From Thermodesulfovibrio yellowstonii DSM 11347 (GTDB lineage Bacteria; Nitrospirota; Thermodesulfovibrionia; Thermodesulfovibrionales; Thermodesulfovibrionaceae), in the NCBI RefSeq assembly GCF_000020985.1, contig NC_011296.1, forward strand, positions 1,292,001 to 1,356,000: a DNA stretch of 64,000 bases, given 5' to 3'. The position numbers and the translations under genes were made by a program. Under the pieces are notes generated by a model. It was not told the origin of the DNA and searched no databases. It saw only the letters and a program-made list of their open reading frames with translations. Each line of letters begins with the position of its first letter. Positions within the stretch are counted from its first letter, which is position 1. Positions 1 through 64,000 of the stretch are shown here, in pieces.

Positions 1-365
1 CTTTCCTCAGAATGAAAACTAAATCCTCTTTCAAAATCCTTAAGTTGAAGCATTGAAACACCAAGATCAAAAATTATCCCGTCAATTTTTTCAATATTTA
101 ACTCTGACAAAACTTCTTTAAGATGAGAAAAGCTTGCTTTTCTTAAAATCACCCTTGAATCATCCAGAATTCTATTAGCATAAAAAATAGCAGACTCATC
201 CCTGTCAATGCCGATTAATCTGCCATCTGGGCTAAGCCTTTTAAGTATCGCTAAAGAATGCCCACCACAGCCTAAGGTGGCATCAACATATATACCTCCG
301 TAAGGATTCAGAAGTTGAATAACTTCCTTAACCATTACAGGAATGTGTATTTTTTTATAATCCAT
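1..365 (-). CDS. rsmH: 16S rRNA m4C1402 methyltransferase RsmH, N-terminal part
   Basis: SAM-dependent methyltransferase that N4-methylates C1402 of 16S rRNA (formerly MraW). Only the first 121 or so residues lie in the window; the gene runs off the left edge. The start reads [15 protein letters not shown], and the glycine-rich SAM site [12 protein letters not shown] follows near residue 30. Later text ([10 protein letters not shown]) matches the family. The ATG at 363-365 lies inside the end of mraZ (11-nt overlap), the usual mraZ-rsmH coupling at the head of the dcw cell-division cluster, so the genes beyond the edge are probably ftsL, ftsI and mur genes. Confidence 0.93.
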
Positions 366-810
366 ACTTAGCAAGAGCATCTTGTATCCTCTTTATATCT
401 ACCTTTGTGGGATCAGTAATGCTATCCCAAGTAGCCTTATCCCATATTTCAATTCTTTCAATCTGACCAACAATAACAACTGCAGAGTTAATACCAGCAT
501 CTTGTCTATGTTCATAAGGAATCAATATTCTTCCTTGTTTATCAAGTTCACATGGTATTGCAGAAGCGATAACTCTCCTTAAAAAATACATTACAGATTC
601 ATCAGACTTAGGTAGCCCTCTTATTTTTTCTTCAAGTTTCAACCATTCCTCAAGAGGATAAAGATGTAAGGCTTTATCAAAAGGAGCATTCGTAAGATAG
701 AGTTCGCCCGAAGAATATTTATTTGTCAGAACCTCCCTAAGGGAGGCTGGCATTATAACTCTTCCCTTTTGATCAAGATTATGGTAATATTTTCCTATGA
801 AAGATATCAT
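355..810 (-). CDS. mraZ: Transcriptional regulator MraZ
   Basis: DNA-binding AbrB-like protein of 151 residues that autoregulates the division and cell-wall (dcw) cluster. Two SpoVT/AbrB half-domains are visible, each with the DxxxR signature (D13-R17, DQKGR; D90-R94, DKQGR). I take [17 protein letters not shown] as the start. A longer in-frame reading begins upstream at 840, but those codons are the operator repeats, and family members begin about ten residues before DxKGR. The stop overlaps rsmH. Regulation is visible: three GTGG repeats lie just upstream of the ATG and a sigma-70-type promoter lies beyond them. Confidence 0.93.
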
Positions 811-813
811 ATT

Positions 814-837
814 CCACTTTCTACCACTATTTACCAC
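814..837 (-). promoter_or_regulatory. MraZ operator: three GTGG repeats at 10-bp period
   Basis: On the minus strand GTGG occurs at 837-834, 827-824 and 817-814, exactly one helical turn apart, within GTGGTA-N4-GTGGTA-N4-GTGGAA. Known MraZ operators are tandem TGGG/GTGG-like boxes with short spacers upstream of mraZ, so this is very likely the autoregulatory site. It lies between the -10 element and the start codon, so bound MraZ would cover the transcription start. Confidence 0.8.
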
Positions 838-841
838 CAAT

Positions 842-868
842 ATTATACGAATACGAAAATTTTGTCAA
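842..868 (-). promoter_or_regulatory. Sigma-70-type promoter of mraZ
   Basis: Minus strand TTGACA (868-863), 15-bp spacer, TATAAT (847-842). Both hexamers are perfect consensus, though the spacer is 2 bp short of optimal. The predicted start falls in the GTGG repeats about 25 nt before the mraZ ATG. Confidence 0.65.
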
Positions 869-880
869 GGGGTATTTTGA

Positions 881-2047
881 ATGTCTGAAAAATTTTTTGA
901 AATTTTTGAAAAAAAGCTTGAAAAACTTAAAGAACAAAATCTTTACCGTTCAGTAAAAGATATGGAATCAAGGCATGGAATGGAAATTACAATTCAAGGT
1001 AAAAAATACATAAATTTTGCATCAAATGACTATCTTGGACTAAGTCAACATCCACTGGTCAAAGAAGCTGGTATAGATGCAATCAAAACATTTGGCGCTG
1101 GGGGAGGAGCTTCAAGACTTTTAAGTGGAGGCACTATTTTACATAGAAAACTTGAAGAACTTTTATCCGAATTTAAAAACACAGAAAGCTGCCTTATTCT
1201 TAATTCTGGCTATACAGCTAATACTTCTTTAATTCCTGCATTAGCAGGAGAAAATGATATTATTTTCAGCGATGAACTTAATCATGCAAGCATAATAGAC
1301 GGTTGCCGACTAAGCAGAGCAGAAAAAATTATCTACAAACATGCCGATATTGAGGATTTAAAAAAATTAATTAGAAATATATCTTGCAAAGGCAAGAAAG
1401 TAATCATAACAGACACAGTTTTCAGTATGGATGGAGACATAGCGCCAATCAGAGAACTTTATGAATTATGCAAAGCTGAAGGGGCTTTACTTTATATTGA
1501 TGATGCTCATGGAACTGGAGTATTGGGTAATGGTTACGGCATATTGAAACATCTGGGACTACAGACAGAGGCTTTTGTAATTCAGATGGGAACACTTTCT
1601 AAAGCAATCGGAGTTTTTGGAGCATTTGTCTGCGGCGATTCATCCATTATTGACTGGTTTATAAACTCTGCAAGAGGTTTTATTTTTTCAACTTCTTTAC
1701 CTCCAAGCACTGTTGCTTCTGCTTATGCTTCTTTAAAAATTATTATGGAAGACAAAGAATTGATTAAAAGGCTCTGGCAGAATATTGAAAAAGTTATGGA
1801 GATAATAAAAAATCTTGAACTTAAAACAACAAAAACACAAACTCCGATTATTCCCATTCTTTTTGAAAACATTGAACAAGCAATAAAGGCTTCAAGGATT
1901 CTATATGATTCAGGTATTTATGCACCTGTTATCAGACCTCCTACTGTAAAAACTCCAAGAATCAGAATAACAATAACTGCAGGGCATTCTGATAATGATA
2001 TTGAAAAACTATCTGGAGCATTAACTTTATTAAATTCAATTTTTTGA
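881..2047 (+). CDS. bioF: 8-amino-7-oxononanoate synthase (biotin synthesis)
   Basis: PLP-dependent alpha-oxoamine synthase that condenses pimeloyl-thioester with L-alanine in biotin synthesis. The 388-residue length fits the family. The N-terminal NFASNDYLGLSQHP, the glycine-rich GAGGGASRLLSGG and the SDELNHASIIDG block are typical. The Schiff-base lysine is K241 in GTLSKAIG. The close relative glycine C-acetyltransferase (kbl) cannot be fully excluded, but no tdh is adjacent. No other bio gene is in the window. The gene is divergent from mraZ, with its start 13 nt beyond the mraZ -35 element. Confidence 0.85.
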   Translation: MSEKFFEIFEKKLEKLKEQNLYRSVKDMESRHGMEITIQGKKYINFASNDYLGLSQHPLVKEAGIDAIKTFGAGGGASRLLSGGTILHRKLEELLSEFKNTESCLILNSGYTANTSLIPALAGENDIIFSDELNHASIIDGCRLSRAEKIIYKHADIEDLKKLIRNISCKGKKVIITDTVFSMDGDIAPIRELYELCKAEGALLYIDDAHGTGVLGNGYGILKHLGLQTEAFVIQMGTLSKAIGVFGAFVCGDSSIIDWFINSARGFIFSTSLPPSTVASAYASLKIIMEDKELIKRLWQNIEKVMEIIKNLELKTTKTQTPIIPILFENIEQAIKASRILYDSGIYAPVIRPPTVKTPRIRITITAGHSDNDIEKLSGALTLLNSIF

Positions 2048-2092
2048 ATTAGTTGAATCTTTGAATCTCTTTAATTCATAATATGCAGTTGT

Positions 2093-3526
2093 ATGGAAAA
2101 TTTAATGAATTTAATCATAGCAAGGCTTGATGGTGAAAAAATAAATGATTCCCTATACACACACTATATTGAAAAACTTGTTAAAGAAGGAATTGCAGGT
2201 TTCATAGTTTTTGGTGGAGACTATGATGAAATAAAAAATTTCATTGACTATCTTCAAAGCATAGCATCAGAACCATTAATCATTGCTTCAGACATTGAAA
2301 GAGGTGTTGGACAGCAGATAAAAGGTGGAAGTTTGATTCCCTCACAGATGGGAATTGCCGCAGGATTTGATTTGAAGGAAAACAGACAGGAACTTGAATC
2401 TCTGTATTCAATTGTAATAAAAGAAGCATTGGATGTGGGAATAAATCTTGCACTTATTCCTGTTTTGGATGTGAATAGAGAGCCTAAAAATCCAATAATA
2501 TGCACAAGAGCTTTTTCAGATAATCCTGAAATTGTTTCGGAATATGGCAAATTTGTTATAAAACTCTTTGAATCTTACGGATTATCAACATGCGGAAAAC
2601 ATTTTCCAGGTCATGGTGGAACACAAATAGACTCTCATCTGGAACTTCCTTATCTTATATATGAAATTGAAATACATCTTAAACCATTTAAGGAAGCAAT
2701 TAAAGCTAAGGTTTCTTCAATTATGGTTGGTCATATAGTTGCTGATGATATGAAACCTGCGTCTCTTTCGGAAAATGTGATCAATAAATTGCTAAAACAG
2801 AACATGTGTTTTAATGGAGCAGTTCTTACAGATGCGATGAATATGAGAGCTTTAATAGATTATGAAAATCCTCATGCTTTAGCTCTTATAGCAGGAGCAG
2901 ATATAATTCTACATCCAGAACAACCATATACTGCTTTAGAAGAGATAAAAAAAGCTTATATGCAGGGCTTAATTAGTGACAGAAGAATAAAAGAAGCTTA
3001 CAGAAGAATTAAGAGGTTAAAAAAGCTCAAAACAAAAAAAACGATTATTAATAATGAAGATATTTCCTTAATTCATAAAGCATTTAAAAAAACAGTTACA
3101 GTTATAAAAAATGAAATAAATGATTTGAATTCTAAGAAAATCGTCCCTTATCTTACAGGAGTCTATACTGAGGAAATAAAAAAAGTATTTCAGAACTATT
3201 TTGGTTCTGCCTATGATTTACAGGATTATAGAAAATCAAATGCAATACCTTTAATTGCAGCATTCACAAATATTAAGGCTGCTGGAAAGGAATACGTATT
3301 AAAATCGCAACAAAACATGATAATTAAGGAAATCATATCAAATACAGATGCAATTGTTGTATCTTTCGGTAATCCCTATGTTTTAAGACCTTTTAAGAAA
3401 GCAAAGGCTATAATTTCACTTTATGATTCCCATGAACACGCTGTGCTTGCTTTTCTGGATGTATTCAATGAAGGGTTCAAAAATACGGGCAGACTCCCTA
3501 TCAAAATAGAATGGCTTGATGACTAA
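2093..3526 (+). CDS. nagZ: GH3 beta-N-acetylhexosaminidase (NagZ-like)
   Basis: Glycoside hydrolase family 3 enzyme expected to remove N-acetylglucosamine from anhydro-muropeptides during peptidoglycan recycling. Visible motifs are KHFPGHGG (K169, H170), the His/Asp dyad region DSH (D180-H182) and the nucleophile D247 in VLTDAMNM. No N-terminal signal peptide is seen, so it is probably cytoplasmic as for NagZ. The protein has 477 residues, longer than the single-domain Gram-negative NagZ, with about 140 extra C-terminal residues that look like a reduced second GH3 domain. It overlaps the following ampG-like gene by 8 nt, which supports a recycling role. Confidence 0.85.
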   Translation: MENLMNLIIARLDGEKINDSLYTHYIEKLVKEGIAGFIVFGGDYDEIKNFIDYLQSIASEPLIIASDIERGVGQQIKGGSLIPSQMGIAAGFDLKENRQELESLYSIVIKEALDVGINLALIPVLDVNREPKNPIICTRAFSDNPEIVSEYGKFVIKLFESYGLSTCGKHFPGHGGTQIDSHLELPYLIYEIEIHLKPFKEAIKAKVSSIMVGHIVADDMKPASLSENVINKLLKQNMCFNGAVLTDAMNMRALIDYENPHALALIAGADIILHPEQPYTALEEIKKAYMQGLISDRRIKEAYRRIKRLKKLKTKKTIINNEDISLIHKAFKKTVTVIKNEINDLNSKKIVPYLTGVYTEEIKKVFQNYFGSAYDLQDYRKSNAIPLIAAFTNIKAAGKEYVLKSQQNMIIKEIISNTDAIVVSFGNPYVLRPFKKAKAIISLYDSHEHAVLAFLDVFNEGFKNTGRLPIKIEWLDD

Positions 3527-4730
3527 AAGAACAAAGGATATAGCAGTTGTAACAGTTCTTGGTTTTGCTTCTGGACTGCCTTTTCCACTTATAGGTGGGA
3601 CACTACAGGCATGGCTTACAACTGAAGGAATTGATATAAAAACAATAGGCATTTTCACAGTTCTTACCTTTCCATACAGTTTTAAATTTCTCTGGTCTGC
3701 TATATTTGACAGATTCAATATTGTAGGACTTGGAAGAAGACGTGGTTGGATTATCATTTGTCAAATTTTAATTCTATTTGGCACCTTTTTAATGATAACA
3801 TTTACTCCTGAGCATCTTTTAATTTTCAGTATATTAGCAGCAATGATTGCTTTTTTTTCAGCATCTCAGGACATCTCAATTGATGCTTATAGAACAGAAA
3901 TACTCAGACCAGAAGACAGAGGAATCGGAGCAGCATTTTCAGTAACTGCATACAGAATTGCATTGATTGTTGCAGGCGGTCTTTGTCTTTTGCTTGCAGA
4001 CTATCTTGGATGGCAGATTGCTTTAACAATAATAACTTCACTTTTAGTTTTAGGAATAATTACCACTTTCTGGGCAGATGAACCAAAGGGAATAAAAAAA
4101 CCGACTACATTTAAAGAGTCATTTATTGAACCCTTTAGAGATTTACTTAAAAGAGAAAAAAGCATTATTTTGCTATTATTTATTGTTTTATATAAAATTG
4201 GCGACGCCTATGCAAGCTCTCTCAGTACAGCCTTTTTTATTAGAGGCATAGGATTTTCCCTTACTGAGGTGGGTACAGTTAATAAAATTGGCGGGCTTAT
4301 TTCAGCAATTGCAGGTTCAATATTAGGAGGATTTTTACTCAGAAAAATAAGCCTTTATAAAGCATTAATTTCATTTGGCATACTTCAGGCAGTATCAAAT
4401 ATTATGTTTATGGTTTTAGCAATAGAAGGAAAAAACTTTTCATTGTTTGTATCCACCGTAGTCATTGAAAATCTAACAGGTGGAATGGGAACCACGGCAT
4501 TTTTAGCTCTTTTAATGGGATTATGCAACCGTAGTTTTGCTGCAACTCAGTATGCGCTGCTTTCATCATTAGCATCTCTTGGAAGAGTAATTATAAGTCC
4601 AACAGCAGGTTTTATTGTTGAAAGCATTGGCTGGGCAGCTTTTTATTTTCTCACTTTCCTTGTGGCAATTCCAGGGCTTTTTTTAATCATTAGTTTAAAG
4701 AAAATCATATTTAATGTTTCTGAAAAGTAA
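3519..4730 (+). CDS. ampG: AmpG-like muropeptide permease (MFS)
   Basis: Major facilitator superfamily inner-membrane transporter of about 403 residues with roughly 12 hydrophobic segments. The opening LGFASGLPFPLIGGTLQAWL and the loop WSAIFDRF..GRRRGW are typical of the AmpG family, which imports GlcNAc-anhydroMurNAc peptides. A TTG lies three bases upstream in frame, but the ATG at 3519 is the better start. It overlaps the end of the nagZ-like gene, so importer and hydrolase are translationally coupled. Substrate is inferred from family and partner. Confidence 0.82.
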   Translation: MTKRTKDIAVVTVLGFASGLPFPLIGGTLQAWLTTEGIDIKTIGIFTVLTFPYSFKFLWSAIFDRFNIVGLGRRRGWIIICQILILFGTFLMITFTPEHLLIFSILAAMIAFFSASQDISIDAYRTEILRPEDRGIGAAFSVTAYRIALIVAGGLCLLLADYLGWQIALTIITSLLVLGIITTFWADEPKGIKKPTTFKESFIEPFRDLLKREKSIILLLFIVLYKIGDAYASSLSTAFFIRGIGFSLTEVGTVNKIGGLISAIAGSILGGFLLRKISLYKALISFGILQAVSNIMFMVLAIEGKNFSLFVSTVVIENLTGGMGTTAFLALLMGLCNRSFAATQYALLSSLASLGRVIISPTAGFIVESIGWAAFYFLTFLVAIPGLFLIISLKKIIFNVSEK

Positions 4731-4796
4731 CATCTTAAGCTATTCAAGTAAGTGTTTGCTTAAATTTTTAAAAATTCAAAGTTTTTGAAAAATCTG

Positions 4797-4826
4797 AGAA
4801 TAAAAGAGGGGGAATAGTCCCCCTCT
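4797..4826 (-). terminator. Rho-independent terminator of the split-Soret cytochrome gene
   Basis: Perfect 8-bp stem AGAGGGGG/CCCCCTCT (4805-4812 with 4819-4826) with a 6-nt loop. On the minus strand it is followed by CTTTTATT. It begins 4 nt after the cytochrome stop codon. Confidence 0.8.
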
Positions 4827-4829
4827 GAA

Positions 4830-5642
4830 TTAAAATGGTGGATGTTTTGTAGTTTTATTAATTTTCCCATCAAAATGACAAGTTCCACATTCCATATTCC
4901 CTTTTGTATTATTGAGAGCATCCTTTTTATCATGACAGTCCATACATGTTTTAGTTTTTGCCTTAATAGGATAAGCTCCTTTAAAACTTCCCTTATATTC
5001 AGCTTCTAATAACTTAAGAGCATAAAGAACACAATCAGCGGTAATTCTTGCACATCTCTCATCTCGTTCCTTTGAAGCAGCTTTAAATTTAGTTACTGCA
5101 CACCATTTTGAAACAGAGATATGACAAATTGGTGAATTGGCAACAGTAGCTTTCATCTGCATGTTTAATTTTGGTTTTTCAGGAATATACTTAGGGAGTG
5201 CTTCTTGTTCATAGAAACGAAACACATCCTGTATAATTTTATAGGCTCTATCCTGCTTTTCTTTGTCTACACCACCTGTAAGAAGAAAAATAGCACCAGC
5301 AACTCCTATTAGAGCTCCACAAGTAGAACCAGTTTCAGCTATCCCGCTTCTACCAAAAACAAAAAGTTCTGTTGGGATTCCAGTAAAAGGAAATCCAACT
5401 TCATCTTGAAGAGTTCCTATAATGGCATCAAATGCTCCGTAACAGCACCTACCTTTGTAAAAACCAAAGTAAGCTCTTTCAGCAGCTTTTTTAGGATCAA
5501 TAGATTTGTAAGTCCATGGAAGTTGAGGAAGCTTATTGGGCTGAGAAGCATTTAAGTTATCAGCTATCCAGCTACTGCTCGTCAAAAGTAAACCTCCACC
5601 TAAGATTCCTCCAAAAATTTTTAATGCATCTCTTCTTTTCAC
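4830..5642 (-). CDS. Split-Soret cytochrome c family protein
   Basis: Exported cytochrome of 270 residues resembling the split-Soret cytochrome c of Desulfovibrio. The N-terminus MKRRDALKIFGG followed by a Gly/Leu stretch has a twin-arginine pair, suggesting Tat export. The C-terminal region carries two c-haem motifs, CMDCH and CGTCH. The middle has conserved cysteine patches (GRCCYGAFD, GSTCGALIG, SPICHISVSKWC) that characterise the C_GCAxxG_C_C family. The physiological partner is unknown. The gene is monocistronic, with its own terminator and a 300-nt upstream region. Confidence 0.82.
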   Translation of the reverse strand: MKRRDALKIFGGILGGGLLLTSSSWIADNLNASQPNKLPQLPWTYKSIDPKKAAERAYFGFYKGRCCYGAFDAIIGTLQDEVGFPFTGIPTELFVFGRSGIAETGSTCGALIGVAGAIFLLTGGVDKEKQDRAYKIIQDVFRFYEQEALPKYIPEKPKLNMQMKATVANSPICHISVSKWCAVTKFKAASKERDERCARITADCVLYALKLLEAEYKGSFKGAYPIKAKTKTCMDCHDKKDALNNTKGNMECGTCHFDGKINKTTKHPPF

Positions 5643-5949
5643 AACTCCTTCCTCCTTTAAAGAAAATTTTTTTAAACCCTGTCTTATTAAGAATTAAAAT
5701 CAATAAAAAGCAAAGTTTATGCCAGAGAAATTGAGTATTTATAAAAAGAGGAGATCACTCAACTGTTTATGCAGCCAAGGAATGGCAGGAAGTTTTTAAA
5801 CAGGCTCAAAAAATACATCGGAGACGAAAAACAACTTAATTTTATATCAGGAATTTTAAAATGTTACTTGGCATTCACATTTTTGAAAAATATGTTACCC
5901 AATCGTAACAACTAAAAATTCATATGAAAATCTGATTATTTGTCTTATT
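5643..5949. other. Non-coding spacer with a possible coding relic
   Basis: About 300 nt between the cytochrome gene and the signalling operon. On the plus strand near 5739-5838 there is a start-less stretch ending in TAA that reads KRGDHSTVYAAKEWQ then a basic tail. The DHSTV core recalls the DNA-binding helix of DnaA domain IV and of some transposase-associated helix-turn-helix domains. It is too short to be a gene and may be a relic or chance. The cytochrome promoter must also lie here, but I see no clear consensus. Confidence 0.3.
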
Positions 5950-7020
5950 TTATCTTCCTTTCACAGGAATTCTTATTATAAATGTGCTACCTTTTCCGGG
6001 TTCACTTTCAACTGAAATAAAACCTTTATAATACTGAACAATTGTAAGAGCTACAGATAACCCAAGCCCTGGTCCGTATACCTTTGAGGTAAAAAATGGA
6101 TCAAATATTTTCTTAATCAGTTCTTTTGGAATTCCTTTACCTGTATCAGAAATTCTTATCTCTATCTCATTTTTCACTTGTTCAAGAGAAATTTTTAACA
6201 GACGTTTTTCGGATTTTTCCATTGCTTCTATTGCATTCTTAATAATATTGCGAAGAACAATTTTAAAATGTTCCTTATCTATATAAAAAGATGGCACATC
6301 TTTAAAGTCTGTTTCCACCTCTATTGCTTTATCTTCTATCTCCTTTTCAAGTTCTTCTAAAATCTCTTCTATGGCAATTTTAGGATTAACATTTTCCAAA
6401 AAACCTATGGCAATCATTTTAAGATTTAAAATTTCTTTTAAAAGTCTCTCAAGTCTTTCTGCCTCCTGAAGTATGGTCATTAGATATGGTTTATTTGGAT
6501 CACCAGGTGGTAAATTGTCATATACTTTTTTTGTAAATCCTGCGATACTCACAATGGGATTTCTTATTTCATGAGAAAGACTGTCAATAAGTTTTCTTAC
6601 TGACTCAGTTTTCTCTTCTTCTATTACTTTCTCTGCTGTTTCTTTTCTTGTAATCAGAGAACGAACTCTTGCTGAAAGTTCTCTATAATCAAAAGGTTTC
6701 GGGACATAATCATCAGCGCCAATGTCAAATCCTTTAACTTTACTTTCCACATCAGATTTAGCTGTAAGCATAATTATAGGAATAAATTTTGTTCTATCAT
6801 CTGTTTTGAGTCTTTGACAAACTTCATAGCCGTCCATTTTAGGCATCATTACATCAAGAATTATTAAGTCTGGGTAAACTTCATATACTTTCTTTAAAGC
6901 TTCTTCACCATCATAGGCTTCTTCCGTATTGTAGCCTTCAGCTTTCAGTCTTTTTCTCAAAAGTTCCACTGTATCTATGTTATCATCAACAATTAAAATT
7001 GTCTGATTTGAGTTATTCAT
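5950..7020 (-). CDS. Receiver-histidine kinase fusion protein
   Basis: Cytosolic signalling protein of 356 residues with an N-terminal receiver and a C-terminal kinase. The receiver (about 5-120) has the acidic pair D12/D13, acceptor D56 in LIILDVMMP and K108 in PKPF. A HisKA dimerisation helix follows, with H150 in SLSHEIRNP, then an HATPase domain with NIIKNAIEAM, DTGKGIP and GLGLSVAL. It has no membrane segment or PAS domain, so its input must be phosphorylation of the receiver. It overlaps the upstream receiver gene by 4 nt and is the last gene of the cytochrome-kinase operon. The final output protein is not obvious. Confidence 0.88.
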   Translation of the reverse strand: MNNSNQTILIVDDNIDTVELLRKRLKAEGYNTEEAYDGEEALKKVYEVYPDLIILDVMMPKMDGYEVCQRLKTDDRTKFIPIIMLTAKSDVESKVKGFDIGADDYVPKPFDYRELSARVRSLITRKETAEKVIEEEKTESVRKLIDSLSHEIRNPIVSIAGFTKKVYDNLPPGDPNKPYLMTILQEAERLERLLKEILNLKMIAIGFLENVNPKIAIEEILEELEKEIEDKAIEVETDFKDVPSFYIDKEHFKIVLRNIIKNAIEAMEKSEKRLLKISLEQVKNEIEIRISDTGKGIPKELIKKIFDPFFTSKVYGPGLGLSVALTIVQYYKGFISVESEPGKGSTFIIRIPVKGR

Positions 7021-7385
7021 TTTTCCTTTAAATAAATCTTTATCTGTTCTGGGAACTCTCTGACATTAATTGGTTTTGATATATAACCATTACATCCAGC
7101 CTGAAGAGCTTTTTCCTGATCTCCTCTCATAGCATGGGCAGTAAAAGCTATTATAGGAGTATCTTTGAAATCGGGTCTCTCTTTTAATCTTCGTGTAGCT
7201 TCATAGCCATCAATCTTTGGGATTGAAATGTCCATAAGAATTAAGTCTGGTCTATATGCTAAAGCCTTTGCTATAGCATCTTCTCCATCAACTGCTTCTA
7301 TTACTTCATATCCGTGTTTTTTTAATATCTTTTTCACAAGCTCTCTTGAATCTTCATTATCATCAACAACAAGGATTGTTTTCAC
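7017..7385 (-). CDS. Single-domain response regulator (CheY-like)
   Basis: Stand-alone receiver of 122 residues. The acidic pair D8/D9, acceptor D52 (LILMDISIP), the switch threonine in IIAFTAHA and lysine in ISKPINV are all present, so it should be phosphorylatable. It has no output domain. Its place between a hybrid kinase and a receiver-kinase suggests a phosphotransfer relay; the AHAMRGDQEKALQAGCNGY pattern is typical of receivers that shuttle phosphate (DivK-like), but that role is inferred. Confidence 0.88.
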   Translation of the reverse strand: MKTILVVDDNEDSRELVKKILKKHGYEVIEAVDGEDAIAKALAYRPDLILMDISIPKIDGYEATRRLKERPDFKDTPIIAFTAHAMRGDQEKALQAGCNGYISKPINVREFPEQIKIYLKEK

Positions 7386-7387
7386 AC

Positions 7388-10060
7388 TTAACCTCCTATT
7401 TTCTTCAAACTATTTTTAAGTTCTGTTATAAGTTCTTCTTCTGAAAAGAGAGCCTTGTTTATTATATCTTTTATTCTACCATTTAATGCTTCCTTTTCTT
7501 GCTCACTCAATTCTTTATTTGTAAGAGCAATAATTGGAATATCCCTTAATTCAGCAGATGTTTTAATAAAATCTATAAAATCAAAAGCGCTGCTGTCTGG
7601 GTCTGTAATATTAACAATTAGCAAATCTGGTTTTTCACTCTTGACCAATTCCATTGCCTGTTTACTACTATTAGTTGCATAAACTTCGTAACCGCTTTCT
7701 TTAAGTATTTTTGAAATATCATAATTAGTTCTTTCATCTCTTTCAAGCAAAAACACTTTTTTTATTGGACGATGAATGCCTATATTTTTAATTCTTCTTA
7801 ATAAAGAATATCCATCAAGCGGCTTTACAAAATAGTCAGCTGCACCAAGACTAAAAGCTAAAGTCTTATTTTCAATAATAGAAACAATAATAACAGGAAT
7901 ATTCTTGGTTTCTTCATCTTCTTTAAGCTCTTTTAATACCTGCCAACCATCTTTCTTAGGCATCATTATATCAAGTGTTATTGCAACCGGTTTTATTTCC
8001 TTAGCTTTTTTAACAGCCTCCTCACTGCTAAGTATTCCTATAACCTTGTAATCTTTTTCAAGATATTTTTTTATTAAATCAATAGCATCAGGATTATCAT
8101 CAATTGCTAAAACAACTTTCTCCTTTTCAGAAATCTTTGATATATCTGGAGATAAAGGTTCTTTATGTAAAACAAGGTCTCTTACAACTTCGCATAGTTT
8201 ACATGCATCTGCTTTTTCTGGATAAGACCCTATTTTCATGCCTTTACAATGTGTTCCTACAACAAGCCAGCATCTTTTCTCTGGAGAACCATACTCAGGG
8301 CAGTTTACATGACCACACTGAGTATAATCCCAGCATCTTACCAATTTACCTTCATAAGATGGGTCTTGTAAAAAAACTTCCTTCGGTACTTCAAAATATT
8401 CTCCAAGTGCTTCAGCCATCTCTTCTTCTATAACAGGACCTGTCTGCTCAAAAACTTCCTTTTTAAAAGGTAACAAAACATAGAAAGTGCTTCCTTTTCC
8501 TACCTCACTTTCAGCCCATACCATGCCTTTGTGTAAAGCTACAAGCCCTCTTACAATGCTTAAACCAAGACCTGTTCCTTCATACTGTCTTGTGGTAGAT
8601 ACATCAGCTTGGGCAAATTTATCAAAAATCTTATCAAGGTCTTCCCTCTTTATTCCTATTCCAGTATCACTTACTGAAATTTCTATAAATTGAGGACTTC
8701 CGTCTTTGGCTTTACCTCTTTCTGAAACTTTTGCCTTTATTGTTATTCCACCCTGATGTGTAAATTTTACAGCATTGGATATTAAATTTATTAAAATCTG
8801 TTTTGTTTTATCCTCATCAACATAAAGCTTTTCAGCTCCTGACTCAATATTTAGAGTAAAACTTAAACCCTTTTTAGCAATTAATGGTTCAAATGTAACC
8901 ATTATTCCGTCTATTAGTTCTTTTAAATCTATTTCTCTTGGATGAAGTTCAATCTTTCCTGATTCAATCTTAGATATATCAAGAACATCATTTATTAATT
9001 GCAATAGATGCCTTGCATTTGCAGCCACTTTTTTTAATGAAGTCTTCTGGTCATCATTTAAAGGACCATCAACTTCATCAAGTAATAAATCAGTATAACC
9101 AATTATTGCATTCATTGGTGTTCTTAGTTCGTGAGACATATTTGCTATAAATGCAGATTTAAGCGTATCAAGTTCTTTTAACTGTTTATTTGCCTTCTGA
9201 AGCAATGCCACAAGCTCGTCTCTTTCTTCAAGAAGTTTTGCTCTACGAGTAAGTTCTTTTTCAAGTTCCATTTTTGACTTAGCAACTTCATTAACCATGT
9301 AGTTAAATGTTTCTGTAAGGGTGCCTATCTCATCAGGAGGATATTTTATTATTGTACTCATCTCGCCTTTTGCAAATCTATGTGTAGCATCAACAAGATT
9401 ACTTAGAGGTTTTCTTATGAATTTGCTTACAACAAGATTTGTTATAAAAATTGCGAGTAATGAAGCAAAAGCTGTCAAAGCAAGGGACCTATTTCTTTGA
9501 GCAATCACTGTTTTATAAACGTCCTCAACATCTGTTTTCATAATCAAAGCACCAAGAATTTTTCTTGATGAACCATGACAATGAAAACACTCAGGTGCAT
9601 TTTTTATAGGAAGAACTGAGATAAGATTTCGCCTTTCTTTAATATTAAAAACTAATGATTTATACTCATCTCCATTCCCCTTAAAGCTTTCATTAAGATT
9701 ATCAATAAAATCTTTATTATTTATTATCTGGTCTATCTTTGTATTTATCACTTTTTTATCTGTAGAAAAAGAGATATCTCTATTGAAATCGCAGAGATAA
9801 ACACTTATATTTTTATATTTCTGCCCAATTTCGTCTAAATCTCTATGAATTGTATCACTATCTCCAACTGTCAAAGGATGTTTCATTGTTGCATAGATAG
9901 TATCCATTACCTCTTTGTTGCCCATTTCTGCAATTCTAAGTCTGTCCTGCACTCCAAAATAAATTCTAAATGTCATTTCAATAATCATCACAACCAAAAT
10001 AATTCCAATAAATGTAAGCATCAACTTGTTTCCAATTTTATTGGTTATGAATTTAAACAT
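7388..10060 (-). CDS. Membrane hybrid sensor kinase with periplasmic haem c site, two-CW domain and two receivers
   Basis: 890-residue sensor. In order: transmembrane helix (about 12-32); periplasmic domain ending in one c-type haem motif, C158-F-H-C161-H162; second helix (about 192-213); HAMP (215-265) and coiled coil; HisKA with H310 (NMSHELRTP); HATPase with NLISNAVKF, DTGIGI and GTGLGLSIV; a cysteine-rich two-CW-type domain (576-625, CWDYTQCGHVNC then CW..GTHC and CKLC); receiver 1 with acceptor D697; receiver 2 whose acceptor position is N817. The haem site implies redox or small-ligand sensing. The start ATG overlaps the stop of the tetraheme cytochrome gene (TAATG), with GGAGG upstream. 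Confidence 0.88.
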   Translation of the reverse strand: MFKFITNKIGNKLMLTFIGIILVVMIIEMTFRIYFGVQDRLRIAEMGNKEVMDTIYATMKHPLTVGDSDTIHRDLDEIGQKYKNISVYLCDFNRDISFSTDKKVINTKIDQIINNKDFIDNLNESFKGNGDEYKSLVFNIKERRNLISVLPIKNAPECFHCHGSSRKILGALIMKTDVEDVYKTVIAQRNRSLALTAFASLLAIFITNLVVSKFIRKPLSNLVDATHRFAKGEMSTIIKYPPDEIGTLTETFNYMVNEVAKSKMELEKELTRRAKLLEERDELVALLQKANKQLKELDTLKSAFIANMSHELRTPMNAIIGYTDLLLDEVDGPLNDDQKTSLKKVAANARHLLQLINDVLDISKIESGKIELHPREIDLKELIDGIMVTFEPLIAKKGLSFTLNIESGAEKLYVDEDKTKQILINLISNAVKFTHQGGITIKAKVSERGKAKDGSPQFIEISVSDTGIGIKREDLDKIFDKFAQADVSTTRQYEGTGLGLSIVRGLVALHKGMVWAESEVGKGSTFYVLLPFKKEVFEQTGPVIEEEMAEALGEYFEVPKEVFLQDPSYEGKLVRCWDYTQCGHVNCPEYGSPEKRCWLVVGTHCKGMKIGSYPEKADACKLCEVVRDLVLHKEPLSPDISKISEKEKVVLAIDDNPDAIDLIKKYLEKDYKVIGILSSEEAVKKAKEIKPVAITLDIMMPKKDGWQVLKELKEDEETKNIPVIIVSIIENKTLAFSLGAADYFVKPLDGYSLLRRIKNIGIHRPIKKVFLLERDERTNYDISKILKESGYEVYATNSSKQAMELVKSEKPDLLIVNITDPDSSAFDFIDFIKTSAELRDIPIIALTNKELSEQEKEALNGRIKDIINKALFSEEELITELKNSLKKIGG

Positions 10061-10497
10061 TAATGAGCACCTCCGTAAAGCAGAGGTTTAAATCTGAATG
10101 CTTTTATTCTTTCTTCTGTATGACATGGTTCACACACTTGAAGTGTGAATTTTCTTTTGATATATTTTTTGTCTATGGTTTCTACATGTTTTTTCCCGGG
10201 ACCATGGCAAACTTCGCATCCTGTATTTTTCAAATATGGTGTTTTTTCTATAGAAACAAAACCACCTGCTTTACCATACCCTGTTGTATGGCAGTAGTAA
10301 CAGCTTTTTAATTCCTCGGGAGTTATTTTATTTTTCATCTTTTCCACTGCTTCAAAAGAGCGAGACATTCTTGAATATTTAATAAAATTCTCATATTGTT
10401 TAGGATGGCATTTTTTACAGGTTTCTGTTCCGACATATTCAGAAAAAACTACGAAAGGATAAAATAATATCAGGAGAATTATAAAAAAAGATTTCAT
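10060..10497 (-). CDS. Periplasmic tetraheme cytochrome c
   Basis: 145-residue exported cytochrome. A signal peptide (MKSFFIILLILFYPFVVFS) precedes four c-haem motifs: CKKCH (27-31), CYYCH (66-70), CEVCH (94-98) and CEPCH (122-126). Motif spacing and GTETCKKCHPKQYENF resemble the cytochrome c554/NrfA-partner style domain. It is translationally coupled to the haem-bearing sensor kinase, so it may pass electrons to, or share a ligand with, that sensor rather than serve bulk respiration. That role is inference from gene order. Confidence 0.85.
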   Translation of the reverse strand: MKSFFIILLILFYPFVVFSEYVGTETCKKCHPKQYENFIKYSRMSRSFEAVEKMKNKITPEELKSCYYCHTTGYGKAGGFVSIEKTPYLKNTGCEVCHGPGKKHVETIDKKYIKRKFTLQVCEPCHTEERIKAFRFKPLLYGGAH

Positions 10498-10580
10498 ATT
10501 AAAAGATTATCAGAAAAAAGAATATTTGTAAACTGATACAAGAATAAAAAATTTTTTGGAAACTATAAAAAATTCTAAAT

Positions 10581-11381
10581 CTAACTTTGGCTAAGCATTA
10601 ATCTTTCTATTTTTTTTGCCAGTCCTGTGGAAGACTCCACTTCAATATAAACTGCTGATAGGATAGAAGGTCTTGCAGGAACATCAAATTTCTTGGGCAA
10701 TTGATAAAGAAATTTTTCTATAACTTCATCTTCTCTAAATCCAATAACAGAATGTTCGGGACCAGTCATCCCTACATCAGTTATATAGGCAGTGCCTTTT
10801 GGTAAAATTTTTTCATCTGCTGTCTGAACATGGGTATGAGTTCCTATTATTGCACTTACCTGACCATCTAAATAAATGGCAAATGCTATTTTTTCTGATG
10901 TAGCCTCTGCGTGAAAATCTATTAAAATTACATTAGTCTCCTTTTTGATTCTTTCAACCTCTTTTTTTGTGATTCTAAAGGGACAATCAAGAACATTCAT
11001 AAAAATTCTACCAGAAACATTGATTATACCAACAAGATTATTTTTTCTTGTTTTCATTAAAAGACTTCCTGTTCCAGGAACACCCTCAGGATAATTTACA
11101 GGTCTCAGTATTCTTGATTCTTTTGCAATATAAGGAATGGCTTCCTTTTTATCCCATACATGATTACCTGTTGTAATTATATCTATACCATAAGAAAAAA
11201 GTTCCTCTGCAACTCTTTCTGTTATTCCAAATCCTCCTGCTGCATTTTCTCCATTTGCTATGACTAACTCAACTTTATATTGATCAATTAATTTTGGAAG
11301 AAGTGATTTGACAATCTGTCTTCCTGCTTTACCAACAATATCTCCTATAAAGAGAAAATTAACTGTATCATTACTTTGCAT
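10581..11381 (-). CDS. ymdB: YmdB-family metallophosphoesterase
   Basis: 266-residue cytosolic metallophosphoesterase of the YmdB family, whose Bacillus member hydrolyses 2',3'-cyclic AMP and affects multicellular behaviour. Metal-binding motifs are visible: [27 protein letters not shown] and [10 protein letters not shown], plus [11 protein letters not shown]. The start overlaps the end of rny by 11 nt. The rny-ymdB pairing is widespread and suggests a link to RNA turnover. Confidence 0.9.
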
Positions 11382-12930
11382 ATTCTATGAATCTTGACTC
11401 TCTTATTACAGTTACTTTAATCTGTCCAGGATAACTTAACTCCTTTTCTATCCTTCTACTTAATTCTCTTGCAATAAAAGCACATTCTTCATCAGTTACA
11501 ATATCAGGTCTTACAATAAGTCTAACTTCTCTTCCTGCCTGAATTGCATAACAGTTTTGAACTCCCTGAAAAGACATGGCAAGTTCTTCAAGTTTTGTAA
11601 GTCTCTTAATATAACTTTCTATGGTTTCTCTTCTTACCCCAGGACGAGCTGCAGAAAGAGCATCTGCTGCCGCAACCAATGCGGACTCAACACAACTAAA
11701 CTCCACATCTTCATGATGACTGAGAATTGCATTTATAACTTCTTCGCCTTCACCATATTTTTTTGCAAGCATAGCACCTATTTCCTGATGAGAGCCTTCC
11801 ATTTCATGGTCAACTGCTTTTCCTATATCATGCAGAAGTCCTGCTCTCTTGGCAAGCTTTACATTAACTCTGAGTTCACCTGCCATAATTCCACTAAGCC
11901 ATGCTACTTCTTTTGAGTGTTGTAAAACATTCTGTCCGTAAGAGGTTCTATATTTTAACCTGCCTATAAGTTTTATAATCTCTGGGTGAATTCCGCTCAG
12001 TCCAAGTTCAAATACTGCTTTTTCTCCTTCATCCCTTATGGCAATATCTACATCTCTACGAGCCTTTTCCACAACTTCTTCTATTCTTGCTGGATGAATT
12101 CTTCCATCAACAATTAATCTTTCCAGTGCCATTCTTGCAATCTCTCTCTTTATTGGATCAAAAGAGGAAAGAATAACAAGTTCTGGTGTATCATCAACAA
12201 CAAGGTCAACACCTGTTAATGATTCAAAAGCTCTTATGTTTCTGCCCTCTCTGCCTATTATTCTTCCTTTCATTTCATCATTTGGAAGACTTACCGCTGT
12301 AACAGTAGCATCAACAACATAATCACTTGCATATCTCTGTACTGCCAAACTTAGTATTTCTTTCGCTTTTTTGTCTGCTTCCTGTTTAACCTCATCTTCT
12401 ATCCTTTTAATAAGTCTGGCCGCCTCAAAACGAGTTTCCTGTTCTACTTTTTTGAAAAGTTCCTGTTTTGCTTCTTCTTCTTTCATTCCTGCTATTTTTT
12501 CAAGAAGCTGTTGTTGTTCCGAAATAAGCTTATTATAATGATTTTCTTTTTCCTGTAAAATTCTTTCCTTTGAAACTATCTCTTTTTCTCTTTTATTTAG
12601 TTCAATCTCCCTTTTTTCTACCTGCTCAATTTTTCGGTCTAAAAGCTCTTCCTTCTGTCTTAGCCTTTTTTCCTGATAATTAATCTCCTTTGTTTTTTCC
12701 TTTATTTCTTTTTCTGCTTCAAATTTTAATTGGTATATGACTTCTTTTGCTGAAAGATGTGCTTCTTTTTTTACTGTCTCTGCTTCCTTTTTTGCATCTT
12801 CAAGAATTTTTTGAGCTTCTTCATGAATTTTTATCTTTTCCTCTTTAAGCCTGCTCCTATGGAAAAGATAAACTCCATATCCAGCAACAGCACCGAAGAT
12901 AATTGCAATAAAAATATATAAAAACTCCAT
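11371..12930 (-). CDS. rny: Ribonuclease Y
   Basis: Membrane-anchored endoribonuclease of 519 residues that initiates mRNA decay. It has an N-terminal transmembrane helix (about 3-22), a long charged coiled coil (25-195), a KH domain with the G-R-E-G loop at 226-229, and an HD domain with H367-D368 in [11 protein letters not shown]. Length is normal. It is first in the rny-ymdB pair. GGAGG lies 7 nt before the ATG. A long inverted repeat and the 6S RNA gene lie immediately upstream on the same strand, so its promoter is either inside that element or shared with 6S RNA. Confidence 0.95.
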
Positions 12931-12967
12931 TAAGATACCTCCAAGAAATTTATTTAAAAGGCTTGCT

Positions 12968-13085
12968 GGGGTTATGATGATGTGGATAGAGACAGTTTTT
13001 TATAAAAAAGTTTATGAAAGTGCTATTTTAAAAATTAAACTATTTTTACATCTATCTCAAAAATCTACAACATCATCATAACCCC
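12968..13085. repeat. 118-bp element with perfect 16-bp inverted ends
   Basis: GGGGTTATGATGATGT (12968-12983) is repeated inverted as ACATCATCATAACCCC (13070-13085). Just inside, GATAGA and TCTATC can pair as well, and the interior is AT-rich. The element sits exactly between the 6S RNA closing stem and rny. It could be a non-autonomous (MITE-like) insertion, although I see no target duplication, or a large RNA hairpin separating 6S RNA from rny mRNA. Confidence 0.6.
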
Positions 13086-13258
13086 GCCCTGCCGTGTGAT
13101 AAGGAAAGTTAGATCCCCCTCGGACAGGTGGGTGCCTTGTAGGCAGGTTAGGCTTCCTCCGAAGAGGCATGCACACCGCTACCTACGCTGGCTCCCTAAC
13201 GGACCTAACTGCCGGATCCCCTTTCCCTTCCATCACGGACAGGGCAGGAAGCCTGTCT
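13086..13258 (-). ncRNA. ssrS: 6S RNA
   Basis: About 170 nt on the minus strand, upstream of rny. The 5' and 3' ends form a long closing stem (13086-13104 with 13226-13245; GCCCTG..CCGTGATGG against CCTTATCACACGGCAGGGC). The centre holds the 6S hallmark GTGCATGCCTC-TTCG-GAGG followed by AAGCCTAACC, as in the E. coli GAGCAUGCUC/GAGAAGCCU region. 6S RNA mimics an open promoter and binds sigma-70 RNA polymerase. Ends are approximate. Confidence 0.85.
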
Positions 13259-13264
13259 AATTAT

Positions 13265-13294
13265 TTTATAACAAAAATAGGAATGGATATGCAA
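13265..13294 (-). promoter_or_regulatory. Probable 6S RNA promoter
   Basis: Minus strand TTGCAT (13294-13289), 18-bp spacer, TATAAA (13270-13265), ending about 7 nt before the predicted 6S 5' end. It overlaps the region upstream of the divergent DNA polymerase gene. Confidence 0.5.
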
Positions 13295-13323
13295 TCTTTA
13301 TTTTTATGTATAATTATATAAAG

Positions 13324-15678
13324 ATGTTATTTTATCTATTGGACATAGATGATTCTCAAGAAGGCATTCTTCTTTTCGGAATATTAGAAAATGGAAAATG
13401 TGAAAAATTTATAGATTCTTCATATAGACCTTATTTTTTTGTGCTTCCCATAGATAAAAAAAAGGCTATCAAAGAAATTGAGGAAATTGTAAAGAAAAAT
13501 TCCCTTCCAGTTACTGAAATAACAGAAGACAGGCGCATACTTCATGGCGAAGAGAAAGAGTTTATAAAAATTTATGCAAAAAGACATCAGGATATGCAGA
13601 AAATAAGGGATGCAATAAAAGTTCTTGAAGAAAAAAGAGGAGGCTCTGGTTCTATAATTGATGAGTTTGAGTATCAAATTTCTGCATATAGAACCTATCT
13701 TGCAGAAAAGGGACTGTCCTGTCTTAATTGGTTTGAAATAGAAACCAAAGGGAATCAAATTAAATCAATTAAAAAAGTTGAAATACCTCCACCAAAACTT
13801 AAAATTCTCGCCTTTGATATGGAAGTTCTTGAGGTTCAGAGAGGAACTCCTTCAATTGTCATGATTTCAGTGTTTGGAGAAGGATTATCAAAAGTAATCA
13901 CTTATCAGGAAGCAAAATATACTGTTGACTCTAATGTTGTCAATGACGAAAAAGAACTTATAAAAAGCTTTCTTGAGATTGTTCAAGACTATGACCCTGA
14001 TATAATTGCTGGTTATAACACAGATCTCTATGATATGCCTATTTTGAGAGAAAGAGCAAAACAACTTAAAGTTGACATCAGTATTCTTTCAAGGGATAAC
14101 TCTGGAATAACTCTCTCAAAAAGAGCAAGATTTACAACTGCAAGACTCATTGGTAGAGTTCATATTGATATATTTAACTTTGTCTTCAATATTCTTTCAC
14201 CTATGCTTCAGAGTGAACAACTGACATTGAAAAATGTATCACATGAACTTCTTGGAGATACAAAACTTGACATGGAATATGAAGACATACTTCAAGCATG
14301 GGATAAAGGTCATGAACTTGACAAACTTGCAAGATACTGTCTAAAAGACAGTGAACTTGTCTATGAACTTACGAAGATGCTTTTGCCAGATATTGAAGAA
14401 CTGACAAAAATTACAGGACAATCACTTTTTGATACATCAAGGATGCCTTACAGTCAGCTTGTTGAATGGTATTACATTAAAAAGTCCAAACAGCAAAACA
14501 GGGTGATTCCAAATCAACCAAAGTTTGATGAGATAAAAGAACGGCAAAAAGCTACATATGAAGGAGGATTTGTAAAAGAACCAGAGGTAGGACTTCATAA
14601 AGGAATTGTTGTTGTTGACTTCGCATCTCTTTATCCATCAATAATTGCAACATACAACATCTCAATTGAGACTCTCAACTGTAGTTGCTGTAAAGATAAT
14701 GGATATAAAATTCCAGAATTTCCTTACTGGTTTTGTAAAAATAAAAAAGGTTTTGAATCTCAAGCAATTGAAGAACTTTTAATTGAAAGACTTAAACTTA
14801 AAAAGGAGTTAAAAAAACTTGATCCACTATCTCATGAATATATCCTTCTTGATACAAAACAAAGAGCTCTGAAAACAATTATAAATGCTTCCTATGGTTA
14901 TTATGCATATCCTGCAAGCAGATGGTATTCAAAGGAATGTGCTGAGTCGATTACAGCACTCGGAAGATACTGGATTAAAGAAGTCTTAAAAAAAGCTGAG
15001 CAAAAAGGATTTCATGCAATATATGGAGATACAGATTCAGCCTTTTTGAAAATTGGAGACAAGAAAGAAGAAATTAAACAGTTTATTAAAGAAATAAATC
15101 AGAGTTTACCAGGTCTTATGAGGCTTGACCTTGAAGATTTTTATGTTAAAGGACTTTTTGTTCCAAGAGAAGCAGGTGGAGTTGCCAAAAAAAGATATGC
15201 TCTACTTGATGAAAATGGAAGGCTTAAAATAAGAGGGCTTGAAATTGTAAGAAGAGATTTATGCAGATATGCAAGACAGACACAACAAGAAATACTGAAG
15301 TTCTGTCTAATTGATGAAAACATTGAAGGAGCTTTTAAACATCTTAATGAAAGAATTAAAGCTTTACAGGAAAACAACTACGACTTTAAAGACCTTGTTG
15401 TGTATGAACAGCTTTCAAAGCCTATTTCAGAGTATAAATTAATCTCACCCCATGTGATAGCTGCTAAAAAACTTATTGAAAAAGGAATTCCTGTAGGTGA
15501 AGGAAGTGTTATAGGTTATATAATTCAAAAAGGTTCTGGCTCTATAAGTGAAAGAGCATATCCTGTAGAACTTGCTGATGCATCAAAAATTGATATTAAT
15601 TATTATATTGAAAATCAGGTAATTCCAACTGCAATGAGAATTTTAAGAATTTTCAAAAAGGAACATACGTTATTTTAG
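13324..15678 (+). CDS. polB: Family B DNA polymerase, archaeal-like
   Basis: DNA-dependent DNA polymerase with proofreading, 784 residues from the start chosen here. The 3'-5' exonuclease motifs are intact: Exo I D165/E167 (FDMEV), Exo II YNTDLYD (D237), Exo III YCLKD (D342). Polymerase motifs are also intact: motif A DFASLYPSII (D432), motif B KTIINASYGYY, motif C YGDTDS (D569, D571). MLFYLLDIDD is preferred to an ATG 18 nt upstream because TATAAT (13309-13314) would otherwise fall in the coding region; neither start has a strong ribosome site. Length and motif style recall archaeal PolB more than E. coli Pol II. Its role is probably repair or lesion bypass. The 3' end overlaps the convergent Mut7-C gene by 9 nt. 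Confidence 0.93.
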   Translation: MLFYLLDIDDSQEGILLFGILENGKCEKFIDSSYRPYFFVLPIDKKKAIKEIEEIVKKNSLPVTEITEDRRILHGEEKEFIKIYAKRHQDMQKIRDAIKVLEEKRGGSGSIIDEFEYQISAYRTYLAEKGLSCLNWFEIETKGNQIKSIKKVEIPPPKLKILAFDMEVLEVQRGTPSIVMISVFGEGLSKVITYQEAKYTVDSNVVNDEKELIKSFLEIVQDYDPDIIAGYNTDLYDMPILRERAKQLKVDISILSRDNSGITLSKRARFTTARLIGRVHIDIFNFVFNILSPMLQSEQLTLKNVSHELLGDTKLDMEYEDILQAWDKGHELDKLARYCLKDSELVYELTKMLLPDIEELTKITGQSLFDTSRMPYSQLVEWYYIKKSKQQNRVIPNQPKFDEIKERQKATYEGGFVKEPEVGLHKGIVVVDFASLYPSIIATYNISIETLNCSCCKDNGYKIPEFPYWFCKNKKGFESQAIEELLIERLKLKKELKKLDPLSHEYILLDTKQRALKTIINASYGYYAYPASRWYSKECAESITALGRYWIKEVLKKAEQKGFHAIYGDTDSAFLKIGDKKEEIKQFIKEINQSLPGLMRLDLEDFYVKGLFVPREAGGVAKKRYALLDENGRLKIRGLEIVRRDLCRYARQTQQEILKFCLIDENIEGAFKHLNERIKALQENNYDFKDLVVYEQLSKPISEYKLISPHVIAAKKLIEKGIPVGEGSVIGYIIQKGSGSISERAYPVELADASKIDINYYIENQVIPTAMRILRIFKKEHTLF

Positions 15679-16146
15679 CTTTTTTAAAATTTCCTTTTTT
15701 ATTTTGTCTATTCTGTCCTTATGAGTTCCGTGCCAGTAAATTTTGCCACAGGCTTTACAAATCATAAACTCCTGATTGGAAAACGCAACATAATCAGGTA
15801 TTTCTCCTTTAAGTTTTTCTTTCATAATACTTTCTGTTTCTCCATTACAAACAGGACATCTTGGTCTAAGACTCAATAAATCAAATGAAATCGGAATTGT
15901 AGATAGCACTTCTTTAATCTGTTCCTTAATAGTTTCGGATTGAATTAGTAAAACTTTTTTTAATAATCTTGACATAGCAAGAGCATTATCTCTGGTCAAT
16001 ACTATTCTATCTTCCTGTAGAGAGATTTTTATTAATTCCCTGTCTGTAAAATCATTTCTGTATAGAGTATCAAAACCAAAAAGCCTGAGCCATCGGCTCA
16101 GGCTTCCAAGCATTACATCTGCTACAAAACGCGGAAGAATACTCAA
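15670..16146 (-). CDS. Mut7-C RNase-domain protein with zinc ribbon
   Basis: 158-residue protein of the Mut7-C (DUF82) family, a PIN-like putative RNase. The N-terminal [21 protein letters not shown] and LTRDNAL blocks carry the conserved acidic residues. The C-terminus has a zinc ribbon (CPVC..CKAC). It starts at a TTG whose last two bases lie in the rpoC stop (TTGA overlap), so it is the last gene of the ribosomal protein/RNA polymerase operon. Substrate unknown. Confidence 0.85.
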
Positions 16147-19100
16147 TTTTCTTCAATACTTTCTTCGCTGAAATGCTCTATCTGCATACTGTAAAACTCA
16201 CCTTTTATCAATGTATCTTTATATACTGGAGAACCTGTTCCAGCTGGAATAATTCTTCCCATTATCACATTCTCTTTTAATCCTCTTAATTCATCAATCC
16301 TTGCCTCAATTGCTGCATCAGTAAGAACCCTTGTAGTTTCCTGGAATGAAGCTGCCGATACCCAAGATTCAGTTGAAAGAGCTGCCTTAGTAATTCCAAG
16401 TAAAAGAGGTCTTGCCTGAGCAGGTCTACCTCCACGAGCTATAACTTTCTCATTTTCCTCAATAAATATAAATCTATCAACCTCATCACCTATCAGAAAA
16501 GATGTATCACCAGGGTCTTCTATTCTTACTTTTTTCATCATTTGTCTGACAATAACCTCAATATGTTTATCATGTATTGAAACTCCCTGAAGTCTGTAAA
16601 CTTTCTGAATTTCATCCACAAGATATCTTTGTAGTTCTGTCGGACCTAATATCTCAAGTATACTGTGCGGATTAATAGAACCATCTATCAAAGGTTCGCC
16701 TGCTTTCACCCAATCTCCATCATGAACTATGACATGTTTACCTTTTGGAATAAGATACTCTCTTGTTTCATCAGCTCCTCTAACAACTATAACTCTTGAG
16801 CCCTTCTGGCTTCCTTTAAACTCAACTATTCCATCTATTTCACTGACAATAGCTGCTTCTCTGGGTCTTCTTGCTTCAAAAAGTTCTGCTACTCTTGGAA
16901 GTCCACCTGTTATATCCTTTGTTTTAATTGTTTCTCTTGGGATTTTTGCTAAAATATCTCCTGGTTCTACAATATCTCCTTTATCAACTACCAAAATTGC
17001 ACCTGCTGGCAGAAGATATCTTGCAGCTGTTCCTGAAGGAAGTTTTGCTGTTTTACCATCCTTATCTTTTATCGTAACACGGGGTCTATAAGTTGCTGGA
17101 TAATCAATTATTATTTTGTGTGAAAGACCCGTTGTTGGATCAGTTTCTTCCTTAAATGTTACTCCTTCTACCATATCACCAAGAGCTATTTTACCACCTA
17201 TTTCAGTAATAATCGGTGTTGTATAAGCATCCCACTCAGCCAGTCTCTGACCTGATTCAACAATCTGTCCTTCTTTAACAATAATTTTAGCTCCGTATAC
17301 GAGATTATATTTTTCCCTCTCCCTTCCAGAAGAATCTGTGATAACAATCATAGCATTTCTATTAAGAACAACAAGAGAACCATCTTTTCTTTCTACATAA
17401 TGGATATTTTTAAATCTTACTGTTCCTGAACCCTTAGCCTCAAGCACAGCCTGTTCAACTATCTTTGTAGCTGCTCCTCCGATATGAAATGTTCTCATTG
17501 TGAGCTGTGTACCTGGTTCTCCAATAGACTGCGCAGCAATAACTCCAATTGCTTCTCCTATTTCAACAGGTTCACTTCTGGCAAGATCCATTCCATAACA
17601 TTTTGAGCAAACACCAAATTTTGTTCTACATGTAAGCACTGAACGAATTTTTAATCTATCAATTCCTGAATCTACAATCTTCTTAGCAAGTGCCTGGTCT
17701 ATTACAGTATCCCTTTTTGCGATTATTTCGCCTGTAAGTGGATCTTTTATGTCTTCTGCCAGTGTTCTTCCATATATCCTTTCTTCAAGAGGCATTACTA
17801 TTTCTCCACCTTCTATAAGGGCTGTAATATATATCCCGTCTTTTGTTCCACAATCATGTTCTATAAGAAATATGTCCTGTGCAACATCAACAAGTCTTCT
17901 TGTTAGATATCCAGCATTTGCTGTTTTTAAAGCTGTATCTGCCAGACCTTTTCGGGCACCATGTGTGGATATAAAGTATTGCAGTGGAGTAAGTCCTTCT
18001 CTAAAATTAGCTGTAATTGGGGTTTCTATAATTTCGCCAGATGGCTTTGCCATAAGTCCTCTCATACCAGCAAGCTGTCTAATCTGTGCAATACTACCAC
18101 GAGCACCAGAGTCAGCCATCATAAATATGCTATTAAAAGACCTTCTCTCTGCAAGTTCTTCTGGAGTAAACTCTTTACCTCTTTCTGCTCCAAGTTCTTT
18201 CATCATCTCATCAGCAACTCTTTCTGTCACATTTGCCCAGATATCTATGACTTTATTGTATCTTTCACCCTGTGTAATCAATCCTTCAGCATACTGTCTC
18301 TGGACTTCCATTACTTGAGCTTCTGCTTCTTTAATCAATTCAGTCTTCTTTGAAGGTATATGCATATCATCAATACATATGGAAATACCTGACTGGGTAG
18401 CAACTTCAAAACCTAACTTTTCAAGTTTATTCAAAAATAAAACTGTATCTCTTTTTCCAAAATTATAATGAATATATTCAATCAGTTTGCCAAGTTCTTT
18501 TTTTGTCAGTTCTTTATTAATCATCTGAAATGGAACACCTTCTGGAACAATTTCTCTGAATAAAATTCTTCCTACTGTAGTATTTACAAACTCTCCGTTC
18601 AGCTTGACCTTTATAGGAGCATGTTTTTCTACAGCTTTGCACTGATAGGCAAGAATAACTTCTTCAGGGTCTGAAAAAACTTTGCCCGCTCCCTTTGCAT
18701 CGTGCTTTTCTTTTGTAAGATAGTAAATTCCAAGAACCATATCCTGTGTTGGAACAACTATCGGTTTTCCATTAGCAGGAGAGAGAAGATTTCCAACAGA
18801 CATCATCAATACTCTTGCTTCAACTTGAGCTTCATATGAAAGAGGAACATGAACCGCCATCTGATCACCATCAAAATCTGCATTAAAGGCTGTGCATACA
18901 AGAGGATGAAGTTTTATTGCTTTTCCTTCTACAAGAACAGGGTCAAAAGCTTGAATTCCAAGCCTATGAAGAGTTGGTGCACGGTTAAGCAAAACAGGAT
19001 GTTCCTGAATTACTTCTTCAAGGGCATCCCAGACTTCTGAACGTTCTTGTTCAACAAGTCTTTTTGCCTGTTTTATTGTTGTTGCATATCCTTTTTCTTC

Positions 19101-20258
19101 AAGCTTATTAAAAACAAATGGTTTAAATAGTTCCAGTGCCATAGACTTAGGCAATCCACATTGATGCATATCAAGTTCAGGACCAACTACAATAACTGAC
19201 CTACCAGAATAATCAACCCTTTTACCAAGAAGATTCTGTCTGAACCTTCCCTGCTTACCCTTTATCATGTCGCTTAAAGATTTAAGGGGTCTGCGAGTTC
19301 CTGCTTTTAAAGCTTTGGAACGTTTTGTATTATCAAAAAGCGTGTCAACTGATTCCTGAAGCATTCTTTTTTCATTTCTGATAATTACACTTGGAGCTTT
19401 AAGTTCCATGAGTCTTTTAAGTCTGTTATTTCTGTTTATAACTCTTCTGTAAAGGTCATTTAAATCCGAAGAAGCAAATCTTCCGCCATCAAGGGGAACA
19501 AGAGGTCTTAGTTCTGGTGGAAGAACTGGAACAATATCAAGAATCATCCATTCAGGACGATTTCCTGAATTTTTAAATGCTTCAATAACTTTAAGTCTTT
19601 TTGTAAGCTTTCTTTTAATACCTGTGGAAGTTGCAGCTTCTATTTTTTCTTTAAGTTCTTGTGCAACTATATCAAGATCAATTTTTTTAAGAAGTTCTCT
19701 TACAGCTTCTGCTCCCATGCCTGCTTTGAATTTGTTTCCGTACTGAGAAATACATTTCTTGTATTCATCTTCTGTGAGAATATCTTTTTCCTTTAAAGGT
19801 GTATCTCCTGGGTCTATAACAATATAGTCTTCATAGTAAATAACTCTCTCAAGCTGTCTAACAGAAAGGTCAAGCAGTAATCCCATTTTACTTGGGACTC
19901 CTCTGACAAACCATATATGTGCTACCGGTGCAGCAAGTTCAATATGCCCCATTCTTTCTCTTCTTACTTTACTCTGAATTACCTCAACTCCGCATTTGTC
20001 ACATATAACACCTTTATGCTTCATTCGTTTATATTTACCACACAAACATTCCCAATCTTTTATAGGACCAAAAATTTTAGCACAAAAAAGCCCTTCTGGT
20101 TCTGGCTTAAATGTTCTATAATTGATTGTTTCAGGCTTCTTTACTTCTCCATATGACCATTCCCTTATCTTTTCAGGCGAAGCAAGCTTTATTCTTATAG
20201 CATCAAAATCTCTCGGATTTTTAGGTTTTTGAAAAAGTGAATAAATATCTTCTGTCAA
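16143..20258 (-). CDS. rpoC: RNA polymerase beta' subunit
   Basis: 1371 residues, full length for a non-split beta'. The N-terminal zinc site has C71, C73, C86 and C89. The catalytic magnesium motif NADFDGDQM is at 459-467 with D461, D463 and D465. The second zinc site ([15 protein letters not shown]) and trigger-loop region ([16 protein letters not shown]) are intact. It follows rpoB after 31 nt. Confidence 0.98.
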
Positions 20259-20289
20259 GGCTTATACCCCCTATTTTAAAATATTAAAA

Positions 20290-23200
20290 TCATTGAAACC
20301 GTTCAACTTTTTTCTTTTTCTCCAGAAGATCTACATCAAGACATAAACTCTGGAGCTCTTTTATTAAAACATTAAATGATTCAGGAACTCCTGGCTCCAA
20401 TACAGGATGTCCTTTAACAATAGCTTCATACATACGTGTTCTACCTGTTATATCATCACTTTTTACAGTTAAAAATTCCTGAAGCGTATATGCTGCTCCA
20501 TATGCTTCCAATGCCCATACTTCCATCTCACCAAGCCTCTGTCCTCCAAACTGTGCCTTTCCTCCAAGAGGTTGCTGGGTTACCAAGGAATAAGGACCTA
20601 TGGAACGAGCATGAATTTTGTCTGCCACAAGATGATGTAACTTAAGCATATACATATATCCGACTGTAACAGGTCTTTCAAAGGGTTCTCCTGTTTTTCC
20701 ATCATAAAGCGTTACCTGTCCTGTTGTTGGGTAGCCAACTTTTCTGAACATTTCCTTTATTTCATCCTCTTTTGCACCTTCAAAAACAGGGCTTGCAACA
20801 TAAAGACCAAGAGCCTTTGCAGCAAGACCTAAATGAGTCTCAAGAATCTGTCCCACATTCATTCTTGAAGGAACTCCAAGAGGATTAAGTACTATATCAA
20901 CAGGTGTTCCATCTTCAAGATACGGCATGTCCTCTTCAGGTAGAATCATGGAAACAACGCCCTTATTTCCGTGTCTGCCTGCCATTTTGTCTCCAACTTG
21001 TATTTTTCTTTTCATAGCAATGTAAACTTTAACTATTTGATTAACACCTGGTGGAAGTTCATCGCCTTTTTTAATTCTTTCAATTTTTTCATTGTATTTT
21101 GCATAAATCTGTTTTATATTCTGTTCCACCTCCTTGTTAACTCTGCTTACTTCCGCTTTAACATCAGGGTCTTCTACTTTAAGTTTGAGCAGTTGATTTA
21201 CATCAAGGAGATTAACAACTTTTTCTGTAAGTGCTTTTCCTTTAGGACATATTATCTTTTCACCTTTTTTTACATCTTCAAGTATAATCTTACCTTTAAG
21301 AATTTTTCTGATTCTACTTGCCTTTGTCTCTTTAAGAATCCTGATTTCATCTTCTCTATCTCTTTCTATTCTTTTTATTTCTTCTTCTTCTATAGCATTT
21401 GCTCTTCTGGATTTTTCTTTACCCTTTCTTGTTAGAATTTTTACATCAATAACAACTCCCTCAATACCTGGTGGAACATAAAGACAGCTTTCCTTAACAT
21501 CTTCTGCCTTCTCACCAAATATTGCATATAAAAGTTTTTCTTCAGGAGTAAGAACCCTTTCTCCTTTAGGTGTTACTTTTCCAACAAGAATATCTCCAGC
21601 TTTTACCTTTGCACCTATTCTTATAATTCCATCTTCATCAAGATTTTTTAACAGTTCTTCATTAACATTTGGAATTTCTCTTGTAATCTCCTCTGGACCG
21701 AGTTTTGTATCTCTGCATTCAATCTCAAATTCGTCTATGTGAATGGAAGTATAAACATCCTCTTTGACAAGTCTCTCACTGACCAGTATAGCATCCTCAA
21801 AGTTATATCCACCCCATGGCATAAAAGCAACAAGAACATTTCTGCCAAGAGCCAATTCACCATTGTCCATGCAAGGACCATCAGCAAGGATTGTTCCTCT
21901 TTCTACTGTCTGTCCCACTTTAACAATAGGCTTTTGAGTCATGCATGTGCCTTGATTGGATTTATGAAACTTCACAAGATTGTATATATCAACTCCTCCA
22001 CCTTCTTCAGTAACTCTTATAACAATTCTTCTTGAATCAACATTTTCTACTATTCCTGCTCTCTTTGCAACCACAAGCCAACCTGAGTCTCTTGCTGCAT
22101 ACAATTCCATTCCTGTTCCAACTATAGGAGCTTCTGTATGAATTAAAGGGACAGCCTGTCTCTGCATATTTGATCCCATTAAAGCTCTGTTTGCATCATC
22201 GTTTTCAAGAAATGGAATTAAAGAAGCAGATAAGCTAACTATCTGTTTCGGAGATACATCCATGTATTCTACTTCCTCGCGGGATACCATTTTAAAATCA
22301 CCCTTAACCCGTGCTGAAACAGTCTCTCCGATAATATTTCCCTCTTCATCAACAGGAGTTGTTGCTTCTGCAATAACATAGTTTTCACTTTCAAGAGCGC
22401 TTAAAAAATGCACATCATTTGTCACTTTTCCATTAACAACTTTTCTGTAAGGAGATTCTATAAAACCAAAATCATTGATTCTTGCATAAGTTGCAAGAGA
22501 AGTTATTAGACCGATATTGGGTCCTTCTGGAGTCTCAATAGGACATATTCTTCCATAATGAGTTGGATGAACGTCTCTGACCTCAAATCCTGCTCTTTCG
22601 CGGGTAAGTCCTCCTGGTCCAAGAGCACTCAATCTTCTTTTGTGTGTAATTTCGCTTAGTGGATTAGTCTGATCCATAAATTGACTTAACTGGCTGGTGC
22701 TGAAAAACTCTTTGACAGCTGCCATTACAGGTTTTGTATTTATTACATCATGGGGCATTGCTGTCTCAACATCTGTTATGGTCATTTTCTCTCTGATTGC
22801 CCTTTCCATTCTTACTAATCCGATGCGGAACTGGTTTTCTAAGAGTTCACCAACTCCTCTTACTCTTCTGTTCCCAAGATGATCAATATCATCAACCTCT
22901 CCCTTGCCTGTTCTGAGATTGAGTAAATATTTAACAATTTCAATAATATCTTTGTCAGTAAGAACCCTAACATCAAGAGGAATATCAAGTCCTAATTTTT
23001 GATTTAATTTAAGTCTTCCTACAGAAGAAAGGTCATATCTTTTAGGATCAAAAAACAAACCATAAAAAAGTTCTTCAGCTGCTTCTTCAGTAGCTGGTTC
23101 TCCAGGCCTCAATTTCTTATATATTTCTCTTAAGGCATGCTTTTTATTCTCAACTTTGTCAGTTAGCAATGTTTCACGTAAAGATGGAAGATAGTTAATA

Positions 23201-24228
23201 TTATCTATGAAAAGCAGTTCTAATTTTTGAATTCTGGCAGATATAATTCTATGAAAGGATTCTTCTGTAATCTCTTTATTACTATCAACTATTACTTCAC
23301 CTGTTTCAGGGTCAACAATATCTGAAAGAGTTATCCTGCCTATTATTTCACTTTTAGAAATTGGTATTTCCTGAATTCCAAGTTCTTTCATTTTCTTTAG
23401 TGAGTATCTTGTAATCTTACTTCCTTCTTTTACTATGATATCTTTCCCATCAGCACTGCAGATGTCAACTTTTGTTCTAACTCCTGTCAATATATCACTC
23501 ACAACTCTTGTATAGGTGGTTTCATCTTTAATTCTTATTTCTTCTATGGGATAGAAAATTCTTAATAAATCTTCATTTGTATATCCAAGTGCCTTAAGAA
23601 CAATTGTGGCTGGAAGTTTTTTCCTTTTATCAATTCTTACATAAAGAAGGTCTTTTGAATCAAACTCAAAATCAAGCCATGAGCCTCTAACAGGTATAAT
23701 CCTTGCTGAATAAAGAAATCTTCCACTTATTCTGCTTTTACTTCTATCAGGTGCAAAATAAACACCAGGGGATCTGTGCAACTGACTTACAATAACTCTT
23801 TCAACTCCATTTATTATAAAGCTCCCTGTCTCAGTCATCATGGGAAGGTCGCCAAGAAAAACTTCTTGTTCTCTGGATTCTTTAAGAAACTTTCTCCCTT
23901 CTTCATCTTTGTCCCATATATTTAACCGAACTTTCATTTTTATTGGGACTGAATAAGTAAGACCCTTAACCATGCATTCATAGGGAGTTAATTTTGGTTC
24001 TCCAACTGAGTATGAAATAAATTCTATTGTAGTTGTTCCGTTGTAATCACTTATAGGAAAAACACTGTTTAAAGCAGACTGAAGACCCTCATCGGCTCTT
24101 TCCTCTGGTGGAATATCTTTTTGAAGAAACTTATCAAAAGATTTTCTCTGAAACTCTAAAAGATAAGGCACCTCCACAAGTGGAGGCACCTTTCCAAAGT
24201 TTATTCTCTCTCTTAAAGGCTTTATCAT
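20290..24228 (-). CDS. rpoB: RNA polymerase beta subunit
   Basis: 1312 residues, full length. It begins [14 protein letters not shown] and contains the rifampicin-region text [20 protein letters not shown] followed by [17 protein letters not shown] and the C-terminal [20 protein letters not shown] are intact. All residues in the visible rifampicin cluster look like the sensitive consensus. It lies 32 nt after rplL with no separate promoter evident. Confidence 0.98.
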
Positions 24229-24260
24229 AGTTCTCCTTCTCTATTAAAATTATTTTATTT

Positions 24261-24647
24261 TTACTGTATTTCTACTGTAGCACCTTCTGCTTCAAGTTTT
24301 GACTTAATTGTATCAGCTTCCTCTTTAGACACGCCTGTCTTCACTGGTTTTGGCGCACCATCAACTAAGTCTTTAGCCTCTTTAAGTCCAAGTCCTGTGA
24401 GTTCTCTTACTACTTTAATGACCTGAATCTTCTTATCTCCTGCTGCCTTTAAGATTACATCAAAACTTGTTTTCTCTTCTGCTGCTGGTGCTGCCTGAGC
24501 TGCTGGTGCTCCTGGTGCTGCTGCAACTGCTACAGGAGCGGCTGCTGTTACACCATATCTTTCTTCAAATTCTTTAATAAATTGACTCAGTTCTAAGATT
24601 GTAAGATTATCAAAAAACTGAAAAACCTCTTCTTTTGTAATTGCCAT
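24261..24647 (-). CDS. rplL: 50S ribosomal protein L7/L12
   Basis: 128-residue stalk protein. The N-terminal dimerisation helices are followed by an Ala/Pro-rich hinge (about 36-56) and the factor-binding C-terminal domain [32 protein letters not shown]. It follows rplJ by 17 nt with a good AGGAGG. It binds L10 as dimers and recruits EF-Tu and EF-G, whose genes or partners are also in this operon. Confidence 0.97.
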
Positions 24648-24664
24648 AACTTTTCCTCCTTTTA

Positions 24665-25189
24665 TTAAGCTTTTTTATTTTTTAATGCTTCTAATGCGTA
24701 AAGAAGTTTAAGATTTACTGCCTGAAGTGCACATGCCATCTTTGACAATGGAGAACTCATGCCACCAACAAGCATTCCAAGTAAAACATGCTTTGAAGGT
24801 AGTTTTGAAATCTCTTTAAGTTCTGCTGGTGAATAAACCTTGCCTTCAACAACACCTTGTTTTAATTTAAATTTTTCATTTTTTTCAGAATACTCAATTG
24901 CCCTTTTAACTGTCACAACAGGGTCATCATAACCAAAAACCACACCAGTACATCCTTTTAAAGAGCTTTCCAGTTGTTCTTTAAAAGCAGCATCTCCCAA
25001 TGCTATCCTGAAAAGAGTATTTTTACAAACCTTATACTCTGCTCCAGAGTCTTTCATTGTTTGTCTTAACTCTGAAATTTCAGCTACAGTAAGCCCCTGA
25101 AAATTAGTCAAAATAAAAGACTTGGACTTAGATAGCCTTTCAACAAGCTCTTCAACCCTTTTTTTCTTTGTTTCTTTTGTAGTGCTCAG
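24665..25189 (-). CDS. rplJ: 50S ribosomal protein L10 with apparent CTG start
   Basis: Ribosomal stalk base protein. The conserved reading frame extends upstream of the first TTG (25111) through [18 protein letters not shown] to codon CTG at 25189-25187, six nt after AGGAGG. No ATG, GTG or TTG lies in this frame between the ribosome site and the L10 N-terminus. From CTG the protein has 174 residues, the normal L10 length; from the TTG it would lack the first 26 residues, part of the rRNA-binding domain. A rare CTG start is therefore the best reading. An L10 leader precedes the gene, consistent with autogenous control. Confidence 0.85.
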
Positions 25190-25204
25190 ATTATACCTCC
25201 TTTC

Positions 25205-25309
25205 TTGGACAGCAGTGCAATATGATAGTTTATATTGTTCAATCCGTTCAATCTCGGCAGGCGAACAATCATTAAGCCATCTGGCACCTGCTGTCTCAGA
25301 TTATTAATA
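25205..25309 (-). promoter_or_regulatory. L10 (rplJL) leader RNA
   Basis: The 136-nt gap between rplA and rplJ carries the L10-leader signature on the minus strand: GAGACAGCAGGTGCC, then GGCTTAAT and CGCCTGCCGAG, with CAGGTG/CGCCTG pairing as in the known leader. L10(L12)4 binding to this structure represses rplJL. A short hairpin (ACAGGC-TTT-GCCTGT, 25310-25324) directly after the rplA stop may be a partial terminator. Confidence 0.75.
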
Positions 25310-25325
25310 ACAGGCAAAGCCTGTT

Positions 25326-26012
25326 TTAAAATTTCAGCTTTGATATATCTATTTTCAAACCAGGTCCCATTGTAGAAGATATAGATACTTTCTTAATATA
25401 TTTTCCTTTTGATGTCGGTGGTTTTGCCTTTATAACTGATTTAAGAACTGCTATAGCATTTTCAATGAGCTTTTCTCTGTCAAAAGAAAGTTTGCCTATT
25501 GGAACATGAACAACTCCACCTTTATCGTTTCTATATTCAATTTTACCTGCTTTTGCTTCTTTAACTGCTTTACCTATGTCAAAAGTCACTGTACCAAGCT
25601 TAGGATTAGGCATTAACCCTCTCGGTCCGAGGATTTTACCAAGCTTACCAACTTGTCCCATCATGTCAGGCGTTGCAATGGCTCTATCAAATTCAAGCCA
25701 ACCTTGCTGAATTTTCTCAATCAAATCTTCAGCTCCAACATAGTCAGCTCCTGCCTCTCTTGCCTCCTTTTCTTTTTCCCCCTTAGCAAAAACTAAAACT
25801 CTCACTTCCTTACCTGTTCCATGAGGAAGAACAACGGTGTTTCTCACAACTTGATCAGATTTTCTGGGATCAATTCCTAAATTTATTGACATTTCCACTG
25901 TTTCATCAAACTTTGTGAAACTATTTTCTTTTAAAATATCTATCGCTTCATCAAAGGTGTATTCTTTTTGAAGATCAATTTTTTCTTTTACTGCAACCAA
26001 TTTCTTTCCCAT
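25326..26012 (-). CDS. rplA: 50S ribosomal protein L1
   Basis: 228-residue protein of the L1 stalk, which binds 23S rRNA and helps release deacylated tRNA. Recognised by [34 protein letters not shown] and the C-terminal [11 protein letters not shown]. It lies 5 nt after rplK. In many bacteria L1 represses its own rplKA mRNA; I did not identify the site here. Confidence 0.97.
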
Positions 26013-26017
26013 TTATT

Positions 26018-26446
26018 TTACCCCCTTATCTCCACACCCATGCTTTTTGCTGTACCAATTATCATTTTCATAGCAGCTTCCAGCGATTTTGTATTTAAAT
26101 CAGGCAATTTTGTTTTTGCTATCTCTTCTACCTGCTTCATTGTAAGAGAACCTACTTTTTCCTTGCCTGTTGCACCAGAACCTTTTATTATTCCAGCAGC
26201 TTTTTTAATAAGTTCAGATGCTGGAGGAGTTTTAAGTATAAAAGTGAATGACCTATCCTTATAGATAGTTAATACAACAGGGATAAGAGTATCTCCCATA
26301 TTTTGTGTCTGAGCATTAAATTGCTTACAAAATTCCATAATATTAATGCCGTGCGGACCAAGTGCAGGACCTACAGGTGGTGCAGGATTTGCTTTACCTG
26401 CTGGTATAACAAGTTTTACTTGTGCTGTTACTTCTTTTTTTGCCAT
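26018..26446 (-). CDS. rplK: 50S ribosomal protein L11
   Basis: 142 residues, full length. The N-terminal proline-rich [17 protein letters not shown] and the C-terminal rRNA-binding [20 protein letters not shown] are diagnostic. L11 forms the GTPase-associated centre with L10 and L12. It lies 14 nt after nusG with a good AGGAGG. Confidence 0.98.
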
Positions 26447-26460
26447 ATTTTATTCCTCCT

Positions 26461-26985
26461 TTAAACCTTTTCAACCTGTGAAAAAGCCAGTTCTACAGGC
26501 GTTTGTCTGCCAAAGATACTTACCATAACTTTAACTCTTTCATGTTCAGAGTCTACTTCATCAATATATCCTGTAAAATTAGTAAATGGACCATCAGTAA
26601 TTCTAACAGTCTCTCCTTTTTCAAAATGAGCTTTTATTTGAGGAGCTCTGCCTTTTTCCAGTTGCTGAAGAATCATCTCAACCTCTTCTTGAGGGATAGG
26701 TGCAGGTTTTTTACCGCCAACAAACCCTGTCACCCGTTGAGTCGTGCTTATTAAATGCCATGTATCGTCATTAAGTTCCATTTCTACAAGAATATATCCA
26801 GGATAAAATTTCTTTTCTTGTTCTTTTTTCTTTTTACCTTTGACTTCAATTATCTTTTCAGTTGGAATCAAAATTCTTGAAATTTTATCTTCAAGTCCTT
26901 TTGTCTTAACTCTTTCTTCAATTGAAGCCTTTACTTTTTCTTCAAAACCTGACATCGTATGCACAACATACCATTGTTTTGCCAT
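26461..26985 (-). CDS. nusG: Transcription antitermination factor NusG
   Basis: 174-residue NusG. The start [15 protein letters not shown] (26985) is chosen over a longer in-frame reading that would run through secE. The NGN domain contains [12 protein letters not shown]; the C-terminal KOW domain has [22 protein letters not shown]. NusG binds RNA polymerase, and its KOW domain contacts S10 or Rho. It lies 5 nt after secE. Confidence 0.97.
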
Positions 26986-26990
26986 ATTTT

Positions 26991-27176
26991 TCACCCAATA
27001 AATGCACTTATAATTCTTGATAGTACAAGGTCTATTAAACCGAGAAAAAATGAAATTAAAACTACTGTAACAATAACTACCCATGTAGAAGCTATTACTT
27101 CATCTTTTTTAGGATAGTTAACTTTTTTTGCTTCTATTTTTACTTCATTAAAAAAATTTTTAAGCCTTGCTATCAT
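26991..27176 (-). CDS. secE: Protein translocase subunit SecE
   Basis: 61-residue short SecE with one transmembrane helix. The amphipathic FFNEVKIEAKKVNYPKKDE precedes the helix VVIVTVVLISFFLGLIDLVL. It clamps SecY in the inner membrane. The secE-nusG pair is universal in this operon. Confidence 0.95.
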   Translation of the reverse strand: MIARLKNFFNEVKIEAKKVNYPKKDEVIASTWVVIVTVVLISFFLGLIDLVLSRIISAFIG

Positions 27177-27201
27177 TGTTCACCTCAAAAAACATAATGA
27201 A

Positions 27202-27275
27202 CAGGCCAGGAGGGATTTGAACCCCCATCCCCCGGATTTGGAGTCCGGTGCTCTATCCGTTAGAGCTACTGGCCT
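27202..27275 (-). tRNA. tRNA-Trp (CCA)
   Basis: A 74-nt cloverleaf on the minus strand with acceptor AGGCCAG/CTGGCCT and discriminator G. The anticodon loop CTCCAAA gives CCA, and the T arm is GGTTCAAAT. The 3' CCA is not encoded. It lies between rpmG and secE in the same operon. Confidence 0.96.
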
Positions 27276-27279
27276 ATTC

Positions 27280-27432
27280 TTATGCTTTTGTTTCTTTATG
27301 TAATGTATGTCTTCTACAGTGCCTGCAATATTTTTTTAACTGCAATTTATCAGGCGTAGTTTTCTTATTCTTGGTTGTTGAATAATTCTTACTTTTACAC
27401 TCAGTACACTGAAGCAGTATTATATCTCTCAT
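27280..27432 (-). CDS. rpmG: 50S ribosomal protein L33
   Basis: Small 50-residue protein, [19 protein letters not shown] then a lysine-rich stretch and YCRHCRRH. The two CxxC pairs (C9/C12 and C36/C39) mark the zinc-binding C+ form of L33. It begins 3 nt after the tuf stop and ends 4 nt before tRNA-Trp, the usual tuf-rpmG-trnW-secE order. Confidence 0.95.
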
Positions 27433-27435
27433 CTT

Positions 27436-28635
27436 TTACTCCAGCACCTCTGTAACAACACCTGCACCTACTGTTCTTCCACCTTCTCTTATCGCAAATC
27501 TTAATCCCTCTTCCATCGCTATCGGTGCTATCAACTCTACACTTAAATTCACATTGTCACCTGGCATTACCATCTCTACTCCATCTGGTAACTTTATCAC
27601 TCCTGTCACATCCGTTGTCCTAAAATAAAACTGTGGCCTGTATCCATTGAAAAATGGTGTATGCCTTCCTCCCTCTTCCTTTGTCAATACGTATACTTCT
27701 GCCTTAAACTTCGTATGCGGGGTTATGCTCCCAGGCTTTGCTAATACCATCCCTCTCTCTACTTCATCTTTGCCTATTCCCCTTAATAACACTCCTATGT
27801 TGTCTCCTGCTCTTCCTTCATCCAGTATCTTACGAAACATCTCTACTCCTGTCGCTACTGTCTTACGGGTCTCCCTTAATCCCACTATCTCTACTTCGTC
27901 TCCTACTTTGATTATTCCTCTTTCTACTCTCCCTGTTACTACTGTTCCTCTACCTGATATTGTAAATACATCTTCTATAGGCATTAAAAATGGCTTGTCT
28001 ATTGGCCTTTCAGGCTCTGGTATGTAGCTGTCTAATGCATCCAATAATTCCTGTATCGGCTTATACTCTTCTGCATTGGGGTCTTTGCTGCTACTTTCTA
28101 ATGCTTTCAATGCTGACCCCTTTATGATTGGTATCTCATCACCTGGAAATCCATACTTGCTCAATAATTCCCTTACTTCAAGCTCTACTAAGTCCAATAA
28201 CTCTGGATCATCTACCATGTCTGTCTTGTTCATAAATACTACTATGTATGGCACTCCTACCTGCCTCGCAAGCAGTATGTGCTCTCTTGTCTGTGGCATG
28301 GGTCCATCATTCGCTGCTACTACTAATATTGAACCATCCATTTGCGCTGCTCCTGTTATCATGTTCTTTATATAGTCTGCATGACCAGGACAGTCTACAT
28401 GCGCATAATGCCTCTTGTCTGTCTCATACTCTACATGCGCTGTGTTTATCGTTATCCCCCTCGCCTTCTCCTCAGGTGCATTGTCTATCTGATCATAACT
28501 CCTATACTGCGCCATACCCTTCAATTCCAAATACTTCGTTATCGCTGCTGTAAGCGTGGTCTTGCCATGATCAATATGCCCTATCGTCCCTACATTTACA
28601 TGCGGCTTCTTCCTCTCAAATTTTGCCTTTCCCAT
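27436..28635 (-). CDS. tuf: Elongation factor Tu
   Basis: 399-residue EF-Tu that delivers aminoacyl-tRNA to the ribosome. The P-loop [10 protein letters not shown], switch region [21 protein letters not shown] and NKTD are all intact. Codon use differs from its neighbours: it prefers AGG, AAG, GAG and GCG where rpoB and the rpl genes favour A-ending codons. It lies directly downstream of four tRNA genes, like E. coli tufB. A second tuf copy may exist elsewhere. Confidence 0.98.
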
Positions 28636-28685
28636 TATCTTCCTCCTTAAAATTCTCCTTAAACTTTTATTGTTCTTTCATCTAA

Positions 28686-28758
28686 AGCCCATGACCGGGA
28701 TCGAACCGGTGGCCTCGTCCTTACCAAGGACGTGCTCTGCCGACTGAGCTACATGGGC
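28686..28758 (-). tRNA. tRNA-Thr (GGT)
   Basis: A 73-nt cloverleaf with acceptor GCCCATG/CATGGGC. The anticodon loop TTGGTAA gives GGT. The T arm is GGTTCGATC. Fourth of four tRNAs in front of tuf, matching thrT in the E. coli order. Confidence 0.96.
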
Positions 28759-28765
28759 ATAAAAA

Positions 28766-28837
28766 AGCGGGAAACGGGATTTGAACCCGCGACCCTCAGC
28801 TTGGAAGGCTGACGCTCTACCGCTGAGCTATTCCCGC
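28766..28837 (-). tRNA. tRNA-Gly (TCC)
   Basis: A 72-nt cloverleaf with acceptor GCGGGAA/TTCCCGC. The anticodon loop CTTCCAA gives TCC. Third tRNA of the cluster, matching glyT in E. coli. Confidence 0.96.
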
Positions 28838-28842
28838 ATATA

Positions 28843-28925
28843 TGGAGGGGGAAGGATTCGAACCTTCGAAGGCTGACGCCAACAGGTTTACAGCCTGTCC
28901 CCTTTGGCCACTCGGGTACCCCTCC
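28843..28925 (-). tRNA. tRNA-Tyr (GTA)
   Basis: An 83-nt class II tRNA with a long variable arm. The acceptor is GGAGGGG/CCCCTCC with discriminator A. The anticodon loop CTGTAAA gives GTA. Second tRNA of the cluster. Confidence 0.96.
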
Positions 28926-28962
28926 GCTTCAATATTATATCTTTTTATTTTCAAGCAATGCA

Positions 28963-29035
28963 AGCCACCGAAGGGACTCGAACCCCCGACCCGCTGATTA
29001 CAAATCAGCTGCTCTACCCGCTGAGCTACGGTGGC
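28963..29035 (-). tRNA. tRNA-Thr (TGT)
   Basis: A 73-nt cloverleaf with acceptor GCCACCG/CGGTGGC. The anticodon loop TTTGTAA gives TGT. First gene of the long leftward operon, matching thrU in E. coli. Confidence 0.96.
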
Positions 29036-29049
29036 ATCTATAACTTATA

Positions 29050-29078
29050 ATATAAGAATTTTATAAAAGGATTGTCAA
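29050..29078 (-). promoter_or_regulatory. Promoter of the tRNA-tuf-rpoBC operon
   Basis: Minus strand TTGACA (29078-29073), 17-bp spacer, TTATAT (29055-29050). It would start transcription a few nt before tRNA-Thr(TGT). The -35 is perfect consensus with ideal spacing. Confidence 0.65.
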
Positions 29079-29100
29079 CTTTCTAAGAAAACTGTATAAT
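29072..29100 (+). promoter_or_regulatory. Promoter of the CBS/PhoU-like/PiT operon
   Basis: Plus strand TTGTCA (29072-29077), 17-bp spacer, TATAAT (29095-29100), 35 nt upstream of the CBS gene. Its -35 overlaps the -35 of the divergent tRNA-tuf promoter. Confidence 0.7.
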
Positions 29101-29135
29101 ATTTTAACAAAAAACCAATATTTGGAGGAAAAAAA

Positions 29136-29537
29136 ATGAATACTAAAGTAAAAGAAATAATGAATACCAAACTTGAAACAATAAAACCAGAGGCAACTGT
29201 TTATGACGCTATTGAAAAACTTGTTGACAAGAGAATGAGGTCTTTAATTGTAATCCCTAAAGATGAAAAAGATGTATATGGTGTAATAACAGTTAGAGAT
29301 ATTGTATTTAAAGTGGTTGCTCAACATTTAGACCCCCACAAAATTAAAGTAGAAGAAATAGCTTCTAAACCTGTTATCAGCATAGACAAGGAAACAGAAC
29401 TGGAGCATCTTATTAAGCTTATGGAAAAATTTAATATTGCAAGAGTCTTTGTTCATGAAGGAAAAGAAATTGTAGGAGTTGTGTCTCTTCTGGATGTAAT
29501 GAGTGCTTCTTTGATAGAAAGGGCAAGGAGAGGCTAA
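29136..29537 (+). CDS. Two-CBS-domain protein
   Basis: 133-residue cytosolic protein made of two CBS motifs (about 5-60 and 70-128), each ending in a GVIT/GVVS..D block. Such pairs bind adenine nucleotides and sense energy state. GGAGG precedes the ATG. The stop is immediately followed by the ATG of the PhoU-like gene, so the protein may gate phosphate handling by the next two genes; that link is inference. Confidence 0.85.
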   Translation: MNTKVKEIMNTKLETIKPEATVYDAIEKLVDKRMRSLIVIPKDEKDVYGVITVRDIVFKVVAQHLDPHKIKVEEIASKPVISIDKETELEHLIKLMEKFNIARVFVHEGKEIVGVVSLLDVMSASLIERARRG

Positions 29538-30170
29538 ATGCTGAATAAAATTATTTCTGGTGGAAAATTAGAAAAAAAAGTAATAGAAAATATAAAGATT
29601 CATTTAAAAATTTTATGTTCAGCAACTGAATGCTTTAAAAATGCTATAACAACTGGTAACAAAGAATCAACATTCTGTGTGGCAGACCTTGAAAGAGAAG
29701 CAGATTCTATCAGAAGACAAATAATATCTACAATACATGAAGGAGCTTTTTTACCATTCATAAGGCCAAATATTTGCAGATTTGTAGAGATGGTAGACGA
29801 AGCCTTTGATATTCTTGAAGATGCCGCATTTGAATTCAGATATCTTAATAACGAAATCTATAAACTTATTGAAAATGAATGTGCAAAAATAGCAAAGATT
29901 AACTCAGAAATATGTGAACTTCTTTCAATAGCTTTTGATAGTCTGCTAACTAAAGGAGACCTTAAAGAAAAAAATCTTGCCATAAGAATATATGAAAAGC
30001 AGGTAGATGATCTTAAGTTTGATATTACAGAAAAATTAAGGAAAATAGATATAAAAAACTTCTGGGATGGTAAGATTATAACTGATTTTGTGTATTATCT
30101 AACAAACCTGAGTGATTTAATAGAGGATGCAAGCGATTATCTTTATATTATTGAAGTAAGCCTTAAATAA
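29538..30170 (+). CDS. DUF47 / PhoU-like phosphate-transport regulator
   Basis: 210-residue all-helical protein of the DUF47 (PhoU-like) family. The conserved ADLEREADSIRRQI and FDILEDAAFEFRYL segments give repeated D/E-x-x-x-D/E metal-binding patterns. Members usually sit beside PiT transporters and are thought to regulate them. The ATG directly follows the CBS stop codon and a PiT gene follows 36 nt later. Confidence 0.85.
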   Translation: MLNKIISGGKLEKKVIENIKIHLKILCSATECFKNAITTGNKESTFCVADLEREADSIRRQIISTIHEGAFLPFIRPNICRFVEMVDEAFDILEDAAFEFRYLNNEIYKLIENECAKIAKINSEICELLSIAFDSLLTKGDLKEKNLAIRIYEKQVDDLKFDITEKLRKIDIKNFWDGKIITDFVYYLTNLSDLIEDASDYLYIIEVSLK

Positions 30171-30206
30171 TAGCTCTGCACTAAAATTAATAAATTAAGG
30201 AGAACA

Positions 30207-31142
30207 ATGGTTGAAGTTGCTGTTGTAGCAAGTCTTCTTATCGCTTTTGGAATAGGCTCAAATGATGCATCAAATGCTCTTGGTATCTGTATAGGAGCAG
30301 GAATAATAAAACTAAAAAGAGCAATATTTTTATTTGGAATTCTTGTGTTTCTTGGCATTCTTCTGCAGGGGCAAAAAGTCATGAAGACAGTTGGTAAAAA
30401 TATAGTTGATGTAAATATGTCAATTGTTATAGTAGTGCTCGCCATATCTGCCATATTAATAATAATTTCTAACTGGAGAAGACTTCCTCTATCTACTCAT
30501 CAGGTTATTATAGGAAGTCTCATAGGTGCTGCTGTTGCATCTGATAGCGCAGTGAATATTGTATCTATCATAAAAATAGTAGTTTCTTGGATAATATCAC
30601 CTTTTGTGGCAATGGGTTTTTCTTTTCTTTTATATAAAACTCTTGAAAAAACCATCTCAAAGTTCCCATTCTTTCAGATTGAAAAACTTTTAAGAGCATT
30701 CCTAATTTTTAGTGGCATGTTAATCTCTTATAACACTGGTGCCAATGAACTTGCCACCGTGCTCGGTCCTTTGATGCATTCAGGTATAGAAATTAATAAA
30801 ATTCTTTTATTTTCAATTGCTTCAGTTATGGTTTTCTCTGGCGCTATTCTTCTAAGTCATAGAGTTATTGAAACTGTGGGAAAAGGAATCACTACATTAG
30901 ACCCTTACTCTGGCTTTGCTGCTCAATTTGGAGCAGGTGGATGTGTTTTATTTTTTACTTTTCTTGGTATGCCTATATCAACAACTTACTGCATTATTGG
31001 GGGAATAAGCGGAGTTGGACTAACAAAGGGCATTAGTACAGTCAAATTTGGACTTTTGAAAAAAATTGCAATTAATTTTGCAGTTACTCCTTCTTTGGCT
31101 TTTTTATTTGGATATCTTGCTCTTAAATTAATTTATTCCTAA
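30207..31142 (+). CDS. PiT-family inorganic phosphate transporter
   Basis: 311-residue inner-membrane phosphate:cation symporter with about 9-10 hydrophobic segments. Both PiT repeats are seen: GIGSNDASNALG near the N-terminus and YNTGANELATVLGPL in the middle, with STTYCIIGG near the end. AAGGAG precedes the ATG. The 3' end overlaps the convergent hydrogenase protease gene by 15 nt. The DUF47-PiT arrangement supports the call. Confidence 0.9.
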   Translation: MVEVAVVASLLIAFGIGSNDASNALGICIGAGIIKLKRAIFLFGILVFLGILLQGQKVMKTVGKNIVDVNMSIVIVVLAISAILIIISNWRRLPLSTHQVIIGSLIGAAVASDSAVNIVSIIKIVVSWIISPFVAMGFSFLLYKTLEKTISKFPFFQIEKLLRAFLIFSGMLISYNTGANELATVLGPLMHSGIEINKILLFSIASVMVFSGAILLSHRVIETVGKGITTLDPYSGFAAQFGAGGCVLFFTFLGMPISTTYCIIGGISGVGLTKGISTVKFGLLKKIAINFAVTPSLAFLFGYLALKLIYS

Positions 31143-31568
31143 GTATTCCTTTATTTTTGACACAGCCTTTGGAATTGCGTCCTCAACAGAAGGGCTACAC
31201 TGTCTGCTTAATGTTTCCACATCTTCTACTTCTACGCCGATGATTTTAATCTCCTTAGGCATTTCCTCAGGAAACACTGAGTATCCGATTCTTATTATTT
31301 CAAATATGGAAAAATTATGAGTCCCGCTGGCATAAACATCTCCCCAAAACTCAGCATTAAATTCAATAATGCTTCCAGGCTCTTTCCCTGTTTTTACTCC
31401 ATCTACAATTACTGCTTTATCATATCCTAATAATGAATCTATAAGATTAAAACCAATATTTAAAAGCGTGACAGTATCCACTACTCCTTCAAAATATTCA
31501 ACTATTTTTAAACCAACTCCATCATCTTTAAAATTAGGATTTCCGATACCAATAATTACGCTTCTCAT
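31128..31568 (-). CDS. Hydrogenase maturation protease (HycI/HyaD family)
   Basis: 146-residue endopeptidase that removes the C-terminal tail of a NiFe hydrogenase large subunit after nickel insertion. IGIGNPNFKDDGVGLKIVE and AVIVDGVKTG carry the conserved nickel-sensing Asp/Glu residues. It follows mvhA, whose product retains a 29-residue tail after its C-terminal CxxCxxH, so MvhA is the likely substrate. A hairpin separates the two genes. Confidence 0.9.
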   Translation of the reverse strand: MRSVIIGIGNPNFKDDGVGLKIVEYFEGVVDTVTLLNIGFNLIDSLLGYDKAVIVDGVKTGKEPGSIIEFNAEFWGDVYASGTHNFSIFEIIRIGYSVFPEEMPKEIKIIGVEVEDVETLSRQCSPSVEDAIPKAVSKIKEYLGIN

Positions 31569-31596
31569 TTTTCCCCACTGAAATAATTAAATTTAG

Positions 31597-31623
31597 AAGG
31601 CGGGGCAATAATCACCCCGCCTT
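31597..31623 (-). terminator. Strong hairpin between mvhA and the protease gene
   Basis: Perfect 9-bp stem AAGGCGGGG/CCCCGCCTT with a 9-nt loop, 13 nt after the mvhA stop. No clean U-run follows (CTAAATTTAATT on the minus strand). It may be a leaky terminator, or an mRNA stabiliser that lowers protease expression relative to the structural genes. Confidence 0.6.
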
Positions 31624-31635
31624 ATGGAAATGCTT

Positions 31636-33105
31636 TTAGGATAATTCGTAGTTTCTGAGGCTTTTTACAAGTTCGCCATGATGGTCTATTATATCAATCC
31701 TCACAGGAATTCTTCCAGGTAATGTATGAGTTGAACATGCAAAGCATAGGTCATATGGACGATAGGCAATTTCAACAAGATTAAGAATTCCCTCATCCAC
31801 CTTTCCATTCTTAATGAAACTCTGTGCTGCTCTCTTTACTGCTATGTTCATTGGACCTTTATTGTGAGTTGTTGCAACAATGAGATTAGCATCTGTAACA
31901 ATACCTTTATCATCGGTTTTATAATGATGAATCAGTACACCTCTCGCAGCTTCAACAATTCCTACACCTTCACCAACTGGAGTGCCAAGTTCCTGACGAA
32001 CGTTAGGGTCTGTAATGCTTTCATCGGAAGCAATCTTCTTAACTGTTTCTGCAGCATGCATTAACTCTATTGCTCTTGTCCAATGATATGCCAATGTGTG
32101 GTGAACTGGTTTTCCACCAAAAGCTGCAAGCATCTTTTCATAGGCTTCCTGTGCAAGGGGTGTATCAAATCCGCTTCCCACATTAAATCTTGCAAGTGGT
32201 CCTACGCTATAAATGCTTGTGCCATCACCATCAACAAGACCATTCCAACCAAGCTTCTTTAAATAGGGTGCTTTCTGATAGCTCCATGGTAATGTTCTTT
32301 CAGCAATATAATCTAAATACTGGATTCCCTTGAATCTGCCTAATTCATTTCCTTTTGTATCAACAATTTTCTGTGTTCCATCGTAATATGTAACCTTATC
32401 ATTCTCATCAACTGTTCCTATATAATTTGTTACTACTTTGTATACATCTCCAGTTACAAGAGCCATGTATTCTTTGTTCTGTAATACAACTTTATCAAAA
32501 ACATCTAAGGTTAATTTTGCAAGCTCTATGCAGTCATCAGCACAGGCAAGAATTTCTTTTCTTTCTTCCTCTGTAATTCTCTTTGACCATCCACCTGGCA
32601 ATGCAGCAACTGGATGACTTGGCCTCCCAGAGGTTAGTTCAAAAATTTTAACTGCTGAATATCTTTTCTTTAGGACAAGCTTTCCAACATCTGCTCCGAC
32701 TTTAAGAACAAGACCTACGAGATTTCTCTCAGCAGGTGATGCAGTGGGACCACATACAAAATCTGGAAAACCAAGTGCATAAAGAATACCTGTATGGTCT
32801 TCTACATAATGAGCATTATAGAAAAGTTCTCTAATTTTCTTAGCTGTTGGTGTGGGTTCTACACCGTAAACTGCATCGGCAGCCTTCACTGAGGCTGTAT
32901 AATGCACACCCCTTCAAACTCCGCATATGGTGCTTACAGTTCGGGGAACCTCTTCAATAGGCATTCCTATCAGAAACTTTTCATAACCCATGAATTCAAC
33001 AACCTGCATAAATGCATTATCAACATTTCCCTGTTCATCAAGGAAGATTGTTATTTTTCCATGGCCCTCAAGCCTTGTCATCGGATTAATCTCAATTTTC
33101 TTCAT
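31636..33105 (-). CDS. mvhA: MvhA-type NiFe hydrogenase large subunit with in-frame TGA (Sec64)
   Basis: Catalytic subunit of the F420-non-reducing hydrogenase that feeds HdrABC with electrons from H2. Read through TGA at 32916-32914, the 489-residue protein is continuous and family-like on both sides: INPMTRLEGHGK at the start, ICGV-U-RGVHYTAS at 60-72, YDLCFACSTH at the end. The N-terminal nickel motif is thus C61-G-V-U64-R-G-V-H68; C-terminal C454 and C457 are both cysteine. Start MKKIEINPMT is preferred to an ATG 51 nt upstream because GGGGGGAAAGGG precedes it and the family begins there. A SECIS-like hairpin follows the TGA. A nonsense mutation is the alternative, but location, hairpin and the parallel case in hdrA argue for selenocysteine. 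Confidence 0.88.
32872..32906 (-). promoter_or_regulatory. Putative bacterial SECIS hairpin in mvhA
   Basis: On the minus strand TGCAT (32906-32902) pairs with ATGCA (32876-32872), and CAGCCT pairs with AGGCTG above a small internal loop. The apical loop CAGTGA begins 22 nt after the TGA. A further C-G pair would leave an AGT loop with G in second position, matching the bacterial SECIS rule as I recall it. Confidence 0.65.
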
Positions 33106-33159
33106 TCCCTTTCCCCCCTTCTGGGTTATTTTTTTTATTATATCTATCAAACTCATTTT

Positions 33160-34116
33160 TTAGCCCTTTAATCTTTTATAAGGAAAAGAACTTGGCAGCG
33201 TGTATCTGTAAAAGAGATGAACCGGGTCAGGAATCTGGTCAACAAGTTCTTCATTATCAAGCATACTTGCAATAGCACTGATTGCACGTAAGCTATAATC
33301 TTTAACTCCAGGAATTGGTCCACCACAACCTCTACAAGGTATGTTTGCTGCTGGGCATTTAGCTCCACAGTCTCCCTGTGTTACAGGACCTAAACAGAGA
33401 TATCCCTCCTCAAGAAGGCAACCATCTTCACTTGGTGCGCCATCAATTGTTCTTTTCACTTCAGTTGCCAGTTTCTTTGGTTTACCTTTCAATACAGGGT
33501 TTCTATCACAGACTTCGCATACAGCTTTACCCATTGTAATCCATGAACCAGGAGGAGGAAGCTGTCCAGAAAGTAATGCTGTGAATGCTGCTTTTACGTG
33601 TTCATAATGAGGTGGACAGCCGCCAATATAGTAGTCAACCTTGACTACTTCATCAAGAGGTCTTGCATACATCAAAGTTGGAAGAGTTAACTCATACTTC
33701 CCGTCTACAACACAGGTTGTTTGAGGTAATTCCTTGTTAGGATTGTCAGTGCTGAATGTATTCACATAAGCCTTGTCAAGAAGTTCATCTGTTGTATGCA
33801 AGTTAACAAGTCCTTTTATACCACCACATGCAGCGCAGATTCCAAAAGCTATTAAAACTTTACATTTATTTCTCAAAACCTTTGCAATGTGCTCATGCTC
33901 TGAGTTTCTAACATTTCCTGTAAAAAGTCCTACATCAATTGAGCCATCTGGCATGGCTTCTAAGTCTTTATATTTAACATCCGCCACTGTCGGTGCCCAA
34001 AATACGATATCTACGGCAAGGGCAACATCTACCAGCATTTCTGATATATCTACTACTGCTATATCACAGCCTCCGCAGCCGCCGGCTAAATAATATGCAA
34101 GCTTAGGTTTGCTCAT
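33160..34116 (-). CDS. mvhG: F420-non-reducing hydrogenase small subunit MvhG
   Basis: 318-residue NiFe hydrogenase small subunit with three predicted [4Fe-4S] clusters relaying electrons from MvhA to MvhD. The proximal-cluster motif is C14-G-G-C17, followed by GICAACGGI and GGCPPHYEHV. The C-terminal cysteine-rich GDCGAKCPAANIPCRGCGGP supplies the medial and distal clusters. No Tat signal is present, so the enzyme is cytosolic. It overlaps mvhD by 4 nt. Confidence 0.94.
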   Translation of the reverse strand: MSKPKLAYYLAGGCGGCDIAVVDISEMLVDVALAVDIVFWAPTVADVKYKDLEAMPDGSIDVGLFTGNVRNSEHEHIAKVLRNKCKVLIAFGICAACGGIKGLVNLHTTDELLDKAYVNTFSTDNPNKELPQTTCVVDGKYELTLPTLMYARPLDEVVKVDYYIGGCPPHYEHVKAAFTALLSGQLPPPGSWITMGKAVCEVCDRNPVLKGKPKKLATEVKRTIDGAPSEDGCLLEEGYLCLGPVTQGDCGAKCPAANIPCRGCGGPIPGVKDYSLRAISAIASMLDNEELVDQIPDPVHLFYRYTLPSSFPYKRLKG

Positions 34117-34529
34117 TGTGCCCCTCCTTTCATTGGATTTGGTCCAAGTTCTCTAATTCTGGCATCAAAAGCGGTCATAGACTCAGCAAACTTTTTACCT
34201 TCACTTCCAGAAATCCATTCAAGCTGAACTCTATCTGGCTCAACTCCCAGGTCAGTAAGAACTCTTTTTAGAAGTTTAAATCTTCTTATTGCCTTGTAAT
34301 TACCTTCTTTATAGTGACAATCACCAAAGTGGCATCCACCAACAAATACTCCATCAGCTCCTCTTTTAAGGGCTTCTGCAATAAATTCAGGTTCAACTCT
34401 TCCGCTACAGGGCACTCTCACTATATGCACCGTGGGCGGATAGGAATAACGCAAGCTTCCTGCCAGGTCTGCTCCTGCATAAGTACACCAATGGCAGGCA
34501 ATAACAATGAGTCTTGGCTCCCATGCCAT
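34113..34529 (-). CDS. mvhD: MvhD, [2Fe-2S] linker between hydrogenase and Hdr
   Basis: 138-residue protein that carries electrons from MvhAG to HdrA. Cysteines C12, C15, C41, C66 and C71 (CHWC, PCSGR, GGCHFGDCHY) match the MvhD/FrhD cluster-binding pattern. It lies 1 nt after hdrB and overlaps mvhG by 4 nt. No TGA interrupts it, unlike the selenocysteine forms known in some methanogens. Confidence 0.94.
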   Translation of the reverse strand: MAWEPRLIVIACHWCTYAGADLAGSLRYSYPPTVHIVRVPCSGRVEPEFIAEALKRGADGVFVGGCHFGDCHYKEGNYKAIRRFKLLKRVLTDLGVEPDRVQLEWISGSEGKKFAESMTAFDARIRELGPNPMKGGAQ

Positions 34530-34530
34530 A

Positions 34531-35427
34531 TTAATTCCCTCCTTTTATCTTAGTTATTACTCCATTCAATGGAATTGATGCCATTGCTGTGGCTTTTTCC
34601 ACATCTGCACCTAAAGCAATTGCTGTAATTTGAGCAAGATGAAGAGCAGGAATCTTATAATTTAATTTCTTCTGCTCAACTAAAAGTGCCTGTCCTGCAT
34701 CAAACTGAAGAAGACAGGAACTACAGCCAATTACTGTAACATCTGGGTCTATTTCTTCTTTTATTACATCAAGTTTCTTTTTAAACAAAGCAAGAGATTT
34801 TTCAGATGCTGTTGACCTTAATGCACCCATTCCACAGCAATCTGTTATGGTGCTATAATGAGGTGCAACCCCGCCCATGGCTTCACATAGTTGTCTTAGT
34901 CTTGTTGGGAAAAAGGTGTTATCTTCATTAGTTGGATATGCTCTGCTTGGCCAAAGATTGTGACATCCTGTCTGTACAGCACATTTTAATCCATTGAGAT
35001 TATATTTTATCTTAGACTTAAGATTATCAGGTCCTACATCTTCATAAAGTAAATTAATAAAATTCCATACTTTTGTTGTACCCTTATATTCTTTGCCTAC
35101 TTTGGCAAGAATTTTATTAACCTGTTCCTTTATTTCTGGATGTTTTTCCATATGATATCTTGCTTCATTTAGGGAACCGTAACAGGAACCACAACCTGTA
35201 ACTATGTCAACCCCTTTTTCCTCTGCAATGGTCAGATTCCATGCTGATGCCGCTGCCCAGCCTACTAAATCAAGTGATGGCATTGTTCCAAAAGCAGGAC
35301 AGCAGGTAGCTCCTTCAAGCTCTACTATTTCATATCCGAGCTCATTGAGAAGAAATCTTGCAGAGTATTCTACATCTGGTCTATTAAAAGGTATATTACA
35401 TCCAAGAAAAAATCCTATCTTTTTCAT
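34531..35427 (-). CDS. hdrB: Heterodisulfide reductase-like subunit HdrB
   Basis: 298-residue subunit with two complete CCG domains that each bind a noncubane [4Fe-4S] cluster. The first has C10, C42-C43, C79 and C82; the second has C155, C197-C198, C235 and C238. In methanogens this is the site of CoM-S-S-CoB reduction. Bacteria lack that substrate, so a different disulfide or low-potential acceptor is expected. DsrC-like persulfide carriers are a common suggestion in sulfate reducers, but nothing in the window identifies the acceptor. Confidence 0.93.
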   Translation of the reverse strand: MKKIGFFLGCNIPFNRPDVEYSARFLLNELGYEIVELEGATCCPAFGTMPSLDLVGWAAASAWNLTIAEEKGVDIVTGCGSCYGSLNEARYHMEKHPEIKEQVNKILAKVGKEYKGTTKVWNFINLLYEDVGPDNLKSKIKYNLNGLKCAVQTGCHNLWPSRAYPTNEDNTFFPTRLRQLCEAMGGVAPHYSTITDCCGMGALRSTASEKSLALFKKKLDVIKEEIDPDVTVIGCSSCLLQFDAGQALLVEQKKLNYKIPALHLAQITAIALGADVEKATAMASIPLNGVITKIKGGN

Positions 35428-35438
35428 TCTTATCCTCC

Positions 35439-35975
35439 TTAGTCAAGCGGAAATGGTGCTATTTCTTCCAGGATTGTATTTCTAAGTACTTCCTGGAACT
35501 TTTTTCTTAACTCTTCATTACTAATAGCTGTTGGTGGTTTCTCTGGCAAACCCGCTTTCTTTCTTCTTTCCTCATATCCTTTTGGATACACTGCATGTCC
35601 AAATCTATAAAGATTTCTTAAACCTTCATATGTATTTGCTGGACATGATTCAACCTTCACTGCTGCTCTTCTAACTGCTTGAATGACTTCATAGGGTTTT
35701 ATATCCATTGGGCAAACTTCTACACAACGATTGCAAGACTGACATCCCCATACAGATGAGTCTTCAAGAAGAATATCTCTTAAGCCAAGATTGGCTGCAT
35801 GAATTATTCTTTTGATGAAAAATTCTAAACCAGCTAAAGCCATTGGACATGTGGATGCACATTTTCCGCACTGTATGCACTCTCTAAGTTCATCTGCTCC
35901 TAATCCTTCAAGCTCTTTTACAAAACTTTCATCTGCTTGGGTAAGGTCAATTACATTTACGCCACCCTCTTCCAT
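35439..35975 (-). CDS. hdrC: Heterodisulfide reductase-like subunit HdrC
   Basis: 178-residue ferredoxin-like subunit with two [4Fe-4S] motifs: C33, C36, C39, C43 (ECIQCGKCASTCP) and C78, C81, C84, C88 (GCQSCNRCVEVCP). It passes electrons from HdrA to HdrB. No membrane helices are seen, so this is the soluble HdrC type. It lies between hdrA and hdrB with AGGAGG before the ATG. Confidence 0.94.
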   Translation of the reverse strand: MEEGGVNVIDLTQADESFVKELEGLGADELRECIQCGKCASTCPMALAGLEFFIKRIIHAANLGLRDILLEDSSVWGCQSCNRCVEVCPMDIKPYEVIQAVRRAAVKVESCPANTYEGLRNLYRFGHAVYPKGYEERRKKAGLPEKPPTAISNEELRKKFQEVLRNTILEEIAPFPLD

Positions 35976-35994
35976 TTTTTCCTCCTTTTATTTT

Positions 35995-37995
35995 TTATGC
36001 CTCTGTTAATGCATCAATCTGTGCCATTATTTGTTCAGTTGTAAAGCCGTTGAATTTAATAGCTCTTGATGGACATGCACTGGCACAGACTCCACAACCT
36101 GCACAGAGTGCTGGTTCAATATATGCCTTTTCTTTGCCTTTGTATTCTTCAATTCTTATAGCGCTGTATGGACAAAGTGGTACACAAACACCGCAGCTAC
36201 TACATTTATCTCTATCAACCTCAGAAACTATTGCTTCAAATTTAATTTTACCAGGAATTATTAAAGCTGCTGTCGCTGCCGCAGCTGCTCTGGACTGAGC
36301 AATTGATTCAGGAATATCTTTCGGTCCCTGTACACATCCTGCAATAAATACACCCCTTGCTGAAGTCTCAACAGGATAGAGTTTTGTATGGACTTCCCTT
36401 AGGAATCCTTCTCTACCGCAAGTTGCACTGAACATTCTTCCAAGTTCATCAACACCATCAGGAGGTTCAATAGCAGTTGCAAGAACAACTAAATCAGCAT
36501 CAACTTCAACAGGCGAACAAAGATCAACATCAAAGCCTCTTACTCTGAGTTTTCCATTAGGTTTCACATCAACTGCTGATACTCTTCCACCTCTTATAAT
36601 TTTTGCTCCAAGTTCTCTTGTATAAACATAGAACTCTTCAAAATCTTTACCTGCTGTTCTAACATCAATAAAGAAAAGATAAAGTTTTATATCAGGATAC
36701 TTTTCTTTAAGAATTCTTGCGTGTTTAAGCATGTACATACAGCATACTTTTGAACAGTATCTATGATATCTTTCATCTCTACTTCCTACACAGGAGATCA
36801 TTGCAATTGTCTTGGGTTTTGTGCCATCTGATGGTCTCTTTAATTCACCACCTGTTGGTCCTGTTGCAGAGAGTATTCTTTCAAATTCCATAGAGGTTAT
36901 AACATCTGGACAGTGAGGTGAGTATTCTTTAAAGTGAACCTTAGACATTGGCTTGAAGCCTGTAGCAATGATAACTGCTCCAACTTTAAGATTTATATAT
37001 TCATCCTTGTCATCAAATTTTATTGCATCAGCTGGGCATCCCTGTATTCCCTTTGGTGGAATACCTTTTTTACATATTTCACAAGCGGGTTTACCTGTTT
37101 TTTTCATTGATTTGAAGTATAAGCAATTTGGCTCATCTATAACTGCTTTTTTGGGAACAGCCTGAGGATATTCAATATAAGCTGCTCTTCTCTGATTTAA
37201 TCCCATATTATATTCATTCGGGACTCTTGATGGACAAATTTCTGTGCAAACACCGCAACCTATGCATTTATCCCAATCAATATATTTTGCTTTTTTCTTT
37301 ATGCGAATATCAAAATTACCAACATATCCTTTAACATCATCTACTTCTGCATAGGTAATAAGCTCTATATTTGGATGCTGGGCGACCTCGCCCGTCTTAG
37401 GTGTGAGTATTCAAGCCGAACAATCCATCGTAGGGAAGGTTTTATCAATTTTTGACATATTACCGCCAATTGACGGCTGTCTTTCTACAAGATAGACCTT
37501 CAGCCCCATATTCGCAAGGTCAAGGGCTGCGAACATTCCTGCTATTCCACCACCAATGACCAAAACGGATTTTTCCATATCTCCATAGCGATCTTCAAGA
37601 GGCTCATTAAGTCTTACTTTAGCAACAGCGCTTCTTATAAGTCTTTTTGCTTTTTCAAGAGCACCTTCTTTATTATGCCAGTGTGGCCAGCTATCTTGGT
37701 CTCTGATATTAGCCATTTCCAAAAGATAGCCATTAAGTCCTGCGTCTTCAACTGCTTTTTTAAAGATAGGACCGTGTGTTCTTGGTGTACATGCTGCAAC
37801 CACTACACGGTCTACTGCTCCACTTTTAATATCTTGTTTAATTAAATCCTGCCCTGGATCAGAACACATAAAAACATAATTTCTAACTAATGCAACATCT
37901 GGAAGTGTTTCAACATACTTTTTCAGTGCTTCAATGTCAATGGCGCCTTTGATGTTCTCTCCACAGTGGCACAGATAAACCCCTACTTTTGCCAT
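35995..37995 (-). CDS. hdrA: HdrA, flavin-based bifurcating subunit with in-frame TGA (Sec195)
   Basis: Read through TGA at 37413-37411, the gene gives a continuous 666-residue HdrA. In order: N-terminal CHCGENIKG region; FAD site VIGGGIAG (147-154); PTMDCSA-U195-ILTPK; ferredoxin motif C244, C247, C250, C254; then two C-terminal ferredoxin motifs (CSSCGVCVPLCP and CAGCGVCASACP). The TGA occupies a cysteine that is selenocysteine in some methanogen HdrA proteins. Start MAKVGVYLCHCG at 37995 follows GGAGG. A hairpin with an AGGT loop follows the TGA. The FAD bifurcates MvhD electrons to ferredoxin and HdrBC. A split pseudogene is the alternative, but no other lesion is seen. Confidence 0.92.
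37380..37393 (-). promoter_or_regulatory. Putative bacterial SECIS hairpin in hdrA
   Basis: Minus strand GGGCG-AGGT-CGCCC, a perfect 5-bp GC stem. The loop begins 22 nt after the TGA. The AGGT loop matches the AGGTCT loop of the E. coli fdhF SECIS, which SelB recognises. Confidence 0.75.
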
Positions 37996-38036
37996 TTTAA
38001 GCCCTCCTTTGAATGGATTTTTATTGTGGTTTACCC

Positions 38037-38065
38037 TTTTTACCATTTTTTGCAAAATTTGTCAA
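38037..38065 (-). promoter_or_regulatory. Promoter of the hdr-mvh operon
   Basis: Minus strand TTGACA (38065-38060), 17-bp spacer, TAAAAA (38042-38037), about 40 nt before the hdrA ATG. Perfect -35 and ideal spacing; the -10 is weaker. Confidence 0.6.
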
Positions 38066-38131
38066 GAGGTATTTTTGAGCATTTGCAACCTGTTGATTTT
38101 TTTTAATTTTTTATGCTATCGTTTCTTTATT

Positions 38132-38214
38132 GCCGGTGTGGTGGAACGGCAGACGCGGCGGACTCAAAATCCGCTGGGAGCAATCCCGTGTGGGTTCAAA
38201 TCCCACCACCGGCA
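38132..38214 (+). tRNA. tRNA-Leu (CAA)
   Basis: An 83-nt class II tRNA with acceptor GCCGGTG/CACCGGC and discriminator A. The anticodon loop CTCAAAA gives CAA. The variable arm is TGGGAGCAATCCCGT. It stands alone, divergent from hdrA. The 3' CCA is not encoded. Confidence 0.96.
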
Positions 38215-38255
38215 TATTACTTTAAATTTTCATAAAACTTCAGGTAAAATTATTT

Positions 38256-38387
38256 ATGAAGATAATTCAATCCTTATATATAGGTTGGATAGCTGGGTTT
38301 GCAATTCACTATTATAACAAGCTAAAATTTTATTTACCCCCCCCCCCCCCCGAATGTAGTATTTTCGGGCTTTTTGATATTTTTTAA
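38256..38387 (+). CDS. Doubtful 43-residue ORF containing the poly-C tract
   Basis: The reading MKIIQSLYIGWIAGFAIHYY is followed by NKLKFYL, then five prolines encoded by the 15-C run, then ECSIFGLFDIF and TAA. The last codons are the terminator hairpin. There is no clear ribosome site and I do not recognise the protein. It could be a tiny membrane peptide whose frame switches with C-tract length, a relic, or chance. Confidence 0.25.
   Translation: MKIIQSLYIGWIAGFAIHYYNKLKFYLPPPPPECSIFGLFDIF
38337..38351 (+). repeat. 15-base cytosine homopolymer
   Basis: Fifteen consecutive C residues in an AT-rich intergenic region, between tRNA-Leu and a sensor kinase gene. Homopolymers this long slip during replication and are also error-prone in sequencing. 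The last three C residues form the left arm of a terminator hairpin. Confidence 0.9.
38349..38385 (+). terminator. Rho-independent terminator after tRNA-Leu
   Basis: Stem CCCGAA/TTCGGG (38349-38354 with 38364-38369) followed by CTTTTTGATATTTTT. It probably ends the tRNA-Leu transcript and lies about 24 nt before the sensor kinase ATG. Confidence 0.7.
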
Positions 38388-38408
38388 TAGAAAATTAATT
38401 TCTCCTCC

Positions 38409-39482
38409 ATGGAAAAACTAAATTTTAAATTAATAGAAAAAGCTCTCCCTTTTATTTTTGATAACATTGAACACAATCTCTCTATTATGGATAAAGATTT
38501 AAATGTTCTCTGGAGCAACAAAGCTTATATTGAAAGAATGGGTATGAATGCCGATGATATTCTTGGCAAAAAATGCTATGCTTTATGGCATAAAAGGACT
38601 ATTCCCTGTGAAGGCTGTCCCTGTGTTAAAGCTTTAAAAACAGGCAATATTGAAACAGGAGAAAAAATATCAGATGAAGGAAGACATTATGTTCTAACAG
38701 GAATTCCTTTTAAAGAGAATGAAGAAATTAAAGCTGTGTTTGAAATTGGAAAAGAAATCACAGAGAAAAAAATAGTTGATGAAAAATTTAAAGAAGTTAT
38801 AAAACTTGAAGCAGCTTATGAAATTATTGATAATCTTGCACATCAATTTAATAATATATTTAATGGAATTTATGGATTTGCACAGCTAATAAAAGAACGA
38901 ACAGAAAACAAAGATACTTTAATTTTTATTGAGAAATTAATTGAATCCGTTGAAAAAGGTTCTAAGTTTATTAAAGCTTTACTTGAATTAAAAACATCTC
39001 CTTCTGCAATGAAAGTTTTTGATTTGAATTTCTTACTCATTTCAATGAAAGAAATGCTCAAAGACATAGCAGGTGAAAAAATAAAGCTTGAATTTTCTCT
39101 TTCTAAGGAAAATCTATTGATTAAAGGTGACCCATTGCAATTAAAAGAGGTTTTAAGTGAGCTTTTACAGAATGCAAAAAATGCAATATTAGACAATGGA
39201 GTCATTTTAATCTCAACTGAAAAAATAAAAAGGGAGTCAGAAGAAAAAATTCTTCTTACAATTTCTGATACAGGACATGGAATGGATGAAGAAACAATGA
39301 AGAAATGTTTTGAACCTTTATTTACCCATGATCCAAGAAAATTTGGATTAGGACTTTCAATAGTAAAAAATATAGTTCAAAAACATAACAGTGTTATTGA
39401 AATAAAAAGTTCTCCAAACGCAGGGACAACAGTAAAAATATTTTTCCCTTCAACTACTTTACAACAAGAACTGGACACTTAG
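38409..39482 (+). CDS. Cytosolic PAS sensor histidine kinase with cysteine cluster
   Basis: 357-residue kinase without membrane helices. The PAS domain (about 10-120) has a cysteine-rich insert: C56, C67, C70 and C72 in CYALWHKRTIPCEGCPC, a pattern common in PAS domains of anaerobes that may bind a metal or react to redox state. The histidine box is H145 in NLAHQFNN, followed by HATPase motifs ELLQNAKNAI, DTGHGMD and FGLGLSIVK. No cognate regulator is adjacent. The 3' end overlaps the convergent stress-protein gene by 29 nt. Confidence 0.87.
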   Translation: MEKLNFKLIEKALPFIFDNIEHNLSIMDKDLNVLWSNKAYIERMGMNADDILGKKCYALWHKRTIPCEGCPCVKALKTGNIETGEKISDEGRHYVLTGIPFKENEEIKAVFEIGKEITEKKIVDEKFKEVIKLEAAYEIIDNLAHQFNNIFNGIYGFAQLIKERTENKDTLIFIEKLIESVEKGSKFIKALLELKTSPSAMKVFDLNFLLISMKEMLKDIAGEKIKLEFSLSKENLLIKGDPLQLKEVLSELLQNAKNAILDNGVILISTEKIKRESEEKILLTISDTGHGMDEETMKKCFEPLFTHDPRKFGLGLSIVKNIVQKHNSVIEIKSSPNAGTTVKIFFPSTTLQQELDT

Positions 39483-39873
39483 AATATTCAACGACCTTGG
39501 CAGATACGCTTCCAATTAGAAATTTTTTTGTTCCATGTTTTCCATGAGAGCCTGTAACAATTAAATCAACCTTCATTTTATGAGCAGTCTCAAGAATTTT
39601 TTCAGCTGGGTCTCCTTCTCTTACAAGAAACTTAATCTCAATAGGTTTTCCTGAAAGAGATTTTCTTATTCTTTCCATATTGTCTTCTGTTTCTCTTTTA
39701 AGTACTTCTGTAATCCTCTGTCTGTCTGCATCAGAAAGTTCTGTAAGATAAAGTTCTGGAACAACCGCAAGCACAGTAAGTGATGAATTCATGCTTAAAG
39801 CAATCTCCAATGCTTTTCTTAATGCTTTGTCAGATGCCTTTGAGCCATCATGGGCTACCAAAATTCTCTGCAT
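39454..39873 (-). CDS. Universal stress protein (UspA family)
   Basis: 139-residue single-domain protein. The N-terminal RILVAHDGSKASDKAL and C-terminal GSHGKHGTKKFLIGSVSAKV form the ATP-binding G-x2-G-x9-G-S/T pattern, so it is the nucleotide-binding type. It lies 12 nt downstream of the epimerase gene on the same strand. Role unknown. Confidence 0.88.
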   Translation of the reverse strand: MQRILVAHDGSKASDKALRKALEIALSMNSSLTVLAVVPELYLTELSDADRQRITEVLKRETEDNMERIRKSLSGKPIEIKFLVREGDPAEKILETAHKMKVDLIVTGSHGKHGTKKFLIGSVSAKVVEYSKCPVLVVK

Positions 39874-39885
39874 TCCCTTCCTCCT

Positions 39886-40857
39886 TTATATCTTTATGTC
39901 CTTTAATAAGTCTCTATTTTCTTTAAACCACTCAACTGTTATTCTGATACCTTCCTCTATTGAGATTTTTGGAGACCATCCTATGTATTGTTTTGCTTCA
40001 GAGATGTCTGCCCATGTTGCATAAATGTCTGCTGGATGTCTTGGTTGCCACTGGATTTTTGCTTTTTTGCCAATGAGCTCCTCTATTAAATTTATGACAT
40101 AAATAAGCTCAACAGGTCTGTCATTGCCAAAATTCATAATTTTATATCCTTCAAGATTCAAACATAATACTGTTGCCTCTGCTATATCTTCAACAAATGT
40201 AAAATCTCTTTTCTGCTTTCCATCTCCGTATACAGTTATTGGCTCACCGTCATTTATTTTCTTAATAAATCTGAAAATACTCATATCAGGTCTTCCAAAA
40301 GGTCCATATACTGTAAAATATCTTGGAATTATTGTATTTATACCATAAAGATAGTGGTAGCTATAGCAAAAAAGCTCTGCAGATTTTTTTGAAGCAGGAT
40401 AAGGAGCAAGAGGTTTATCTGTAATATCAGAAACCTTAAAAGGCATCTTTTCTGTATCACCATAAACGCTTGATGTTGAAGCAAGAACAAAATTTTTAAT
40501 TGCATACTCTTTGACGCATTCAAGCAGATTGATCGTTCCCCTAACATTTGTATCAAGATATCCCCAGGGATTTTCAACCGATGCTCTTACACCAGCTCGT
40601 GCAGCAAGATTTATAACACCATCTATTTTATAACTCTTAAAAATGTTTTTCAGATTTTCAAAATCCTCAATATCTGCTTTATAAAAAATAAAGTTCTGAA
40701 ATTTTTTTAGATCCTGCAGTCTTAGTTCTTTAATCTTGGGGTCATAGTAGTCATTTATGTTATCAATTCCTATAACTGTAAAACCTTTATTTAAAAGTAG
40801 TTTGCATGTCGCCCATCCAATAAAACCAGCACTTCCTGTTACAAAAATTGTTTGCAT
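39886..40857 (-). CDS. NAD-dependent sugar-nucleotide epimerase, probably UDP-glucuronate 4-epimerase
   Basis: 323-residue extended short-chain dehydrogenase. The Rossmann motif GSAGFIG is at 8-14, and the catalytic pair is Y153/K157 (YPASK) with STSSVYG before it. The stretch DNINDYYDPKIKELRL and RAGVRASVENPWGY resemble UDP-glucuronate 4-epimerases used for capsule or LPS sugars. UDP-glucose 4-epimerase or a dehydratase is less likely. No glycosyltransferases are nearby. Confidence 0.85.
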   Translation of the reverse strand: MQTIFVTGSAGFIGWATCKLLLNKGFTVIGIDNINDYYDPKIKELRLQDLKKFQNFIFYKADIEDFENLKNIFKSYKIDGVINLAARAGVRASVENPWGYLDTNVRGTINLLECVKEYAIKNFVLASTSSVYGDTEKMPFKVSDITDKPLAPYPASKKSAELFCYSYHYLYGINTIIPRYFTVYGPFGRPDMSIFRFIKKINDGEPITVYGDGKQKRDFTFVEDIAEATVLCLNLEGYKIMNFGNDRPVELIYVINLIEELIGKKAKIQWQPRHPADIYATWADISEAKQYIGWSPKISIEEGIRITVEWFKENRDLLKDIKI

Positions 40858-40881
40858 AGTTTTTTATTTTAACATAAAAAA

Positions 40882-42228
40882 TTATTTTCTTTGTTTGATT
40901 TTTATGTTTATTGGAGAAAATTTAAAGTGAAATGTTTCCCTCAGAAGTTTTTCAATAAATTTGATATGATGTTGCTTGACTGCTGATTGGTCATTGACAA
41001 AAACAACAAATGTGGGAGGTGCTACATTAACCTGAGTTATATAATAAAATTTTAATTCCTTGCCATGAGAAGACATTATCACATCTTTTAGTTTTTCACT
41101 AAAAAGTCTATTCAATTCAGATGTTGATACTCTTTTGGAGTACTCTTCTAAAATCTGGTCAATGAGAGGAAATATTTTGGTAAGTCTCGTTTTATCTATA
41201 GCGGAAACAGTCAAATATGGTGCATAATCTACAAACCATAGTTTATGTTTTATTTCATCTGTAAAAAATTTTGCTTTTTTGTCTCTTTCATTCGCTGGAA
41301 TCAAATCCCATTTATTAATTAAAATTATCAATCCTTTCTTCTGTTCCGCAACAATTCCTGCAATTTTCTGGTCCTGATTGACAATTCCTTCAAGGGCATC
41401 TATAACCAGAATAGCCACATCAGCTCTTTCAATGCTTCTTAATGCTTTAAAATATGCAAGTCTTTCTACATAAATTTCCTGAGATATCTCTTTTTTATAA
41501 TAAGAAAGTCTTTTTATTCCTGCTGTGTCAATCAGCAAATATTTCTTTCCGTAATATGTGCAGATAGCATCAATTGTATCCCTTGTTGTTCCAGGGATAG
41601 GGCTAACAATCATTCTTTTTTTACCAAGTAAAGCATTGATAATTGTTGATTTACCAACATTGGGACGACCTACAACAGCTATCTTTGGTAAGTTCTGTTG
41701 TTCTAAGTTTACTGGTTGAGTATCAGGGATTTTTTCAATAATTTTATCAATAAGTTCATCAAAGCCATATCCTGTAATTCCTGAAATTGGTATAAGTTCT
41801 TCAGTGCCTATGCTATAAAAATCATATATTCTACTGAGCTTTGAAGGATCATCTATTTTATTAACAACCCACAAAATATCTTTACCTGTTTGTCTTAACT
41901 GCCTTGCTGTTTCAATATCATCTGGAAGTAATCCTTCTTTACTGTCAAGAAGATGAATTATCAAATCTGCATCAGATATTGCCATCTCTATTTGTTCCAG
42001 CATCTGTTTCTGAATTATGTCTTCTATCTTTTCTTCAGGGAAAAAGCCTCCTGTATCAACCACTATAAATTCTTTATCATCCCATTTCGCAACTCCATAG
42101 TTTATATCTCTTGTTACTCCTGGAAATTTGTCTGTAATTGCTTTAATTTTCTCATCAGATTTAATCATTCTATTAAAAAGTGTTGATTTTCCAACATTTG
42201 GTCGCCCTACAATAACTACAGTAAACAT
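40882..42228 (-). CDS. der: Ribosome-assembly GTPase Der (EngA)
   Basis: 448 residues with two tandem GTPase domains, each beginning GRPNVGKST (residue 8 and about 190), and a C-terminal KH-like domain. G3 and G4 motifs (DTGG/NKID and DTAG/NKWD) are present in both domains. Der is essential for 50S maturation. It lies 12 nt after the NtrX-like gene, so it may be co-transcribed with it. Confidence 0.95.
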   Translation of the reverse strand: MFTVVIVGRPNVGKSTLFNRMIKSDEKIKAITDKFPGVTRDINYGVAKWDDKEFIVVDTGGFFPEEKIEDIIQKQMLEQIEMAISDADLIIHLLDSKEGLLPDDIETARQLRQTGKDILWVVNKIDDPSKLSRIYDFYSIGTEELIPISGITGYGFDELIDKIIEKIPDTQPVNLEQQNLPKIAVVGRPNVGKSTIINALLGKKRMIVSPIPGTTRDTIDAICTYYGKKYLLIDTAGIKRLSYYKKEISQEIYVERLAYFKALRSIERADVAILVIDALEGIVNQDQKIAGIVAEQKKGLIILINKWDLIPANERDKKAKFFTDEIKHKLWFVDYAPYLTVSAIDKTRLTKIFPLIDQILEEYSKRVSTSELNRLFSEKLKDVIMSSHGKELKFYYITQVNVAPPTFVVFVNDQSAVKQHHIKFIEKLLRETFHFKFSPINIKIKQRK

Positions 42229-42240
42229 TCTAAACTCCTT

Positions 42241-43614
42241 TTAATTTTCTGAAAATTCTTTTGGAAGAGTTATTCCGAGAGATTTGATTTTCTTATAAAG
42301 ATTGCTTCTTTCTATTCCTATAATTTCTGCTGTTTTTGTCATGTTCCAATTATTTTCTTTGAGTTTTTTCAAAATAAAATCCCTTTCAAAAGCATCCCTT
42401 GCTTCTCTTAATGTGGTATAAGAAAAATAAGATTCTTCTTTTAATCTATTTCTTATTATTCCTGTGTTTTCAATATCTAAAGCTTCTATTGTTTCTTGTG
42501 GAATCATTATCATTAATCTTTCTACAGCATTCTTCAATTCTCTTACATTTCCGGGCCAGTCATAATTCTTAAGAATCCGCATCGCATCATCGCTAATCTT
42601 TTTTCTTCTCCATCCTTTTTCTCTGCTAAATTCATCCATAAAGTAGTTTACAAGCTCTGGAATGTCCTCTTTTCTTTCTCTTAAGGGAGATATATAAACT
42701 GGAACAACATTAAGCCTGTAATAAAGATCTTCACGGAAGTTACCTTTTTTAATCTCTTCGGTAAGGTCTTTATTTGTTGCTGAAATAATTCTAACATTGA
42801 CTGTTATATCCCGTGTTCCTCCAACTCTTTGAAATTTCTGGGTTTCAATTACTCTTAAAAGTTTTGCCTGAGTAAGTAATGACATATCTCCAATCTCATC
42901 AAGGAAAAGAGTTCCTTCATTTGCAAGCTCAAACTTACCAATTTTTTTATCTATTGCTCCGGTAAAAGCACCCTTTTCATGACCGAATAATTCACTTTCT
43001 ATAAGCTCCTGAGGGATCGCTGCACAGTTTACCTCAATAAAAGGAGCATTCGCTCTTGGGCTCAATGAATGAATCATTCTTGCTACAAGTTCTTTGCCTG
43101 TTCCACTTTCGCCTAATATTAAAACTCTTGAATCACCTCTGGCAATCATTTCAATCTGAGATTTGATTTTTTTCATTGCCTGAGAATTTCCAACAAGCTC
43201 ATATTTTTTTAGTATGCTACTACGAAGTTTTATATTTTCTTTTTCAAGACTCTTAAACTGTAATGCTCTTTCTGCAGTGAGTATTATTCGTTCCATTGAC
43301 AGAGGTTTTTCAAGAAAATCAAATGCTCCAAGTTTAACAGCCTGAACCGCTACTTCAACATTTCCATGCCCTGAAATCATAATAACTGGAATATGAAAAT
43401 CTTTTTCCTTTATTTTTTTTATTGCTTCAATTCCACTCATTTTAGGAAGCCAGACATCAAGAAAAACTAAATCTACATCTTCTTTATCAAGAATCTCAAT
43501 TGCAGTCTCAGCATCCTTTGCTGTAAGCGTTGTATATCCTTCATCTTCCAAAATTCCAGAAACTGTATCAAGTATTCCAACTTCGTCATCAATAATAAGA
43601 ATTTTACCTTTCAA
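42241..43614 (-). CDS. NtrX-like sigma-54 response regulator
   Basis: 457 residues with a receiver (acceptor D53), an AAA+ sigma-54 activator domain and a Fis-type helix-turn-helix. The Walker A motif GESGTGK is at 168-174 and the sigma-54 contact loop GAFTGA at 215-220. The HTH is near 425-450 (TKTAEIIGIERSNLYKK). It overlaps the kinase gene by 4 nt. Order and domain content match NtrYX. The regulon is not visible here. Confidence 0.92.
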   Translation of the reverse strand: MKGKILIIDDEVGILDTVSGILEDEGYTTLTAKDAETAIEILDKEDVDLVFLDVWLPKMSGIEAIKKIKEKDFHIPVIMISGHGNVEVAVQAVKLGAFDFLEKPLSMERIILTAERALQFKSLEKENIKLRSSILKKYELVGNSQAMKKIKSQIEMIARGDSRVLILGESGTGKELVARMIHSLSPRANAPFIEVNCAAIPQELIESELFGHEKGAFTGAIDKKIGKFELANEGTLFLDEIGDMSLLTQAKLLRVIETQKFQRVGGTRDITVNVRIISATNKDLTEEIKKGNFREDLYYRLNVVPVYISPLRERKEDIPELVNYFMDEFSREKGWRRKKISDDAMRILKNYDWPGNVRELKNAVERLMIMIPQETIEALDIENTGIIRNRLKEESYFSYTTLREARDAFERDFILKKLKENNWNMTKTAEIIGIERSNLYKKIKSLGITLPKEFSEN

Positions 43615-45608
43615 GCAGGCACCTCTATTTTAAAAATTGTTCCTGAAGGTTTATTATCCATAACAAATATCCTCCCATCATGTTCAGTAATAATTTTCCT
43701 TGCAATCGTCAATCCAAGCCCTGTCCCTTCCTTTGTCTTTGAAAAATAAGGTAAAAAAAGTTTTTCTTTTATTTCATCATCAACCCCTGGACCTGTATCA
43801 GCAATTTCAATCTGAAGACTATTATTTAGTTTAACAGATATTGTTATTTCACCTTTAGCATTCATTGCCTTTATAGCATTGTCAATTATATTTATCAAAA
43901 CTCTTTTAAACTCATGATAATCAAGTAAAACAGGCTTAATTTCTCCATCAGATATAAAATTTATCTTAACATCCTTGTATCCTCTGTAAAGCTCTATCAC
44001 ATCTTGTATTAAATCTACTGGATTTACAGGTTCTTTTTTAATCTCAGGGAGTTTGCCCAGTTTCTGGAAAGCATCAATGAGATTTTTAAGAGACTCAACT
44101 TCTGAAATAATTCTCTGGGTTGACTTTTCAAATACTTTATCAAATTCTTCATCTTTATTTTTCCATTTTTTAACAAGCCTCTCAGTAGCGAGTTTGATAG
44201 GTGTAAGAGGATTTTTTATCTCATGCGCAAGTCTTCTGGCTACTTCTTCCCATGCAACTGCCTGCTGAGCTTTAACAATATCTGTGATATCATCAAATAC
44301 TACAAGAATTCCTGTAGCTTCACTTTCCTCAAATTCTCTTAATGAGACAATTCTTGCTTTTATCATTTTATTTCTACCTTTTATTTTAATATTCAAATCT
44401 TTGGAAATCTCATAAATTCGCTCTTGAGAGAGTTTTTTTATAAACTCTTTTAATTCATCAGATTCAACAAATTCCAGAATTTCTGAATAATGTCTACCTT
44501 GAAGCTTATCTGCTGAAATTTGCAGTATCTCCTCCCCTGCTTTATTTATTTTTAATATTTTACCGCTGTTCCCAACAAAAATAATTCCTGAAGTTATATT
44601 GGAAAATATTCTTTCAAGCAAAATATGTCTTTCCGATAACTCAATATAGGCTTTGTCAAGCTTGCTTATCATTTCATTAAACGAATTTACAAGTATTCCA
44701 ATTTCATCAGAACTCTTAGTAAGAATTTTTACCTTAAGATCACCTTCAGCAACTCTCTGAGTTGCCTGAACAAGTTCTTTTAAAGGATTCGTAATTTCCT
44801 GAGAAATTTTTAAGGATGCCCAGAGTGCAAGAAATATTATAATAAGACTTAAAAAACCAAGAAACATAAAGTAGTTTGATTTAACAGCCTTTCTAAAAGA
44901 ACCCATTTTAAGATACTCTTCATGATATGCTTTAACTTCTTCAACTTTTTTGGTTACATAAGAAGGAATGCTCATTTTTAAAACAATAACTCCTTGTTTT
45001 TCAGGTAATGCAGCTATAATTACATCTCCATCTGAAGAAGATATAACCTGTGTTGATTTTTTACCCTGAAAAGCATCCCGTATTGATTCTGGCATATCTT
45101 CCTGAGGATTTTTGAGTCTCTCAACAGAAATCCCATCTGGAAGCCCTTTTATTTTACCTTCATTGAAATCTTCAGCAAATTTAAGCAGTCTTGCTTTTTC
45201 AAAATCATAAAAAGACTTAACTGTATCTATTGTTTTTGAGATAACTTCTCTATTTGATTTGGAAAAAATTCTCTCTATTGAACTTTCAAGAACCCCGCTG
45301 AAAGCAATAAATAAAAGTGCTGAAGGAATGAGCACCAATCCTACAAAAATAGTGACTATTTTTATCCTGAATCTATAACCAGGAACTTCTCTATGTTTTT
45401 CAAGATAAAGCCTGAATATACTTCTTATAACAAAAAATCCTAAGGTTATAATGGAAATTATATTTATTACAAAGAGTGAGACAATTATGAATCTTGTAGG
45501 AATCTGCTCAGGAGGTAGTCTTAAAAGATAAATTTCAAATCCAAGCACAATAAAAAGCAAGACTGTAAGGAAAATAGGGAAAAAATATTTTTTCATTTTC
45601 TCTTTCAT
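43611..45608 (-). CDS. NtrY-like membrane histidine kinase
   Basis: 665-residue kinase. Three N-terminal hydrophobic segments (about 9-27, 38-62, 83-105) precede a periplasmic domain to about 243 and another helix (245-266). HAMP (268-320), PAS (330-440), HisKA with H462 (RRLAHEIKNPLTP) and HATPase (DTGPGVDDE, GTGLGLTIA) follow. NtrY kinases sense redox or nitrogen status in proteobacteria; the signal here is unknown. Gene overlaps on both sides indicate one operon. Confidence 0.92.
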   Translation of the reverse strand: MKEKMKKYFFPIFLTVLLFIVLGFEIYLLRLPPEQIPTRFIIVSLFVINIISIITLGFFVIRSIFRLYLEKHREVPGYRFRIKIVTIFVGLVLIPSALLFIAFSGVLESSIERIFSKSNREVISKTIDTVKSFYDFEKARLLKFAEDFNEGKIKGLPDGISVERLKNPQEDMPESIRDAFQGKKSTQVISSSDGDVIIAALPEKQGVIVLKMSIPSYVTKKVEEVKAYHEEYLKMGSFRKAVKSNYFMFLGFLSLIIIFLALWASLKISQEITNPLKELVQATQRVAEGDLKVKILTKSSDEIGILVNSFNEMISKLDKAYIELSERHILLERIFSNITSGIIFVGNSGKILKINKAGEEILQISADKLQGRHYSEILEFVESDELKEFIKKLSQERIYEISKDLNIKIKGRNKMIKARIVSLREFEESEATGILVVFDDITDIVKAQQAVAWEEVARRLAHEIKNPLTPIKLATERLVKKWKNKDEEFDKVFEKSTQRIISEVESLKNLIDAFQKLGKLPEIKKEPVNPVDLIQDVIELYRGYKDVKINFISDGEIKPVLLDYHEFKRVLINIIDNAIKAMNAKGEITISVKLNNSLQIEIADTGPGVDDEIKEKLFLPYFSKTKEGTGLGLTIARKIITEHDGRIFVMDNKPSGTIFKIEVPA

Positions 45609-46159
45609 GGCAATCTAAAGTATTCTGATTCCTTTGTTATCTTTTTCTCATATGTTGGTATAAAAAACAAGATGTGCTCAAGAACAGAAGGAAGCTTTTT
45701 TATATTTGATTCAACTGTAATTTTTATATAGTATTTTCCTCTATCCACATTATTAATATTTGCTATTTTTATAGGCTCTGTCTTTAATGCCCAATCTAAT
45801 GCCTCCTGCCAGTTTTTAAATCTCTTCTCTGTTAGTTTATCTCCTTCTAAGGTTTTTATAATAAATTCATCTTTTATAGGATCAGGAATCAAAATCCTCT
45901 GTATTTGAACTCCACTTATAAACTCATCAGGAATAATTGACCATCTTCGGTAAAGTTCCACAAGTATAAGAATGTTTTTACTTAAACCATTTTTAAAATC
46001 ATCAATAAACTCCTGAGAGGGAATAATATGAGCTTTAACTGTCAAAAAAGAATTGTTTTTCTGGATTTCCATGTTAATATTTTCAATTGCATGTGCATAA
46101 AACGCATGAAAAAGCAAAAATCCAGCAGTAAATAACATATTTCTTGCAAACTTTTTCAT
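45605..46159 (-). CDS. DUF4390 exported protein
   Basis: 184 residues with a signal peptide (about 1-25, ending FYAHA) and a beta-rich body without recognisable catalytic motifs. DUF4390 genes commonly lie just before NtrY-like kinases, as here with a 4-nt overlap, so it may act in the periplasm with that sensor. Molecular function is unknown. Confidence 0.75.
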   Translation of the reverse strand: MKKFARNMLFTAGFLLFHAFYAHAIENINMEIQKNNSFLTVKAHIIPSQEFIDDFKNGLSKNILILVELYRRWSIIPDEFISGVQIQRILIPDPIKDEFIIKTLEGDKLTEKRFKNWQEALDWALKTEPIKIANINNVDRGKYYIKITVESNIKKLPSVLEHILFFIPTYEKKITKESEYFRLP

Positions 46160-46240
46160 CAGTTTTATTATATTATTTTTGCTTTACTTTTTATTAATCT
46201 TTATGATAAAAACAAAATTAAAATCTTGTGGAGGTGCACC

Positions 46241-46588
46241 ATGAAAAGATTTTTAATTATTACAGGAGCAATTTTTGTTTTTCTCACTGGTTGCGCAACA
46301 AAAGAATATGTTAAAGAACAAACTGACCCTATCAATCAAAAACTTGAGAGAATTGAAAAACAACTTGAGAATATGAACAAAGATATTTCTTCTCTTAGAA
46401 CAGACATCAAAGCTGTTAGCTCAAATGTAGAGTCTGTTAACTGGACAGCAAAGGAAGCATTAAAAAAATCCGAAGAAGCAGTTAAAGAATCTAAGGCTGC
46501 AGTAATGCAAGCACAGGATGCAGCAAGAAAAGCTCAGGCTGCAGCGGAAACTTCTAAAAAGGCTTTTGAACTACAACAGAAAAAGTAA
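46241..46588 (+). CDS. Small alanine-rich coiled-coil lipoprotein
   Basis: 115-residue predicted lipoprotein. The lipobox is LTGC with C18. The mature part is a long heptad coiled coil, with an alanine-rich end (AAVMQAQDAARKAQAAAE) that recalls Lpp-type alanine zippers. Start MKRFLIITG is chosen because GGAGGTG lies just upstream; a longer reading begins 15 nt earlier. It may tether outer membrane to cell wall, but this is inferred. Confidence 0.8.
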   Translation: MKRFLIITGAIFVFLTGCATKEYVKEQTDPINQKLERIEKQLENMNKDISSLRTDIKAVSSNVESVNWTAKEALKKSEEAVKESKAAVMQAQDAARKAQAAAETSKKAFELQQKK

Positions 46589-46627
46589 TTTGACATTTTA
46601 GATTGATAAATATTAAATTTTCTGATT

Positions 46628-47395
46628 ATGAAAAGCCGATTTATTCATTCTCTATGGATTGGGCTTGTAGCAGGTTGTTTTGGCGGTCTTGTTGGGCTTG
46701 GTGGCGGTGTAGTCATGATTCCTCTTATGGTAGCTGTTCTCAAAATTACTCAACATAGAGCTCACGGAACAAGTCTATTTGCTCTTGTATTTACAGGAAT
46801 TACAGGTGCAATTACATATGGAATGAAAGGCTCTGTTGATTTTATCGCATCTTTGATTCTCGCTGTCACAGCAATTTTTACAGCAAGAATAGGCGCTAAA
46901 TTTGCACATAGTCTGCCAGAGTGGAAACTTAAAAGAGCTTTTGGTGCTTTTTTAATTTTCGCTGCCTTAATTTTAATAGCAAAACCTTACCTTGCTGAGT
47001 TATATCATTTTGAATTTGGAGGCACTGCAAAAATTATTACCCTTCTTGTAATAGGCATATTTGCAGGTTTTCTTGCTGGAATGATGGGTATAGGTGGTGG
47101 AACTGTTATGGTTCCAGCGCTTGTTCTTATATTAAACTATGGACAACATATAGCACAGGGAACATCTCTATTATGTATGGTTCCTGCAGGTGCTGTAGGT
47201 GCATATACACATCTGAAACTTGGAAATGTCATAAAAGAATTGCTTCCAGGATTGATTGTTGGAATAATTTTAGGAACATATATTGGCTCTAATATTGCAC
47301 ATGCTCTTGCAGATGCTTATCTAAGGGTTATATTTGCTTTTATTATTATATGGACAGGAATAAGATTCTTAAAAACACCAAATCCTGCTAAATGA
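46628..47395 (+). CDS. TauE/SafE-family anion permease
   Basis: 255-residue inner-membrane protein with about 8 hydrophobic segments in two repeats. Each repeat carries a glycine-rich motif (GLVGLGGGVVMIPLM and GMMGIGGGTVMVPAL). The family exports sulfite, sulfonates or related organosulfur anions; the substrate here is unknown. It overlaps the amidase gene by 4 nt. Confidence 0.88.
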   Translation: MKSRFIHSLWIGLVAGCFGGLVGLGGGVVMIPLMVAVLKITQHRAHGTSLFALVFTGITGAITYGMKGSVDFIASLILAVTAIFTARIGAKFAHSLPEWKLKRAFGAFLIFAALILIAKPYLAELYHFEFGGTAKIITLLVIGIFAGFLAGMMGIGGGTVMVPALVLILNYGQHIAQGTSLLCMVPAGAVGAYTHLKLGNVIKELLPGLIVGIILGTYIGSNIAHALADAYLRVIFAFIIIWTGIRFLKTPNPAK

Positions 47396-48357
47396 TAAAA
47401 AAAACAGTTTTTTTAATATTTTTAATCTTATCGGTCAATGTTAATGCACAAGATAATCTCCATAAAATAGTTATAAAATATGGGAAACATCAAGATTTTC
47501 ATAGATTTGTTTTTATATGTGAGAAACCTGAGATTGCCTATTCAATAAATGTAAATTTATTAAAAGATGGAAAAATAAAGCTGAGTTTTATAAGCCCATT
47601 TGAAATTGAATTTGATGGAAAAATCTTATCAGCACAGGACAGTATAAAAGATTTAAAAATTTTAAAAGAAGATAAAAATCTTATTATCGGAACTTCAAAC
47701 ATTGATAGAATAAAAGTTTCAAGATATGAATCTCCTTCAAGGCTTGTTATAGATGCCTATTTAGAAGAAACAGCCCTTGAAGAAAAAACTAAAACTGTTT
47801 CAGTATTAATTGATCCAGGACACGGAGGAGAAGATTACGGTTTACAAGGGAAAGACAATAATGAAAAAAATATGGACTTGTATATCTCAAAAGAAATAGC
47901 ATCAAGACTTGCACAAAAGGGTATAAAAACATCTCTAACAAGAGGGATTGATGAATATCTATCATTGAAAAAAAGATTAAAACTGGAAAACAAACTAAAG
48001 CCCTCTTTATTTCTGAGTATTCATTTATCAACCGGAGACTATTTTGTCATCTATACATCTCCTATAAAGAAAAATATATCAAAGGATGATCCTTCAAAAG
48101 TTTTCTTCACTGAAGATAACTTAGTAAAAAGTTTTACAAACAAATTAAAGGAGAAATTTTCAGAACCTCTTTATACTGAAAAATTGCCTGCAACTCTTTT
48201 GAAAGAAGCTTACACACCTGCATTGATGATTGAAATTCCTAAACGAGTTTTGTTTTCTGATAAAAACTATACAAACAAGCTTATAGATGTAATGGTTCAA
48301 GTAATTTTAGAAAATTTTAAATCAAAAATCAAACCGGAAAAGGCTAAAAATGAATAA
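47392..48357 (+). CDS. N-acetylmuramoyl-L-alanine amidase (AmiC-like)
   Basis: 321-residue periplasmic zinc amidase that cleaves the MurNAc-L-Ala bond. A signal peptide (1-19, ending NVNA) is followed by an AMIN-like domain (about 25-125) and an Amidase_3 domain. Zinc ligands are H144 (DPGHGGED), probably E158, and H211 (FLSIHLS); the catalytic Glu lies in LMIEIP near 275. It starts inside the TauE stop and ends 8 nt inside the GerMN gene. Confidence 0.88.
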   Translation: MIKKTVFLIFLILSVNVNAQDNLHKIVIKYGKHQDFHRFVFICEKPEIAYSINVNLLKDGKIKLSFISPFEIEFDGKILSAQDSIKDLKILKEDKNLIIGTSNIDRIKVSRYESPSRLVIDAYLEETALEEKTKTVSVLIDPGHGGEDYGLQGKDNNEKNMDLYISKEIASRLAQKGIKTSLTRGIDEYLSLKKRLKLENKLKPSLFLSIHLSTGDYFVIYTSPIKKNISKDDPSKVFFTEDNLVKSFTNKLKEKFSEPLYTEKLPATLLKEAYTPALMIEIPKRVLFSDKNYTNKLIDVMVQVILENFKSKIKPEKAKNE

Positions 48358-48865
48358 AAAACTTATTATAGTTTCCTTCATATTGATAGCTATAATAGCA
48401 GGAATTATAATTTATTTTTCTTTCCTAAAATACGATAAAAAGGCATTTTCTGAAAAATTCAAAACTGAAGAAGCTATTGAAACCTTTAAAATATATATAC
48501 CTTCTTCTACTTCTTTGGTAACAAAAGAAATATACTTACAAAAAGACGAATTAGAGTTAAAAAATCTTGAAAAAATTTTGGAAATTTTTTTAGTAGAGCT
48601 ACCATCCCCCTTAAAAGAAACAAAAATTCTTGGAATATATAGAGATAAAGAAAACATAATTTATTTAGATTTATCAAAAAATTTTGCTGCACCTCAGAGT
48701 ATGCGGGAAGAATATTTTGTAATTAAATCACTTTATAAAACTTTGAAAGAAAACTTCACATGGATAAAAGATATTAAGATTCTCATAGAGAGCAAAGAAA
48801 TTGAAACTCTCTCAGGTCATATATCAATTGACTCATCTTTAAAGGAGGTAATGGAGGAAAGTTAA
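48350..48865 (+). CDS. GerMN-domain membrane-anchored protein
   Basis: 171 residues with an N-terminal transmembrane helix (about 5-25) and a GerMN domain. The pattern IYLQKDELEL..LPSPLKETKILGIYRDKENIIYLDLSKNF is characteristic. GerMN proteins are often found next to amidases and murI, and are thought to bind peptidoglycan or related ligands. It shares 1 nt with murI. Confidence 0.78.
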   Translation: MNKKLIIVSFILIAIIAGIIIYFSFLKYDKKAFSEKFKTEEAIETFKIYIPSSTSLVTKEIYLQKDELELKNLEKILEIFLVELPSPLKETKILGIYRDKENIIYLDLSKNFAAPQSMREEYFVIKSLYKTLKENFTWIKDIKILIESKEIETLSGHISIDSSLKEVMEES

Positions 48866-49677
48866 TGAGAGAAAAACCTGTAGGCATTTTTGACTCCGGA
48901 GTTGGAGGATTAACTGTTTTAAAAGAAATAGCGAAATTGCTTCCTAATGAAGAATTGATCTATCTTGGAGACACAGCAAGAGTTCCTTATGGAATCCGTT
49001 CTGCTGAAACAGTTATTAAATATTCTATTGAATGTGCGAGTTTTCTTTTTAAAAAAGGAATTAAAATCCTTGTTGTAGCCTGCAATACATCTTCATCTGT
49101 AAGCCTTGAAGTTTTAAAAGAAAAGCTACCAATAGCTGTTATTGGTGTTATTGAACCAGGTGTCAGAGCAGCATTAAAAGCTACAAAAAATGGGAAAATC
49201 GGCATTATTGGAACAGAAGCAACTATTCAGAGTGGAGCCTATCCAAAAAAAATTAAATCAATAGAACCAGAAATAGAAGTCATTTCAAAAGCCTGCCCGT
49301 TATTTGTGCCATTAGTTGAAGAAGGAATTTTAGAAGGCAGTATTGCTGAACTAATAGTTGAAAGGTATCTAAAAGAATTAAAAAATAGCGGGATTGATAC
49401 TTTAATTCTTGGATGCACACACTATCCTCTGCTGAAAAAGACTATTCAGAAATATATGGAAGGAATTCAACTTGTTGATTCTGCTGAAGAAATATCTCGT
49501 GAAGTAAAAGAAATGCTTTCTTATCAGGGACTTATAAATGAAAAAACAAATTCAGGAGGAAAAACATTCTATGTAACTGATTCTCCTGACAGATTTAAAA
49601 AAATTGGTGAAATATTTTTAGATTGTAAAATAGATAACATTTTTAAAGTTTCTCTTGAGGAGGGAAAAATTAAATGA
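48865..49677 (+). CDS. murI: Glutamate racemase
   Basis: 270-residue cofactor-independent racemase that makes D-glutamate for peptidoglycan. The two catalytic cysteines are C73 (ACNTSS) and C184 (LGCTHYPLL), and FDSGVGGLT lies at the N-terminus. AAGGAGG precedes the ATG and the gene overlaps rph by 4 nt. Confidence 0.96.
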
Positions 49678-50384
49678 GGCCAGATGGAAGAAAAAATGAT
49701 GAACTTAGACCAATAAAAATTGAAAAAAACTTCATAAAAAATGCAGATGGGTCAGTTTTAATAGAACTTGGCAATACACGTGTAATATGTACAGCTTCAA
49801 TAGAAAACAAAGTGCCTCCCTTTTTAAAGGACCAAAAAAAGGGATGGATCACAGCAGAATACGGTATGCTTCCTCGTTCAACTCCTGTTAGAATGCTTAG
49901 AGAATCAACATCAGGGAGAGTTGGGGGTAGAACACATGAAATTCAACGACTTATTGGAAGAACATTAAGAGCGGTTGTTGATCTTGAAAAACTCGGTGAA
50001 AGAACTATATGGATTGATTGCGATGTAATTGAAGCAGATGGTGGAACTCGTACAGCATCAATAACAGGAGGCTATATTGCATTAGTTGAAGCAGTAAAAA
50101 AAGCAATGAATGCTGGAATGATTACAGAAAATCCTATAAAAGACAGTATCGCAGCAATAAGTGTTGGCATTGTATTAGGAGAACCAAGACTTGACCTATG
50201 CTATGCAGAAGATTCCCAAGCAGAGGTTGATATGAATATAGTAATGACAGGTTCAGGAAAATTTATTGAAATTCAAGGAACAGCTGAGATTTACCCTTTT
50301 TCAAAAGAAAATTTACTTCAACTTTTATCTTTAGCAGAAAAAGGTATAAGGGAGATAATAAGGGTTATAAACAATCTTGATTGA
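49674..50384 (+). CDS. rph: Ribonuclease PH
   Basis: 236-residue phosphorolytic 3'-5' exoribonuclease that trims tRNA 3' ends. [27 protein letters not shown] and [19 protein letters not shown] are diagnostic. The predicted full-length, unshifted frame suggests an active enzyme. It is the last gene of the amidase-gerMN-murI-rph run. A rdgB homologue often follows but is absent here. Confidence 0.96.
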
Positions 50385-50425
50385 GTATGTATCATGTATT
50401 AGTTTTACATTTTGATGATACATAC
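50385..50425. repeat. 11-bp inverted repeat after rph
   Basis: GTATGTATCAT (50385-50395) and ATGATACATAC (50415-50425) are perfect inverted copies separated by 19 nt, directly after the rph stop. No U-run follows on either strand, so it is not a standard terminator. The remaining 170 nt to rpiB hold nothing I recognise. Confidence 0.6.
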
Positions 50426-50594
50426 ATTTATCAAGAAAAATTATAGATGTTTATGGAGAACCAGATTTGATATGGAAAAACTGAAAAAAGTGAAAGATTA
50501 ACCTTTCTATCATAGAGTGGATAACAACATTAAACATCAGAAAGTCTGCATAATTAATTTACTAAAATAATTCTAATTATATATAATACTCAAC

Positions 50595-51047
50595 ATGAAG
50601 ATTGCAATTGGTGCTGATCATGCAGGTTTTGAATTAAAAGAACTAATTTCCCAAATTGTTGAAGATGCAGGGTATGAAGTTATTGATATGGGAACTGGTT
50701 CATCCTGTTCTGTTGATTATCCAGACTATGCAGAAGCAGTTGCACAGGCAGTATCTGATGAAAAAGCTGAAAGAGGCATTTTAATATGCGGCACAGGAAT
50801 AGGAATGTCAATAGTTGCAAATAAATTTAAGAATGTAAGAGCAGCCTTATGTAATGACCTGTTTACTGCAAAAATGTCAAGACTTCATAATGATGCTAAT
50901 ATTCTTTGTATGGGCGCAAGAGTCATTGGAAAAGGACTTGCAATAGAGATAGTCAAAACATGGCTTAGCACACCCTTTGAAGCTGAAAGACATTTAAAAA
51001 GGGTTGAAAAAATAAATATTATAGAAAGGAAGGTTATTAATAAATGA
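50595..51047 (+). CDS. rpiB: Ribose-5-phosphate isomerase B
   Basis: 150 residues, RpiB/LacAB family. [11 protein letters not shown] at the start and [10 protein letters not shown] with catalytic C65 are intact. It interconverts ribose-5-phosphate and ribulose-5-phosphate. It overlaps glyA by 4 nt, a frequent rpiB-glyA arrangement. Confidence 0.94.
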
Positions 51048-52282
51048 AGATGAAATCTTTAAGAGAAGTGGATGCTGAAATTTATTCTTTGATACTTCAA
51101 GAGAAGAAAAGAGAGACGAATAAAATTCTAATGATAGCCTCTGAAAACTATGCAAGTAGAGCTGTTATGGAAGCTCAGGGTTCACTATTTACCAATAAAT
51201 ATGCTGAAGGTTATCCTGGTAGAAGATATTATGGTGGTTGTGAGTATGCTGATGAAGTAGAAAGACTTGCCCAGGAAAGAGCAAAACAACTTTTTAATGT
51301 TGAACATGTAAATGTACAGCCACATTCTGGAACACAGGCAAATATGGCTGTTTATTTTGCAATGCTACAGCCAGGAGATACAATAATGGGAATGAGTCTA
51401 ACTCATGGTGGACATTTATCACATGGCTCACCTGTCAACTTTACAGGCAAGTTATATAAAACTGTATTTTATGGAGTAAATAAAGAAACAGGCTATATTG
51501 ACATGGATGAAGTAAGGAGACTTGCACAGGAACACAAACCCAAAATAATTATTACAGGAGCAAGTGCCTATCCAAGAACTATTGATTTTAAAGCATTTAG
51601 TGAGATAGCAAAAGAAGTTGGTGCTTATTTAATGGCAGACATTGCACATATTGCTGGCTTAATTGCAACAAGTATGCATCCAAGCCCTGTCCCTTACTCA
51701 GATTTTATTACTACCACAACCCATAAAACCCTTAGGGGTCCAAGAGGTGGTGTAGTAATGTGCAAAGCTCAGTATGCAAAAGCCATTGATAAAACAGTTT
51801 TCCCTGGGATTCAGGGTGGACCTCTTGTCCATGTAATAGCAGCTAAAGCTGTTGCCTTTAAAGAAGCGCTTTCAGAAGATTTCAAAGAATATCAAAAAAA
51901 AGTTATAAAAAATGCGAAAACACTCGCTGAAGCATTAAAAAAGAAAGGTTTTAAACTTGTATCTGATGGAACAGATAATCACCTCATGCTTGTTGACCTT
52001 ACTAATTTTAATATAACAGGGAAGGAAGCAGAGGAAGCTCTTGACAAAGCTGGAATAACAGTTAATAAAAATACTATTCCCTTTGATACAAAACCTCCTA
52101 CAGTTACATCTGGTATAAGAATTGGAACTCCTTCTGTAACAACTCGTGGAATGGGTGAAGAGGAGATGGAAAAAATTGCTGAAATAATTGAAAGGGTTAT
52201 AAAGAATATCTCAAATGATTCAGTTATAAAAGATATGCAAAAAAAAGTTCAAGAACTCTGTAAGAAATTTCCAATCTATTAA
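51044..52282 (+). CDS. glyA: Serine hydroxymethyltransferase
   Basis: 412-residue PLP enzyme that converts serine and tetrahydrofolate to glycine and methylene-tetrahydrofolate. The PLP lysine is K228 in [14 protein letters not shown], with [14 protein letters not shown] near the N-terminus. A second in-frame ATG two codons downstream is also possible. The 3' end overlaps the convergent tadA gene by 4 nt. Confidence 0.97.
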
Positions 52283-52743
52283 TCTTCTCTTAATTCTTTA
52301 AAAAATCTTTTTAAAATTACACGGCATTCTTCCTCAAGAATGCCGTTTGTTATTTCAACTTGATGATTAAGCCTTTTATCATTAAGAATATTATAAAGAC
52401 TTACTACTGCTCCACCTTTTGGGTCATTACAACCATAAACCAATCTTTTTATTCTTGAATTAACTATAGCACCGGAGCACATTATACAAGGCTCTTTTGT
52501 TACATACAAAGTAGCATCTGTAAGTCTCCATGCACCAAGAATCCTTGCAGCTTCTCTTATTGCAAGTATTTCAGCATGAGCTGTTGGATCAAAAGTTGTC
52601 TCTTTAATATTATGAGCCTTTGATATTATTTCACCATTTACAACTATTAGAGCACCAACCGGAATCTCTCCTTTTTCGTATGCTTTCTCAGCTTCCTTAA
52701 GTGCTTCTTTCATGAAATATTCGTCATAAGCCAGTTGGTCCAC
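52279..52743 (-). CDS. tadA: tRNA-specific adenosine deaminase
   Basis: 154-residue zinc deaminase that makes inosine at the wobble position of tRNA-Arg(ACG). The motif HAE is at 56-58 and PCIMC supplies C86 and C89. The start [15 protein letters not shown] lies 34 nt inside hypB. A later methionine (residue 11) is possible, but the residues before it match the family. Guanine deaminase-like relatives are less likely. Confidence 0.92.
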
Positions 52744-53354
52744 TCATCAATTCCCTGCCCGGTTTTACATGATACTTCAAATATTTTTATTTTGGGATTT
52801 AAAAATTGAGCATCTTTTTTTATTTTATCCACGCTTACATCAAGTAAATCTTTAAGGTCAATTTTGTTAATAATTAATACAGAAGATTCCTGAAACATTA
52901 AAGGATACTTAAGGGGCTTATCATCTCCTTCAGTTAAACTTAATATCATCACTTTAACATCTTCACCAACTTTAAATTCCGCTGGACATACAAGATTACC
53001 CACATTTTCTATAAATAAAAGGTCCAAATCTTTTAAGGGTAAATCTTTTGCTGCATCAGCTATCATATTTGCATCAAGATGACATGCTCCTTCTGTGTTT
53101 ATCTGAACTACAGGAACTCCGAGACGGTCAATTCTTTCAGCATCATTAGTTCCAGTTATGTCTCCCTCAATAACGCCTACTTTAACTTTGTCTTTGATAA
53201 CACTGATTGTTTTTTCAAGAAGAGAAGTTTTTCCTGCTCCAGGAGAACTCATAAGATTTATTACATAAACTCCAGCTTCTTTAAACATTTTTTTGTTTTC
53301 TTCTGCTATTCTTTCATTTGCATCAAGAATTTTTGTTGTTAATTTAACTTTCAT
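52710..53354 (-). CDS. hypB: Hydrogenase nickel-incorporation GTPase HypB
   Basis: 214-residue GTPase that powers nickel delivery to the NiFe hydrogenase precursor. The P-loop SSPGAGKTS is near residue 36, followed by VIEGDITGTNDAERI, ENVGNLVCP and NKIDL. It lacks both the N-terminal CxxCGC motif and a histidine-rich nickel store. It overlaps hypA by 4 nt. Its probable client is MvhA. Confidence 0.95.
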   Translation of the reverse strand: MKVKLTTKILDANERIAEENKKMFKEAGVYVINLMSSPGAGKTSLLEKTISVIKDKVKVGVIEGDITGTNDAERIDRLGVPVVQINTEGACHLDANMIADAAKDLPLKDLDLLFIENVGNLVCPAEFKVGEDVKVMILSLTEGDDKPLKYPLMFQESSVLIINKIDLKDLLDVSVDKIKKDAQFLNPKIKIFEVSCKTGQGIDEWTNWLMTNIS

Positions 53355-53701
53355 TGACTGACCTCCATTTCGGTAATATTAAGTTCTTTTCCAGAAATTA
53401 TATTTACTGAAAAGCTTCCACAGCTTGGGCATTCAAAAATAAGATAGTTTTCATTACTTTCAAACTCTTTGCCGCAATCTTTACAGACTCCTCTAACAGG
53501 AATTTCTTCAATTATTAAATTCGCTTCCTTAGCAAGAGTGTCTTCTTTTAAAACATTAAATGCAAAAAGCAGGGCATCTGTCATGACTCCAGTTGCCCTG
53601 CCAACTATAACTTTTATTGAGTCTATTTTTGTATAACCGTTTTTAGAACATTCATCAGAAGCTATTCTAAGGAGTTCCGTAACAATGGACGCTTCATGCA
53701 T
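53351..53701 (-). CDS. hypA: Hydrogenase nickel chaperone HypA
   Basis: 116 residues. The N-terminal MHE motif with H2 supplies the nickel site. The zinc site uses C73, C76, C91 and C94. It hands nickel to the large subunit together with HypB. hypC, D, E and F are not in the window, so the cluster is split. Confidence 0.95.
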   Translation of the reverse strand: MHEASIVTELLRIASDECSKNGYTKIDSIKVIVGRATGVMTDALLFAFNVLKEDTLAKEANLIIEEIPVRGVCKDCGKEFESNENYLIFECPSCGSFSVNIISGKELNITEMEVSQ

Positions 53702-54018
53702 TAAGCTTCTTGCTCCTTCTCTTTAGAGACTTCTTTTTCGTAAGCCTCTTTACCTGCCTCAACAGCTTTAGTAATAGCTGATTTTTTCTCTTCTAATGTT
53801 TCTTTGGCTTTATCAAGAGTTGATGAAATTTTTTCTTTAGCTTCTTTTATATAGCTTTCAGCTTTTTCTTTTACATCCTCTGCTGTTTCTTTAATCCTTG
53901 CTCTTGTTTCCTTTCCTGCTTGTGGAGCTAAAAGTAATGCTAAACCAGCACCTACTATTCCACCTAATAAAAATGAAATAAATACTGACTTTGCACTAAA
54001 TCCTCTTTCCTCATCCAT
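53701..54018 (-). CDS. YtxH-like membrane-anchored helical protein
   Basis: 105 residues. A glycine-rich transmembrane segment (SFLLGGIVGAGLALLLAPQ) is followed by a highly charged Lys/Glu/Ala amphipathic helix. This is the YtxH/gas-vesicle-like small protein family, linked to envelope stress. It forms a pair with the next DUF948 gene, 2 nt away. Function unknown. Confidence 0.8.
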   Translation of the reverse strand: MDEERGFSAKSVFISFLLGGIVGAGLALLLAPQAGKETRARIKETAEDVKEKAESYIKEAKEKISSTLDKAKETLEEKKSAITKAVEAGKEAYEKEVSKEKEQEA

Positions 54019-54020
54019 TT

Positions 54021-54428
54021 TTACTTACCTCCTTTCTTTATGTTTTCTAAAAAAACATTTGCTGCAACAGTTATGGCTGTTTTTAAAGCACTACTTTTTA
54101 GTGAAAGCGAGCTTTTTACTTTTTCAACAGTTGTGACAAGTTCAGATACAATAAAGTTTAATTTTTCCACAGTTTTTGAAAGTTCTCTTATTTTATAAGT
54201 TACTTCATTCACATCCTCAACTGACTCTCTAACTCCATGAATAACCTTTTCAGCTTCATTAATAGTAGGATCTAATTTTGTCTTTGTAACATTAAGAAAC
54301 TCTTTAAAAGCATTAATGCCTCTTCTTAACTCAATTGCTACAACAATAAGAAAAATTAAAGCAGCTATTAAACTGAGTGTGGCAAGAAAATAACCAATGC
54401 TTAAGATAATTATCCATGTCTCATTCAT
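54021..54428 (-). CDS. DUF948 membrane protein
   Basis: 135 residues with one N-terminal transmembrane helix (about 5-30) and a long helical tail with repeated Val/Glu heptads. DUF948 proteins usually sit next to YtxH-like genes, as here. They may act as an envelope-associated coiled-coil pair. No catalytic motif. Confidence 0.78.
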   Translation of the reverse strand: MNETWIIILSIGYFLATLSLIAALIFLIVVAIELRRGINAFKEFLNVTKTKLDPTINEAEKVIHGVRESVEDVNEVTYKIRELSKTVEKLNFIVSELVTTVEKVKSSLSLKSSALKTAITVAANVFLENIKKGGK

Positions 54429-54467
54429 ATAAGCCTCCTTCTTTAAAAAAGGATAACATTTTAAATC

Positions 54468-55043
54468 TTATTGATGCAAATTATTGAACTGTTTTTTGGC
54501 ATGGAAAATTCTCTGAATTACAGTAGCCCAACTGAGAATTGTAAGAACTAATAATATCGGGAACAAAAGACCTGTTAAACACCCAAAGGCAAGAAAAATC
54601 AGCCGTTCAGGTCTCTCTATTATTCCCACATTACAGGATATTCCCAATCCTTCTGCCCTTGCTCTAACATAGGAAATCAAAAAAGAGGCTATCATACATA
54701 AAATTGTTAAATAAAGAGCAATATCATCATTGATATTAAAAAAGTGCCATGCTATACCAAGAAAAATAAATCCATCTGCAATTCTGTCAAGAGTTGAATC
54801 AAAAAGAGCTCCAAATTTTGTTGTCCTGCCATTAACCCTTGCAACTATTCCATCTATTAAATCAAATACACCACCTGCAAGGATAAGAATACCACCTAAA
54901 AAGAGATTGAAAGGGATTACAAAACCTGAAGAGGAAGTTATAATCATTCCGATAAAAGTAATAATATTTGGATTTACAGGAAAGGCTTTTGCTAAAGGTG
55001 AAAGGGGTTTATCTAAAAAATGGCTGAATTTCTCACTTAGCAA
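54468..55043 (-). CDS. CDP-alcohol phosphatidyltransferase, probable phosphatidylinositol-phosphate synthase
   Basis: 191-residue integral membrane enzyme with about six helices. The family motif D-x2-DG-x2-AR-x8-G-x3-D-x3-D is complete (DLIDGIVARVNG then GALFDSTLD). It begins at a TTG 1 nt after the ino1 stop. Adjacency to ino1 suggests that inositol-1-phosphate is the acceptor, giving phosphatidylinositol phosphate as in mycobacteria. A phosphatidylglycerol-phosphate role is possible, but the ino1 coupling favours inositol. Confidence 0.82.
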   Translation of the reverse strand: MLSEKFSHFLDKPLSPLAKAFPVNPNIITFIGMIITSSSGFVIPFNLFLGGILILAGGVFDLIDGIVARVNGRTTKFGALFDSTLDRIADGFIFLGIAWHFFNINDDIALYLTILCMIASFLISYVRARAEGLGISCNVGIIERPERLIFLAFGCLTGLLFPILLVLTILSWATVIQRIFHAKKQFNNLHQ

Positions 55044-55044
55044 G

Positions 55045-56142
55045 TTATCTTTCCCTCTTGCCTTCTATAAACTCCTCCACCATATTTCTTGCCACTTCAT
55101 CTGGATACTGAACTCTTGGATGCTTCATAAAATAGGCTGAAGGTGATATAAGTAATCCACCTATACCTCTATCAAGAGCTAATTTACAGCATCTTATAGC
55201 ATCAATAACAACACCTGCGCTATTAGGAGAATCCTCTACAGAAAGTCTGAGTTCAAGATTAATTGGAATGTTTCCAAAAATTTCACCCTCTATTCTTAAA
55301 AAGCATACTTTGTTATCATTCATCCATGGAATATAATCAGAAGGACCTATATGAATATGATCAGCAGTAATATCATGAGAAATTTGACTTGTTACTGCTT
55401 CTGTTTTAGAAATCTTTTTTGAAGCAAGTCTGCTACGATTTAGCATATTGAGAAAATCAGTATTTCCACCTACATTAAGCTGATAAGTATTTGTTATCCT
55501 TACCCCTCTATCCATACAAAGTTTTGTAAGAACTCTATGAACAATTGTGGCACCAATTTGGCTTTTTATATCATCTCCTATTATTGGAATATTTTTTTCT
55601 TCAAATTTCTTTATCCATTCATCATTTGATGCTATAAAGACAGGAATACAGTTAATAAATGCAACTCCTGCATCAAGGGCAGCCTGAGCATAAAAGCGAG
55701 TTGCCTCTTCTGAGCCAACAGGAAGATAGCTAATCATTATTTCTGCACCTGATTTTTTTAGGATATCTACTACATCTACAGGTTTGGCATCGGATGGGAT
55801 AAACCTCTTATCATCAGGGTAATCCCTCATATGTTCTGCAACTCCATCAAGTACAGGACCCATTGACACTCTGACAGAATAATCTGGCAGTTCTGAAAAA
55901 AATACTTTTGTGCAGTTAGGTTTAGCAAAGACAGCTTCTTTTAAAGGTTTATTTACTTTTCTTTTGTCTATATCAAAGGCAGCTACGATTTCTATATCTC
56001 CTGGTAGATATCCTCCAAGATTAAAATGCATTAAACCAGGAACCTGTTCTGGTGAATTATGCTTTTTATAATACTCAATTCCCTGGATGAGAGCACTTGC
56101 ACAATTTCCTATACCAACAATAGCAAGCTTTATTTTCCCCAT
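55045..56142 (-). CDS. ino1: myo-Inositol-1-phosphate synthase
   Basis: NAD-dependent cyclase that converts glucose-6-phosphate to inositol-1-phosphate, 365 residues from the ATG at 56142. An upstream TTG gives a longer form, but AAGGAG is spaced for the [43 protein letters not shown] and [14 protein letters not shown] resemble the short actinobacterial type rather than the long eukaryotic enzyme. It is coupled to the CDP-alcohol transferase. Confidence 0.92.
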
Positions 56143-56217
56143 TAGCAACTCCTTGTTTTTTATCTGAAAAAATGCTAAAACAAAATTTTATAAACTAATA
56201 AATGCCTTTATGTCAAG

Positions 56218-56249
56218 CACTTTGATTTATTTTTAGTCAAATCAAAGTG
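56218..56249. repeat. 11-bp inverted repeat upstream of ino1
   Basis: CACTTTGATTT (56218-56228) and AAATCAAAGTG (56239-56249), perfect and separated by 10 nt. The centres are 21 nt apart, two helical turns, which suits a dimeric regulator. It lies 75-105 nt upstream of the ino1 start. A stem-loop is the alternative. Confidence 0.55.
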
Positions 56250-56431
56250 TTATAAAATGGAGTCAAGTTACGATAATGATAGATTTTTTATATGAATTTG
56301 GAAGCTAAAATTAAAGAAAATGCTCCCAAACTCTGTCCAGAGTATAAACGAAGGAGAAGTGAAAGGTCTGCAAAGAATTTCCACCGTTCTGAGAAGAAGA
56401 CTCATCGGCTTTGCTTAGGGTGGCAGCAAAA

Positions 56432-56558
56432 CTGTCATTCCGAACCGAGCGAAGCGAGCCCTGAGCCGTAGGCGAAGGGTCTGCGAGGAATCTCCACTTT
56501 CCGGAATGGAATAGTAGTAGAGATTCCTCGCACCCATTGAGGGTGCTCAGAATGACAG
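56432..56558. repeat. Palindromic TGTCATTC-type repeat element
   Basis: 127-nt element. The outer arms are CTGTCATTC (56432-56440) and GAATGACAG (56550-56558). The inner arms are GCGAGGAATCTC (56483-56494) and GAGATTCCTCGC (56520-56531). It contains CGAGCGAAGCGAGC. Elements reading TGTCATTCTGAGCGAAGCGAAG..ATCTC are dispersed repeats in many bacteria. It is probably one copy of a family in this genome. Confidence 0.75.
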
Positions 56559-56729
56559 CGAAAGGCTGAAAAGGAGCAATGCCCTCGGAAAAACCCTTTC
56601 GGGACAGATTACAAGGGGTTTTAATCTCCTCTCGGAATTACAGTTAGTGATTAAAGAACCTTTGTAATTTCAAAATAAATTTCTCTTGTTGATTAAATTT
56701 AGCTATTGATTTTACAATATTTTTTGAGC

Positions 56730-57635
56730 ATGACAAATACTCAATTTTATATAACCAATTTTTTAAATCACATAAAGCTCCAGAAAGGGGATTCTTCTCA
56801 TACTCTTAGAGCATATAAAAATGATCTGGAAGAGTTTTTCAATTTTGCTAAAGTTGAGCCTGAAAAAGTTGAGCCTATAGTTATCAGAGGGTTTATTTCA
56901 GAGCAAATCCTAAAAGGCAAATCAAAAACAACAGTAGCGAGAAAACTTTCCACTTTAAGGTCTTTTTTTTCCTATCTTTATTCAGAAGGATTTATAAAAA
57001 TCAATCCTGCAAGAGTAGTGTCTTCTGTGAAGATAAAAAGAGCCCTACCCAAATTTCTTACTGTTGATGATGCTTTTAAACTTGTGGAAGCACCTTCTGA
57101 AGATAAATTTACTGTTCAAAGAGACAAAGCAATTCTTGAACTTTTTTATAGCAGTGGTATTAGAGTAAGTGAACTTTGCGGATTAAATCTTGAAGATTTA
57201 GATTTAAAGGAAGGACTAATAAAAGTAAGAGGAAAGGGTAAAAAAGAAAGAATTGTTCCAGTAGGGCAAAAAGCAAAGGAAGCTTTAAAGAAATATCTTG
57301 CCATAAGGCAAATACTCAGGATTAAAAAAAAGCTTTCCTTAGATGAAACTCCTCTGTTTATAAATAATAGAGGTCAGAGAATTTCTGATAGACAGGTAAG
57401 AAGGATTGTTGAAAAATATGCAAAATTTATAGGAGTTCTTGAGAAAATAGGCCCTCACACTCTCAGACACACCTTTGCAAGTCATCTTCTTATGGAAGGA
57501 GCTGATTTGAGAGTTATTCAGGAACTGCTCGGACATGCATCTCTTTCAACAACTCAAATTTACACACATGTTGATTTAAAACATTTAATAGAAGTTTATG
57601 ATAAATCTCACCCACTTTCAAAGGAGGATGAATAA
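56730..57635 (+). CDS. xerC: Tyrosine recombinase XerC/XerD
   Basis: 301-residue site-specific recombinase from the ATG at 56730 ([12 protein letters not shown]); a TTG 24 nt upstream is less likely. The catalytic set is complete: R145 (SSGIRVSEL), H243 and R246 ([12 protein letters not shown]), H269 ([13 protein letters not shown]) and nucleophile Y278. It is followed by hslVU, the codV-clpQY order known from Bacillus. It resolves chromosome dimers at dif. Confidence 0.92.
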
Positions 57636-58168
57636 TGGATTTTCATGGTACAACTGTTTTATGCGTAAAAAGAAATGATTCAGTGATAATAGCCTCTGAT
57701 GGGCAGGTTACAATGGGAAATACAGTTCTTAAACATAACGCAAAAAAAATAAGAAAACTTTATAATGGTCAAGTGCTTACAGGTTTTGCTGGTTCTACAG
57801 CAGATGCTTTTACACTTTTTGAAAGATTTGAAGGAAAACTTGAAACTTACAAAGGGAATCTATTAAGAGCTGCTGTTGAACTTGCCAAAGACTGGAGAAC
57901 TGACAAAATTTTAAGAAGACTTGAAGCATTGCTGATTGTTGCAGATAAAGAACATATTTTAATTATTTCTGGAAATGGTGATGTTATTGAACCTGAAGAC
58001 CAGGTTGCTGCAATAGGTTCAGGAGGACCTTTTGCCTTTGCAGCAGCAAAAGCATTATATGATAATACTGAACTTCCAGCAAAAGAAATCGCTATAAAAG
58101 CAATGGAAATAGCATCAAAAATATGTATCTACACAAATAACATAATAATTACGGAGGAATTAAGCTGA
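57635..58168 (+). CDS. hslV: ATP-dependent protease subunit HslV (ClpQ)
   Basis: 177-residue proteasome-like peptidase. After removal of the MDFHG leader, T6 becomes the catalytic N-terminal threonine (TTVLCVKR). SDGQVTMGN and the Gly-rich [18 protein letters not shown] follow. The ATG shares 1 nt with the xerC stop (TAATG) and the stop shares 1 nt with hslU. Confidence 0.96.
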
Positions 58169-59505
58169 TGGAAAATCTTACTCCCAAGAAAATTGTTGAA
58201 GAACTTGATAAATTCATCATAGGTCAAGAAAGTGCTAAAAAAGCTGTTGCAATAGCTTTAAGAAACAGATTTCGTAGACAACTTCTTCCAAAGGAACTAA
58301 GAGATGAGATACTTCCCAAGAATATATTAATGATAGGTCCGACAGGAGTTGGAAAAACAGAAATCGCAAGAAGGCTTGCAAGACTTGTAAATGCACCTTT
58401 TGTCAAGGTTGAAGCATCAAAATTTACAGAAGTGGGATATGTGGGCAGGGATGTAGAATCCATAATAAGAGACCTTACAGAAGTTGCAATGAATATGGTT
58501 AAACAGGAACATACTGAAAGAGTTCAGGAAAAGGCAAGACAGCTTGCTGAAGAAAGAGTTCTTGACATACTTCTACCTCAACCAAGATATACAAGGGATA
58601 TGAATGAAGCAGAGGAAAGAACACGATATAAAGAAACAAGAGAGAAACTCAGAAAACAACTCAGAGAAGGCATACTTGATGAAAGATACATTGAGATTGA
58701 TTTAAAGGAAAAAGTTGTGCCTTTTGGCATTATCTCTAATGTAGCAATGGAAGAAATAGAGATAAATCTTAAAGAAATGCTTGGAAGTTTTTTGCCAGAA
58801 AAAGTAAAAAGAAAAAAAGTAAAAATTCCAGAGGCTATTCAGTTATTTACACAAGAAGAAGCAAATAAATTGATTGATATGGAAAAGGTAACAAAAGAAG
58901 CCATTGAGAGAGTAGAGCAAACAGGAATTGTTTTCATAGATGAGATTGATAAAATTGCATCTCGTGGTAGTTCCTACGGACCTGATGTATCTCGTGAAGG
59001 AGTTCAAAGAGACTTACTTCCAATTGTAGAGGGTTCAACTGTTACAACAAAGTATGGTCCTGTAAAAACAGACCATATTCTTTTTATTGCTGCAGGAGCT
59101 TTCCATGTGGCAAAACCTTCTGATTTGATACCTGAGCTTCAGGGTAGATTTCCTATTAGAGTTGAACTTAATTCTCTTGGCAAGGAAGAATTTGTAAGAA
59201 TTCTTACAGAACCTGACAATGCACTCATAAAGCAGTATATTGCTCTTTTAGCAACAGAAGATGTTTATCTTGAGTTCACACAGGATGGAATAGAAGAGAT
59301 TGCGGATATATCTCAACAGGTAAATGAAAAAACAGAAAACATTGGTGCAAGAAGGCTACACACAGTAATGGAAAAACTTCTTGAAGACATCTCATTTAAT
59401 GCTTCAGAGTTAAAGGGGCAGAAAATAACAATTGATGCTAAGTTTGTAAGAGAAAAATTGAGCGAAATAATAAAAAGTGAAGACCTTAGCAGATACATTC
59501 TTTAG
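58168..59505 (+). CDS. hslU: HslU (ClpY) unfoldase ATPase
   Basis: 445-residue AAA+ protein that unfolds substrates for HslV. Walker [10 protein letters not shown] is near 50, followed by the HslU-specific insertion (intermediate domain) at about 110-240. Walker B is [10 protein letters not shown], and the C-terminal end RYIL docks into HslV. Length is normal. It shares its first base with the hslV stop. Confidence 0.97.
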
Positions 59506-60193
59506 ACTTGAGGCTAAAGGTGTAAGGCTTAAGATAATTAGCTTATGTATGTTGCTGATAATTTCCTGTGCTCCTGTAAAAAAACCTCCTTCAGTTGAAT
59601 ATGCTCCGACAGAAGCACGGAAAGGTGTTGCTTCATGGTATGGACCCGATTTTCATGGAAGACCAACAGCCTCAGGAGAAATTTACAACATGTATGATTA
59701 TACCTGTGCTCACAGAGAATATCCTTTTGGAACCAAACTAAAAGTTGTGAATCTTCAAAATGGTAAGAATGTTACATGCACAGTAAATGACAGAGGACCA
59801 TTTGTCTCTGGAAGAGACCTTGATTTATCATATGCCTCAGCAAAAAAGATTGATTTAATAGGTCCAGGAACAGCAGAGGTTTTAATGGAACCAGTTGGAA
59901 GGGATATGAATTATGTAAAATATGTAAGATATACTCCTCTATCTGGAGCATTAACAATACAGGTAGGTGCTTTTAAAGAAATTGACAATGCATTACGATT
60001 AAAACAAGCTTTAAGTTTTAAATATCAGAATGTTTACATAAATAAATCAAATATAAAAGGAGAGATTTTTTACAGAGTTAGAGTTGGAAAGTTTACAAAC
60101 TATGACGAAGCCTTCAATTTAGCTAAATCAATGGGACAGGAAGGATACAAAGTAATAATTACAAATTTTGTTGGAGGGAAAGATGAAATTTAG
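59477..60193 (+). CDS. rlpA: RlpA-like septal lytic transglycosylase lipoprotein with SPOR domain
   Basis: 238 residues. A lipobox (LLIISC, C31) is followed by the double-psi beta-barrel domain ([35 protein letters not shown]) and a C-terminal SPOR domain (about 160-235) that binds denuded glycan at the division site. The GTG at 59477 overlaps hslU by 29 nt and gives an unusually long n-region; a shorter start has no good codon. Confidence 0.85.
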
Positions 60194-60773
60194 TTTTGAA
60201 GATGTCATAAAGTTTCATGGTCATAGTTGTCCTGGTCTTGCACTTGGTTATAAAGTTGCAGTAACAGCGATTGAAGAACTCGGATTGAATGAAAGAGCTC
60301 ATGATGAAGAACTTGTATGTATTGTTGAAAATGACTCATGTGCTGTAGATGCTATTCAGGTGATCACAGGATGCACCTTTGGCAAGGGAAATTTGATATT
60401 CAGGGATTATGGTAAACAGGTATACACATTTTTTAATAGAAAAGACAATAAAGTAGTAAGACTTTCAGTTGACTTTGAGTTTAAAGAATCTGAGAAAGAA
60501 AAAACACTGTGGCAAAGATTTATGCAAGGAGATAGATCACGAGAGATTGTTGAATTTATAGAAAAAAGAAAGGCTCAAAAAATAAACCAGATATTAAAAG
60601 CTAAAAAAGATGAAATTTTAAAGATAACCTATCCCCAAATAATACCACCAAAAGAAGCAAGAATATTTAAAAGTCTCAAATGTGAAAACTGCGGAGAAAA
60701 AGTAGCAGAAGTAAAAGCACGTTTACTAAAAGGTAAAATACTATGCATTCCTTGTTTTGAGGAACTTCTATGA
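60183..60773 (+). CDS. FmdE-family protein with C-terminal zinc ribbon
   Basis: 196-residue cytosolic protein. The N-terminal FmdE domain shows FHGHSCPGLALGYK and ENDSCAVDAIQVITGCTFGKGNL, with cysteines and histidine that could bind a metal. A C-terminal CENC..CIPC zinc ribbon follows. FmdE is named after a formylmethanofuran dehydrogenase subunit; many bacterial homologues exist without that enzyme, and their role is unknown. Start MKFSFEDV follows GGAGGG and overlaps rlpA by 11 nt. Confidence 0.82.
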   Translation: MKFSFEDVIKFHGHSCPGLALGYKVAVTAIEELGLNERAHDEELVCIVENDSCAVDAIQVITGCTFGKGNLIFRDYGKQVYTFFNRKDNKVVRLSVDFEFKESEKEKTLWQRFMQGDRSREIVEFIEKRKAQKINQILKAKKDEILKITYPQIIPPKEARIFKSLKCENCGEKVAEVKARLLKGKILCIPCFEELL

Positions 60774-61939
60774 GTGAAATTGAAATTACCCTTACAGGAA
60801 TTGCCCATCTTGGTGAGGCTATTGGGAAACATAATGGTAAAGTAGTCTTTGTGCCATATGCTATCCCTGGTGAAACGGTTAAAGCAAAAATAATAAAAGA
60901 CGAAAAAGATTACTGCAGAGCAGAAATATTAGATATTATTGAGCCTTCCTTTTTTAGAGAAAATCCCTCTTGTAAATTATTTGGTATTTGTGGTGGATGC
61001 AGCTTTCAACATGTTGCATATAGTTATCAAATAAAGCTCAAAGAAATAGTTGTTATGGAGCAACTAAAAAGAATTGGAGGTTTTGAAAATCCTGAAGACT
61101 TCACAAATCTTACCTTAAAAGCTGAAAGCCCTTATAACTATCGTAACAGAGCAGATTTTTCAATAAACAGACAAAATCTTTTAGGATTTAAAATCAGAGG
61201 TACTCATAAATTTCTTCATGTAGAATGCTGTCACATAATGCATGATAAGATAAATAAAATGCTTTCACTTCTTCAAGGCAAAAAGCCAAAAAGAAAAAGC
61301 CACAACATAACAATAAGATACGGGATAAATACAGGCACATGGCTAATTCAACCAGAAATGGATACAGTAGAAATAGAAACAGGTCAAAAATTTTATTATG
61401 AAAGACTTCTTGGAAAAGATTTTATAATATCTGCACCTTCATTTTTTCAGGTTAATACTTATCAGGCAGAAAAACTAATTCAAACTGTCTTAAACTACAT
61501 AACACAAGAAGATAAAACAGTTATAGATGCCTATGCAGGAGTAGGAACATTTACAGTATTTTTAGCTCAAAAAGCAGAAAAGGTAATTGCAATTGAAGAA
61601 AGCCGCTCTGCATACAAAGATGCGCAGATAAATATAAAAAATTTTGATAACATCACCTATTTATGCAAAAAAACAGAAGAAGCACTTTTTGAATCAAAAA
61701 TAAATGGTGATGCAATAGTCATTGACCCACCAAGAGTAGGCTGTATGAAAGAAGTTTTGCAGGCAATAGCAGAAAAAAAGATTAAAAAAGTAATTTATGT
61801 TTCCTGTGAGCCTTCAACACTTGCAAGAGACTTAAAATATCTAAAGGAAATGGGATATAAACTCAAAGAAATTCAACCTGTTGATATGTTTCCCCAGACA
61901 TATCATATTGAAAATGTAGCTTTAATGATACTTGAATAA
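60770..61939 (+). CDS. RlmD/TrmA-type RNA uracil-5-methyltransferase
   Basis: 389-residue SAM-dependent enzyme making 5-methyluridine in rRNA or tRNA. An N-terminal TRAM-like domain precedes a [4Fe-4S] site formed by C68, C74, C77 and one of C153/C154 (CKLFGICGGC). The SAM site is DAYAGVGTFT (253-262) and the catalytic nucleophile is C346 (YVSCEPSTLARDL), followed by IENVALMIL. The exact target nucleotide cannot be told from sequence alone. Confidence 0.9.
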   Translation: MSEIEITLTGIAHLGEAIGKHNGKVVFVPYAIPGETVKAKIIKDEKDYCRAEILDIIEPSFFRENPSCKLFGICGGCSFQHVAYSYQIKLKEIVVMEQLKRIGGFENPEDFTNLTLKAESPYNYRNRADFSINRQNLLGFKIRGTHKFLHVECCHIMHDKINKMLSLLQGKKPKRKSHNITIRYGINTGTWLIQPEMDTVEIETGQKFYYERLLGKDFIISAPSFFQVNTYQAEKLIQTVLNYITQEDKTVIDAYAGVGTFTVFLAQKAEKVIAIEESRSAYKDAQINIKNFDNITYLCKKTEEALFESKINGDAIVIDPPRVGCMKEVLQAIAEKKIKKVIYVSCEPSTLARDLKYLKEMGYKLKEIQPVDMFPQTYHIENVALMILE

Positions 61940-61954
61940 AAAAGGAGGGCAAAA

Positions 61955-62290
61955 ATGGCATTAAAAATCAATTTAAACGAAGTTCAGATGAAACCACATC
62001 CTAAATTTGAAGGAGTTAAGGTTGGTTATGTTATTACAAAAGAAAAACATCCTGAATTAAGTATTATAATTCTTGAGCTTGACTCAGGAGTTGAAATCCC
62101 TTTACATACTCATGAAAAAGAAGTTGACAGCATATTTATAATTGAAGGTGAAGGAGAAATGTATATGGCAGACAGCTGGCAAACAGTAAAAAAAGATGAT
62201 ATTATAGCCATCGCAAGCAAAGAACTTCATGGATTAAAAGCAAAAAAACCTCTAAAATGCTATGTAGTTCATGCCCCGGCTTTATGGTAA
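61955..62290 (+). CDS. Small cupin-domain protein
   Basis: 111 residues, one cupin barrel. The motif G-x5-HxH is partly conserved (GVEIPLHTHEKEVDSIFIIEGEGEM), with a second H in SKELHGLKA, so a metal site is likely. AAGGAGG precedes the ATG. It may be an oxygenase, isomerase or sensor; I cannot tell. Confidence 0.82.
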   Translation: MALKINLNEVQMKPHPKFEGVKVGYVITKEKHPELSIIILELDSGVEIPLHTHEKEVDSIFIIEGEGEMYMADSWQTVKKDDIIAIASKELHGLKAKKPLKCYVVHAPALW

Positions 62291-62406
62291 AAACTATGGA
62301 AACTTGAAAATTTGTAAGATAACATCTTTAATTTTTCAAAAAGTCCTGAATTACCATATTACTACATCTTTTTTTCTCACTTTAAATAATACTTACAGCT
62401 TACAAT

Positions 62407-62444
62407 ATTCTGAGGCGGAGGGGATTTATCGCTCCGTTCTGAAT
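62407..62444. repeat. Imperfect hairpin in the cupin-regulator spacer
   Basis: ATTC-N5-CGGAG (62407-62420) and CTCCG-N4-GAAT (62432-62444) can pair with mismatches around an 11-nt loop. It is GC-rich against an AT-rich 254-nt spacer that otherwise holds nothing I recognise. CTTGTA/TACAAG near 62500-62520 could form a weak terminator for the regulator gene. Confidence 0.35.
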
Positions 62445-62544
62445 GATAGAAAAGGAAGACAAGAAATAACAGATAAAGATAAATGAAAAATATCAGACTT
62501 GTAGTTTATTAATTTACAAGAAATTATTTGAGCAGTCTTATATA

Positions 62545-63228
62545 TTATTGAAAAAGTTCAAATTTATAGCCTGCACCGTATACAGAATATATCACTTCTT
62601 TTTCAGGACTTATTTCTTTAATTTTTTTCCGTAACTTTTTTATATGACTATCAATTGTTCTGTCACTTACAATTCTGTTATCGGGGTACATTATATCCAT
62701 AAGTTGACTGCGAGTAAAAACTCTACCAGGATTAGAAATAAGAATTTTTAAGAGCCTAAATTCAACAGTTGTAAGATGAAGTTCTTGACCATTAAGAAAG
62801 GCTTTTAAACTATTCTCATCAAGGTAAAACCCTGAAGGAAAGCTGATTGCTTTGTCATCTTTAAAATTCATACGGCGGAATATAGCTTTTACTCTTGCAA
62901 TTAATTCTCTCGGACTGAAAGGCTTACATATATAATCATCAGCACCTAATTCAAGACCAACAATTCTATCCACTTCCTCAATTCTTGCTGTTACCATAAT
63001 AATAGGGATAGTAGAAAATGAACGTATTTCCCTGCATATTTCAAATCCGTCTTTGTTAGGAAGCATGACATCAAGAATAATCAGATCAGGGCAGTTTTCC
63101 TTTGTCCATTGTATAACTCTTGCACCATCATCAAGCCAAAAAGCTTCAAATCCTGAGGCTTTTAAATAGTCTATTAAAAGATTTGCAAGCTTAGGCTCAT
63201 CTTCTACAACTAAGATTTTCTTTTTCAT
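62545..63228 (-). CDS. OmpR-family response regulator
   Basis: 227 residues with a receiver (acceptor D in LIILDVMLP near 53, K in CKPF) and a C-terminal winged helix (about 130-225, RLLKILISNPGRVFTRSQL). It pairs with the kinase that overlaps it by 4 nt. Resembles BaeR-type regulators. Target genes unknown. Confidence 0.93.
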   Translation of the reverse strand: MKKKILVVEDEPKLANLLIDYLKASGFEAFWLDDGARVIQWTKENCPDLIILDVMLPNKDGFEICREIRSFSTIPIIMVTARIEEVDRIVGLELGADDYICKPFSPRELIARVKAIFRRMNFKDDKAISFPSGFYLDENSLKAFLNGQELHLTTVEFRLLKILISNPGRVFTRSQLMDIMYPDNRIVSDRTIDSHIKKLRKKIKEISPEKEVIYSVYGAGYKFELFQ

Positions 63229-64000
63229 AGTTCATTCTGAGGCAGTATTATTTTTATTAAAACTCCACCTATAGAGGAAGGAAAAGCTGAAATTGTTCCA
63301 CCATGTGCCTCAACAATATTTTTACAGATAGCAAGACCAAGTCCAGAACCCCCTGTTTTTCTACTGCGGGAGGTTTCTACTCTATAAAATCTTTCAAAAA
63401 TTTTATTCAATTCTTCTTCACGTATTCCTGGTTCAGAATCCTCAAATTCAATAGTTGTTTGTTTTTTATCTGAAACTAGACGGATTATCAATTGCCCTCC
63501 AGAATTTGTATATTTTAAAGAGTTATCAAATAAATTGGATAAAAGTTGTTGCATTCTTTCTTTATCAGCATATATATTGACAGGCTCTTGCGCTACCTCT
63601 ATTCTTATTTTAATATTCTTTTTGTTGAACTCTTGGAAATAAGTTTGCACAGACTTTATAAGTAAATTTTTCAAATCAATCTTTTCTTTATGGTAATTTA
63701 ATGTTCCAATATCTGAAATGGCAAGTTGATAAAGGTCTTCTACAAGTCTGTTAAGTCTTAAAATTTCGTTATGGATTGAGTTAATAGTTTCAAGATTAAG
63801 GGGTCTGATACCGTCTATTATAGCTTCCACTTCTCCTCTTAGAATGGTTACAGGAGTTCTTATTTCATGAGAAATATCAGCTATCCATTGTCTTCTCGCC
63901 TTTTCATTCTTTTCAAGTGCCAGAGCCATCTCATTAAAATTTTTGGCTAATTTTCCTATCTCATCAGCAGAGGATACAGAAACTCTTGCAGAGTAATTGC
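63225..64000 (-). CDS. BaeS-like sensor histidine kinase, C-terminal part
   Basis: The gene runs off the right edge of the window. The visible part begins in a HAMP domain (SSADEIGKLAKNFNEMA), then HisKA with histidine in IADISHEIRTP and HATPase with LLSNLFDNSLKYT, EDSEPGI and GSGLGLAICK. The in-frame ATG near 63929 is internal, not the start. It phosphorylates the adjacent OmpR-type regulator. Confidence 0.92.
   Translation of the reverse strand, partial: NYSARVSVSSADEIGKLAKNFNEMALALEKNEKARRQWIADISHEIRTPVTILRGEVEAIIDGIRPLNLETINSIHNEILRLNRLVEDLYQLAISDIGTLNYHKEKIDLKNLLIKSVQTYFQEFNKKNIKIRIEVAQEPVNIYADKERMQQLLSNLFDNSLKYTNSGGQLIIRLVSDKKQTTIEFEDSEPGIREEELNKIFERFYRVETSRSRKTGGSGLGLAICKNIVEAHGGTISAFPSSIGGVLIKIILPQNEL

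Follow-up and report, generated by a model that had tools for sequence, protein, structure and literature searches.

A tetrahaem cytochrome gene accompanies a predicted haem c sensor domain in kinases and chemoreceptors of two bacterial phyla

Haem c sensors have so far been described singly, with either electrons or a gas as the candidate input to the haem. The closest described proteins are GSU0582 and GSU0935, for which redox-linked switching of the haem has been published, with the axial Met60 of GSU0935 binding the reduced haem (PMC8396549). The same study cites DcrA of Desulfovibrio vulgaris, a chemoreceptor with a periplasmic haem c, as a proposed redox and oxygen sensor (PMC8396549). 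A 2026 preprint named the sCache_heme family, an extracytoplasmic domain with a near-universally conserved CxxCH motif, and described a signalling-type member that acts as an NO sensor and releases NO slowly from its ferrous haem; the words 'operon', 'multiheme' and 'partner' do not occur in its text (PMC12889525). E. coli offers a precedent for the binding of a multihaem cytochrome to the periplasmic part of a hybrid kinase, in the proteins TorC and TorS (PMC11727998).

Here we analysed a 64,000-nucleotide stretch of Thermodesulfovibrio yellowstonii DSM 11347 (contig NC_011296.1, positions 1,292,001 to 1,356,000; the window), in which an earlier note had picked out a hybrid kinase with a haem-bearing sensor and, in front of it, a tetrahaem cytochrome proposed to be its dedicated partner.

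The four-gene unit and its predicted haem sites

The unit is transcribed from the minus strand in the order cytochrome, hybrid kinase, receiver and receiver-kinase (Table 1), and the open reading frames agree with the earlier description of a four-CxxCH cytochrome whose stop overlaps the kinase start, with two more signalling genes downstream of the kinase. The reading of this overlap as translational coupling fared less well. Cytochrome stop and kinase start do share one base, but the kinase has a Shine-Dalgarno-like motif of its own, and the TAATG arrangement is typical of the genus only, the spacing at the GTDB loci described below ranging mostly from an overlap of a few bases to a gap of 216 bp. 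Since it is found mainly within the genus, the translational overlap is not a conserved trait.

Table 1. Features of the cytochrome-kinase unit (window positions; residue numbers refer to the respective protein)
Feature	Positions	Strand	Basis or remark
Four-haem cytochrome gene, 145 aa	10060..10497	-	Pfam Cytochrome_C554 68.4 bits (cut-off 20.8); the ~19 N-terminal residues resemble a signal peptide
Haem motif 1 CKKCH, residues 27-31	10405..10419	-	Sequence
Haem motif 2 CYYCH, 66-70	10288..10302	-	C, C, H invariant in 62/62
Haem motif 3 CEVCH, 94-98	10204..10218	-	C, C, H invariant in 62/62
Haem motif 4 CEPCH, 122-126	10120..10134	-	C, C, H invariant in 62/62
His104, candidate distal haem ligand	10186..10188	-	Kept in 62/62; putative role
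His145, C-terminal residue, candidate distal haem ligand	10063..10065	-	Kept in 62/62; putative role
GGAGGT, Shine-Dalgarno-like, of kinase	10069..10074	-	Sequence, in front of kinase
TAATG, cytochrome stop/kinase start overlap	10058..10062	-	Sequence; CAT TAATG TTT
Haem-c sensor hybrid histidine kinase, 890 aa	7388..10060	-	ORF and Pfam domains
Periplasmic sensor domain, about 34-190, Cache/PAS fold, flanked by two hydrophobic segments	9491..9961	-	AlphaFold2 pLDDT 88.9; Foldseek 3b42 (GSU0935) E 5.4e-7
CFHCH haem c motif, 158-162	9575..9589	-	Sequence; His160 is the residue varying with the cytochrome
HAMP, 211-258	9287..9430	-	Domain match
HisKA, 301-368, His310 in HELRTP	8957..9160	-	Domain match and sequence
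HATPase_c, 415-533	8462..8818	-	Domain match
Cys-rich two-CW-like domain, 576-626, cytoplasmic	8183..8335	-	NF045718 29.8 bits, under its cut-off of 35
Receiver 1, 650-757, Asp697 present	7790..8113	-	Domain match and sequence
Receiver 2-like domain, about 771-885, Asn at phospho-Asp site	7406..7750	-	Sequence DLLIVNITDPD
Stand-alone receiver (REC), 122 aa	7017..7385	-	Domain match; still adjoins kinase in relatives
Receiver-HisKA-HATPase protein (REC-HK), 356 aa	5950..7020	-	Domain match; retained in relatives

The CFHCH motif lies in the periplasmic part of the kinase, as noted earlier, and because C158, H160, C161 and H162 are invariant in 62/62 aligned sensors, this single CxxCH is not a chance occurrence. 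In the AlphaFold2 model a short helix carries the motif, flanked by strands 113-123 and 138-147 (model numbering). The top PDB sequence matches of the sensor are 3b42 and 3b47 (E of 0.0013 for 3b42 with the single sequence and 5.9e-10 with a profile), and 3b42_B ranks second in a Foldseek search with the model. The model also matches CitA/WalK-like folds with Z of 11-14, and 3b42 falls outside its best 50 VIA-align matches, which is no evidence against the family. With Pfam PF21563 (cut-off 27 bits) the kinase scores 23.8 and orthologues score 27.6, 30.1 and up to 41.5. By family and fold, the sensor belongs to the haem-c Cache family of GSU0935 and GSU0582 ('sCache_heme'), which supports the proposal that it is a haem c sensor. 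Covalent attachment of haem to this domain is predicted, and the genome has adjacent genes for ResB and a Cytochrom_C_asm protein. The residue aligned with Met60 of GSU0935 is Leu63, in a column where 48 of the 62 homologues have Met and 14 have Leu. The on/off switching published for Met is thus not conserved here in Thermodesulfovibrio and cannot take place at this position of the protein, and this lowers the claim of an exact GSU0935-type Met switch, not that of haem sensing.

Beyond the sensor, the protein has the make-up of a hybrid histidine kinase, namely HAMP, HisKA with its His, HATPase_c and a receiver with its Asp; a tblastn comparison of the whole kinase with plasmids returned generic kinase matches only. 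The multi-step relay proposed in the earlier note is borne out in so far as the REC and REC-HK genes follow the kinase in conserved order, but not in the remaining parts: the second receiver-like domain has Asn at the phospho-acceptor site, and no Hpt match was obtained at E values up to 1 among the four proteins of the unit. Given the missing Hpt match and a last kinase receiver devoid of Asp, a relay within the unit is uncertain. Here the kinase differs from one-protein phosphorelays of the TorS/BarA type, in which the receiver is followed by Hpt.

The cytochrome passes the Pfam cut-off for Cytochrome_C554 (PF13435), its profile matches 1bvb with an E of 1.5e-11, and 1bvb is the best fold match of its model (pLDDT 75, E 0.039). 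In the equivalog NF043010 (cytochrome c-550/c554, Nitrosomonas) it reaches 39.5 bits against a cut-off of 400. Judged from sequence, it appears to belong to the c554 fold family and to be a relative of Nitrosomonas c554 rather than the same protein. The nearest sequences found beyond the sensor loci are C-terminal domains of UshA-like proteins. Outside the CxxCH motifs the cytochrome contains only two His residues, His104 and His145. As two conserved His residues face four haems, some of the haems probably have a different distal ligand or none. Position 44 is occupied by Lys in 53 and by Met in nine of the 62 sensor-linked cytochromes, and by His in the UshA-like domain. The last residues of the cytochrome model have a pLDDT below 50, from which came the idea that His145 reaches into the sensor haem. 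We rejected it on account of the UshA-like relatives, which have no such sensor and yet carry His in the same column, making a role as internal ligand more likely.

An incompletely ligated haem would also fit a role in gas or nitrogen-oxide handling, with the cytochrome binding, making or removing NO or a related small ligand, which the sensor haem would report in place of electron flow. We regard this reading as unlikely. It draws on the tight NO binding of sCache_heme domains joined to signalling parts (PMC12889525), on the shortage of conserved His for the four distal positions, where the UshA-like His column holds Lys, Met or Tyr and one or more haems may be open, and on Leu63, which suggests an open distal site in the sensor as well. 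However, neither neighbourhoods nor domain searches revealed nitrogen-oxide enzymes at loci in which most flanking ORFs carry no annotation, and the supposedly open haem may be ligated by the Lys or Met at position 44.

Pairing of cytochrome and sensor in other genomes

Starting from the cytochrome, we surveyed three sets of genomes. Among 61 near genomes, a sensor gene directly follows 19/19 orthologous cytochromes, 13 of them from the genus and six from other families. In 18 of these 19 units the order is cytochrome, hybrid kinase, receiver and receiver-kinase, and in the exception (L048) a sensor-HAMP-MCP protein takes the place of the signalling genes after the cytochrome. The ymdB-rny neighbours of the unit occur only inside the genus, and the unit is thus not carried by its surroundings; the genes beyond it vary between families.

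A scan of GTDB with the cytochrome alignment, confined to the best 80 of 354 relatives (titles mostly Nitrospirota and Desulfobacterota, with partial overlap with the genomes of the near set), placed a haem sensor as the next same-strand downstream gene in all 76 testable loci, the other four being left out because their contigs end within 380 bp downstream. The third sample was independent and comprised 297 genomes, spread evenly over the phylum to which one hit (G176, Fundidesulfovibrio) belongs and not picked by neighbourhood. Here a sensor lies downstream of 37/37 main-type cytochromes (placed there by coordinates in 36 cases and by inspection in one, L163) and of ten of the 12 more divergent stand-alone cytochromes, and beside none of the seven cytochrome domains that are fused in UshA-like-sized proteins of ~400 aa or longer. 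Sensor and cytochrome distances correlate with r = 0.83, part of which is explained by shared ancestry.

The converse survey started from the sensor and covered 176 genomes of the order, in which the sensors fall into two score classes, one of 122-237 bits (49 sensors) and one of at most 69 bits. By coordinates, a cytochrome adjoins 40 of the 49 sensors of the high-scoring subfamily; the nine others lie mostly beside panB. By comparison, among generic sCache_heme sensors of the order with enough upstream sequence, 0/19 have a further same-strand CxxCH ORF at a distance of up to 600 bp. It follows that the cytochrome is a typical companion of a single sensor subfamily, without being obligatory in it. 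Taken with the 76 GTDB loci and the independent sample, these counts support the proposal of a dedicated partner; a consistent absence of the cytochrome beside homologous kinases had been named as the outcome that would speak against it, and the two do co-occur.

Across the sensors that have no cytochrome beside them (L149-L157, L170-L179), those of the order are mostly neighbours of panB and some others are neighbours of cheA. One of them, L152, has an otherwise similar hybrid kinase locus and the motif CYRCH.

His160 and the output domains of paired sensors

The third residue of the sensor CxxCH, His160 in T. yellowstonii, varies with the neighbouring cytochrome. It is His in all 79 motif-bearing sensors beside a main-type cytochrome and Lys in 7/7 sensors with a divergent one. 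Of 20 sensors of the same subfamily that have no adjacent cytochrome, 13 carry Arg, Asn, Gly or Gln instead; the other seven retain His, and five of these come from genomes with a main-type cytochrome elsewhere. In a tree built with this residue omitted, His160 was lost three times independently, always in lineages with no adjacent cytochrome, the unpaired clades including long branches of unsure exact position. A raw Fisher test gives 1e-11, which is inflated by relatedness and hence not relied on. Corrected for the tree, two pairs run in the expected direction and none in the other (sign test p 0.5; few events), and we regard the association between His160 and the cytochrome as suggestive.

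Adjacency and the His160 association are compatible with contact of any kind, including one in which the cytochrome, or its haem loading, inhibits or activates the sensor allosterically while electron transfer is incidental. The precedent is TorC, whose apo form blocks signalling by TorS on binding to its periplasmic domain, holo-TorC having a similar affinity (PMC11727998). For the present pair we consider such a TorC-like reporter distinctly unlikely: the match to TorS starts only around TM2 (residue 181) and leaves the sensor outside, TorC serves as a respiratory subunit but the cytochrome here has no enzyme as a regular neighbour, and where both partners carry haem, electron exchange would be the simpler use.

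When the paired proteins were scanned for output domains, 43/63 had HisKA/HATPase and 19/63 an MCP signalling domain. On the tree, with outputs classed by profile comparison (a version using short patterns had left 47/109 unclassified), the paired sensors comprise 54 kinases and 21 chemoreceptors (n=78), separated by at least two output switches. Downstream of one MCP form (L125) lie cheW, cheR, cheD and cheB, with similar layouts elsewhere, and a receiver and a receiver-kinase lie downstream of many kinase forms in both phyla. The partner cytochrome is not kinase-specific, as the same sensor is found on chemoreceptors too. Because outputs differ among paired sensors, the cytochrome goes with the sensor domain and not with the kinase.

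This association argues against the cytochrome being simply a respiratory protein whose gene is a regulatory target of the kinase. Its first place in the operon and its membership in a fold family of electron carriers would suit a target gene, but it stays with the sensor under chemoreceptor output, is missing beside generic sCache_heme sensors and covaries with His160, and we hold this explanation to be very improbable. As for chance or lineage-wide synteny with no functional reason, shared ancestry certainly inflates the counts; nevertheless the pair is found in two phyla, in differing surroundings, through output swaps and at 37/37 in a sample not selected by neighbourhood, which makes such an origin extremely improbable.

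A possible electron-sensing device and its relation to known systems

The inherited pair suggests a two-protein device that senses electron flow or small gases outside the membrane. For the dedicated periplasmic partner we lean slightly towards a mechanism in which it exchanges electrons with the sensor haem and so passes on redox state. The scheme that we infer for haem attachment, contact, electron transfer and the direction of the signal builds on the computed sensor family and fold, cytochrome family, adjacency, output swapping and His160 association. Cytochrome and kinase would form one periplasmic sensing unit, in which the Cache-type domain of the kinase would hold one covalent haem c. 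The cytochrome would take electrons from the periplasmic redox pool or give them to it, and would dock on the sensor close to His160 and its haem motif. The sensor haem would thereby become more oxidised or reduced in step with the supply of electrons outside the membrane. Altered oxidation and ligation of the haem could then shift the sensor helices, the HAMP domain and the kinase, and phosphate would pass to receiver 1, to the separate receiver and REC-HK protein, or to both; in other bacteria the same pair would feed chemoreceptors. More broadly, and tentatively, the pair could be a modular 'electron meter', a widespread and undescribed input module of Nitrospirota and Desulfobacterota in which a docked tetrahaem cytochrome sets the state of the CxHCH haem, such that kinases and chemoreceptors read electron flow rather than a ligand; this wider proposal seems to us possible, if somewhat doubtful.

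The constancy of the cytochrome beside the sensor, whatever the output and in both phyla, hints at a possible electron route to the sensor. The question is directly testable with two small soluble domains and is relevant to organisms that live by periplasmic electron flow, such as sulfate and metal reducers. In the literature searched, which lay mostly outside subscription papers, we found no description of a cytochrome-sensor pair as an input module.

With GSU0935 and GSU0582 (3B42, 3B47; sCache_heme, PF21563) the kinase shares a periplasmic Cache-type domain, one CxxCH and two membrane helices followed by HAMP, and it differs from them in the additional invariant His (CxHCH), in Leu63 in place of the axial Met60 and in the adjacent dedicated cytochrome. 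UshA-like (seleno)proteins (NF041198) end in a cytochrome domain with four haem motifs in the layout of the present cytochrome. Compared with c554 (PF13435; 1BVB) and the UshA-like proteins, however, the latter is a stand-alone protein of 145 aa beside a sensor, with an invariant terminal His, and the first-loop His of the UshA-like domain is replaced by Lys or Met. TorC/TorS resembles the pair in combining a multihaem cytochrome with a hybrid sensor kinase, adjacency and the His160 association being indirect signs of a putative binding here. TorC belongs to the TMAO reductase chain, and TorS receives its signal via TorT, whereas no reductase is linked to the present unit and the sensor itself is predicted to bear haem; to our knowledge, TorS has none. 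DcrA is alike in being a chemoreceptor with a periplasmic haem c, and the passage that cites it mentions no cytochrome partner (PMC8396549). Both proteins of the unit thus come from known families, and what is new is their pairing.

Other features in the window

Immediately downstream of the signalling genes (the kinase, the receiver and the receiver-kinase) lies a gene for a Split-Soret cytochrome c-like protein, and comparison of neighbourhoods shows that different genes occupy this position in relatives. Within the kinase itself, a Cys-rich, two-CW-like stretch could act as an intracellular binding site for metal or for an iron-sulphur cluster. Judged from their translations, a further set of genes resemble those for a NiFe hydrogenase of the Mvh type together with subunits of heterodisulfide reductase. 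The 6S RNA gene is flanked by rny on one side and a DNA polymerase gene on the other.

Features of the window and the basis of their annotation
Feature	Position	Strand	Basis or location
Cys-rich, two-CW-like stretch of the kinase	8183-8335	-	between ATPase domain and receiver 1
Split-Soret cytochrome c-like protein	4830-5642	-	NF047622, E 1.7e-59, score below equivalog cut-off
Putative Mvh-type NiFe hydrogenase-like genes and heterodisulfide reductase subunits	31636-38055	-	ORF translations only
6S RNA	13077-13253	-	Rfam RF00013, 71.8 bits vs cut-off 46.4

Sensors and cytochromes in other genomes

Nine loci (L149-L157) encode sensors of the typically paired subfamily without the cytochrome; panB adjoins most of them, and in most the sensor gene is followed by a receiver gene and then by a larger kinase-receiver gene. 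CYNCH sensor genes adjoining cheA (L171-L174) likewise occur without the cytochrome. A second, divergent type of cytochrome-sensor pair carries CxKCH sensors (L164, L165, L167, L168, L073, L094, L095), which form a separate clade in the sensor tree. The closest homologues of the tetrahaem cytochrome found away from sensor loci are the C-terminal tetrahaem domains of two UshA-like (seleno)protein relatives (L022, L023).

Follow-up and report, generated by a model that had tools for sequence, protein, structure and literature searches.

Background

The [NiFeSe] hydrogenases of Desulfomicrobium baculatum and D. vulgaris (HysA) and the methanogen proteins VhuU and FruA carry a UGA-encoded selenocysteine (Sec) among their four nickel ligands, where Sec is the first residue of the C-terminal UxxC motif and serves as the terminal ligand. 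In some methanogens, the large subunit is split into separate VhuA and VhuU polypeptides. Current mechanistic ideas on selenium in hydrogenases, such as a proton relay at the terminal ligand and protection from O2, rest on this C-terminal position, and two reviews of prokaryotic selenoproteins (2022 and 2026) describe only the C-terminal UxxC for the MvhA, Frh and Vhu large subunits. The proton relay passes through the non-bridging cysteine, which is the Sec position of the classical [NiFeSe] enzymes (PMC11212049); in D. gigas, Cys530 is the terminal and Cys533 a bridging ligand (PMC3325256).

The group 3c MvhA of Methanothermococcus thermolithotrophicus (5ODC), encoded with the operon hdrACB-mvhDGA and a maturation protease, shares sequence, fold and gene neighbourhood with the protein considered here and differs from it in carrying Cys at position 64. 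Cys-to-Sec variants of Hyd-1 were reportedly described by Evans et al. in 2021. Cys-to-Sec variants are also available for E. coli Hyd-2 at residues 61, 64, 546 and 549, and the one in which Sec replaces the counterpart of C64 is active (PMC11212049); these variants are artificial, were obtained in low yield and belong to group 1, whereas the case reported below is natural, conserved and evolutionarily repeated.

The sequence analysed (hereafter the window) is a stretch of 64,000 nucleotides, positions 1292001-1356000 of the single-contig genome (2,003,803 bases) of Thermodesulfovibrio yellowstonii, a heat-loving bacterium that reduces sulfate. The best explanation of its mvhA gene as a whole, held with a probability of about 0.9, is a group 3c MvhA in which UGA64 would be translated as Sec by SelA, SelB, SelC and SelD with the help of a downstream hairpin, and in which Sec64 would be a bridge between nickel and iron. 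The literature searched, which left subscription papers mostly uncovered, contained no report of a hydrogenase with a naturally occurring Sec in its N-terminal motif. The sequence-only reading of the window had taken a bridging selenolate to be new; this holds insofar as only the C-terminal UxxC appears in that literature, but priority remains unproven and the engineered Hyd-2 variant is an artificial precedent (PMC11212049).

The mvhA locus and its reading frame

The features of the operon and of mvhA are as follows.

31128-31568, minus strand: hydrogenase maturation protease, the gene after mvhA in the operon and a conserved neighbour (TIGR00072, 86.1 bits, above the cut-off)
31636-33105, minus strand: mvhA, [NiFe] hydrogenase large subunit, 489 aa with TGA64 read as Sec
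31735-31746, minus strand: C-terminal nickel motif C454-x-x-C457, codons TGC (454) and TGT (457)
32880-32897, minus strand: SECIS-like hairpin with a stem of 6 bp and a loop of 6 nt (32891-32886), the loop being separated from the TGA by 22 nt
32914-32916, minus strand: in-frame TGA at codon 64 (Sec), which specifies the second ligand of the CxxU nickel motif near the N-terminus
33160-34116, minus strand: mvhG, small subunit (VhuG profile, 207 bits)
34113-34529, minus strand: mvhD, iron-sulfur subunit (VhuD profile, 127 bits), without an in-frame TGA
34531-35427, minus strand: hdrB (profile search)
35439-35975, minus strand: hdrC (profile search)
35995-38001, minus strand: hdrA, with the second in-frame TGA of the operon (U197, 37413-37411, the known HdrA Sec site)

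The mvhA frame (33105-31636) is open over 489 codons except for a single in-frame stop, TGA64, which lies within ..TVSTICGV-U-RGVHYTAS.. and gives the N-terminal motif I-C61-G-V-U64-R. The C-terminal motif, RPYDLCFACSTH, located in the stretch RPYDLC454FAC457STH, has both cysteines intact. A lone TGA interrupting an otherwise intact MvhA, retention of both C-terminal cysteines and a hairpin with its loop starting 22 nt after the stop had been put forward by the sequence-only reading, and all three were recovered when the frame was read again, the loop starting at 32891.

Assignment to group 3c is supported by a match to 5odc_F (E 1.7e-100), by the VhuA profile (373 bits) and by an AF2 model (mean pLDDT 81.7) with TM scores of 0.85/0.93 against 5odc_F. 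The ligand motifs at both ends and the MvhG, MvhD and Hdr neighbours fit this group as well, with the N-terminal motif being CxxU and not CxxC. The protein does not qualify as a classical [NiFeSe] or VhuU protein, in which Sec would open the C-terminal ligand motif, codon 454 being TGC. The nearest MvhA relatives of the gene belong to Thermodesulfovibrio, and the gene order hdrA-hdrC-hdrB-mvhD-mvhG-mvhA-maturation protease shows an intact operon.

HdrA resembles the window MvhA in being encoded by the same operon with a UGA followed by a hairpin, and differs in belonging to a known selenoprotein family and in that its Sec is no hydrogenase ligand. The SECIS-like hairpin after TGA197 (GGGCG-AGGU-CGCCC) lies at the same distance as that of mvhA and serves as an internal positive control. 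For annotators, the implication is that a UGA in the N-terminal motif of a hydrogenase is real, such genes being currently split; gene finders would split hdrA at TGA197 as well. A phage search gave only weak and irrelevant matches.

Conservation of the in-frame TGA

Taken by itself, a lone stop in a single genome could equally be a sequencing error or the mark of a decaying pseudogene, and decay was named in the sequence-only reading as an outcome that would refute it, with an alignment of homologues as a check. The alignment recovered TGA64 in 18 distinct homologues, which come from independently assembled genomes and represent several lineages: 12 from Thermodesulfovibrio and its near kin, three from another Nitrospirota family, two Thermodesulfobacterium-like and one further of Desulfobacterota type. 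Among 396 Nitrospirota genomes, ten genes with TGA64 (the window's included) show 86-100% identity, and two U64 genes of the second family show about 49%; a third U64 gene of that family, in genome G400, came from a further search, and the three together span 47-49%. A survey of 395 genomes from the phylum to which a Desulfoplanes MAG belongs added the two Thermodesulfobacterium-like genes (79%) and the one further gene (53%), all with TGA64. Codon 64 is TGC or TGT in the other homologues read, so that an in-frame UGA is paired with Cys, in 18 U64 versus 108 Cys64 sequences, where such pairing in at least two different sequences is asked of a bacterial selenoprotein. Purifying selection continues past the TGA (dN/dS 0.02-0.07), and the operon and the maturation protease gene are intact. 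No sign of decay was encountered, and error or pseudogene formation is ruled out with near certainty by the presence of the same TGA64 in independent assemblies.

Evidence for selenocysteine insertion

The genome carries selA, together with selB (385 bits) and tRNA-Sec (selC, 72.6 bits), both above the curated cut-offs, and selD (376 bits, above the cut-off) with an in-frame TGA of its own; all four sel genes that the sequence-only reading had proposed to look for are present. Both selB and tRNA-Sec exceed the cut-off in 12 of the 12 U64 genomes tested, and tRNA-Sec was detected in the other four U64 genomes. The selD gene (348575-349492 of the genome; L097, L131) is itself a selenoprotein gene, with the TGA in the context VKAAG-U-AAKIG. 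In one genome of the same genus (G205), tRNA-Sec is present, with no MvhA at the threshold and no selB over the cut-off; this genome may be incomplete or may be losing the use of Sec.

The existence of this machinery bears on the possibility that UGA64 is read as a standard amino acid, either as Trp by a near-cognate tRNA or as Cys through mischarged tRNA-Sec, and that the protein contains no selenium. Such decoding cannot be excluded from DNA, and cells short of selenium may, by inference, insert Cys. However, TGA ends 12 of the window's 42 long open frames and is therefore a normal stop of the standard code, Trp would destroy the ligand, the complete sel machinery and a SECIS-like hairpin are at hand, and in this genome known Sec sites are encoded by TGA in both hdrA and selD. 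Decoding without selenium is accordingly regarded as highly improbable.

The window hairpin, CAGCCU-CAGUGA-AGGCUG, starts 17 nt after TGA64; in the comparison of the whole set the hairpin starts at nucleotide 20-21 after TGA64. A stem of such strength is found downstream of codon 64 in all 18 U64 sequences versus 23% of the Cys64 sequences. Of all seven-codon windows along the 12 Thermodesulfovibrio-type U64 genes, the one at codons 69-75 shows the lowest synonymous variation (0.091 versus a gene mean of 0.415), whereas near Cys64 relatives lack such constraint (0.60 for codons 71-77, gene mean 0.53). The alignment of the stem does not include the three U64 genes from the second Nitrospirota family, in which the stem is displaced by one base; it contains one compensatory change from A-U to G-C; 90 of 90 pair cells are standard, and the pattern is destroyed when the partner is slid.

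The published model of bacterial SECIS elements demands a loop of 3-9 nt, a stem of 4-16 bp, a UGA-to-loop distance of 16-37 nt and a minimum free energy of at most -7.5 kcal/mol (PMC13188914), and the window hairpin fits this geometry (loop 6, stem 6, spacing 22, -7.8 kcal/mol). The first G of its loop, CAGUGA, is at position 3 and not at positions 1-2 as in the model, unless C26 and G30 pair; the loops CGGCGA, CGUUGA, CGGGUA and AGUUAA of other U64 genes satisfy the rule of a G in the first two positions. A scan of the region with Rfam gave no SECIS match, and the Rfam model SECIS_1 had no match in the window genome, nor in any control genome, which makes the latter result uninformative. The SECIS check suggested by the sequence-only reading came out in its favour, with a constrained SECIS-like hairpin in place. 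Since competing structures appear in folds of 60 nt in several U64 genes, the local hairpin was judged by synonymous constraint, position and comparison. The same hairpin is kept in some Cys64 genes, namely two paralogues of U64 genes (L172, L173) and a gene of genome G130 (L029/L090), all with TGT; therefore, the hairpin alone is no proof of Sec. Perhaps the hairpins of Cys64 genes are remnants of a reversal from Sec to Cys or of gene conversion, and remnant SECIS structures in Cys homologues are on record (PMC1794560).

The hairpin and the constraint on its codons also have to be accounted for if the TGA ends a peptide of 63 residues and translation restarts beyond it, yielding a split large subunit like the VhuA and VhuU of methanogens. 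Split subunits of this kind are known, a separate VhuU model exists, and the window has a GTG shortly after the TGA, at codon 67. Yet codon 67, the only start-like codon nearby, varies between GTG, GTA and GTT from one U64 gene to another, so a start at this codon is not conserved. A restart would also lose the ligand, at the exact position where homologues have Cys, and it would leave both hairpin and constraint unexplained; a restart is scarcely credible. Insertion of Sec at codon 64 is strongly supported by these comparisons of genes and genomes, although direct protein evidence is lacking. UGA64 would be decoded as selenocysteine by SelA, SelB, SelC and SelD, directed by the hairpin just downstream, to produce Cys61-x-x-Sec64.

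Inferred coordination and possible function

In a gap-free alignment, residue 64 falls on C64, the second N-terminal cysteine of the 5ODC MvhA. In D. gigas the second N-terminal cysteine (Cys68) is said to be the other bridging ligand, according to Volbeda et al. in 1995. A bridging selenolate is expected at Sec64 because of this alignment and the ligand roles in D. gigas. The sequence-only reading had placed residue 64 between nickel and iron by alignment to the ligand motif, and the position is supported; coordination itself is inferred from homology to 5ODC and D. gigas, according to which residue 64 should be a Ni-Fe bridging ligand. In the proposed arrangement, Sec64 would substitute for the N-terminal bridging cysteine, the nickel ligands would be three Cys and one selenolate, and the two metals would share a selenolate bridge (Sec64) and a thiolate bridge (Cys457). 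Cys454, which lies on the proton relay as the terminal ligand and corresponds to the Sec of classical [NiFeSe] enzymes, would remain a cysteine.

Sec64 might be inserted and yet form no Ni-Fe bridge in the mature enzyme, for instance if it were displaced or swapped in coordination; the structures solved so far offer no example of Sec here, and a ligand rearrangement is known for an oxidised group 3 hydrogenase (PMC10214449). Against this stand the gap-free alignment with a solved MvhA, the close fold match to 5odc_F and the processing and activity of the engineered Hyd-2 with Sec64 (PMC11212049), and a non-bridging Sec64 is considered very unlikely. The Hyd-2 enzyme with Sec engineered at position 64 is active in H2 oxidation (PMC11212049), and the bridging arrangement preferred here is therefore chemically viable.

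The benefit of such a bridge can be addressed from chemistry only, and the support is weak. The sequence-only reading had suggested that O2 tolerance, H2 affinity or proton transfer could be altered, which is so far a proposal without proof. Sec64 would not replace the Cys454/Glu proton relay; with the relay presumed to run through Cys454, the main effect is expected, by inference, on resistance to oxidation and on tuning of the Ni-Fe redox chemistry. Reversible sulfoxygenation of bridging cysteines has been described in a group 3 enzyme (PMC12596923). It is a tentative suggestion, somewhat less likely to be right than wrong, that the selenolate mainly keeps the bridging ligand from being oxidised irreversibly and adjusts the redox and hydride chemistry of Ni-Fe. 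A natural bridging-Sec enzyme in several lineages would offer a direct test of the effects of selenium as such versus those of the terminal position, and since cultured strains of the genus exist, it should be possible to purify the enzyme.

Distribution and evolution

In a tree of 109 MvhA sequences, U64 requires five changes, at least four of which are forced by well-supported (starred) branches. U64 therefore appears, on the evidence of the tree, to have been gained or lost repeatedly, and the tree alone cannot separate gain from loss. A natural and unreported class, in which Sec is the N-terminal Ni-Fe bridge, is quite likely to have arisen about three to four times among group 3c hydrogenases, in bacteria of Nitrospirota and Desulfobacterota type, apart from the class with C-terminal Sec. 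It would represent a second natural way of wiring selenium into the [NiFe] catalyst, seemingly tried more than once.

A separate MvhA clade of 34 distinct sequences has Cys at 64 and carries its TGA at the UxxC site known from VhuU-like proteins (codon 454), and is placed apart from U64 in the tree. The hairpin after this TGA, exemplified by ACCGCC-UGGAC-GGCGGU, starts at nucleotide 18-21 in nearly all of the C-terminal-Sec relatives, a spacing equal to that seen after TGA64. No gene with both Sec64 and Sec454 was present among the sequences read. A large bacterial clade of MvhA (L130, L136-L169; phylum of G404) has DPUxSC at the C-terminal motif, and Cys at 64, in genes that are not split.

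The relatives L046, L047 and L049 have Cys at the HdrA and MvhA sites alike. A second U64 lineage (L063/L064, 1991-7318) has the gene order mvhG-mvhA-protease-hdrA-mvhD and Cys at the HdrA site; therefore, Sec64 is independent of Sec in HdrA.

Two genomes contain two MvhA paralogues each, one with Sec64 and one with Cys64 (L102 and L172 in G435, L103 and L173 in G472). The paralogues are nearly identical near the hairpin, and such near-identity of the surroundings of L172 and L173 within a genome suggests either gene conversion or a very recent switch between Sec and Cys. These pairs resemble the Vhu/Vhc pairs of methanococci.
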